Source: a virus
DNA length: 27,792 bases
Reading direction: 5' to 3' (one strand)
Virus record (IMG/VR): IMGVR_UViG_3300002835_000879
Span: 1 to 27,792 of that record
Within the stretch, counting starts at the first letter, position 1. The number at the start of each line of letters is the position of its first letter. The position numbers were made by a program, and so were the translations under genes. Below, piece after piece: positions 1-27,792 of this stretch. The notes under the pieces were generated by a model. That model worked only from the letters and a program-made list of their open reading frames with translations, was not told the origin of the DNA and searched no databases.

Positions 1-50
1 TTTTTCATTTGAATGAGTGCCTCTTCAACTAAATTTTTAGTTTCTTGCAT
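1..50 (-). CDS. 5' end of an unidentified gene (partial)
   Basis: Only the first 16 codons are inside the window, reading MQETKNLVEEALIQMK before the left edge. ATG at 50 is preceded by an AT-rich leader and a TATTTATT motif 15 nt upstream, as for neighbouring head genes. It is the next gene in the minus-strand direction after the gp21-type protease and the DUF4494-like gene. In T4 the protease gene is followed by the scaffold (gp22) and major capsid (gp23) genes, so either is a positional guess. The visible residues do not identify it. Confidence 0.55.
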   Translation of the reverse strand, partial: MQETKNLVEEALIQMK

Positions 51-65
51 GTAAATTGTTTTCCT

Positions 66-73
66 AATAAATA
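66..73 (-). promoter_or_regulatory. TATTTATT motif, candidate late promoter
   Basis: On the minus strand this reads TATTTATT, 15 nt before the ATG at 50. The same motif lies upstream of about a dozen genes here. It lies just past the terminator at 140-163, as expected for a new transcript start. Inference from recurrence and position only. Confidence 0.4.
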
Positions 74-134
74 GTGTTTAAAATAAAAAAATCCGTCTAA
101 ACCCATTTCTAAAAAGAAAAAGGTATAAACGGAA

Positions 135-163
135 AATAAAAAAGGTGGGTTTCCCCACCTTTT
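135..163 (-). terminator. Rho-independent terminator after the DUF4494-like gene
   Basis: Minus strand: AAAAGGTGGG, a GAAA tetraloop, CCCACCTTTT, then a further T-rich run. The perfect 10-bp stem begins 6 nt after the stop codon of the 169-378 gene. It could also act weakly on the plus strand. Confidence 0.85.
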
Positions 164-168
164 AACGA

Positions 169-378
169 TTACTCGATTACCTCATCGATTTTACTTTCTA
201 CTACTGAGACAATCCGCCAGTCGTGTTGGAAGCCGGTATACTTTGTAGTAACCTTTGCTTCTACATCAGTGACTGAGAACCCGTTTACGAGTTTCTCCTC
301 TCTGATTTTTTTTACGCGACCAGAGTTCTCATCTGGTAAATCATAAACGATTTTAGCAACGAAGAATTTTTCATTCAT
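169..378 (-). CDS. Small DUF4494-like protein
   Basis: 69 residues, function unknown. The pattern FFVAKIVYDLPDENSGRVKK, then EKLVNGFSVTDVEAKVT and a C-terminal beta-rich stretch, resembles the DUF4494 family, which is common in Bacteroidota and their phages; that match is from memory of the pattern. The protein is mostly predicted beta strand with no signal peptide or membrane segment. It is the last gene before a strong terminator and lies 16 nt downstream of the prohead protease gene, so it probably ends the head-gene transcript. No catalytic residues are recognisable. Confidence 0.7.
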   Translation of the reverse strand: MNEKFFVAKIVYDLPDENSGRVKKIREEKLVNGFSVTDVEAKVTTKYTGFQHDWRIVSVVESKIDEVIE

Positions 379-394
379 AATAAAGTGTATTAAA

Positions 395-1114
395 TTAACG
401 ATTTAAATAATCGGTTAATTTTTTCATTAAATCAACTGACTTACCCATTCCAGAGTCAGAAATTTTTTTATTTTTTTCTTCATCCAGGTTTTCTTCATAC
501 ATACTTCTTTCTTCAGGGTTACCAAAAAGGTATGCTCCAGGTGTTGAAGGCGAGGATACTAGGTCAAAACAGATTAGTTCAAAATCATCTTGAACTTCAT
601 TTTGCTCACCAATTTTTTTCAATGAACCAACCCCCCTTGAAGACACACCCATAGTAACGCCTTGGCGCATAAGGTTAGCTGCGATGTCTCCTTTTGTTGA
701 AACAATACCGCTCTCATGAAAACCAGGTGACGTAAGAAGCTTTAATTTACCCATAAGGATATGTCCGTCCCACCAAATGTCTGTGATGATGTGAGCAACT
801 CTATCAAGGTCAATTAAGGATGATTCTGGGTGGTTAAGCTCAGAGGTTGACAAACCTTTTTTAATCGCAGTTTTGTATCTATCAGCCTCACGTTTTAAAA
901 TCCTCTCAGGATAGACACGACCATTACGATTTGGTACTCCATATTTTTGAAGTACGGCATAAAATTCAAATGGATTTCTGTAATCCATATCTTTTTTTTC
1001 CGAAAGGAATGCCTCGTTAAGTGGGTCTTTTGGTGAAACATACCCAGCATCCATTTCAACAAGGATACCTTTACCGCTCTCTCGGGGGCCTAGTATACGT
1101 AAATCTTTCATCAT
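395..1114 (-). CDS. 21: Prohead core protease, T4 gp21-like
   Basis: 239 residues. In T4-like phages this serine protease is built into the prohead, digests the scaffold and trims capsid and internal proteins after (L/I)-x-E sites during maturation. Family hallmarks are visible: PNRNGRVYP at residues 61-69, the catalytic-His motif ELNHPE (His95), the catalytic-Ser motif GVSSRGVGS (Ser158 or 159) and DLVSSPSTPGA near 184-194. Length is close to T4 gp21 (about 212) plus a lysine-rich tail. Two consecutive ATG codons (1114, 1111) are both possible starts. It sits downstream of portal and terminase as in T4. Its presence makes (I/L)-x-E motifs in other proteins of the window worth testing as cleavage sites. 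Confidence 0.92.
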   Translation of the reverse strand: MMKDLRILGPRESGKGILVEMDAGYVSPKDPLNEAFLSEKKDMDYRNPFEFYAVLQKYGVPNRNGRVYPERILKREADRYKTAIKKGLSTSELNHPESSLIDLDRVAHIITDIWWDGHILMGKLKLLTSPGFHESGIVSTKGDIAANLMRQGVTMGVSSRGVGSLKKIGEQNEVQDDFELICFDLVSSPSTPGAYLFGNPEERSMYEENLDEEKNKKISDSGMGKSVDLMKKLTDYLNR

Positions 1115-1125
1115 ATCTTTTTAAA

Positions 1126-1133
1126 GATAAATA
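1126..1133 (-). promoter_or_regulatory. TATTTATC motif upstream of the protease gene
   Basis: Minus strand TATTTATC, 11-14 nt before the two candidate ATG codons of the gp21-like gene. One of the recurrent TATTTAT motifs proposed as late promoters. Confidence 0.4.
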
Positions 1134-1138
1134 TTATA

Positions 1139-1591
1139 CTAGTTGATAGTTTTTACTTTTGATTTTTCTTTAGTGGAACTAAATGTGAAATAATCGTTTT
1201 TTATAATACAATCCCGGTAAATTTCTTTAATAATTTTTTTAATAGCTTCTTTGAGTTGTGAGCCCTTGAAATCCATTTCTTGTTTTGCAAACAAATTAAT
1301 TTCTAAATTCATAAATGATTTTTTGTTGAGCTGGATACCACTAGTTCTTAAATCCAGGTCGACAATAAATTTTTCAGAAAACAATTCTTGGTTAATACTA
1401 TGGTAAACAGAATGTTTTATATTTCGAGATAGATTTCCAACAACACGCTCCCAATTTTCACTGTCTTGTTTTGGACAAACCCAAGTCTGGAGGTTAATGT
1501 ACATGGACTTTAGGTTTTTTGAGTCTACGGTGCCGTATGATGTTTTTAAGGATTCATATTGGTTTAATTTTACCGTTTTACCTTTCTTCAT
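1139..1591 (-). CDS. Unknown protein between portal and protease genes
   Basis: 150 residues, not recognised. Lysine-rich (starts MKKGKTVKLNQYESLKTSYG, ends KEKSKVKTIN), mixed alpha/beta, no membrane segment or signal peptide. Two stretches look structured: a central hydrophobic/polar region with NLEINLF near 94-100, and an amphipathic helix rich in I and K near 113-125. Position between portal-side genes and the protease corresponds to where T4 has small prohead-core genes 67 and 68, but there is no sequence support for homology. ATG start with AT-rich upstream and no Shine-Dalgarno. Confidence 0.65.
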   Translation of the reverse strand: MKKGKTVKLNQYESLKTSYGTVDSKNLKSMYINLQTWVCPKQDSENWERVVGNLSRNIKHSVYHSINQELFSEKFIVDLDLRTSGIQLNKKSFMNLEINLFAKQEMDFKGSQLKEAIKKIIKEIYRDCIIKNDYFTFSSTKEKSKVKTIN

Positions 1592-1668
1592 TTATATCAA
1601 TATTGTAATATAATTTATTTTAATGAAAAAATAGCAAACTTTTGAACAATTCCAAATATTTCTAATAT

Positions 1669-1854
1669 ATGCTAATTGTTTTTGTAAATAATAATATAGA
1701 AAAAGCCCTGAAACAGCTTAAGTCAAAGGTCATAAAAACCAGACAAAATCAGCTACTTAATTCCAAAAAAGAATTTGTAAAAAAATCAGTGCAAAAACGC
1801 AACAACAAAATTAAAGCTTGTTATGTTGAGCAATTTAAGCGTCAAGAAGAATAG
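1669..1854 (+). CDS. rpsU: Phage-encoded ribosomal protein bS21
   Basis: 61 residues, within the normal bS21 range (about 60-70). It follows the bS21 pattern: MLIVFVNNN, then IEKALKQLKSKVIKT (family IDRALKRFKRK.EKT), then KEFVKKSVQKR (family EF.KPSV.KR), then a basic alanine/tyrosine-containing tail (KACYVEQFKRQ). bS21 binds the 30S platform next to the 16S 3' end and influences mRNA recruitment. In Flavobacterium johnsoniae ribosomes, bS21 helps mask the anti-Shine-Dalgarno sequence. It is the only plus-strand gene in the head block and overlaps the convergent neighbour by 20 nt. No Shine-Dalgarno or clear promoter is visible. bS21 genes are known in some large and marine phages, so the call is plausible in context. 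Confidence 0.82.
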   Translation: MLIVFVNNNIEKALKQLKSKVIKTRQNQLLNSKKEFVKKSVQKRNNKIKACYVEQFKRQEE

Positions 1855-2542
1855 ATTCCTCTAACTTCTTAAGCCTAACATAATTGATTTGGTCGTATTT
1901 TTCTGATTCTATTTTACCGATAGTTTCAGTAATCTTTGTTTTCAATTCAGAATCGGTTTGCTTATCAGAAAGTACCTTCAATTTATTGACCGCAGATTCT
2001 TTTAGATTGTCAAACTCACTTTCTAAATCTGAATTGTTTGTTGCCAAAATATGGAAAATTTCTTTTCTCGAAGATTCATCCAATCCTTCAACATACCTTG
2101 ATAATGTTTGGTTTGCAATTGAAACCATGGATTTGATAGGAATTTTAGGAGTATCTTTTACTTGGCTCTTGCTTTCCATTAACTTAGAAATAATTGCTTT
2201 TTTCGAAACAACACGCTCCTTGATGTCTACTTTGTTGAAATAAACAATGTTGTCAATATTTTCATAGATGTTTTTAGATTTTTCTCCATTTTTAGGTAAT
2301 GAAGTTTTTTCTAGAAGATGTCTGATAACATTGATGGCTTCATCTAAAAACTCTCTTGCATCACTTTCGGTTAAACCTTGTGGCGAAGATAAGTCATCGT
2401 AGATTGAATAAATCTTTGAAAAAGATTTATTGGACAAAACATTATGTTTGAATTCTTTAAGTGTTTGCTTGAAAGAATAGGTATCCTTGTAGGATTCTAC
2501 CAGGTTTTTTTCGATGATGGATTTTATTTGTCCGAAAGTCAT
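1835..2542 (-). CDS. Unknown helical protein next to the portal gene
   Basis: About 235 residues, largely predicted alpha-helical, rich in K, E, S and N. It is not recognised. It begins MTFGQIKSIIEKNLVESYKD. A GTG at 2560 would add six residues (MNNNEL), but the TATTTATT motif then sits only 1 nt from the start, so the ATG at 2542 is preferred. Location directly downstream of the portal and upstream of the protease suggests a prohead-core or scaffold-associated role by position only. The 3' end overlaps the convergent bS21 gene by 20 nt. Confidence 0.65.
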   Translation of the reverse strand: MTFGQIKSIIEKNLVESYKDTYSFKQTLKEFKHNVLSNKSFSKIYSIYDDLSSPQGLTESDAREFLDEAINVIRHLLEKTSLPKNGEKSKNIYENIDNIVYFNKVDIKERVVSKKAIISKLMESKSQVKDTPKIPIKSMVSIANQTLSRYVEGLDESSRKEIFHILATNNSDLESEFDNLKESAVNKLKVLSDKQTDSELKTKITETIGKIESEKYDQINYVRLKKLEESILLDA

Positions 2543-2561
2543 GAGCTCGTTATTATTCACT

Positions 2562-2569
2562 AATAAATA
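2562..2569 (-). promoter_or_regulatory. TATTTATT motif upstream of the portal-adjacent gene
   Basis: Minus strand TATTTATT, 19 nt before the ATG at 2542 and 1 nt before the alternative GTG at 2560. It is used here to prefer the ATG start. Part of the recurrent candidate late-promoter set. Confidence 0.35.
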
Positions 2570-4432
2570 TTATGAATTTAACAACTTGTCCAACTCCTCC
2601 TCTATTTTACCTAAACTTTGTTGAGCAATCCCTAGATTCAAATATTTGCTCCCATAAAGGTCTGTCTCAATTAGTATGTTCATATCCCTATTTTTTACAG
2701 ATTCAGGGGTTATTTCACCTTCCTCTGGTGCAGGAGCACCACCAGCTTCAGGGCCTCCAGCAGGTGGCCCACCAGCGAGTTCGCCACCTAAATCAGGTAA
2801 TGCTCCCCCACCTCCAAAGGAAGCCGCAGCGGGTTCACTAACTTCTCCCGGAGGAGCAGCAGGTGCACCGCCTTCACCGGGCTTGTTACCATATAAGGCA
2901 TCAAGCTGGTCAAATATACCAGTTTTAGAAATTGTGGCTGGAGTGTTTTTGAGTTCCTCACCGATTGCTCTTTCCATTCTTTGCTGCAGAAGGTCTGTTC
3001 TGATTTCATCATCAGACCAGTTAAAGATATGTTTCTTAGCCCAAGTTGATGATGATGGTTGAATGCCGTTACCAGGGTCTGAAACCAAATCACGATAAAG
3101 CAAAACTTTTTCTTTCCAAATATCAACCTTAAGCAAGTCAGCTTGAGTGGATGGGTTGGTAAGACCAAGAGTAAAGTTTGAAATCTCTTCTTCAAATCCT
3201 AGCAAGAACAGGTGAACAATAGCAATCTTGTTAAGTTCTTGAATCATGGATTTTTGAATCCTGTTGATGGTACGAGCAAAACGAATATCTTGCAACGCTA
3301 GATTTTTACCATCTCCAACAACTTCTTCAAATCCAAGGAAAGCCTTTGGAATACGAAGTGCTGTTACCAGTTTTTTCTGAATGTATTCAATGTCAGCAAT
3401 CTCCGAAAGGTTTTGAGCTCCTGGAAGAGTGTCAATTGGGCTTGGTTGTGCTGGGTCACGAACTGGAATGAAATAATCTTGGTCAACAGCCATTTGGTTA
3501 AATCGCATGTCAACGTTACCAGTTTTTGAATCAACAATTTGTTCTCTCTTGAACTTGTTGGCAACACGTTGTACATACGCTTCAACATCATCGTCAGCCA
3601 TGTTTCCAACATAAACTTTAAATATTCTTCTCTCAGGAGCACGTGATGTACGATAAATCAACATCGCATCCTCAGATAAAAGAAGTTGTTTCCAGATTCT
3701 TCTTGATTTTTCAAGCATAGAAGTACCATAAGGAAGTTTTCTATCATCACCTAAAAGTCTAAAGTGAGCAATTTCCCATGGTTGGAATTCCATGTTTTGT
3801 GTTTTCCAAGTAAATCTCAACCCCTTATCGTCGGTATTTTGAGGAACACCGACCGAAGAATTTCTTGTAGCCAAACCCTGTTCAAATCTTTCAACTTCAA
3901 TGTTTGGTAATTGCTGACAACCAATAACACCCTTTTCTGGGTCCAATCTCATGTAAACAAAATTATCACCATACTTACAGGTGTTTCTTGTCCACATGGC
4001 TAAGTTGGTGTTGATATCCAATACGTTATTGAACAAATCAACAAGAACTGATTTAATTCTTTTTGACTCAGAATAAACCTGCAGAATTATACCGTCCTCA
4101 TTAGGTGTTGTAGATTCTTCAGCATAAATGTCCAACGCAGCAGAAATCTCAGGAGTGTATTCCATCGACTCGTAGTCGTAATAAGACGCTAATCTGTTTG
4201 GCTCGTAATAGATTGCCTGAGTGTAAAGGTTGTTTTCAACCTTAGCAAACTGGTTGGCTAAATAAAAAGATTGTTTGGCTTGTAATTTCTCTCTTTCATA
4301 TTCTGCCTTATCAGTTGTTCTAAGAAGTTCTTTCTTATCTAACTTATAAACAGGGAAATCTTGATTCATCAAAGCATCAGGACCCAGAGCCCTGCTTAAT
4401 CTTTGCCAAACCGTCATACTTCTATTCTCCAT
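2570..4432 (-). CDS. 20: Portal vertex protein, T4 gp20-like
   Basis: 620 residues. The portal is a dodecameric ring at one capsid vertex that nucleates head assembly and is the channel for DNA packaging by the terminase. The N-terminal half matches T4-like portals: NRLASYYDYESMEYTPEIS (about 98-116), ALDIYAEESTTPNEDG, WTRNTCKYGDNFVYMRL, FQPWEIAHFRLLGDD, PYGTSMLEKSRRIWKQL, and RAPERRIFKVYVGNM. T4 gp20 is 524 residues; the excess is a C-terminal low-complexity region rich in G, A, P and E (about 505-580) before a short ordered tail ending EELDKLLNS. The gene lies 40 nt after TerL, as expected in a head operon. Low complexity suggests a flexible internal extension. Confidence 0.93.
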   Translation of the reverse strand: MENRSMTVWQRLSRALGPDALMNQDFPVYKLDKKELLRTTDKAEYEREKLQAKQSFYLANQFAKVENNLYTQAIYYEPNRLASYYDYESMEYTPEISAALDIYAEESTTPNEDGIILQVYSESKRIKSVLVDLFNNVLDINTNLAMWTRNTCKYGDNFVYMRLDPEKGVIGCQQLPNIEVERFEQGLATRNSSVGVPQNTDDKGLRFTWKTQNMEFQPWEIAHFRLLGDDRKLPYGTSMLEKSRRIWKQLLLSEDAMLIYRTSRAPERRIFKVYVGNMADDDVEAYVQRVANKFKREQIVDSKTGNVDMRFNQMAVDQDYFIPVRDPAQPSPIDTLPGAQNLSEIADIEYIQKKLVTALRIPKAFLGFEEVVGDGKNLALQDIRFARTINRIQKSMIQELNKIAIVHLFLLGFEEEISNFTLGLTNPSTQADLLKVDIWKEKVLLYRDLVSDPGNGIQPSSSTWAKKHIFNWSDDEIRTDLLQQRMERAIGEELKNTPATISKTGIFDQLDALYGNKPGEGGAPAAPPGEVSEPAAASFGGGGALPDLGGELAGGPPAGGPEAGGAPAPEEGEITPESVKNRDMNILIETDLYGSKYLNLGIAQQSLGKIEEELDKLLNS

Positions 4433-4461
4433 TGTCCTAAACTTAAACTAAGTGAGTTTAA

Positions 4462-4469
4462 TATAAATA
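4462..4469 (-). promoter_or_regulatory. TATTTATA motif upstream of the portal gene
   Basis: Minus strand TATTTATA, 29 nt before the portal ATG and overlapping the last codons or gap after TerL. A member of the recurrent candidate late-promoter set, with a longer leader. Confidence 0.35.
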
Positions 4470-4472
4470 GTT

Positions 4473-6233
4473 TTACCTACCGAATAACCAACCGTATTTC
4501 TCATAATCAGCCCTTGATGCTGAGTAGTTTCTTTGATTTGGCATTCCTGGTTGTGAAAACTGAGGTAATGCCGGATTGAAATATTCTGACTTTTCTTTAT
4601 TTTCACTAACAACCGTGCTCCAAGAGTTAAGCATAGCTTTAGTGTGATTAACAACTTTTACTAATGATGGAAAAGCGGCTTCAGCAACATACAATGCCAT
4701 TGAAATTGACATAATACAGTCATCATGGTGTCCCTTCTGGTGGTCAGGTCTTCCATTGATATAAACAAATGTTCCCATTTCATTAATCAAACGATTAGAC
4801 CTAATTTTAAAATCATGACGTACAGCTTCTTCTAGGGAAGCAATAATCTGAACACGCTTGTTGTTGAAATTAATTCCCGGAATTTTTTCTTTGATTTTTG
4901 GGTCGTATTTCCATTTATTGCTCATATCAACACCATCATAATAGAAACTTTCGTAACCTAACTCCTGAAGTTTTCTAGCCGTCGCAACACCCATTCCACC
5001 AGTCAAATCAATAACGCAAAGAGCACTATACATAATACCCCACTTGTATGCAATTTCGGCTAATGTATCGGGGGGGAGTTTTCCAACAAATTCTAATACT
5101 TGTTCTCTTGTATCAAAATCAATGATTTCAATACAAGAAAAATCTTCAGAATCACCTCTAGAAACGTCAATACCCATAACATACTTGTGTCCATTTTCTG
5201 GCTCTTTCCAAATCCAAAGTTGACCTCCAACTAGTTTTGCTTCAGGCTCTTTAACGTCGTTTTTAACTATTGTCTGCAGCATTTGCGCATCAAAAACGTT
5301 ATCACCAGAACCCAAGAAATTACATTCTAATTCTTGCGCGACCTTTCTGCGGTCATACTTTAACTTTTTTACCATGCTCTCGAACCAAGAAGAACAAGGT
5401 TTATACCCGTCTTCGATGTATTTGTGTAAAGTTGTAAGTTGCCTCTCTCTTCTATCTTCACCAGATAAATCCAGAATAACATCTTTGGGATATTCTTCTT
5501 TATTCAGTAGATAATGAACGAGGTCATTAGTTTTGACCATATACAAATCTTTTGTATAACGAGGGTCTCTATACCAATACATTTCCGTAATCTTGAAATC
5601 ATTCATGTTACGCAACGCTTGGTCGTAAATTTCGTAGTAAATTGGGTCAAACCCGTTGGGAGTTGAAATCACAATCACTTTACCTCCGGTAGATAAAGAT
5701 GCCATACAAGCTGCCCAGAAATCACTATCAGCTTCGATAAAGGCAGCCTCGTCAAAAATAAGAGTTGTTGGTGTGTAACCTCTAAGTGCGTCCTTTGAGG
5801 TTGCTACAGCTTTTACCTCACACCCATTTGAAAGTTTAAAGTGTCTTGCTGAGTTTTTTTCCGGTGAAAACCCGATACCAACCCATTGTGGCCATTGCTC
5901 AGTAAACCCTCTAATCTTATTCGCAAATTCAACCGAGGTATCAAGTTTGTTTGCAATAATGAGGACTTTTTCTGGTTTTTCTTTTCTGGCAAAAGCAAGT
6001 CTTTTACTCGCCCAAGCAGCTGTAACGGTAGATACACCTGCCTGACGATATTTCAATGCAATGTTTTCATTATATTCCTCATAATCCTGAACTAACTGAA
6101 CTTGGTCTTGAAATAGCTCCAAAGGAACATAACGTGAAACAGTGTTGTCGTAAGTTTGGAGATAAGTTTTCAGAGCATAAGGTGTGCTTTTCATGCACTT
6201 CTTATACTCAATTATTACTTGTTCTTTTGTCAT
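4473..6233 (-). CDS. 17: Terminase large subunit, T4 gp17-like
   Basis: 586 residues, close to T4 gp17 (610). It is the ATP-driven DNA-packaging motor and headful nuclease. ATPase domain: deviant Walker A RQAGVST at about 63-69, Walker B LIFDEAA at 158-164, coupling motif STPNG at 190-194. Nuclease (RNase H-like) domain: GIDVSRGDSEDF with Asp356, VIDLTGG with Asp409, and HHDD at about 502-505, giving the acidic metal-binding set. Walker A lacks the usual lysine after glycine, replaced by Val, which occurs in some terminases where an upstream residue (here Arg) compensates. Starts 6 nt after the preceding gene and is followed by the portal, the usual packaging cluster. Confidence 0.95.
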   Translation of the reverse strand: MTKEQVIIEYKKCMKSTPYALKTYLQTYDNTVSRYVPLELFQDQVQLVQDYEEYNENIALKYRQAGVSTVTAAWASKRLAFARKEKPEKVLIIANKLDTSVEFANKIRGFTEQWPQWVGIGFSPEKNSARHFKLSNGCEVKAVATSKDALRGYTPTTLIFDEAAFIEADSDFWAACMASLSTGGKVIVISTPNGFDPIYYEIYDQALRNMNDFKITEMYWYRDPRYTKDLYMVKTNDLVHYLLNKEEYPKDVILDLSGEDRRERQLTTLHKYIEDGYKPCSSWFESMVKKLKYDRRKVAQELECNFLGSGDNVFDAQMLQTIVKNDVKEPEAKLVGGQLWIWKEPENGHKYVMGIDVSRGDSEDFSCIEIIDFDTREQVLEFVGKLPPDTLAEIAYKWGIMYSALCVIDLTGGMGVATARKLQELGYESFYYDGVDMSNKWKYDPKIKEKIPGINFNNKRVQIIASLEEAVRHDFKIRSNRLINEMGTFVYINGRPDHQKGHHDDCIMSISMALYVAEAAFPSLVKVVNHTKAMLNSWSTVVSENKEKSEYFNPALPQFSQPGMPNQRNYSASRADYEKYGWLFGR

Positions 6234-6239
6234 AAATTC

Positions 6240-7529
6240 TTAGTCAGGACGGGAAATCCCCAAACCTGCTAAGAAATCTAATCCATCATCTTCAGAATCC
6301 TCTGATGAATCAAAACTTTCATATTCCTCCTTATTCTTTTTAGCAATTGAAATCAGTTCTTTGAACTTACTTGTTGCTTTTGAATTTTTCTCTGAGTCAT
6401 CGGAAATTGCATTTCCAACTATTTCTAGGAATTCCTCAGCAGGGAGTTTATAGAGCTCCATTTGGAACCAGTTGATAAGCCCTTTATTTTTTTCGTCAAA
6501 CATTTCGTCCGGCAAAGCAAAACGAATTTTTTCAACAACTTGCGGCCCTATTCTAAGTGACCAGGCTTCCATAGGTAAAGTATCCGTTTGACCCATAACC
6601 TTTTCTCTAGTTTCGGGGTCTTCGGGAAGACCGTATCTACCTTTAGCTTCTTCAATACCTTTAAGGATTTCGTGGCAAAGCATGGGGAACATTAACCCAT
6701 AAGCACGAATGACAGTATCAGCAGACTCTTCGCCACCTTCACCTTCACCACCATCTTCACCATCAGCATCATCTAATTCTACCATAGCAGCAACACCTTG
6801 ACCGGTATTACTCATCATATCCACCATGTCATCCATAGTAAAATACATAAAATCGTTAAGAGCCATGATTTCCAAATACATCTGATACAGACGTGGGTCA
6901 ATTTCATCCAGTTTGGCTTTAACCTCGGGCTTTTGAAATAAAAAGTGTCCTTTTTTTGCGGTTCCTTGGATAATAGCATTGATAATGTTACGCTTGTCTT
7001 TTTCTAATTCCAAAATTTCCTTAGGAGTTAGTTCGTCAATATTGAAACCAGCTTTAATCATCAACTCTTTTGCCTCTTCCTCATTTTCTTCTTTGAGTTC
7101 TTCAGCGGCCAATCTAAAATTGCTGGTATCAATCGGCTCGCGATTCAGGTAGGATTCGATAACAAACCAATCTTTAGGAATTTGAGCTTCATCAACAGAG
7201 GCATCAATCGATAATTTTTCGAGAGCGTCTTTGTGACGAGATTCAATAGAAATAATTTGTGGGATTTTTTGGTAGACCTCAGAAATTAACATTCTAGCAA
7301 CCATCGGAGAGTTAATTGCCTCTCTACCGGTCACTTGTCTTACTTTATCAACAACTTGTTTAAATCTTCGAGTCGCTAAACGCTGAATTTCTTCTGACCC
7401 TTGTTGGAAAGCAGGATTTTTAGCAAATGGATGTTCAGGGTCACGCAATTTGCGCTCCAATCCTGGGTCCATGCGTTCGGGATAATCCCCGTAATCAATC
7501 TGTTCCAGTATTTTTCTATTTTTTGCCAT
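6240..7529 (-). CDS. Unknown protein upstream of terminase
   Basis: 429 residues, not recognised. Acidic, mostly helical. Features: a basic N-terminus with RKILEQIDYGDYPERMDPGL, a helix pair to about 130, an acidic linker (residues near 250-275, many D, E, G), and an acidic C-terminal tail of S, E and D ending in DFLAGLGISRPD. No catalytic motif or membrane segment. The ATG at 7529 overlaps the end of the previous gene by 14 nt, and its stop is 6 nt from terL, so it is translationally linked to the packaging genes. A packaging or neck accessory role is possible by position; it is not obviously a gp16-type small terminase. Confidence 0.65.
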   Translation of the reverse strand: MAKNRKILEQIDYGDYPERMDPGLERKLRDPEHPFAKNPAFQQGSEEIQRLATRRFKQVVDKVRQVTGREAINSPMVARMLISEVYQKIPQIISIESRHKDALEKLSIDASVDEAQIPKDWFVIESYLNREPIDTSNFRLAAEELKEENEEEAKELMIKAGFNIDELTPKEILELEKDKRNIINAIIQGTAKKGHFLFQKPEVKAKLDEIDPRLYQMYLEIMALNDFMYFTMDDMVDMMSNTGQGVAAMVELDDADGEDGGEGEGGEESADTVIRAYGLMFPMLCHEILKGIEEAKGRYGLPEDPETREKVMGQTDTLPMEAWSLRIGPQVVEKIRFALPDEMFDEKNKGLINWFQMELYKLPAEEFLEIVGNAISDDSEKNSKATSKFKELISIAKKNKEEYESFDSSEDSEDDGLDFLAGLGISRPD

Positions 7530-8445
7530 CACGAAGAATTCCTTGAATTAATTTTAAAACATCATTTTTGGCTTTCTCGATTTCTTTCTTAGAAGCCTTA
7601 GGTGCAGGATTTGGACCTTCAAAAGGTTTTTTACCTGGGTGTGCTGGTCTAACGGATGGTTTAGTATCCGGTTTTGTTGTTGGTTTTACTGGTGCTGTTT
7701 CAGTTTCAGCCTCAGCCATAGATTTAAAAGATGTCAAACTTCCTACTGGTTTGCTCATTCTAACTGATTTACCCTTCTTAGCTTTTGGTTTGTATACAGA
7801 ACGGCTAATGACACCTTGTTCTGCAATAGTCTCAATAAATTCTCCTTTGGTCATTTTTGGTTCTAAATAATTTTCGACCAAAGATACGATTCTTTCTTCA
7901 ATAAAAAAATCCATCGGTGAATTTCCTTCATTTAAACTTTTCTTAACTGCTTTGACACATCTTTCAAACTTAGCATTCTTTTTTGGGCCAAGTTGGGCGT
8001 GACAAATAGCGTAAGGGTTATTTGTATCTTCTTCCCCCTCGGTCATATCCTCGTATTTGTCAATCTGAGCATCACTATCATCACCCATTCCATCTGGTGA
8101 CATTATTTGGTGAGGAGCTTGCGTTGTTGCTCCACCCAGAGCCGAACCCATAACATCAACGTTATCCTCTTTCATTTCGCCCTCTTGAGCTTGCATTACA
8201 ACAATGTTACCCGCACCATCAGTTTTGATTGATGCACCATCAACAACAGCGCCAGTTACACGGGCTGTAGAAGAAGGGATTGTTGTTGTTTTAACTGTCT
8301 TGGTGGTTTGTTTTACTTGTTCAGCCAAAGAAATTTTTTTGAACAAAACATCAATCTGAGTTTCATTCAACTTAGAAACTGTTTCGGGTGATAAACCCAT
8401 TTCAACTAACTGGATAATTTTATCTTTAGTTTTCATAAACGACAT
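7516..8445 (-). CDS. Unknown low-complexity structural candidate
   Basis: About 310 residues, not recognised. The first 40 residues form a helical unit (TKDKIIQLVEMGLSPETVSK). A T/V/A-rich middle follows, then a conserved-looking block near 140-175 with NPYAICHAQLGPKKNAKFERC. The C-terminal third is rich in K, P and T (AETETAPVKPTTKPDTKPSV) and ends in a basic helix. The 5' end overlaps the preceding gene; candidate starts are ATG at 8445 or 8436 (a TTG at 8454 is less likely). The 3' end overlaps the next gene by 14 nt, indicating one operon. Composition suggests a flexible virion protein, but this is inference. Confidence 0.6.
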   Translation of the reverse strand: MSFMKTKDKIIQLVEMGLSPETVSKLNETQIDVLFKKISLAEQVKQTTKTVKTTTIPSSTARVTGAVVDGASIKTDGAGNIVVMQAQEGEMKEDNVDVMGSALGGATTQAPHQIMSPDGMGDDSDAQIDKYEDMTEGEEDTNNPYAICHAQLGPKKNAKFERCVKAVKKSLNEGNSPMDFFIEERIVSLVENYLEPKMTKGEFIETIAEQGVISRSVYKPKAKKGKSVRMSKPVGSLTSFKSMAEAETETAPVKPTTKPDTKPSVRPAHPGKKPFEGPNPAPKASKKEIEKAKNDVLKLIQGILRDGKK

Positions 8446-8821
8446 TTTTTTCAAATTCGAGAATTAAATCTTTCTCGTATAATTTATCTTTGACTGAATC
8501 TTCTTCTTGTCCAAAACGGAAAACCAATCTATTGTTCTCGTCATATTCACCAACTTCCCAACCTAAAGCGACAACTCCGTCCATGGCATCGGACATACTG
8601 AAGAAGTCGGAATTTTGTGCTAATTCGAGTTTTATATTTGATTTTCTCAACACACCAACTTTTTGAATGTGTTCTAGGTCTGGGGGTGATGGGTAACCAT
8701 TTGCGGGTGCAGCTTCCCAAGAGTCACCCCAGACTTCTAGATTTTCTGAAAAAATGAATTCATAGAGATTGTCTCCCTTATAATCAGGACCTAGTCCGTT
8801 GATATAAGTTAGATACCTCAT
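8426..8821 (-). CDS. Unknown small operon protein
   Basis: 131 residues, not assigned. Begins MRYLTYINGLGPDYKGDNLYEFIFS, with a tryptophan/proline-rich block (WGDSWEAAPANGYPSPP) and then alternating strands. It resembles short conserved proteins encoded near head/neck genes of large myoviruses, but I cannot name a family. ATG at 8821 overlaps the upstream stop as ATGA, a typical translational-coupling arrangement, and the gene overlaps the following one by about 20 nt. No membrane or signal sequence. Confidence 0.65.
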   Translation of the reverse strand: MRYLTYINGLGPDYKGDNLYEFIFSENLEVWGDSWEAAPANGYPSPPDLEHIQKVGVLRKSNIKLELAQNSDFFSMSDAMDGVVALGWEVGEYDENNRLVFRFGQEEDSVKDKLYEKDLILEFEKNVVYEN

Positions 8822-10008
8822 AAAACAATACCTTCAATAGAAATTTTTACTTGTTTATTGTTATTTTCAAAAACCAAATTTTTCTTGTTTGTTCTTCCAA
8901 CGAACTCGAAACCTTTATTTTCTTCTAAAAACTTCTTGCTTGCTAATTCTTGTTCGATTGTTTCTGACAAATTTTCAATTTTGTTTAGCATCGAACTAAA
9001 TTTTGTCTTGGTAGAACCTTGTCTTTCTTCAAACAATTTCTTTGCATGCTCAACCTCTGAAGAACTTACTTCGAAATACTTGCTCAACACTTTGTCAATT
9101 TTGCTTTCTTTCATTGACATGCCGAAATTGTAATCTTCAGAACCCATGCCTTCCATAGGTTCTTCTGGAGAAATTTCAGCATCCATTTCAAAATCCATTT
9201 CAGCACCTGGTTCTTCCATTCCCATGTCCATATCCATTTCAGAGTCAGCTTCAACGTCTTCGAACTTAGCCATGATGTCTTCCATGTCTTCTGGTTCGAG
9301 TTTAGTCAAATCAACCGCAGATAAAACCATGTTGATTACATATTTGATATCCTCAGAAGTCATTCCATCCTGAGATTCAAGTGCTCTCATTTTTTGAGTG
9401 AGCTTGCCTGTCAATTTTTGGATAAGTCTGAAAGAAACTTTCTCTTCCATATCTTGCTCCATACCAGCAGGCTCTTCCATAGAAGTGTCTACGTCCATAT
9501 CAACATCCATTCCTAAGTCCATACCCATGTCACCACCAGCGTCATCAGTAGCATCAACAGAAGGTAATTCTGGTTCTGGAAGTGGAGCTGGTTCAGCTGG
9601 AACAGGTGGAATCTCAGCAACTGGTGCTGGTGGGGTTGGAGTTTTTAAAACAAATTTCTTTTGTTCACCAAATAATTTAACCTCTTCATCTTGTCCATTC
9701 ATCTCATTGTTTTCCTTGATAATCAAGTTGAGTTTTCTTAGAGCTTGGGCATAAGATGAGTGATATTTTCTATTTTTCATAGGCTCCATGTAATCCAAAG
9801 AAGATTCGTTGATACCTTTCTTGATGATGTATCCTTGCTTCTCTTTTACAATGTGGTAATCCATTCCATCAGCTAAGTTGATGGAATATTCGGATGCACC
9901 TTCATTGACGCTTGTTGAAGTCGTCTTGTAGGTGGCAATCTCCATAATTCTTTTTAATTTGTCGACACCTTCAAGTTTTTCGCTGCCGATTGGTTTTAAT
10001 TTTGCCAT
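8818..10008 (-). CDS. Acidic Met/Asp-repeat protein, structural candidate
   Basis: 396 residues, not recognised. Residues about 1-110 are an ordered N-terminal unit. A proline-rich linker (VAEIPPVPAEPAPLPEPE) leads to a very acidic M/D-rich repeat near 155-185 (MGMDLGMDVDMDVDTS) and a second near 255-290. Between them is a helical unit, RLIQKLTGKLTQKMRALES. The C-terminus (about 305-396) is helical then beta. Such acidic, flexible, helix-containing proteins are typical of scaffold or prohead-core components, but no homology can be claimed. ATG at 10008, no Shine-Dalgarno; its stop overlaps the next start as ATGA. Confidence 0.6.
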   Translation of the reverse strand: MAKLKPIGSEKLEGVDKLKRIMEIATYKTTSTSVNEGASEYSINLADGMDYHIVKEKQGYIIKKGINESSLDYMEPMKNRKYHSSYAQALRKLNLIIKENNEMNGQDEEVKLFGEQKKFVLKTPTPPAPVAEIPPVPAEPAPLPEPELPSVDATDDAGGDMGMDLGMDVDMDVDTSMEEPAGMEQDMEEKVSFRLIQKLTGKLTQKMRALESQDGMTSEDIKYVINMVLSAVDLTKLEPEDMEDIMAKFEDVEADSEMDMDMGMEEPGAEMDFEMDAEISPEEPMEGMGSEDYNFGMSMKESKIDKVLSKYFEVSSSEVEHAKKLFEERQGSTKTKFSSMLNKIENLSETIEQELASKKFLEENKGFEFVGRTNKKNLVFENNNKQVKISIEGIVL

Positions 10009-10028
10009 GGTTTTTTATTATTTAAATT

Positions 10029-10907
10029 TTAATTATTAAGGCCGTGCATACCCCCTAGTTCAACAGCACTCAAGTCAACTACAGTACCTTGTCTATTACC
10101 ATCTGGGCCGATAGGTACCCAATCAACTGGGTGAGGATATTCTGCGGTGTAGGTTACACCACTACAAGTTATGCAAGCTTCGGCTTCATACTGAACATTA
10201 ACATCGAACACTCCAAATGGAGTTGCTGACGGAGTAGGGGTCATTGTTTGCGTTTGAGTCTGCGTAGGGGTAGCAGTATTTGTTGTGGTTTGTGTTGGCG
10301 TTGCAGTTTTTGTTGGTGTTTGTGTGGGGGTTGCTGTATTAGTTGTTGTTTGTGTTGGTGTTTGTGTTTGAGTATTAGTTGGAGTCAAAGTTGGTGATGC
10401 TGTAATACTAGGGGTTGGAGTGTTAGATGCGGTAATACTCGGGGTTGGAGTGTTTGTTGGTGTTTGAGTTTGAGTATTGGTTGGTGTTGCAGTGTTAGTT
10501 GTTGTTGGTGTTTGAGTTTGAGTTGCTGTCTGACTTGGTGTCTGTGTATTAGTATTTGTTGGGGTTTGCGTTTGAGTTGGTGTTGGTGTTTGTGTCGCAG
10601 TCCTTGTAGGTGTTTGAGTATTCGTTGGTGTATTGGATGGGGTTTGAGTAGGGGTAGAAGTCGGAGATTCTGTTGGGGTTGGTGTTAAGTCTCCAAGACA
10701 TTCAACGCAGTTAATCCAAGGACCATTAAATACCGTTACAACTGTGGCTAAAGGGGTTTCATCAATTGGTGCAAGAGTCCAACAACCTATGTTTGTAGAC
10801 CCTACTAATAATTCATAAATTCTACCCGAAACAATTGCAGCTTCGGTAGCAAAAAATCTTGACGGTTGCCCAATACAAGAAGTTCCAACAAAATAATTCA
10901 ACGCCAT
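10029..10907 (-). CDS. Threonine/proline-repeat protein
   Basis: 292 residues. An N-terminal unit of about 75 residues contains several Cys ([21 protein letters not shown]). A long T/P-rich repeat (about 75-225; units such as TPTQTPTNT) and a C-terminal unit of about 65 residues with CITC and [13 protein letters not shown] follow. The layout of small globular caps joined by a stalk-like T/P linker suggests a surface-exposed virion protein, perhaps a head decoration or fibre. The function is not known. It is the first gene of the leftward head block and has a TATTTATA motif 13 nt upstream. Confidence 0.65.
10230..10690 (-). repeat. Degenerate T/P-codon tandem repeat
   Basis: Coding-strand units of ACN/CCN/CAA codons repeat about every 12-30 nt through the middle of the T/P-rich gene. 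Third positions vary, so selection acts on the protein. Such repeats expand and contract readily and may differ among relatives. Confidence 0.8.
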
Positions 10908-10920
10908 GGACTTTTTTTTC

Positions 10921-10928
10921 TATAAATA
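10921..10928 (-). promoter_or_regulatory. TATTTATA motif upstream of the T/P-repeat gene
   Basis: Minus strand TATTTATA, 13 nt before the ATG at 10907. Candidate late promoter heading the leftward head-gene block; the upstream gene ends only 47 nt away. Confidence 0.45.
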
Positions 10929-10974
10929 TTGCTCGTTTTATAATAAACTTAATAAATAAATATCAAACAATAGT

Positions 10975-11727
10975 TTAATCCAACATTTTTACTTCAACAG
11001 AAAGCTCTTTATCGGTTTGACGGTTGACAGTATCGTAAAGTTTTTCCAAAAGTCCGGACCTACGCAAGTATTTAAAAACCAAATTTTCGTAGGAATATTC
11101 TCCCTCTTTTTCTAGTCCTGACTTGCGATAGTCTTTCAATTTTTCTTTTAGTTTCTGAATATTTTCTTCGTTGGCTTTGAGCCCCCCCTTTTTAATGCTG
11201 GTAATAAGGCTTTCAATTTTATCTACCCAGGAGTCAATTTTTTTGGTTAGTACCAAACTCTCGAGTTGGGGTTTTTCTTTTGATGGTTTGCTCACCCATT
11301 TGTTGTCTTGGATAGAATACACCCCTGAAGCAAAATGTGCTTCTTCAGCATCTTGTGGGTAGAGTTCAACAGGATAGTCGTAGATGGTGATATCGTGCTT
11401 GTCGTTATAAAGCTGTTTTTTTAGACCAAACAAATCTTTGTAGAGTTGGGCTTGTTTTCCGTATTGTTTGAAATCGATAATAAGATGCAGGTCAAAATCA
11501 GAAAACTCTGACCAGTTGTAATTGGATAGACTTCCTGTTAGAACAATATCATCTACTTTAACATCTTCCCCTAGGGTATCCTCAAAATCTTTTGCAATTT
11601 TAAGAAGAGCATCTTTGACTTTTGGTTTGAGGGTTGCTTTCTCACCATCGTTAGGGTTTTCCCACACCTTTTGGTTGAGGGTATCTCTTACTTTGAAACT
11701 CTTAAGGATTGTGGATATCTGGGCCAT
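10975..11727 (-). CDS. MNT-type nucleotidyltransferase-fold protein
   Basis: 250 residues. The core motif GSLSNYNWSEFSDFDLHLII (about 66-85) is the GS...SDxDL signature of the polymerase-beta-like nucleotidyltransferase superfamily, with the metal-binding Asp pair. A third acidic residue is plausible in YPVELYPQ (about 117-124). These enzymes transfer a nucleotide to proteins, RNA or small molecules; the substrate cannot be read from sequence. The C-terminal half is helical and lysine-rich. The start is supported by a TATTTATA motif exactly 4 nt before the ATG. It may modify a host target or act in RNA metabolism; no antitoxin partner is adjacent. Confidence 0.78.
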   Translation of the reverse strand: MAQISTILKSFKVRDTLNQKVWENPNDGEKATLKPKVKDALLKIAKDFEDTLGEDVKVDDIVLTGSLSNYNWSEFSDFDLHLIIDFKQYGKQAQLYKDLFGLKKQLYNDKHDITIYDYPVELYPQDAEEAHFASGVYSIQDNKWVSKPSKEKPQLESLVLTKKIDSWVDKIESLITSIKKGGLKANEENIQKLKEKLKDYRKSGLEKEGEYSYENLVFKYLRRSGLLEKLYDTVNRQTDKELSVEVKMLD

Positions 11728-11731
11728 CCTT

Positions 11732-11739
11732 TATAAATA
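11732..11739 (-). promoter_or_regulatory. TATTTATA motif, 4 nt before ATG
   Basis: Minus strand TATTTATA followed by AAGG and the ATG of the nucleotidyltransferase gene. The spacing is identical at four other genes, so transcription from a -10-like element here would give an almost leaderless mRNA. Confidence 0.5.
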
Positions 11740-11747
11740 CATAAAAA

Positions 11748-11990
11748 TCAGAGTTTATTGTATTTGAATTTTTTTGCTATTTCCGTTGAAAAGTATTTTC
11801 CTTGAGATTCTGCCATTCTGAATTTCGTGTAGGTGGCATGAGGCACTTCATTATATTGATATTTTGTGCCGTTTTTAAACTCGACAATCATGTCTTTGCT
11901 TTCGGTGTCGTATTGGCTGCGAACAATTGTCGCTGATTCAATCTCATTGAGAATGACGGTTCCTTTGATTTCTTCTCTTTTTATTCCCAT
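11748..11990 (-). CDS. KTSC domain protein
   Basis: 80 residues, essentially a single KTSC domain. Visible pattern: IESATIVRSQYD (about 13-24), MIVEFKNGTKYQYNEVP (about 30-46), then YTKFRMAESQGKYFSTEIA. The family is named for a C-terminal K-T-S-C motif often present in longer members; here the protein ends before it. Function is unknown; the domain is frequent in phages and can be fused to nucleases or lysyl-tRNA synthetase-related proteins. It starts 2 nt after the stop of the frameshifted upstream gene, so it is the last member of that operon. Confidence 0.85.
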   Translation of the reverse strand: MGIKREEIKGTVILNEIESATIVRSQYDTESKDMIVEFKNGTKYQYNEVPHATYTKFRMAESQGKYFSTEIAKKFKYNKL

Positions 11991-11991
11991 G

Positions 11992-12376
11992 TTATTTTGT
12001 TTTTTTTACGCAGTTAGGGTATCGTTTACCAAACATAGTTTTCATTCCTTTCTGTGTGTAGCCTTTCCAGCATCTTTCTGTTATTTCAGCTTCACTCATT
12101 TCTTGTTGATTACCAAGATGGGAAAATACTTTTCTAATTTTTTTTTGGTAAGGTATCAATATTAATAACCTTCGCTTTGATTGTTTCCAATATACCAAAT
12201 TTTTCAGCCGTCATCGAAATTAGTTTTGATTTCTTTTGAACTAATGTTTCGGATACCATATCCAATACTCTGTTGAATTCTTTGTCTATTACATCAAAGT
12301 CCACACGTCTTCTAATACTTAAAGGAATTTTAATTTCCTCCCTTAATATTCTTCGTATAGTTTCTTTTTGGCTCAT
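11992..12376 (-). pseudogene. Frameshifted leader/PNCVK-tail protein (chimera)
   Basis: Reads MSQKETIRRILREE and then SIRRRVDFDVIDKEF, like its upstream neighbour, through KAKVINIDTLPKKN and a stop at 12134-12136. If one base is removed from the A9 run on the coding strand (plus-strand T9, about 12138-12146), the frame continues KIRKVFSHLGNQQEM to the tail ERCWKGYTQKGMKTMFGKRY, then PNCVKKTK, ending at 11992. The intact copy at 12704-13603 has A8 here. The gene is therefore a fusion of a small-paralogue N-terminus to a copied C-terminal tail, broken by one base. Transcriptional slippage on A9 could restore the full product, or the break may be real decay or a sequencing error. The start at 12376 is 1 nt after the preceding stop. 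Confidence 0.75.
12096..12190. repeat. Direct repeat copy A (about 95 nt)
   Basis: Near-identical to 12808-12901: the two differ by one A/G change and one extra T in a homopolymer. It covers the IKAKVINIDTLPKKIRKVF-coding segment. Identity ends sharply at 12190, marking a recombination junction with the small-paralogue gene. Confidence 0.9.
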
Positions 12377-12377
12377 A

Positions 12378-12704
12378 TTACACTTCACTCAATAGATTAT
12401 ATCTATGTTTTATTTGTTTCTCATAATAATCTTTTAAACTATTAAATACATCATCATACCATTGTGAATCTTCATACGTTGTACTATGTATGTCATAATG
12501 AATTCCATCAATCGTCATTGATATTACAATGTGTGTAAACATATCTAATGTCATCTCGGGGTCTCTAAAAAACATATCAGAAGTGTGCTCCAATGACTCA
12601 TTAAATTCTTCATCTAGTTTATTAATTTCAACCCTACGTAAAATTAATGGAATTAATCTAGTTTCCTCTTTTAATATTCTTCGTATGGTTTTTTTTAGGT
12701 TCAT
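12378..12704 (-). CDS. Small leader-helix protein, paralogue
   Basis: 108 residues, function unknown. The N-terminus MNLKKTIRRILKEE is an amphipathic basic helix with an I-L-K-E site. The next segment, LIPLILRRVEINKLDEEF, is clearly paralogous to SIRRRVDFDVIDKEF in the downstream gene and weakly to IFFRRRVTPPEI in the protein at 14039-14371. The rest is acidic alpha/beta with DIHSTTYEDSQWYDD. Start and upstream stop overlap as TAATG, so translation is coupled. The leader resembles capsid-targeting peptides processed by gp21-type proteases (inference). Confidence 0.7.
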   Translation of the reverse strand: MNLKKTIRRILKEETRLIPLILRRVEINKLDEEFNESLEHTSDMFFRDPEMTLDMFTHIVISMTIDGIHYDIHSTTYEDSQWYDDVFNSLKDYYEKQIKHRYNLLSEV

Positions 12705-13603
12705 TACTTTGTCTTCTTAACACAGTTAGGGTAACGTTTTCCAAACATTGTCTTCATACCTTTTTGAGTATAACCTTTCCAACATCTTTCAGTTAACTCA
12801 CCTTCTTTCATTTCTTGTTGATTACCAAGATGGGAAAATACTTTTCTGATTTTTTTTGGTAAGGTATCAATATTAATAACCTTCGCTTTGATTGTTTCCA
12901 ACCCTTTTCTTGCAGCTTTTTGAGCTCTATGGTGTCCATCAATAATTGATATAAATTCTCCGTTAGATGTAACAAAAATCAAAATGGGGTATTGTAAATC
13001 GGCTTTCTCAATTTTTTTAATTTCCTCGGGGTTATCATCCCAAGATAATAAATAAGGTTTTAATTCCTCAACAGATATTTTCTGAACGGGGATTTCTTCT
13101 GTGGCATTTAATAAATCAATAAGAGTAATCTTATCACCTTTTTCATTTTGCCAAGATGTGTCGTGTAGTCCCTCTTTTACTTCTTCGGATTCGTCATCAA
13201 TCAACACACTCATAGGGTCTATACCAAGTTTTTCCAAACTCCATAGTATTTGGTTGTACTTCCCATCATATAATTTATCAACAAAATTATCTTTCCAATT
13301 TTGGGTTGATGCTTTTTTAGTAATGGCTTTATGTACCCAAGAATCCTCATTCGATTTATTTATATTCATCAAAGTAATTAGGTGTGAATAAGGTTCGTCT
13401 AACCATTCGTTATATGTTTTTGATTTCGGGTCACCATCAATTGCCGGTGTAACAAAAACAACTCCAAGGTCAACCAACTTATCAACATCGAATGGTAGTC
13501 TTTCAGGAACGGTATTTCTACCTTTTTCATAATCATAAACCTTTTTAGTGGGTTTTATTCCCATCACCTCTTGTATTCTCAATATTTGTTCTTGTAGGTT
13601 CAT
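12704..13603 (-). CDS. ParB-like-domain protein with PNCVK tail
   Basis: 299 residues. The start is taken at MNLQEQILRIQEVMGI (13603), 1 nt after the upstream stop; an ATG at 13627 would overlap the neighbour by 23 nt. Three parts: a leader helix shared with the next two genes; a long middle of unknown fold; and a ParB/sulfiredoxin-like domain near 175-245 (VQKISVEELKPYL, then YPILIFVTSNGEFISIIDGH, then HRAQKAARKG). The C-terminal tail is ERCWKGYTQKGMKTMFGKRY plus PNCVKKTK, a basic motif found on many phage proteins of unknown role. ParB-like domains bind or hydrolyse nucleotides or cut DNA; the activity here is unknown. Confidence 0.75.
   Translation of the reverse strand: MNLQEQILRIQEVMGIKPTKKVYDYEKGRNTVPERLPFDVDKLVDLGVVFVTPAIDGDPKSKTYNEWLDEPYSHLITLMNINKSNEDSWVHKAITKKASTQNWKDNFVDKLYDGKYNQILWSLEKLGIDPMSVLIDDESEEVKEGLHDTSWQNEKGDKITLIDLLNATEEIPVQKISVEELKPYLLSWDDNPEEIKKIEKADLQYPILIFVTSNGEFISIIDGHHRAQKAARKGLETIKAKVINIDTLPKKIRKVFSHLGNQQEMKEGELTERCWKGYTQKGMKTMFGKRYPNCVKKTK
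12808..12901. repeat. Direct repeat copy B (about 94 nt)
   Basis: The partner of 12096-12190 inside the intact ParB-like gene, and probably the source copy because it is in frame with the domain it encodes. Confidence 0.9.
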
Positions 13604-13604
13604 T

Positions 13605-14042
13605 TTACTTTTTATTTTTACCAACAAAACTTATTATGGATTTTAACCCCAATTCTCTTAAAGCATTTGCTCTATGTGCTCCATCAATTATGTAATAATA
13701 ACCATATTGTTTTTTAGTTAAAACTATGGGTGGATATGAATTTAATTTTTTAAACAACTCAACATACTCCTCCACATCATCTTCATCAATTTCGAACTCA
13801 TCCATTTCTATTTGTTCAATTGGTATTTCCTTTACAATATAAAAGGGATATTTCTCAATTCGTTCTCCCAAATTACCTTCCCAAAAATCTTCTTCTCTTT
13901 TATGGTGTAATTTTTGAACGTAGGTGTATATGTCAGATTCTTCATATGTATCACCAATATTAATATCATTATTAGAGTACATACCTTCAGATATTACACC
14001 CATCACCTCTTTGATTCTCAATATCTGTTCTTGTAGTTTCAT
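13605..14042 (-). CDS. Small ParB-like-domain protein
   Basis: 145 residues. The leader MKLQEQILRIKEVMGVISEG is nearly the same as in the neighbouring genes and contains I-K-E and I-S-E sites. The C-terminal half is a compact ParB/sulfiredoxin-like domain: VKEIPIEQIEMDEFEI, then YPPIVLTKKQYGYYYIIDGA followed by HRANALRELG. The IIDGxHRA core matches that of the next gene, so the two are paralogues at both ends. ATG overlaps the upstream stop as ATGA and the stop is 1 nt before the next start. Function unknown. Confidence 0.75.
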   Translation of the reverse strand: MKLQEQILRIKEVMGVISEGMYSNNDINIGDTYEESDIYTYVQKLHHKREEDFWEGNLGERIEKYPFYIVKEIPIEQIEMDEFEIDEDDVEEYVELFKKLNSYPPIVLTKKQYGYYYIIDGAHRANALRELGLKSIISFVGKNKK

Positions 14043-14371
14043 AATTGTCTGATTGGATGTTTATTATACAATTTTTTTATTTCATCTTCGTAAATTTCTG
14101 ATACGAGATTAATATAGGCTATTTCTTCTTTTTCAGGTAATTCTTCCCAACCCAACTTAAATTTTATCCATAAAACGTGTTCCAACGAAGTCAACACCAA
14201 ATTATATTTATAGTCCGCGTAGTTATCTGTTTCGTCAAAAGTTTTATTATCGAACACATCAAAATAGCTGGCTATCTCGGGAGGAGTTACTCTTCTTCTA
14301 AAAAAAATATTTGTTTCATTAATAATTCCCATCATTGATTGAATTCTTGAGATTTGTTCCTGCAGGTTCAT
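14039..14371 (-). CDS. Small leader-helix protein
   Basis: 110 residues. The start is taken at MNLQEQISRIQSMMGIINET (14371), which has a TATTTATA motif exactly 4 nt upstream. The remainder has IFFRRRVTPPEI like the small paralogues further down, then an alpha/beta stretch with LGWEELPEKEEIAYINLV. Function unknown. It is the first gene of the run 14371 to 11748, in which each start abuts or overlaps the previous stop. Confidence 0.7.
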   Translation of the reverse strand: MNLQEQISRIQSMMGIINETNIFFRRRVTPPEIASYFDVFDNKTFDETDNYADYKYNLVLTSLEHVLWIKFKLGWEELPEKEEIAYINLVSEIYEDEIKKLYNKHPIRQL

Positions 14372-14375
14372 AACA

Positions 14376-14383
14376 TATAAATA
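14376..14383 (-). promoter_or_regulatory. TATTTATA motif, 4 nt before ATG
   Basis: Minus strand TATTTATA, TGTT, ATG at 14371. It lies directly after the terminator of the upstream gene (14385-14410), which supports a new transcription start for the run of leader-helix genes. Confidence 0.55.
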
Positions 14384-14384
14384 C

Positions 14385-14410
14385 AAAAAACCCCCAGCTT
14401 TCGCCAGGGG
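14385..14410 (-). terminator. Terminator after the UVR-motif gene
   Basis: Minus strand CCCCTGGC, GAAA loop, GCTGGGGG, then TTTTTT. The 8-bp stem has two G-U pairs. It begins 24 nt past the stop at 14435. Confidence 0.8.
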
Positions 14411-14434
14411 TAAAAAAAATCATGGTATTATTAG

Positions 14435-14863
14435 TTATTTGAGTTTTTTCAACTCGTCTCTAATCTCAATTGCTTTTTCGAAATCTTGTTTATTGATTGC
14501 TTCTTTGAGGTCGTTTTCCAAAGCAGCAATTTTGTCTTTGTTCTCCTCCAAGGATTTAATGCGGTCACGCAGTTCCACAGCCATTTCAAACTCTTGTTCA
14601 TCGATTGCCTTCAGCAATAGTTTTTTCAGCTTGTTGATGTCGGAGTTGTTCTGCGACGGGTGCTGTCCATTGTTGTTTCTAAAGATGGTGGTAAACTGAA
14701 TCATTCCATCCTCGGAGGTAAACGTTTCTTTTGACCAGTTGCCGTTATCGTCCTTGCCGGTTTCGGTGTTGGTCCTTCCCCGCATAACAAACGGGTCAAA
14801 TTCGTTGTTAAATAATGAATTCACTAAGGAATCCAAATCTTCAAATAGTCTTTTCTTTCTCAT
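14435..14863 (-). CDS. UVR-motif protein, McsA-like candidate Clp partner
   Basis: 142 residues from ATG at 14863 (MRKKRLFEDLDSLVNSLFNN); the open frame upstream to 15043 looks like leader. The C-terminal half has two UVR-type helical hairpins: LKKLLLKAIDEQEFEMAVEL then RDRIKSLEE, and LKEAINKQDFEKAIEIRDEL. UVR motifs occur in UvrB, UvrC, the ClpC middle domain and McsA-type adaptors. The N-terminal half is unassigned and lacks McsA zinc-binding CxxC pairs. It diverges from the ClpC-like gene 192 nt away, whose own middle domain has the matching NYEEAAGLRDKE helix. A role as adaptor or regulator of that unfoldase is likely but inferred. Confidence 0.75.
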   Translation of the reverse strand: MRKKRLFEDLDSLVNSLFNNEFDPFVMRGRTNTETGKDDNGNWSKETFTSEDGMIQFTTIFRNNNGQHPSQNNSDINKLKKLLLKAIDEQEFEMAVELRDRIKSLEENKDKIAALENDLKEAINKQDFEKAIEIRDELKKLK

Positions 14864-15001
14864 TTTGTATGTTTTTTGGTTTGCTCTATCATACGCAATC
14901 AAAATGCCAAAAGCAATATCCTGACAATTTGTCACATAATGTTTGATAAATAACCTACCAGGCTGACAAGTTGGCAATAAATAAAAATTTTCTGCCATGG
15001 A

Positions 15002-15033
15002 TTTGGAAATGTCCGATTTATGTTTAACCTTTG
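15002..15033 (+). promoter_or_regulatory. Near-consensus Bacteroidota promoter for the Clp gene
   Basis: TTTG at 15002-15005, 19 nt, then TAACCTTTG at 15025-15033, one base longer than the TAnnTTTG consensus. Transcription would start about 15040, leaving a leader of roughly 15 nt to ATG 15055. Confidence 0.45.
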
Positions 15034-15054
15034 TACAAATCAAATTATAAAATC

Positions 15055-17055
15055 ATGAGCGAAACTATGGACGACGACGACAAGGCCCTTGGTAGGAAGA
15101 AACCCTCTTCCGATTCTAGAACTCCTGTTCTGGATAATTTCTCCCGAGACCTTAATAAACTTGCCGAGCAAGGAAAGCTCGACCCAGTAATTGGTCGGGA
15201 AAAAGAAATCGTGCGCATCGCACAGATTCTCTCTCGTAGAAAGAAGAACAACCCAATCATCTTGGGTGAACCAGGTTCGGGTAAGACCGCAATCGTGGAA
15301 GGTCTCGCTACCTTGATTGTTAATGGAAGCTGTCCCAAGAACCTCCTGGACAAACGCATCGTCACCCTTGACCTCACAGCAGTTGTTGCGGGTACAAAAT
15401 ACCGAGGTCAGTTCGAGGAGCGTCTAAAGGTTATCTTGGAGGAACTTTCTCAGAACCCCAACATCATTATCTTCATTGATGAAATCCATACCTTGATTGG
15501 TTCGGGTAACTCCTCCGGGAGCTTGGATGGTTCCAATATCTTCAAGCCCGCTTTGGCTAGAGGAGAAATCCAATGCATTGGTGCTACCACCTTGGATGAA
15601 TACCGCAAGTCATTTGAAAAAGACGGAGCTTTGGAGCGTCGCTTCCAGAAGGTGATGGTTGACCCCTCCACCGTTGCTGAGACCATTCAAATCCTCACCA
15701 ACATCCGTGACCGCTACGAGGCATTCCACAAGGTATCTTATTCGGATGAAATCATCGAATTGTGCGTGAAGCTCGCTGACCGTTACATCACCGACCGAGA
15801 ATTCCCAGACAAGGCATTTGATATCCTTGATGAAGTGGGGGCCCGCAGTCAGACCGAGCAGAAGATTCCCGAGGTAATCGAGGACCTCAAGGCAAAAGCT
15901 GCGGAAATCAAGGTCCAGAAGATGGATGTTGTTAAAAAGCAGAACTACGAGGAAGCTGCAGGCCTTCGTGATAAGGAGCGCAAGATTCTCGCCAAACTTG
16001 AAGCTGAGAAGAAGAAGTTTGAAGAAGAATCTGCAACCACTCGCATTCCAATTTCAGTTGAGCAAGTATATGATGTGGTATCCAACATGACCAAAATCCC
16101 TGTGAGCAAAATGTCAATTGATGACACCAATGCTCTAATTAACATGGACAAAGTTCTTATGGGCAAGGTCATCGGTCAAGATGAAGCGGTATCCAAGATT
16201 GTTAAATCAATCCGTAGAAATCGCATCGGCATCAAGGACCCCAACCGTCCCATCGGCTCGTTTATCTTCCTTGGCTCAACGGGTGTTGGTAAAACTCACC
16301 TGGCAAAGCAAATTGCCAAGGAGATGTTTGGTTCAGAAAGCTCCCTTATCCGTGTGGACATGAGTGAATACCAGGAAAAACATACCGTTTCTCGATTGGT
16401 GGGAGCGCCCCCAGGATACGTGGGATATGAAGAAGGTGGACAGCTGACCGAGCAGGTCAAGAACAAGCCTTATGCTGTAATCCTTTTCGATGAGGTTGAA
16501 AAAGCACACAAGGATATCTTTTCGATTTTGCTTCAGATTCTCGATGACGGTCACGCAACCGATTCATTGGGACGCAAAATCAACTTCAAGAACACCTTGA
16601 TTATTATGACAACAAACTTGGGAGTTAAGAAATTGATGGATTTCGGCTCCGGGATTGGTTTTTCTTCCAATAAGTATTCAAACGAGGAAGCGAAAAAACA
16701 AATTCTGATGAAGGAAATGAAGAACTTCTTCTCCCCTGAGTTCATTAACCGCATCGACGATACGATTGTCTTCCAGACCCTCTCGGAAGATAACATCGAG
16801 AAAATCGTCGGTTTGGAACTCGAGAAGCTCTCCAAGCGATTGGGTGAGATGAAATATAAGATTGTAATGGATAAAACCGTTCCCGAATACATCGCAAAAG
16901 TTGGATTCGACCAGGTTTACGGAGCACGCCCAATCAAACGTGCCATCCAGGACAAAATCGAGGACTTCCTATCTGAGCTTATCTTAATTGGCAAAATCAA
17001 AGAGAACCGAAAATACACCATCAAGGTGGTGGATGAACAGGTGAAAATCTCTTAA
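15055..17055 (+). CDS. clpC: ClpC-like AAA+ unfoldase lacking the N domain
   Basis: 666 residues; host ClpC is about 810-850 because it has an N-terminal adaptor domain, absent here. NBD1 starts near residue 25: Walker A GEPGSGKT (about 75-82), Walker B IIIFIDEIHT (about 143-152). The middle region holds a ClpC/UVR-type hairpin, NYEEAAGLRDKE (about 300). NBD2: Walker A GSTGVGKT, pore loop GYVGYEEGG, Walker B VILFDEVEKAH, sensor residues in IIMTTNLG, and GARPIKRAI near the end. FGSGIGFSS (about 540) places an IGF tripeptide where Clp unfoldases contact ClpP. It should unfold proteins and feed host ClpP. Codon use is richer in C/G-ending codons than neighbours, suggesting transfer or strong expression. 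Start ATG 15055 fits the promoter; 15067 is an alternative. Confidence 0.93.
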   Translation: MSETMDDDDKALGRKKPSSDSRTPVLDNFSRDLNKLAEQGKLDPVIGREKEIVRIAQILSRRKKNNPIILGEPGSGKTAIVEGLATLIVNGSCPKNLLDKRIVTLDLTAVVAGTKYRGQFEERLKVILEELSQNPNIIIFIDEIHTLIGSGNSSGSLDGSNIFKPALARGEIQCIGATTLDEYRKSFEKDGALERRFQKVMVDPSTVAETIQILTNIRDRYEAFHKVSYSDEIIELCVKLADRYITDREFPDKAFDILDEVGARSQTEQKIPEVIEDLKAKAAEIKVQKMDVVKKQNYEEAAGLRDKERKILAKLEAEKKKFEEESATTRIPISVEQVYDVVSNMTKIPVSKMSIDDTNALINMDKVLMGKVIGQDEAVSKIVKSIRRNRIGIKDPNRPIGSFIFLGSTGVGKTHLAKQIAKEMFGSESSLIRVDMSEYQEKHTVSRLVGAPPGYVGYEEGGQLTEQVKNKPYAVILFDEVEKAHKDIFSILLQILDDGHATDSLGRKINFKNTLIIMTTNLGVKKLMDFGSGIGFSSNKYSNEEAKKQILMKEMKNFFSPEFINRIDDTIVFQTLSEDNIEKIVGLELEKLSKRLGEMKYKIVMDKTVPEYIAKVGFDQVYGARPIKRAIQDKIEDFLSELILIGKIKENRKYTIKVVDEQVKIS

Positions 17056-17058
17056 TCA

Positions 17059-17088
17059 AAAAGGGGGGGACGAAAGTCCCCCTTTTTA
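17059..17088 (+). terminator. Terminator after the Clp gene
   Basis: GGGGGAC, GAAA loop, GTCCCCC followed by TTTTTATT. It starts within 10 nt of the stop codon. Confidence 0.9.
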
Positions 17089-17098
17089 TTTACCCTTA

Positions 17099-17106
17099 TA
17101 TTTATC
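17099..17106 (+). promoter_or_regulatory. TATTTATC motif upstream of leader-helix gene
   Basis: TATTTATC, 14 nt before ATG 17121 and just past the Clp terminator. Part of the recurrent candidate late-promoter set. Confidence 0.4.
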
Positions 17107-17120
17107 ATAAAAAACTAGCC

Positions 17121-17459
17121 ATGGGTAAAGTTGTAAAACTAACAGAAGGGGACCTGGAGAATATCATTCGCAAAATCATTAGCGAACAAGAAACAATCAA
17201 TCTCCCATCAAAAGGTCTCAAACCAGTTATTGAGCCACAAAAAATAGCTCAAATCAAATCACAAGCGGATGCTCTAGCAAAAGATACTGAAATGATTAAG
17301 CAAGTTCTTGAAACTCTTAAAAGATTTGACCCAGAAGCTTACTACATGCTCACCCGTGGAGATGACCCAATCAAAAAAACCGTCCTAGGAGACCTTATCA
17401 CCTACGGAAGTATAATCGGTATGATTTACGGAATCGTACAAGAATTAAGAGGACAATAA
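17121..17459 (+). CDS. Small leader-helix protein with hydrophobic C-terminus
   Basis: 112 residues, function unknown. The N-terminus MGKVVKLTEGDLENIIRKII then SEQ is close to that of the next gene (KVIRLSESDL...IEKVIQEQ), an N-terminal motif I have seen on many unrelated phage proteins. It contains an I-I-S-E site. The middle is helical (QIKSQADALAKDTEMIKQVL). The C-terminus, VLGDLITYGSIIGMIYGIV, is hydrophobic and may be a membrane or packing helix. It is followed after 3 nt by the next gene, so the two are co-transcribed. Confidence 0.7.
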   Translation: MGKVVKLTEGDLENIIRKIISEQETINLPSKGLKPVIEPQKIAQIKSQADALAKDTEMIKQVLETLKRFDPEAYYMLTRGDDPIKKTVLGDLITYGSIIGMIYGIVQELRGQ

Positions 17460-17462
17460 TTT

Positions 17463-17942
17463 ATGAAAAAAGTAATCAGACTATCTGAATCAGACCTTGT
17501 GAACCTTATCGAAAAAGTAATCCAAGAACAAGCAACTCCCACAAAAACCCCCCAGGAGTGCGCAATGCTTAGAAAGAAAAGCGAAAAGAATAAAATGCGT
17601 GCCCAAAGAGTAATCTCATTTGCTCCAAAACAACTCCGCGATATTATCTCAAAAGCATTCGACGCTGGAGTAAAACAAGGACCCGAAGCATTCAAAAGCG
17701 CACTTCCAATGGAAGGAAGACAAGCTCTTGAGAAAAAACTCAAGTCAATTAAAAAACCAAAAACAGATTCTGAACTCGAACAGCTAATCTCAGCAGCTCA
17801 ATCAGAAGCATCAAACATCCAAGAACAAGTAAAATCTTGGCTAGGTCTGTTTATCAATATCGGCATGCTTTTAATGGTGCTTATGGTATTGATTATCATC
17901 ATCCGTGGAGCAGATGGTGACATCGCTGGATACTGCGGATAA
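17463..17942 (+). CDS. Leader-helix protein with C-terminal membrane segment
   Basis: 159 residues, function unknown. The leader MKKVIRLSESDLVNLIEKVI then QEQ matches the preceding gene. The central region is a basic helical domain with KQLRDIISKAFDAGVKQG and LEKKLKSIKKPKTDSELEQL. Near the C-terminus, WLGLFINIGMLLMVLMVLII is a strong transmembrane helix before a short RGADGDIAGYCG tail. A protein carried in the virion and inserted into the host membrane on infection is one possibility; a lysis or superinfection role is another. Neither is shown. Confidence 0.7.
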   Translation: MKKVIRLSESDLVNLIEKVIQEQATPTKTPQECAMLRKKSEKNKMRAQRVISFAPKQLRDIISKAFDAGVKQGPEAFKSALPMEGRQALEKKLKSIKKPKTDSELEQLISAAQSEASNIQEQVKSWLGLFINIGMLLMVLMVLIIIIRGADGDIAGYCG

Positions 17943-17965
17943 AAAATACAAATACACTGTCTGAG

Positions 17966-17998
17966 CCCTCCCTGTAAAAAGGGGGGGTTTATTTTTTA
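17966..17998 (+). terminator. Terminator after the two leader-helix genes
   Basis: CCCTCCCT, GTAAAA loop, AGGGGGGG (one G-U pair), then TTTATTTTTT. Confidence 0.85.
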
Positions 17999-18006
17999 AG
18001 CCAATA

Positions 18007-18014
18007 TATTTATC
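18007..18014 (+). promoter_or_regulatory. TATTTATC motif, 4 nt before ATG
   Basis: TATTTATC, AAAG, ATG at 18019, directly after the terminator at 17966-17998. Same 4-nt spacing as at 11727, 14371, 22750 and 24072. Confidence 0.55.
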
Positions 18015-18018
18015 AAAG

Positions 18019-18711
18019 ATGAAAGACCTCATTCTTAAAGTTCTTCGTGAGGAAGTAAGCAACGGAAAAGTCAAGTGCGACAACTGCGGTTGGTCGTGGA
18101 GTTTAAAAGAGGGTGGTCATGACCCTTATATTTGTCATCAGTGTAATCACAACAACGAACCAAAAAAACTCAAAGAAGATTTTAGGTTAGATTCAGGGTT
18201 GATGGATGATAATTTATACCTCACTTTTAAAAGGCTTTTAAAAAGGAGGGGGTTTACTCATCAAAATGTTTTTTCAATAGCTGAAGTTCTTGGAATTAGG
18301 CAAGTATCCAAATTTGTACAAAAATATTTGAACGAGGAGGGTATCCCGGGAATCTATAATAAAGAAAAAAATATTTTATTGGTTTGCAACAAATGTGGTT
18401 ACAGTGACTTAAAATTTTATTTTACAATTGTAGATATTGATGTCCCTAGTACCAACTTCGAGTATAACAATCAAATAGATTTATATGTTTACGTTTCAGA
18501 CCGTGGCTCTGGTGAATTTGAGAAATTTGATGGGTACACATACAAAGGCTCATTTAACCCAATAGTTTATTACGAAACTGAGGAGAATTTATATGACGCA
18601 CTTTTCGGCGCTGTAAACGATGCGATAACTTATCACTTAGACGACGAGTTAGAAAAGTATGATATTAAAGTCCGCATTGATGGGTTAGATTTTACCCGTG
18701 TGAAACCTTAA
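18019..18711 (+). CDS. Zinc-ribbon protein with leader helix
   Basis: 230 residues. The leader MKDLILKVLREE contains a V-L-R-E site. A four-Cys zinc ribbon follows at about 19-50: KCDNCGWSWSLKEGGHDPYI then CHQC. A second CxxC pair (LLVCNKCGYSDLKFYF, near 120-135) has no obvious partner. The rest is alpha/beta, with many aromatic and acidic residues, and is not recognised. The CDNCGWSW...CHQC block recurs in phage proteins of unknown role, often right after a leader helix. It ends 1 nt from the convergent peptidase gene with no terminator in between. Confidence 0.7.
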   Translation: MKDLILKVLREEVSNGKVKCDNCGWSWSLKEGGHDPYICHQCNHNNEPKKLKEDFRLDSGLMDDNLYLTFKRLLKRRGFTHQNVFSIAEVLGIRQVSKFVQKYLNEEGIPGIYNKEKNILLVCNKCGYSDLKFYFTIVDIDVPSTNFEYNNQIDLYVYVSDRGSGEFEKFDGYTYKGSFNPIVYYETEENLYDALFGAVNDAITYHLDDELEKYDIKVRIDGLDFTRVKP

Positions 18712-18712
18712 G

Positions 18713-19546
18713 TTACAATGAAAACCAACTCGGCATATTAAGTTTTCCCGCTTCGAAGAAGTGCAATCGGTTACCTAATTGTTCAATCATCTTTTTACCC
18801 ATTTCGATTCCGTTAAAAACATCTTCAATTACAACATACTCTTCCTTTGAATGGTAGTCGTAATATCCAATTGAGATGTTGATGCAAGAGAAATCGAATT
18901 TACCACGAAGGGAATAAACGTCGGTATAAGGGTGAACCAAATATTCAAGGCTTTCCCCGAGTCCTTCAGCAAGAATGTTATTGCAAGTTTCAAAAAATTC
19001 GGATTCTCTATCAAATAGTCGCTGACCCCAACATAGTTCGGTGACCATCCAGTTTTCCGGAGCGTCAAATTGAATACCATAGCCAACATTGGCAAAGAAA
19101 TCTTTGTCAGCCATTTTTGAACCATGGCAACCAGTTTCTTCGGCAACAAAAAAAGCAGCTTTTACATTTGGCAAATCTGTTAAGACTTGCATACAGGCGA
19201 ATACACCGGCTTTATCGTCACCACCTATACCTGTGGGCATTCCGTGGTTATTATACGCTTTAAGAGCAAGTTTAACCTCTCCTTGGGCGTTTTGCAACAT
19301 CTCCTCCTGGACATTAATTTCATTTAGTCCATGAACGGTATCGGTATGAGCAATAACACAAGGGAAATATTCAACGTTTTCATCCGTTTGCTTGGTGGCA
19401 TAGATGTTTAACATGTCATCGATGTAATATTCGATGTTGTTTACTTTGAGCCATTCGCAAATGAGTTCAACCAACATCCCTTCTCTGTGGGTTGCTGTTG
19501 GCACGGATAGAACTTTTTTAAGTAAGTCGGTTTTTTCTTGGGTCAT
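18713..19546 (-). CDS. M20-family metallopeptidase (PepT-like)
   Basis: 277 residues, shorter than typical PepT (about 400), apparently reduced in the lid domain. Di-zinc ligand motifs are present: IAHTDTVHG (His and following Asp, about 67-75), GIGGDDKAGV (bridging Asp, about 107-116), VAEETGCHGS (catalytic Glu pair, about 134-143), an Asp in QFDAPENW, and a late His in YYDYHSKEEY. The family removes amino acids from small peptides in the cytoplasm. A GTG at 19549 precedes the ATG. The gene overlaps its upstream neighbour by about 29 nt. A phage copy beside an unfoldase and tmRNA suggests peptide recycling (inference). Confidence 0.85.
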   Translation of the reverse strand: MTQEKTDLLKKVLSVPTATHREGMLVELICEWLKVNNIEYYIDDMLNIYATKQTDENVEYFPCVIAHTDTVHGLNEINVQEEMLQNAQGEVKLALKAYNNHGMPTGIGGDDKAGVFACMQVLTDLPNVKAAFFVAEETGCHGSKMADKDFFANVGYGIQFDAPENWMVTELCWGQRLFDRESEFFETCNNILAEGLGESLEYLVHPYTDVYSLRGKFDFSCINISIGYYDYHSKEEYVVIEDVFNGIEMGKKMIEQLGNRLHFFEAGKLNMPSWFSL

Positions 19547-20951
19547 CACTAAGTATTTGCTGCAAAGATAACAAAATATCTTGTGATTCCAATTTTAATT
19601 TTTCATTTGTCATCCAATCAACAAATTCCTGGTTGGTCATTGTGTATTTTTTACCCAGCCAAGTTCTCCATTCGGAAAAGGATATTGTTCCATTCTCGTA
19701 GTCAATTTTATCAATCTTGTAAGAAGCCCCAGTGATTGGATTTTTTAATTCCCCACGATAATTCGAATTGTCAGCTATAAATTTGTAAACTCCAAGAGAT
19801 TCACGTACTCTGGGAAAGTTAATTTTATTATAAATGTCTTCCAGAATTGGTAAAACTTCTTTAGAAAACTCTTCCGTATCAAAATTATCTTCATTGAAGA
19901 ACTCGTATCTAGCTTCGTTATACCCTCTAAGTTCAAAATCCGCTTTTTCAAAAAACGAGCTCATAACATCGTGGAAGTTATAATAACTTGAATTACTTTG
20001 TATCAGAAAGGCAAAGGCATCACTCAACTTGATTCTCACTTCTCCAGTAAAAGGATTCCACCTCAACCCAGTTTGTTGTTTGACTTTTTCAAGGTTTTCC
20101 AAAATATCTTTTCTCATTGCAAGAAGACTGGCTTTGTCAGCAAATATTACCTGAGTACTTATGAAATCATACAATTCATTCTCGAACATTTTAATAAGAA
20201 TTAAATTAACTTCTCTTGCTTGCTGCTCGCTGAAATTTTCAAAATCAAAGTTTGGTTTAAAAAATTTATAAATCTTCTTGGCAAGTTCTTTGGCTTGGTT
20301 GTCTTGATAAAAATAATCTGGCAAAATAGTATTACCTTCCGCAAAATGTTCATTCAAAAGGTAATCTGCGTCGTCACCAATTTCACAATCTAAATCATCA
20401 TCTAACGCACATTTGATGTAATGCAAGTCATAATCACTTAAGAAAAAAAGTTTTTCAACCTCGTCGTCACGTTCAGAAAAATCAAACACTAATTCAGACT
20501 GGCCAAGAGGTTCTTTAATATCCACATATTCTAGAAAACGTAAACTATCAAAAATACTATCATCAACCTTACCAGTCACAAACATCCTAATTTTTTCAGC
20601 CATATAATCTGGTCTGGAGTATGTAAGTTTATTTAAGATTGTAACAAATTTTTCATCGTTAAATATTTTTTCGATAGATGAACGAACAAATTCGCCATTT
20701 TTGTCATATAAGGGGTGGAATCCCTCATTGTCACTTCTAATTAATAGAATCTTGTAGTCCCCCTTTATCGGAGAATGAACCGAAATAATATAAATTTCAC
20801 CATAAGTCATAATGGGTGAAACAAGATTGTTATAAAACTCTTCATTACACCATACCGTACCCTGAGCATCCTCACAAAAAGCTTCCTTACTGGAATATTT
20901 TGTTATCGTAGCCTCAGGATTTGAAAAAATTATCTTCTTTGCTTTTGCCAT
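19518..20951 (-). CDS. Unknown large protein with WC motif
   Basis: 477 residues, function unknown. Residues about 15-90 carry GTVWCNEEFYNNLVS, YGEIYIISVH and KGDYKILLIRSD. This resembles the GSKWCTS...GTLIYCLNKKTGDK block of the protein at 27130-27792, so the two may share a domain typical of large-phage proteins. The middle (about 150-330) is acidic and helical, and the C-terminal region includes NPITGASYKIDKIDYENGTI. No membrane segment or catalytic motif. ATG 20951 lies 5 nt from a TATTTATA motif. It is divergent from the tmRNA, whose -35-like element overlaps this gene's first codons. Confidence 0.65.
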   Translation of the reverse strand: MAKAKKIIFSNPEATITKYSSKEAFCEDAQGTVWCNEEFYNNLVSPIMTYGEIYIISVHSPIKGDYKILLIRSDNEGFHPLYDKNGEFVRSSIEKIFNDEKFVTILNKLTYSRPDYMAEKIRMFVTGKVDDSIFDSLRFLEYVDIKEPLGQSELVFDFSERDDEVEKLFFLSDYDLHYIKCALDDDLDCEIGDDADYLLNEHFAEGNTILPDYFYQDNQAKELAKKIYKFFKPNFDFENFSEQQAREVNLILIKMFENELYDFISTQVIFADKASLLAMRKDILENLEKVKQQTGLRWNPFTGEVRIKLSDAFAFLIQSNSSYYNFHDVMSSFFEKADFELRGYNEARYEFFNEDNFDTEEFSKEVLPILEDIYNKINFPRVRESLGVYKFIADNSNYRGELKNPITGASYKIDKIDYENGTISFSEWRTWLGKKYTMTNQEFVDWMTNEKLKLESQDILLSLQQILSDDPRKNRLT

Positions 20952-20974
20952 ATCAATATAAATACTTATATTTG
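20944..20974 (+). promoter_or_regulatory. Bacteroidota-type promoter of the tmRNA transcript
   Basis: TTTG (20944-20947), 19 nt, TATATTTG (20967-20974), an exact match to the TTTG / TAnnTTTG consensus. The following TAC matches the tRNA-Arg promoter. Transcription should begin near 20980, leaving a leader of about 100 nt before the mature tmRNA. Confidence 0.8.
20957..20964 (-). promoter_or_regulatory. TATTTATA motif, 5 nt before ATG
   Basis: Minus strand TATTTATA, TTGAT, ATG at 20951. It lies within the tmRNA promoter spacer, so the two divergent starts may compete. Confidence 0.5.
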
Positions 20975-20978
20975 TACT

Positions 20979-21064
20979 ATGAAATCACAGGTGGCTCCCT
21001 TAATAGTTAAGGCTGACCTTAAGCATCTGACGTAAGTCTATACAGGGGGCGAAAGTGATTTCAT
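20979..21064 (+). ncRNA. Structured leader RNA before the tmRNA
   Basis: A perfect 10-bp outer stem pairs ATGAAATCAC (20979-20988) with GTGATTTCAT (21055-21064). Across an internal loop, GCTCCC (20994-20999) pairs with GGGGGC (21045-21050). Inside, TTAAGG (21007-21012) can pair either with CCTTAA upstream (20998-21003) or CCTTAA downstream (21017-21022), two mutually exclusive hairpins. The upstream choice overlaps the GCTCCC stem. A GAC-GTAA-GTC hairpin follows. It may be a processed 5' leader, a boxB-like antitermination hairpin or a separate small RNA. No known family is recognised. Confidence 0.6.
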
Positions 21065-21066
21065 TT

Positions 21067-21076
21067 GTTCTTTGAA
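21067..21076 (+). promoter_or_regulatory. boxA-like element before the tmRNA
   Basis: GTTCTTTGAA, 6 nt before the mature tmRNA end. The identical 10-mer lies 4 nt before tRNA-Arg (22609-22618). It resembles the boxA core (TGCTCTTTAA) of rRNA leaders bound by NusB-S10, and follows a hairpin in both places. Confidence 0.45.
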
Positions 21077-21175
21077 AATAATGGGGGTGACCGGTATTGA
21101 TTGGCAGAGTTAGTCATACGGGGCATGCGGTGAGATGTTTCCTATCACCTTAATCTACGGAAGCAACAATCAAAA

Positions 21176-21241
21176 GGCGATACTTTCGCAAAACTCGAGG
21201 CAGTGGGTCTTCTCTCTGCTGAGGAAGTTACTGTAGCCTAA
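21176..21241 (+). other. tmRNA tag reading frame
   Basis: From GGC at 21176 the frame reads GDTFAKLEA... to ...SAEEVTVA and TAA at 21239-21241, 21 codons. Bacteroidota tags usually start with Gly and end in hydrophobic/Ala residues, which fits. The resume codon could instead be GCA at 21188 (17 codons) in the same frame. The TAA lies in the loop of the stem CTG/CAG plus AGCC/GGCT, as tag stops do in H5 of other tmRNAs. The other two frames give no sensible tag end. Confidence 0.65.
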
Positions 21242-21470
21242 GGCTTCAGCAACAATGGGTCGATGGACATATAACCTAGAAACAGAAGTCCCTACGGTGT
21301 GGTTTCTACCTTAAAAGGAATGGAGGTCTTGTTTGGTGTTCTACCGATTTGAGTGAACATCCCACAGTTGCTGGTAACGATGGTAAAAAGGAACCAGATA
21401 TTTCGGAGGGTTAAACAAACCCTGACCTAAGCATGTAGTCCTTTATGGGTAAACTGAGCAAGACATGGGT

Positions 21471-21663
21471 TTAAATCGAGCCCCTTCATATCGTGAGATA
21501 TGTCGAAAATCGGATGAATTCAGGGGAAGTCCTTCGGGATTATCCTGAGCCAAGCCTGGTAGGAACAGGAAGGTGCAGAGACTAGTGGGTGGTAGACGCT
21601 TCTATCGTAATACCACAATAGCGTCCGACATCTTGAAAAAGATGATGATATAGTCCACTTGTG
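21471..21663 (+). mobile_element. Group I intron in the tmRNA T-loop
   Basis: A 193-nt ribozyme without an ORF. P1: exon GGGU (21467-21470) pairs with GCCC (21480-21483), giving the U-G pair at the 5' splice site. P10: 3' exon UCGA (21664-21667) pairs with UCGA (21476-21479), immediately next to P1. The intron ends in G (21663). P2 is CATATC/GATATG with a GTGA loop. P4 TCAGG/CCTGA, P5 GTCC/GGAT with a TTCG loop, P6 CCTG/CAGG. P7 pairs GACTA (21580-21584, in GCAGAGACTAG) with TAGTC (21651-21655, in ATATAGTCC), the conserved R and S elements. P8 is CATCTT/AAGATG with a GAAA loop. Extra stems between P7 and P3' resemble P7.1/P7.2 of subgroup IA. Splicing restores the T-loop TTCGAGT. Confidence 0.92.
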
Positions 21664-21692
21664 TCGAGTCCCATCACCTCCACCCTAGATAG

Positions 21693-21716
21693 AAGCCCTT
21701 CGGGGCTTTTATCTTT
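21693..21716 (+). terminator. tmRNA terminator
   Basis: AAGCCC, TTCG tetraloop, GGGCTT, then TTATCTTTTT. Confidence 0.9.
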
Positions 21717-21723
21717 TTACCCC

Positions 21724-21751
21724 TTGACTTATAATTATTATGGATTATAAT
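21724..21751 (+). promoter_or_regulatory. TTGACT / TATAAT promoter-like pair
   Basis: TTGACT at 21724-21729, 16 nt, TATAAT at 21746-21751, 28 nt before the lipoprotein ATG. This is the E. coli-type sigma-70 pattern, not the Bacteroidota one. In AT-rich DNA it may be chance. Confidence 0.4.
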
Positions 21752-21778
21752 TCACATACTAAAACATAATTTCACAAA

Positions 21779-21955
21779 ATGAAAAACATCATCGCATCTA
21801 TTTTTGCTGTTGCAGTTTTGGCTTCTTGTGGCGGTGAGTCTGTTGAGCCAGCAGTTGAAGAAACTGTTGTCGACACCACTGTTGTTCTCGAGGAAGATAC
21901 CCTCGTGACTGAAGAAGTCGTTGAAACTGAAGGCGAAGAAGCTATGGCAGAGTAA
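21779..21955 (+). CDS. Small acidic lipoprotein
   Basis: 58 residues. A signal peptide MKNIIASIFAVAVLASC ends in a lipobox (LASC), so signal peptidase II would leave a lipidated Cys17. GG follows, then a very acidic, V/E/T-rich tail (TVVDTTVVLEEDTLVTEEVV) without Cys or other motifs. The mature protein would be about 42 residues anchored in a membrane. In phages such lipoproteins can act in superinfection exclusion or as spanin-like lysis components; nothing here decides. It has its own upstream promoter-like sequence and a strong terminator 20 nt downstream, so it is a single-gene unit, perhaps expressed early. Confidence 0.8.
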   Translation: MKNIIASIFAVAVLASCGGESVEPAVEETVVDTTVVLEEDTLVTEEVVETEGEEAMAE

Positions 21956-21973
21956 TTTTTATTATTCTCTGGC

Positions 21974-22000
21974 AAAAGGGGTCTTCGGACCCCTTTTTTT
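21974..22000 (+). terminator. Terminator after the lipoprotein gene
   Basis: AAAAGGGGTC, TTCG loop, GACCCCTTTTTTT. Confidence 0.92.
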
Positions 22001-22028
22001 ATTACTTAACTTTTTCTATATTTTAATC

Positions 22029-22430
22029 ATGAGTAAACACGCAAATATCTGCAGCCACAATTGTTTTGGCCGAGAAGATTATGATGGTAGTTGTTGCCAC
22101 CTAGAAGACAGGGATTGGATTATTGGTGCACATTCCGACCCGGATGATTTTATTGATAGATTATCTGATAAATTTAGTAGAGAAGTAAAATTTGAAGAAG
22201 TGTTTTACACTTTTGAAGAAGGTTCTAAACTATTTCCCGAAAAAAGTTGTTGGCAAAAACCAGAATCTTATCCTGCTTTGAGGCTAGATTTAGAAAAAGA
22301 ACGTAAACCTTGTATATTTTATAATTCAACAATACGTTCGTGCTCTGTTTATGATATTCGTCCACAAATTTGTAGAAAATATCATTGCCAATTTCTCTTG
22401 GACACACTTTACGGTGTTGACGACAAGTAA
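22029..22430 (+). CDS. YkgJ-type Cys-cluster (zinc/iron-chelating) protein
   Basis: 133 residues. The cysteine pattern matches the CxxxCxxCC / YkgJ family: ICSHNCFGRED...GSCCHLEDRDW at the start, then KPCIFYNSTIRSCSVYDIRP (about 95-114) and QICRKYHC. The C.FY....C.VY..RP..C..F.C arrangement is diagnostic. Family members are thought to bind zinc or an iron-sulfur cluster; no function is established. ATG 22029 lies just past the preceding terminator. An in-frame ATG at 21921 would run through that terminator and the neighbouring gene and is rejected. tRNA-Ser follows 23 nt after the stop. Confidence 0.82.
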   Translation: MSKHANICSHNCFGREDYDGSCCHLEDRDWIIGAHSDPDDFIDRLSDKFSREVKFEEVFYTFEEGSKLFPEKSCWQKPESYPALRLDLEKERKPCIFYNSTIRSCSVYDIRPQICRKYHCQFLLDTLYGVDDK

Positions 22431-22453
22431 TTTGTTAATTATAATTTCACAAC

Positions 22454-22538
22454 GGAGGTTTGGCAGAGCGGTCGAATGCGGCAGTCTTGAAAATTGTTGA
22501 CTGTAACAGGTCCCGGGGTTCGAATCCCTGAGCCTCCG
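22454..22538 (+). tRNA. tRNA-Ser (UGA)
   Basis: Acceptor GGAGGTT/AGCCTCC, anticodon loop CTTGAAA (anticodon TGA), long class II variable arm (TGACTGTAACAGGTC region), T-arm CGGGG/CCCTG with loop TTCGAAT. CCA is not encoded. The anticodon stem contains two G-U pairs. Confidence 0.95.
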
Positions 22539-22547
22539 CAAAAAATA

Positions 22548-22579
22548 TTTGAAACTTTGAAAATTGTTTCTTATATTTG
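22548..22579 (+). promoter_or_regulatory. Bacteroidota-type promoter of tRNA-Arg
   Basis: TTTG (22548-22551), 20 nt, TATATTTG (22572-22579), followed by TAC as at the tmRNA promoter. Confidence 0.8.
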
Positions 22580-22584
22580 TACAA

Positions 22585-22618
22585 GATTCAAAATTAATTT
22601 TTGAATCAGTTCTTTGAA
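22585..22618 (+). promoter_or_regulatory. Leader hairpin plus boxA-like element before tRNA-Arg
   Basis: GATTCAAAA (22585-22593) pairs with TTTTGAATC (22599-22607), then GTTCTTTGAA (22609-22618), then the tRNA 4 nt later. Same order as in the tmRNA leader. Confidence 0.5.
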
Positions 22619-22622
22619 TATT

Positions 22623-22696
22623 GGCCCAGTAGCTCAGCTGAACAGAGCATATCACTTCTAATGATACGGTCCCAGGTTTGAATCCTGGCTGGGTCA
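22623..22696 (+). tRNA. tRNA-Arg (UCU)
   Basis: Acceptor GGCCCAG/CTGGGTC (one G-U), anticodon stem TATCA/TGATA, loop CTTCTAA (anticodon TCT, reading AGA), T-arm CCAGG/CCTGG with loop TTTGAAT. CCA not encoded. AGA is a frequent Arg codon in this AT-rich phage. Confidence 0.95.
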
Positions 22697-22704
22697 CAAC
22701 TTTT

Positions 22705-22725
22705 ACACTAAATGAAGTGTTTTAT
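22705..22725 (+). terminator. Weak terminator-like hairpin after tRNA-Arg
   Basis: ACACT, AAATGA loop, AGTGT followed by TTTATT. The 5-bp stem is short; it may only mark the RNA 3' end. Confidence 0.35.
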
Positions 22726-22737
22726 TCTATCCGTTTA

Positions 22738-22745
22738 TATTTATA
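22738..22745 (+). promoter_or_regulatory. TATTTATA motif, 4 nt before ATG
   Basis: TATTTATA, AAAT, ATG at 22750 of the homing endonuclease gene. Same 4-nt spacing as several other genes. Confidence 0.5.
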
Positions 22746-22749
22746 AAAT

Positions 22750-23382
22750 ATGATGGATAAAATTATGAAACAATGTAAGTGGTGTAACGAGTTCTTTGAA
22801 ATTACGGATAAACCTAAAGGTTGGATGGCAAATCATACAAGATGGTGTGATTATAATCCAAATAAAAATTCCTATTTGGATAAACTTAATCAAACGCGAG
22901 CAAAGTTTATCACTCAGGAAACTAGAGAAAAAATGAAACTTGGGATTTCTGAGGCTCACAAAAAGGGTGCGTACAAACATGTTGACTTTGGTAAGTCTTT
23001 CAGAGGAAAAAAACATAATCCTGAAACTATTGAAATTTTAAGGAAAAAAGCTTTAGCATCAAATCATAGAAGATTGAGGAAAGGGGTTATTGAGTATAAG
23101 GGTTATTTATTGGACAGTAGTTGGGAATTAGCACTTGCAATAAGGTTAGATGAACTCAAAATAAAATGGGAAAGACCCGAACCAATTAAATGGATTGACG
23201 AAAGTGGTTTGGAACATAACTATTTTCCAGATTTTTATCTTGAAAAATATGATTTGTTTTTGGACCCAAAAAATCCAGCGGCATATCAAAATCAAGAAAA
23301 AAAAATTAATATTTTAAAAAAAACCATACCTAACCTTAGGTTTATTCTTACTTTGAAAGAATGTAAAGAATTTACAATTTAG
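22750..23382 (+). CDS. Free-standing homing endonuclease (NUMOD3, PD-(D/E)XK type)
   Basis: 210 residues. Order of parts: a C2HC zinc finger (CKWC at about 9-12, then HTRWC about 17 residues later); a NUMOD3-type DNA-binding helix, GKKHNPETIEILRKKA (about 82-97); and a C-terminal nuclease core with SSWELALAIRLDELKIKWER (about 121-140), HNYFPDFYL (about 155-163) and DLFLDPKNP, giving the E, D and D-x-K residues of a PD-(D/E)XK site. This matches phage-borne homing endonucleases. It lies among tRNAs about 1.1 kb from the intron-containing tmRNA. It may spread itself or, in trans, the ORF-less intron; its target is unknown. Confidence 0.82.
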   Translation: MMDKIMKQCKWCNEFFEITDKPKGWMANHTRWCDYNPNKNSYLDKLNQTRAKFITQETREKMKLGISEAHKKGAYKHVDFGKSFRGKKHNPETIEILRKKALASNHRRLRKGVIEYKGYLLDSSWELALAIRLDELKIKWERPEPIKWIDESGLEHNYFPDFYLEKYDLFLDPKNPAAYQNQEKKINILKKTIPNLRFILTLKECKEFTI

Positions 23383-23391
23383 AATATTTTT

Positions 23392-23568
23392 ATGAAACCA
23401 AGTCGAGAAGACATTAAAAAAAATCGATACAACGGAGTGGCTCCAGATGGATACACTCTTGTTCGTAACGAAGCTCTAGAAAAGCTCAAAGATTTTGATA
23501 ATTGGAAAGCCTGGAAAAACAACGAAATTTCCCTCTACGACCTCGATAAGAGGGATATTTCAGAGTAG
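23392..23568 (+). CDS. Small unknown protein
   Basis: 58 residues, MKPSREDIKKNRYNGVAPDG through to LYDLDKRDISE. Charged and soluble, with a tryptophan-containing helix (DFDNWKAWKNNEISLYDL). Not recognised. ATG 9 nt after the homing endonuclease stop; ends 30 nt before tRNA-Thr. Coding appears real because the frame is open throughout, with balanced composition in AT-rich DNA. Confidence 0.6.
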   Translation: MKPSREDIKKNRYNGVAPDGYTLVRNEALEKLKDFDNWKAWKNNEISLYDLDKRDISE

Positions 23569-23598
23569 TTTTCATAATCCCAACATATTTAAAACAAA

Positions 23599-23671
23599 GC
23601 CTCCATAACTCAGTTGGTAGAGTAGCGGTTTTGTAAACCGCCTGTCGCTGGTTCGAGTCCGGCTGGAGGCT
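23599..23671 (+). tRNA. tRNA-Thr (UGU)
   Basis: Acceptor GCCTCCA/TGGAGGC, anticodon stem GCGGT/ACCGC, loop TTTGTAA (anticodon TGT), T-loop TTCGAGT. CCA not encoded. Confidence 0.95.
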
Positions 23672-23688
23672 CAAAAACCCCCCTTTCT

Positions 23689-23817
23689 ATGAATCCCGAA
23701 ATTCTCAACACCACCGATATCCTCTTCCAAAGCGGTCAAATTATTGACAAAGCACAATGTGAGATTTATCTTTGTGAATGGGACAATGTCCATGGTGATA
23801 TTGTCTTGTTTGTATAA
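23689..23817 (+). CDS. Very small unknown protein
   Basis: 42 residues: MNPEILNTTDILFQSGQIID, then KAQCEIYLCEWDNVHGDIVL and FV. Looks like a small beta-rich fold with two Cys. Squeezed between tRNA-Thr and tRNA-Gly with 6 nt to the latter. Not recognised; could be a chance frame, but its compact fit is typical of phage genes. Confidence 0.5.
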   Translation: MNPEILNTTDILFQSGQIIDKAQCEIYLCEWDNVHGDIVLFV

Positions 23818-23823
23818 ACAAAA

Positions 23824-23896
23824 GCGGTAATAGCTCAGTTGGTAGAGCACGTTCCTTCCAAGTACGGGGTCGCAGGTTCGAATCCTGTTTACCGCT
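23824..23896 (+). tRNA. tRNA-Gly (UCC)
   Basis: Acceptor GCGGTAA/TTACCGC, anticodon loop CTTCCAA (anticodon TCC), T-arm GCAGG/CCTGT with loop TTCGAAT. The anticodon stem CGTTC/GTACG has a T-T mismatch. CCA not encoded. Confidence 0.93.
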
Positions 23897-23899
23897 CAA

Positions 23900-23959
23900 G
23901 TAGACCTTCAAAAGGGCCCTTCCGTCTCTGCGTGAGCGGCTTGCTGGGCCCGGGTCTAC
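23900..23959 (+). ncRNA. Stable unassigned hairpin RNA between tRNAs
   Basis: Nested stems: GTAGACC (23900-23906) with GGTCTAC (23953-23959); GGGCCC (23914-23919) with GGGCCC (23946-23951); CCG-T-CTC with GAG-CGG around a TGCGT loop (23922-23939). It lies 3 nt after tRNA-Gly and 7 nt before the tRNA-like gene. GC content is far above its surroundings. It lacks tRNA D and T arms. Could be a small RNA, a processing element or a terminator without a clear T-run. Confidence 0.55.
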
Positions 23960-23966
23960 CCCTTTT

Positions 23967-24040
23967 ACCGAAGTAGCTCAGTGGCAGAGCAATTCCATTT
24001 ATGGGACGTGGCGCGATAGGTTCGATTCCTGCCTTCGGTT
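23967..24040 (+). tRNA. Degenerate or atypical tRNA-like gene
   Basis: Perfect acceptor ACCGAAG/CTTCGGT, D-arm GCTC/GAGC, T-loop TTCGATT. The anticodon stem is poor (ATTCC/GGACG, 3 bp). The T-stem pairs GC..AGG with CCTGC only if GAT bulges out. In the best fold the loop is ATTTATG and the anticodon UUA, which would read the UAA stop. Position 37 is U, unusual for a working tRNA. Likely a decaying tRNA; an ochre-suppressor tRNA is the alternative. Confidence 0.6.
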
Positions 24041-24059
24041 CTAATCTCTTTTGATGAAG

Positions 24060-24067
24060 TATTTATA
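24060..24067 (+). promoter_or_regulatory. TATTTATA motif, 4 nt before ATG
   Basis: TATTTATA, GGTT, ATG at 24072. Same 4-nt spacing as at 11727, 14371, 18019 and 22750. Confidence 0.55.
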
Positions 24068-24071
24068 GGTT

Positions 24072-24653
24072 ATGAAGCCAGAGTTATTAAAAGAGATTGC
24101 CGCAATCAAAAAACAAATATCTTTATTGGAAGATTTTGTTATGCCCCAGGACGTTAGTTATTCGAATATCACGTTTACGGATAAAGCCAAAACTGATAAG
24201 GTGAATAGAGCTTTATTGGATGATGTAAATCTCGCAGCTAAAAGAGCTGGTGTGAGTGTTCGTATTGGAACTATTACAACCGGTCATCCGAGTATGATAA
24301 GTGGTAAAAGTTCAAGGCACCCAGATGGAATTGCTGTTGATGTTGATATGATTGATGGATTGGCTGTAAGCAAAAAAATTGAGGATACTGTTGAGAAATT
24401 CAACTATGAGCTCGAAAAGCTGGGTTATAAAAGAAACGTTGAAAGGGGAACTGATAAAGCATTTTTGACTTTCGGATTCAAAGACCATGACAACCATGTC
24501 CATGTATCAAACACAACTGACGTTGAAGCTGAAGAGGGTCAAAAAACTTCAACCACCACAACATCAACTGAAACTGATACCGATACACCACGGTTTAATC
24601 TGGAAAAAATCGTTCAAACCGTAAAAGATTTTAAATCCGGTATTGGATTTTAA
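24072..24653 (+). CDS. M15-type peptidase, possible endolysin or virion lysin
   Basis: 193 residues. A leader-like helix MKPELLKEIAAIKKQISLLE precedes a domain with zinc-ligand motifs of M15 D,D/L,D-peptidases: SSRHPDGIAVDVDM (about 78-91; SxHxxGxAxD) and HDNHVHVS (about 138-145; HxH). Such enzymes cut peptide cross-links of peptidoglycan. The C-terminal tail is T/S/E-rich followed by a helix (LEKIVQTVKDFKSG). No signal peptide. Lysis at the end of infection or local wall digestion at entry are both possible; the leader helix with L-L-K-E favours a virion-packaged protein if the targeting idea is right. It converges with a small membrane-protein gene. Confidence 0.72.
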   Translation: MKPELLKEIAAIKKQISLLEDFVMPQDVSYSNITFTDKAKTDKVNRALLDDVNLAAKRAGVSVRIGTITTGHPSMISGKSSRHPDGIAVDVDMIDGLAVSKKIEDTVEKFNYELEKLGYKRNVERGTDKAFLTFGFKDHDNHVHVSNTTDVEAEEGQKTSTTTTSTETDTDTPRFNLEKIVQTVKDFKSGIGF

Positions 24654-24674
24654 TTTAGAAGGTGATAAACTTCC

Positions 24675-24839
24675 TTACATCAAATCGGGATTGTCATCAT
24701 CCCCGTTTGACAACGTGCTTAAAATGCTTGGTAAGAATAATGCCATCAATGACCACCAAGGGTTTCCTGATTGGTAAATAATGTAACCTATCAATGCCAG
24801 GTAAGCAAGTCCCAAAATCAAAATGGATAAGTGTTTCAT
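24675..24839 (-). CDS. Small two-segment membrane protein, holin candidate
   Basis: 54 residues from ATG 24839 (MKHLSILILGLAYLALIGYI). Two hydrophobic segments: about 3-22, and MALFLPSILSTLS near 32-44, joined by IYQSGNPWWS; an acidic tail DDDNPDLM follows. Size and topology fit small phage holins, and the M15 peptidase gene is next door on the other strand, but pinholin, antiholin or exclusion roles are equally open. Start overlaps the upstream stop as ATGA, so it is coupled to the 95-residue gene; a longer start at 24866 is less likely. Confidence 0.65.
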   Translation of the reverse strand: MKHLSILILGLAYLALIGYIIYQSGNPWWSLMALFLPSILSTLSNGDDDNPDLM

Positions 24840-25123
24840 TTGAAATCGGAAAATGTTAATCCCCACATAAGAGTTATCCAGGCCATTTCAATCTCTGCAG
24901 ATTTTTTGTTTAATTTCATGTTTTTCCGTAGATATTCAATACCCCAAGTTTTCCATTGGTCATTCTGCTCAACTGTCATAGTCCAATCCTTGTACCAGGC
25001 ATCGGTTCTACCTTTTACATCTTTGTAACTTACATCATGACCGGCAATCTCAAACATCTTATTGATGAGAGTTTCAACGGTCTTTTGTGCCTTTTCATCT
25101 CTGGTTAATCGTTTCCCTGGCAT
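24836..25123 (-). CDS. Unknown small soluble protein
   Basis: 95 residues, basic helical N-terminus (MPGKRLTRDEKAQKTVETLI), then WYKDWTMTVEQNDQWKTWGI and a C-terminal helix SAEIEMAWITLMWGLTF. The Trp-rich centre resembles short conserved proteins of large phages, for which I know no function. ATG overlaps the upstream HAD stop as TAATG and its stop overlaps the next start as ATGA, so the three genes are translationally linked. Confidence 0.7.
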   Translation of the reverse strand: MPGKRLTRDEKAQKTVETLINKMFEIAGHDVSYKDVKGRTDAWYKDWTMTVEQNDQWKTWGIEYLRKNMKLNKKSAEIEMAWITLMWGLTFSDFK

Positions 25124-25713
25124 TACATTAAAAATTTAATAATTTTATCTTTTATTCCTGATTGTTTGATACCCTCCCAGGATTTAGGAGTTTTAATAAA
25201 GTTTGTAAGTCCTGGCTTGTCATTTGATTTATCCCTAGCAGCAAAATGACCAGATAAAAACTCAATCGACATGTCCAAATCATCAACTGCGACCCAATGA
25301 GTCACCTCTGGATGGTTTTCGAGCCAATGATTAATTTCCATGCTGCGTTCCAACTCCAATTCTGCTCTGAATCGAAGCTGTGACCATTCAGCAGGAAAAA
25401 GGTCTTTGAACATCCCCGTTGCATCAATTGGTTTTTTGATTAGCCCTTGTGAAATGTAGTAATCACCAAGCTCCTCCAAAGTTGCATGAAATCGCCAGTC
25501 AGAACTAACAACGTATTCAGCTCCAGTCTTTTCAAGGATTTGATTCAAAACTTTGATAGCTTTTCTGTCAAAGTTATCAAATCGAGCATGCACGGGTAGC
25601 TCACTGGCAGATGTACCCATGCTTCTACCTTCTTTTATCTGTTTTTTTCTACGAGAACCCCAGTTCTCTGACAAACAGATAACTCCATCATTGTCTAGAA
25701 ATAGAACTTTCAT
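25123..25713 (-). CDS. HAD-superfamily phosphatase-like protein
   Basis: 196 residues. Motif I LFLDNDGVI (Asp7 nucleophile and Asp9 acid/base, about 4-12), motif II YVVSSDWRF (about 68-76), and a late acidic motif WVAVDDLDM (about 141-149). The SSxWR form and the spacing resemble the HAD domain found in phage and bacterial RNA-repair-type proteins. A likely activity is phosphate removal from nucleic-acid ends or nucleotides; the substrate is not evident. First 26 nt overlap the previous small gene. Confidence 0.82.
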   Translation of the reverse strand: MKVLFLDNDGVICLSENWGSRRKKQIKEGRSMGTSASELPVHARFDNFDRKAIKVLNQILEKTGAEYVVSSDWRFHATLEELGDYYISQGLIKKPIDATGMFKDLFPAEWSQLRFRAELELERSMEINHWLENHPEVTHWVAVDDLDMSIEFLSGHFAARDKSNDKPGLTNFIKTPKSWEGIKQSGIKDKIIKFLM

Positions 25714-25873
25714 CGTGTAGGGGTTTGTAGTGAAATTGATAATACGTTAATGACATCAGGTTTCCTGACTTGTCTTTTGAAGCTTCTTGGAAAGTTTCGT
25801 AATGTAAAACCTTATCTTTTGAAACAACGACCCAGTTTTTCTGGTTGGATAAGTTTGGTCTAGTTTGATACAT
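25688..25873 (-). CDS. Small unknown protein upstream of HAD gene
   Basis: 61 residues: MYQTRPNLSNQKNWVVVSKD, then KVLHYETFQEASKDKSGNLM. Predicted small alpha/beta fold; no known motif. It overlaps the HAD gene by 26 nt and the upstream small membrane-protein gene by 14 nt. The frame looks coding, but function is unknown. Confidence 0.55.
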   Translation of the reverse strand: MYQTRPNLSNQKNWVVVSKDKVLHYETFQEASKDKSGNLMSLTYYQFHYKPLHDESSISRQ

Positions 25874-26015
25874 AATACAGCAAAGATATACAAAAAATTA
25901 CAACCAAACTAATAAAAGCAATTTTATATGCTCCTTGAATTTTGTGTTGAGACCTGCCTTGCCAATCCTCTTCATTCCAGGATTCTTTCCAGTTGTCAGA
26001 ATATTTGTTTGCCAT
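25860..26015 (-). CDS. Small single-span membrane protein
   Basis: 51 residues: MANKYSDNWKESWNEEDWQG, a polar Trp-rich N-terminus, then a hydrophobic helix IAFISLVVIFCISLLYYV near the C-terminus. Probably a bitopic inner-membrane protein. Located just after the tRNA-Glu gene (18 nt) and probably on the same transcript as the tRNAs. Function unknown. Confidence 0.6.
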   Translation of the reverse strand: MANKYSDNWKESWNEEDWQGRSQHKIQGAYKIAFISLVVIFCISLLYYVSN

Positions 26016-26032
26016 ATTGGTAGTTTAAAAAA

Positions 26033-26109
26033 TGGTGACCCGTATGGGATTCGAACCCATGAGCTTCTCCGTGAAAGGGAGATGTCCTGAACCGCTAGAC
26101 GAACGGGCC
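26033..26109 (-). tRNA. tRNA-Glu (UUC)
   Basis: Minus strand. Acceptor GGCCCGT/ACGGGTC, anticodon loop CTTTCAC (anticodon TTC), T-arm ATGGG/CCCAT with loop TTCGAAT. Uniquely in this window the discriminator A is followed by an encoded CCA. Confidence 0.95.
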
Positions 26110-26117
26110 TTAATTTG

Positions 26118-26191
26118 TGGACCTAGAGGGATTCGAACCCCCGACCCTCTGCGTGCAAAGCAGATGCTCTAGCCAACTGAGCTATAGGCCC
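26118..26191 (-). tRNA. tRNA-Ala (UGC)
   Basis: Minus strand. Acceptor GGGCCTA/TAGGTCC, anticodon stem CTGCT with loop TTTGCAC region (anticodon TGC), T-loop TTCGAAT. CCA not encoded. Eight nt upstream of tRNA-Glu, so one transcript. Confidence 0.95.
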
Positions 26192-26203
26192 TCTATGTTT
26201 ATA

Positions 26204-26233
26204 CAAATATACTAAAAATTCTGTAAAAACAAA
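26204..26233 (-). promoter_or_regulatory. Bacteroidota-type promoter of tRNA-Ala/Glu
   Basis: Minus strand TTTG (26233-26230), 18 nt, TATATTTG (26211-26204). Transcription should start within a few nt of the tRNA-Ala 5' end. Confidence 0.78.
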
Positions 26234-26234
26234 A

Positions 26235-27023
26235 TTAGATGTATTTTATATCCTTTTTTGCGAATGTGAAAACTGGATTTTCAGCAAATCTGATGTCGGT
26301 TACATAACAACGTTCGTAACCCATCATAAGATTAACATCTTTATCCACTGTGATTACTGGATAAGTATCCTTCAATATTCCATGCAACGCAATGTGTTCC
26401 ATCCAGTAATAAGAAATAAAAAGATTAAGATATTTCTTTGGAATTATATTAAGCACATTTCCAGCAACTCGGTTGTATGTATTCCAAAACCACCATTCAG
26501 AGTGGTATGCTTCTAAAAATTCCTCTCTGCGGTTGGTAAACATCCTAAAGTCGGTTTCAGCCCAGAGGAAGTTCATTTTATTTTCATCAACCGATAGTTC
26601 CCTCAAAGACATTTTGAATTCAGCATCAGCTCGAACAAAAACATACAAGTCATACTGTGGTAGTGGCTCCGAAAGTTTCAAGAATCTACCACCACTTCTA
26701 AAGTTTCCTGGTCCCCATTGAGCTGGAACTTTTCGTTCATAAAGCTCACGATAGAACTTTTCATCTTTTCTGGAAAAATCCTCGTAGTTTACCGATATTG
26801 CTCCAAGCTCTTTAACGAACTCGTGGTAATACTTGTGCTTGTTTGTTACAATCATGGTATCTACGCTGTAACCAACCTCTTTTAAAGGCTCGACAATCAT
26901 CTTATTGTGATTGTCTTGGTTATCACGCATATCGACGGAATAAGTGTAGGAGTTGTCGTAATTTGGACTATCTACAGAATATCCGTTACCAATATAGATG
27001 AGCAAACAAGTTTTGTTAAACAT
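26235..27023 (-). CDS. Unknown protein, glycosyltransferase-like candidate
   Basis: 262 residues. Begins with a strand-loop unit (KTCLLIYIGNGYSVD) and alternating alpha/beta elements. PQYDLYVFVRADAEFKMSLR (about 122-141) ends a strand in an acidic motif, and NFLWAETDFRMFTNRREEFL (about 149-168) is a second candidate nucleotide-sugar or metal site. A cluster of aromatics (AYHSEWWFWNTYNR) follows. The layout recalls GT-A-like glycosyltransferases, but I cannot name a family. If correct, it could modify virion or host glycans. No Shine-Dalgarno or TATTTATA motif precedes it. Confidence 0.6.
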   Translation of the reverse strand: MFNKTCLLIYIGNGYSVDSPNYDNSYTYSVDMRDNQDNHNKMIVEPLKEVGYSVDTMIVTNKHKYYHEFVKELGAISVNYEDFSRKDEKFYRELYERKVPAQWGPGNFRSGGRFLKLSEPLPQYDLYVFVRADAEFKMSLRELSVDENKMNFLWAETDFRMFTNRREEFLEAYHSEWWFWNTYNRVAGNVLNIIPKKYLNLFISYYWMEHIALHGILKDTYPVITVDKDVNLMMGYERCYVTDIRFAENPVFTFAKKDIKYI

Positions 27024-27129
27024 AATACCTTTAAGGTAATTACTCCGTTAGAAATGTAAATTACAGGATTTTACCATTTAGGCTGAACGGTGTTTATTGA
27101 AGCCCGTTTGTAGCAAAATCACCATAATC

Positions 27130-27792
27130 CTATTCGGTTACCTGTTCACCACGAACCCCCCTAGGGAAAACCCATGAAGCATCATAATCTTCGGGGGTAA
27201 AGGCTTCAACATTTTCATTTACTAATTGTGGCTCTTCCACCAATTCCACCCTTTCACGTTCTTTGTTCCATTTTTCGGACCACAAATCTTTTGAATTTTG
27301 CCAAACTTCAGGACTTAATGAACGATTGGGAAGAGGATTATCGGTAACAATTCCACGAATGACATCTATAATGTGACTTGGTAAGCCAGAAAACATCGAG
27401 TCAATTCTAGAATCTTCAGCATTCCAAAAAGATAACCCTTCTCCTACTTCATAAAAAGCGGCTACCTTGTCTCCTGTTTTTTTGTTAAGGCAATAAATCA
27501 GTGTACCATTATTTGAATAACGGAAGAAATGTTCGGCAGATTTCTCCATTGAGGTGCACCATTTTGAACCATAACCATATCTAACCGATGATTCATAAGT
27601 AAAGGGTCGAACCATCAACCATTCTTCATCCTCAAAATCTTTTTGAACTTGTTTGGCTAGCTCCTTTCCAATTTTGTTTAAAGCAGTGAGACCGTTCAAC
27701 CGACTTAATTCTTTTTTACTTGTGATGGTTGTAATATCAACACCTTTAAAATAACCCTTTTCAAAAGAATCCATAAAATTCATCAAATCTCT
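27130..27792 (-). CDS. WC-motif phage protein, 5' end cut by window
   Basis: At least 218 residues; the frame is open to the window edge, so the true start may lie outside (internal ATG at 27783). The central domain has EEWLMVRPFTYESSVRYGYG then SKWCTSMEKSAEHFFRYSNN and LIYCLNKKTGDKVAAFYEV. The Y(G/A)..(S/T)KWCT block recurs in proteins of large phages with unknown role and resembles the VWCN region of the protein at 19518-20951. The C-terminal part is charged. Function unknown. The 106 nt between its stop and the next gene show no clear signal. Confidence 0.6.
   Translation of the reverse strand, partial: RDLMNFMDSFEKGYFKGVDITTITSKKELSRLNGLTALNKIGKELAKQVQKDFEDEEWLMVRPFTYESSVRYGYGSKWCTSMEKSAEHFFRYSNNGTLIYCLNKKTGDKVAAFYEVGEGLSFWNAEDSRIDSMFSGLPSHIIDVIRGIVTDNPLPNRSLSPEVWQNSKDLWSEKWNKERERVELVEEPQLVNENVEAFTPEDYDASWVFPRGVRGEQVTE

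Follow-up and report, generated by a model that had tools for sequence, protein, structure and literature searches.

Swappable N-terminal leaders ending at a glutamate as candidate capsid-targeting signals in uncultured T4-type phages

The short N-terminal helices shared by many proteins of a group of T4-type phages are quite probably capsid-targeting leaders, cut after a glutamate by the S77 prohead protease and similar in function to the leaders of the T4 internal proteins. At the sequence level, our study identified a few leader families that are swapped with one another, occur on many unrelated proteins and end like the LINE/A site of the capsid protein (a slash marks the end of a leader or the corresponding position in the capsid protein). 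The window, as we call the whole analysed stretch of 27,792 nucleotides, represents 27.8 kb of a T4-type phage; this fragment encodes a T4-type portal and terminase and ends before the capsid gene. Leader-like N-terminal helices are present on nine of its proteins, of which five are encoded at 12134-14371 (minus strand), three at 17121-18711 (plus strand) and one at 24072. The leaders are helical, have about 13-25 residues and include leader A (MNLQEQISRIQSMMGxINE), leader B (MKKIVRLTESDLTRIVKRVIxE, with relatives that start MKYIITESQL) and leader C (MxLxxxIRRILREE). The genes concerned are the following.

395-1114, minus strand: prohead core serine protease of the gp21/S77 type, the proposed leader cutter (PF03420, E 3e-25; phrog_207, 2e-43)
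6240-7532, minus strand: conserved head-module gene adjoining the terminase gene, with several leaders among its orthologues
8818-10008, minus strand: conserved protein of the head-module region, with an N-terminal segment (9901-10008) ending SVNE/G
12134-12376, minus strand: MSQKETIRRILRE/EIKIPLSIRRRV, type C leader (12338-12376) on an 'RRRV' body
12378-12704, minus strand: MNLKKTIRRILKE/ETRLIPLILRRV, type C leader (12666-12704) on an 'RRRV' body
12704-13603 (corrected start), minus strand: ParB/Srx-domain protein with the leader-A start MNLQEQILRIQEVMG and the C-terminal tag LTERCWKGYTQKGMKTMFGKRYPNC
13605-14042, minus strand: ParB-like protein, type A leader MKLQEQILRIKEVMGVISE/GMYS (13986-14042)
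14039-14371, minus strand: 'RRRV' body, type A leader MNLQEQISRIQSMMGIINE/TNIFFRRRV (14315-14371)
17121-17459, plus strand: type B leader MGKVVKLTEGDLENIIRKIISE/QETIN (17121-17186)
17463-17942, plus strand: type B leader MKKVIRLSESDLVNLIEKVIQE/QATP (17463-17528), with a hydrophobic segment close to the C-terminus
18019-18711, plus strand: zinc-ribbon protein, type C leader MKDLILKVLRE/EVSNGKVKCDNCGWSW (18019-18051)
24072-24653, plus strand: probable leader MKPELLKEIAAIKKQISLLE/DFVMP (24072-24131)

The start of 12134-12376 was corrected to the ATG at 12376, and that of 14039-14371 to an ATG five codons inside the listed open reading frame. 12134-12376 ends in a copy of 3' sequence from the ParB-like gene, the frame shifting at a run of A; the leader of 12704-13603 has an inner I-Q-E only and lacks the canonical terminal Glu site. 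DNA segments are repeated in the window at 13555-13603, 13994-14042 and 14323-14371, and a 3' part is duplicated. In the counterpart of 8818-10008 in genome G001, the site reads K-I-N-E/T. All the N-termini quoted in the earlier note were found in the window sequence, and the gp21-type protease that it named was confirmed by Pfam (Peptidase_S77, 89.2 bits against a curated cut-off of 27) and by PHROG (head maturation protease). The protein at 24072, which the note had listed with a 'perhaps', probably counts among the leader proteins of the window, given that its relatives bear other leaders ending in (I/L)-x-E. An assignment of this protein as an M15 peptidase received no support from a PDB sequence search, and we have left it unnamed. 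The note had also pointed to an (I/L/V)-x-E within 25 residues, which each protein does have but which is weak evidence alone: 36-43% of the proteins in the window phage and its relatives have one by residue 25, and the motif was rejected as a sole criterion because it is this common.

The leaders are much more specific than this motif. When the first twelve residues of leader B were turned into a degenerate DNA pattern, at least 120 stretches in viral contigs matched it, where a permuted pattern, with the codons reordered and equal degeneracy, had no matches; the leader A pattern matched 69 stretches. By these counts, it is the leader sequences themselves, not the E motif alone, that exceed chance. 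Up to 18 leader-B genes were found on one 304-kb contig. Across a set of 84,980 genomes of bacteria and archaea, leader B matched four stretches, three of them from one metagenome-assembled genome (MAG) that includes phage-type contigs with an S77 gene and represents the sole in-frame occurrence in the set. A leader-B match in a Bacteroidota MAG contig (L563) was discarded as an antisense chance match. When the bare leaders were compared by tblastn with annotated phages no matches were obtained, with queries too short for this to mean absence. Genome-wide, in leader phages and in the cultured Flavobacterium phage immuto, a hydrophobic-hydrophobic-x-E lies at residues 8-40 in a fraction of 0.26-0.31 of the proteins; deeper in proteins or after shuffling, the fraction is 0.12-0.21. 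Hydrophobic-x-Glu is also a common composition of helix ends.

We then built profiles of the leader A and leader B families and took matches at E<=0.001. The matches are N-terminal in 224 of 234 cases for leader B and in 109 of 112 for leader A, and the 354 leader A/B proteins fall into 211 body clusters without detectable mutual similarity, 156 of which are singletons. Relatives therefore do carry leaders on unrelated domains, the outcome on which the earlier note had proposed to check its idea. Its statement that the proteins are of different fold holds across these relatives but not within the window, where 12134, 12378 and 14039 share one homologous 'RRRV' body and 12704 and 13605 share one ParB/Srx domain. 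Pfam names almost none of the leader bodies; the named ones, peptidoglycan-binding, LysM and a nucleotidase, are no proof of ejected proteins. A weak ART-PolyVal match was obtained in one of 148 leader proteins, but a search of 41 records did not locate it, for which reason we do not claim an Alt-like link.

Conservation within the leaders ends at the glutamate. It is important to note that, in leaders A and B, the search pattern acted on the N-terminal half alone, and that the sampled phages are mutually related. Column statistics for leader B were taken from one protein per body cluster and from columns outside the pattern. There, R-I-V-K-R-V-I-x-E is conserved, with V or I at P4 in 88%, I, L or V at P3 in 99% and E at P1 in 93%, and the information, 3.8 bits at the P1 Glu, is down to 1.35 at P1' (Q in 37%) and to less than 0.7 thereafter. 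Leader A ends in M-M-G-V-I-N-E, and its information drops likewise after the Glu. The terminal Glu is absent at the expected place in about 35% of leader-A bodies and in some of the MKYIITESQL type; since these leaders lack it, cleavage is not required of all.

The same glutamate is the point at which leaders are exchanged. In the 21 clusters of bodies with unalignable leaders, 51% of cases have homology that begins, in both partners, no more than 4 residues from an E-site, as against 5% for random body positions; for partners not chosen for a leader, starts near the E-site reach 56% versus 25%. The zinc-ribbon body of 18019 occurs behind MKDLILKVLRE, MNLQQTIRRILRE, MNLQEQIQRIQEMMNLVTE and MKILISERQKNLIME, its homologues bearing leader types A, C and D, and of the three window copies of the 'RRRV' body 14039 has leader A and 12378 and 12134 have leader C. 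Orthologues of the conserved head-module gene adjoining the terminase begin in different phages with MAKKIKE/QIDYG, MVDKDLERLIRKIIKE/APIDYG, MGNLTEKELDRIVNKIINE/APIDYD or MKKEQLVKRLVSRINE/APIGYE, every leader ending in hydrophobic-x-E immediately before the body. Leaders also occur in tandem, with three E-sites ahead of the body in G028 95462, and between two cargo domains, as in G028 97421, G042 53511, L312 3869, L322 2336, L337 3386 and L340 3155. In the AF2 structure prediction for the 14039 protein, the helical body is confident (mean pLDDT above 90 at residues 31-70), the leader helix is of low confidence and the pLDDT minimum, at residues 14-20, is the junction. A fold search with this 'RRRV' body found no meaningful counterpart in the PDB. 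In the model of the 12704 protein, confidence is limited to the ParB/Srx domain, which matches Noc, ParB and sulfiredoxin.

The leader ends can be compared with the capsid protein of the same phages. Residues 57-61 of Gp23 are invariably L-I-N-E-A in 47 relatives; they lie upstream of the mature domain, with the conserved VFPIVRRVF region following after about 15 residues. Placed in the gp23-propeptide region, this LINE reads like the leader ends VINE, VIKE and ILRE. Among 23 long contigs found by leaders alone, 18 have both S77 and Gp23 and five have neither, which fits fragments missing head genes, and S77 was present in 5 of 17 random long contigs, picked with an unrelated pattern. That the leaders end in a prohead-protease site, as had been proposed, thus has strong comparative support in the stop of conservation and the swaps at the Glu, in the same site in the capsid protein and in the co-occurrence of Gp23 and S77 with the leaders. 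Phage immuto had no match to the leader A or B profiles; a leader-A-like MKKQILSEQFKRMQFLAGIITE/S is present in it, and together with its relatives it has another leader, FDLKKFLVENKLTxNSRxLxE. Its leaders include the FDLKKFLVENKLT kind, with a terminal Glu, its genes at 25061 and 111675 carry GIITE/S, and its capsid protein has the site QIVSE/A. In viral contigs the FDLKKFL leader occurs on 36 unrelated bodies, at the N-terminus in 73 of 74 cases, and all eight long contigs bearing it, immuto included, have S77. Being cultured and leader-bearing, immuto opens the capsid-loading idea to direct test.

Other explanations of the shared N-termini have been considered. They could be DNA-level modules, that is, recombination joints or translation-start enhancers without a protein function, a reading that could draw on the mosaic genes, on the repeated segments and duplicated 3' part described above and on leader A, in which identical residues share their codon somewhat more often than expected (0.77 versus 0.61). 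In leader B, however, this codon identity is 0.55 versus 0.50 from codon usage alone, and differences are about twice as frequent at third codon positions as at the first and second; because synonymous sites are close to freely varying, selection acts on the leader-B peptide, and it is the protein sequence that is kept. We give the modules scarcely any credence. It also seems very unlikely that the leaders are uncut peptides docking to the replisome, the membrane, a ClpA-type ATPase (15031-17055) or another assembly. Such docking would suit amphipathic helices, and the ClpA-like gene does sit between the two leader clusters of the window, but it leaves unexplained the terminal Glu site common to the capsid protein, the swap points at that site and the co-occurrence of the leaders with Gp23 and S77.

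A third alternative keeps S77 cleavage and loading of the prohead and differs in the fate of the proteins, which would be structural or core components never delivered to the host. Several leader genes are indeed conserved head-module genes adjoining the capsid or terminase genes (YMFFSNL, APIDY/QIDYG, the slash here separating variants). We nevertheless consider this unlikely for the set, since most bodies occur sporadically, as accessory proteins of variable clusters, and zinc-ribbon, ParB/Srx, nucleotidase and abhydrolase-like domains fit host takeover better than scaffolding.

These observations are best explained, we infer, if the leaders load their proteins into the head, and by analogy with T4 the loaded proteins may be ejected with the DNA. 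During head assembly the leader helix would bind the prohead core, so that the protein is built into the head, and S77, while maturing the capsid, would cut after the leader Glu and free the protein inside the head. Some of the freed proteins would enter the host with the DNA at infection and act early. In genes with two cargo domains and a second leader between them, S77 could separate the domains.

In T4, the internal proteins and Alt pass into the host alongside the DNA and have early functions. A handful of packed and injected T4 proteins are known, and those characterised blunt defences or reprogram the host RNA polymerase. Capsid-targeting leaders on internal head proteins are thus a kind of signal already known from T4. 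T4 gp23 sheds a 65-residue propeptide, gp21 cuts after L/I-x-E and the leaders of the internal proteins suffice for packaging (PMC9026906). At least ten internal proteins are known, with only the N-terminal leader in common, and three of them, Ip1, Ip2 and Ip3, are injected and counteract restriction (PMC12373910). As in IPI, IPII, IPIII and Alt of T4, the leaders described here are short, N-terminal, carried by otherwise unrelated proteins and end in (L/I)-x-E; they are found in one genome with S77 and a Gp23 bearing a matching site, and on variable accessory genes. This is a resemblance in probable function only, and there are differences: other leader families, hundreds of unrelated bodies instead of about 10 T-even internal proteins, many leaders per genome, several families swapping on one body and internal leaders in fusions. 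In phiKZ and SPN3US, many head and ejected proteins lose N-terminal propeptides after Glu by a gp21-related protease (PMC9026906, PMC10052503). The N-terminal position, the type of protease and the Glu site are alike, whereas the proteases of those phages prefer S/A-x-E or A-x-E, a preference not seen in our set, given the P3 residues of leader B and the LINE of the capsid protein. Polyvalent proteins, like other phage-injected effectors, have been proposed to reach the host together with the phage DNA and to take part in conflicts with it (PMC5512222). They are long and multidomain, unlike the proteins found here, mostly single uncharacterised domains with a leader predicted to be removable. 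The leader sequences were not found in the literature texts that we searched. To our knowledge, there is no earlier description of these leader families, of their numbers per genome, of swaps between families or of internal leaders.

Whether aquatic T4-type phages, many of them large-genomed, possess a general delivery platform, with interchangeable capsid-address peptides, fast-changing and early-acting cargo and fused cargo separated in the head, is in our judgment evenly balanced. If the capsid-targeting interpretation is true, one sequence search would sort the genes of uncultured phages into injected and non-injected, hundreds of proteins would become candidates for anti-host action in the first minute, and the leaders would serve as transferable tags with which proteins could be addressed to phage heads. 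It would also mean that head loading of the T4 kind operates, on a far larger scale, in a large group of uncultured T4-type phages.

A C-terminal tag of 28 residues, LTE-KCWKGYTQKGMKTMFGKRYPNCVKK, is near-invariant across 24 proteins of the sampled contigs, and all or nearly all of these proteins also carry a leader, the short helix ending in hydrophobic-x-E (the E-site), at their N-terminus. Before the tag stands (L/I)-T-E, a possible second protease site. Two copies of the tag lie in the window:

11992-12145, C-terminal tag
12704-12857, C-terminal tag

The region 11992-12376 comprises an 'RRRV' body, one of three members of this protein body family in the window, followed by a second copy of the ParB-like gene's 3' part (gene at 12704-13603, minus strand). 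Nine consecutive A mark the point there where the reading frame changes; a stop comes immediately after them, and the tag is encoded in the next frame. This change is either a real frameshift or an assembly error.

In fusion proteins that resemble small polyproteins, two cargo domains are separated by an internal leader with its E-site:

L385 2421-3713 (G028 97421-98713), internal-leader fusion protein
L407 15511-16218 (G042 53511-54218), internal-leader fusion protein
L312 3869-4513, internal-leader fusion protein

In the cultured Flavobacterium phage immuto (L153-L156), the leader FDLKKFLVENKLTxNSRxLxE is abundant on unrelated proteins. The window protein at 10029-10907, with its long, repetitive T/P/Q-rich stretch (TPTQTPTNT), is probably a tail or surface protein. 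Another gene of the window separates its two leader-gene clusters, and in the relatives G001 and G022 it adjoins the head module:

15031-17055, ClpA/ClpB-like double-AAA ATPase gene

Adjoining the capsid gene is the gene of the L118 protein (G001 97574, 227 aa) and its relatives. These proteins combine a very short N-terminal leader, RINE|A or LNE|T, with a C-terminal helix, LIKKILRE, and are possibly cleaved at both ends.
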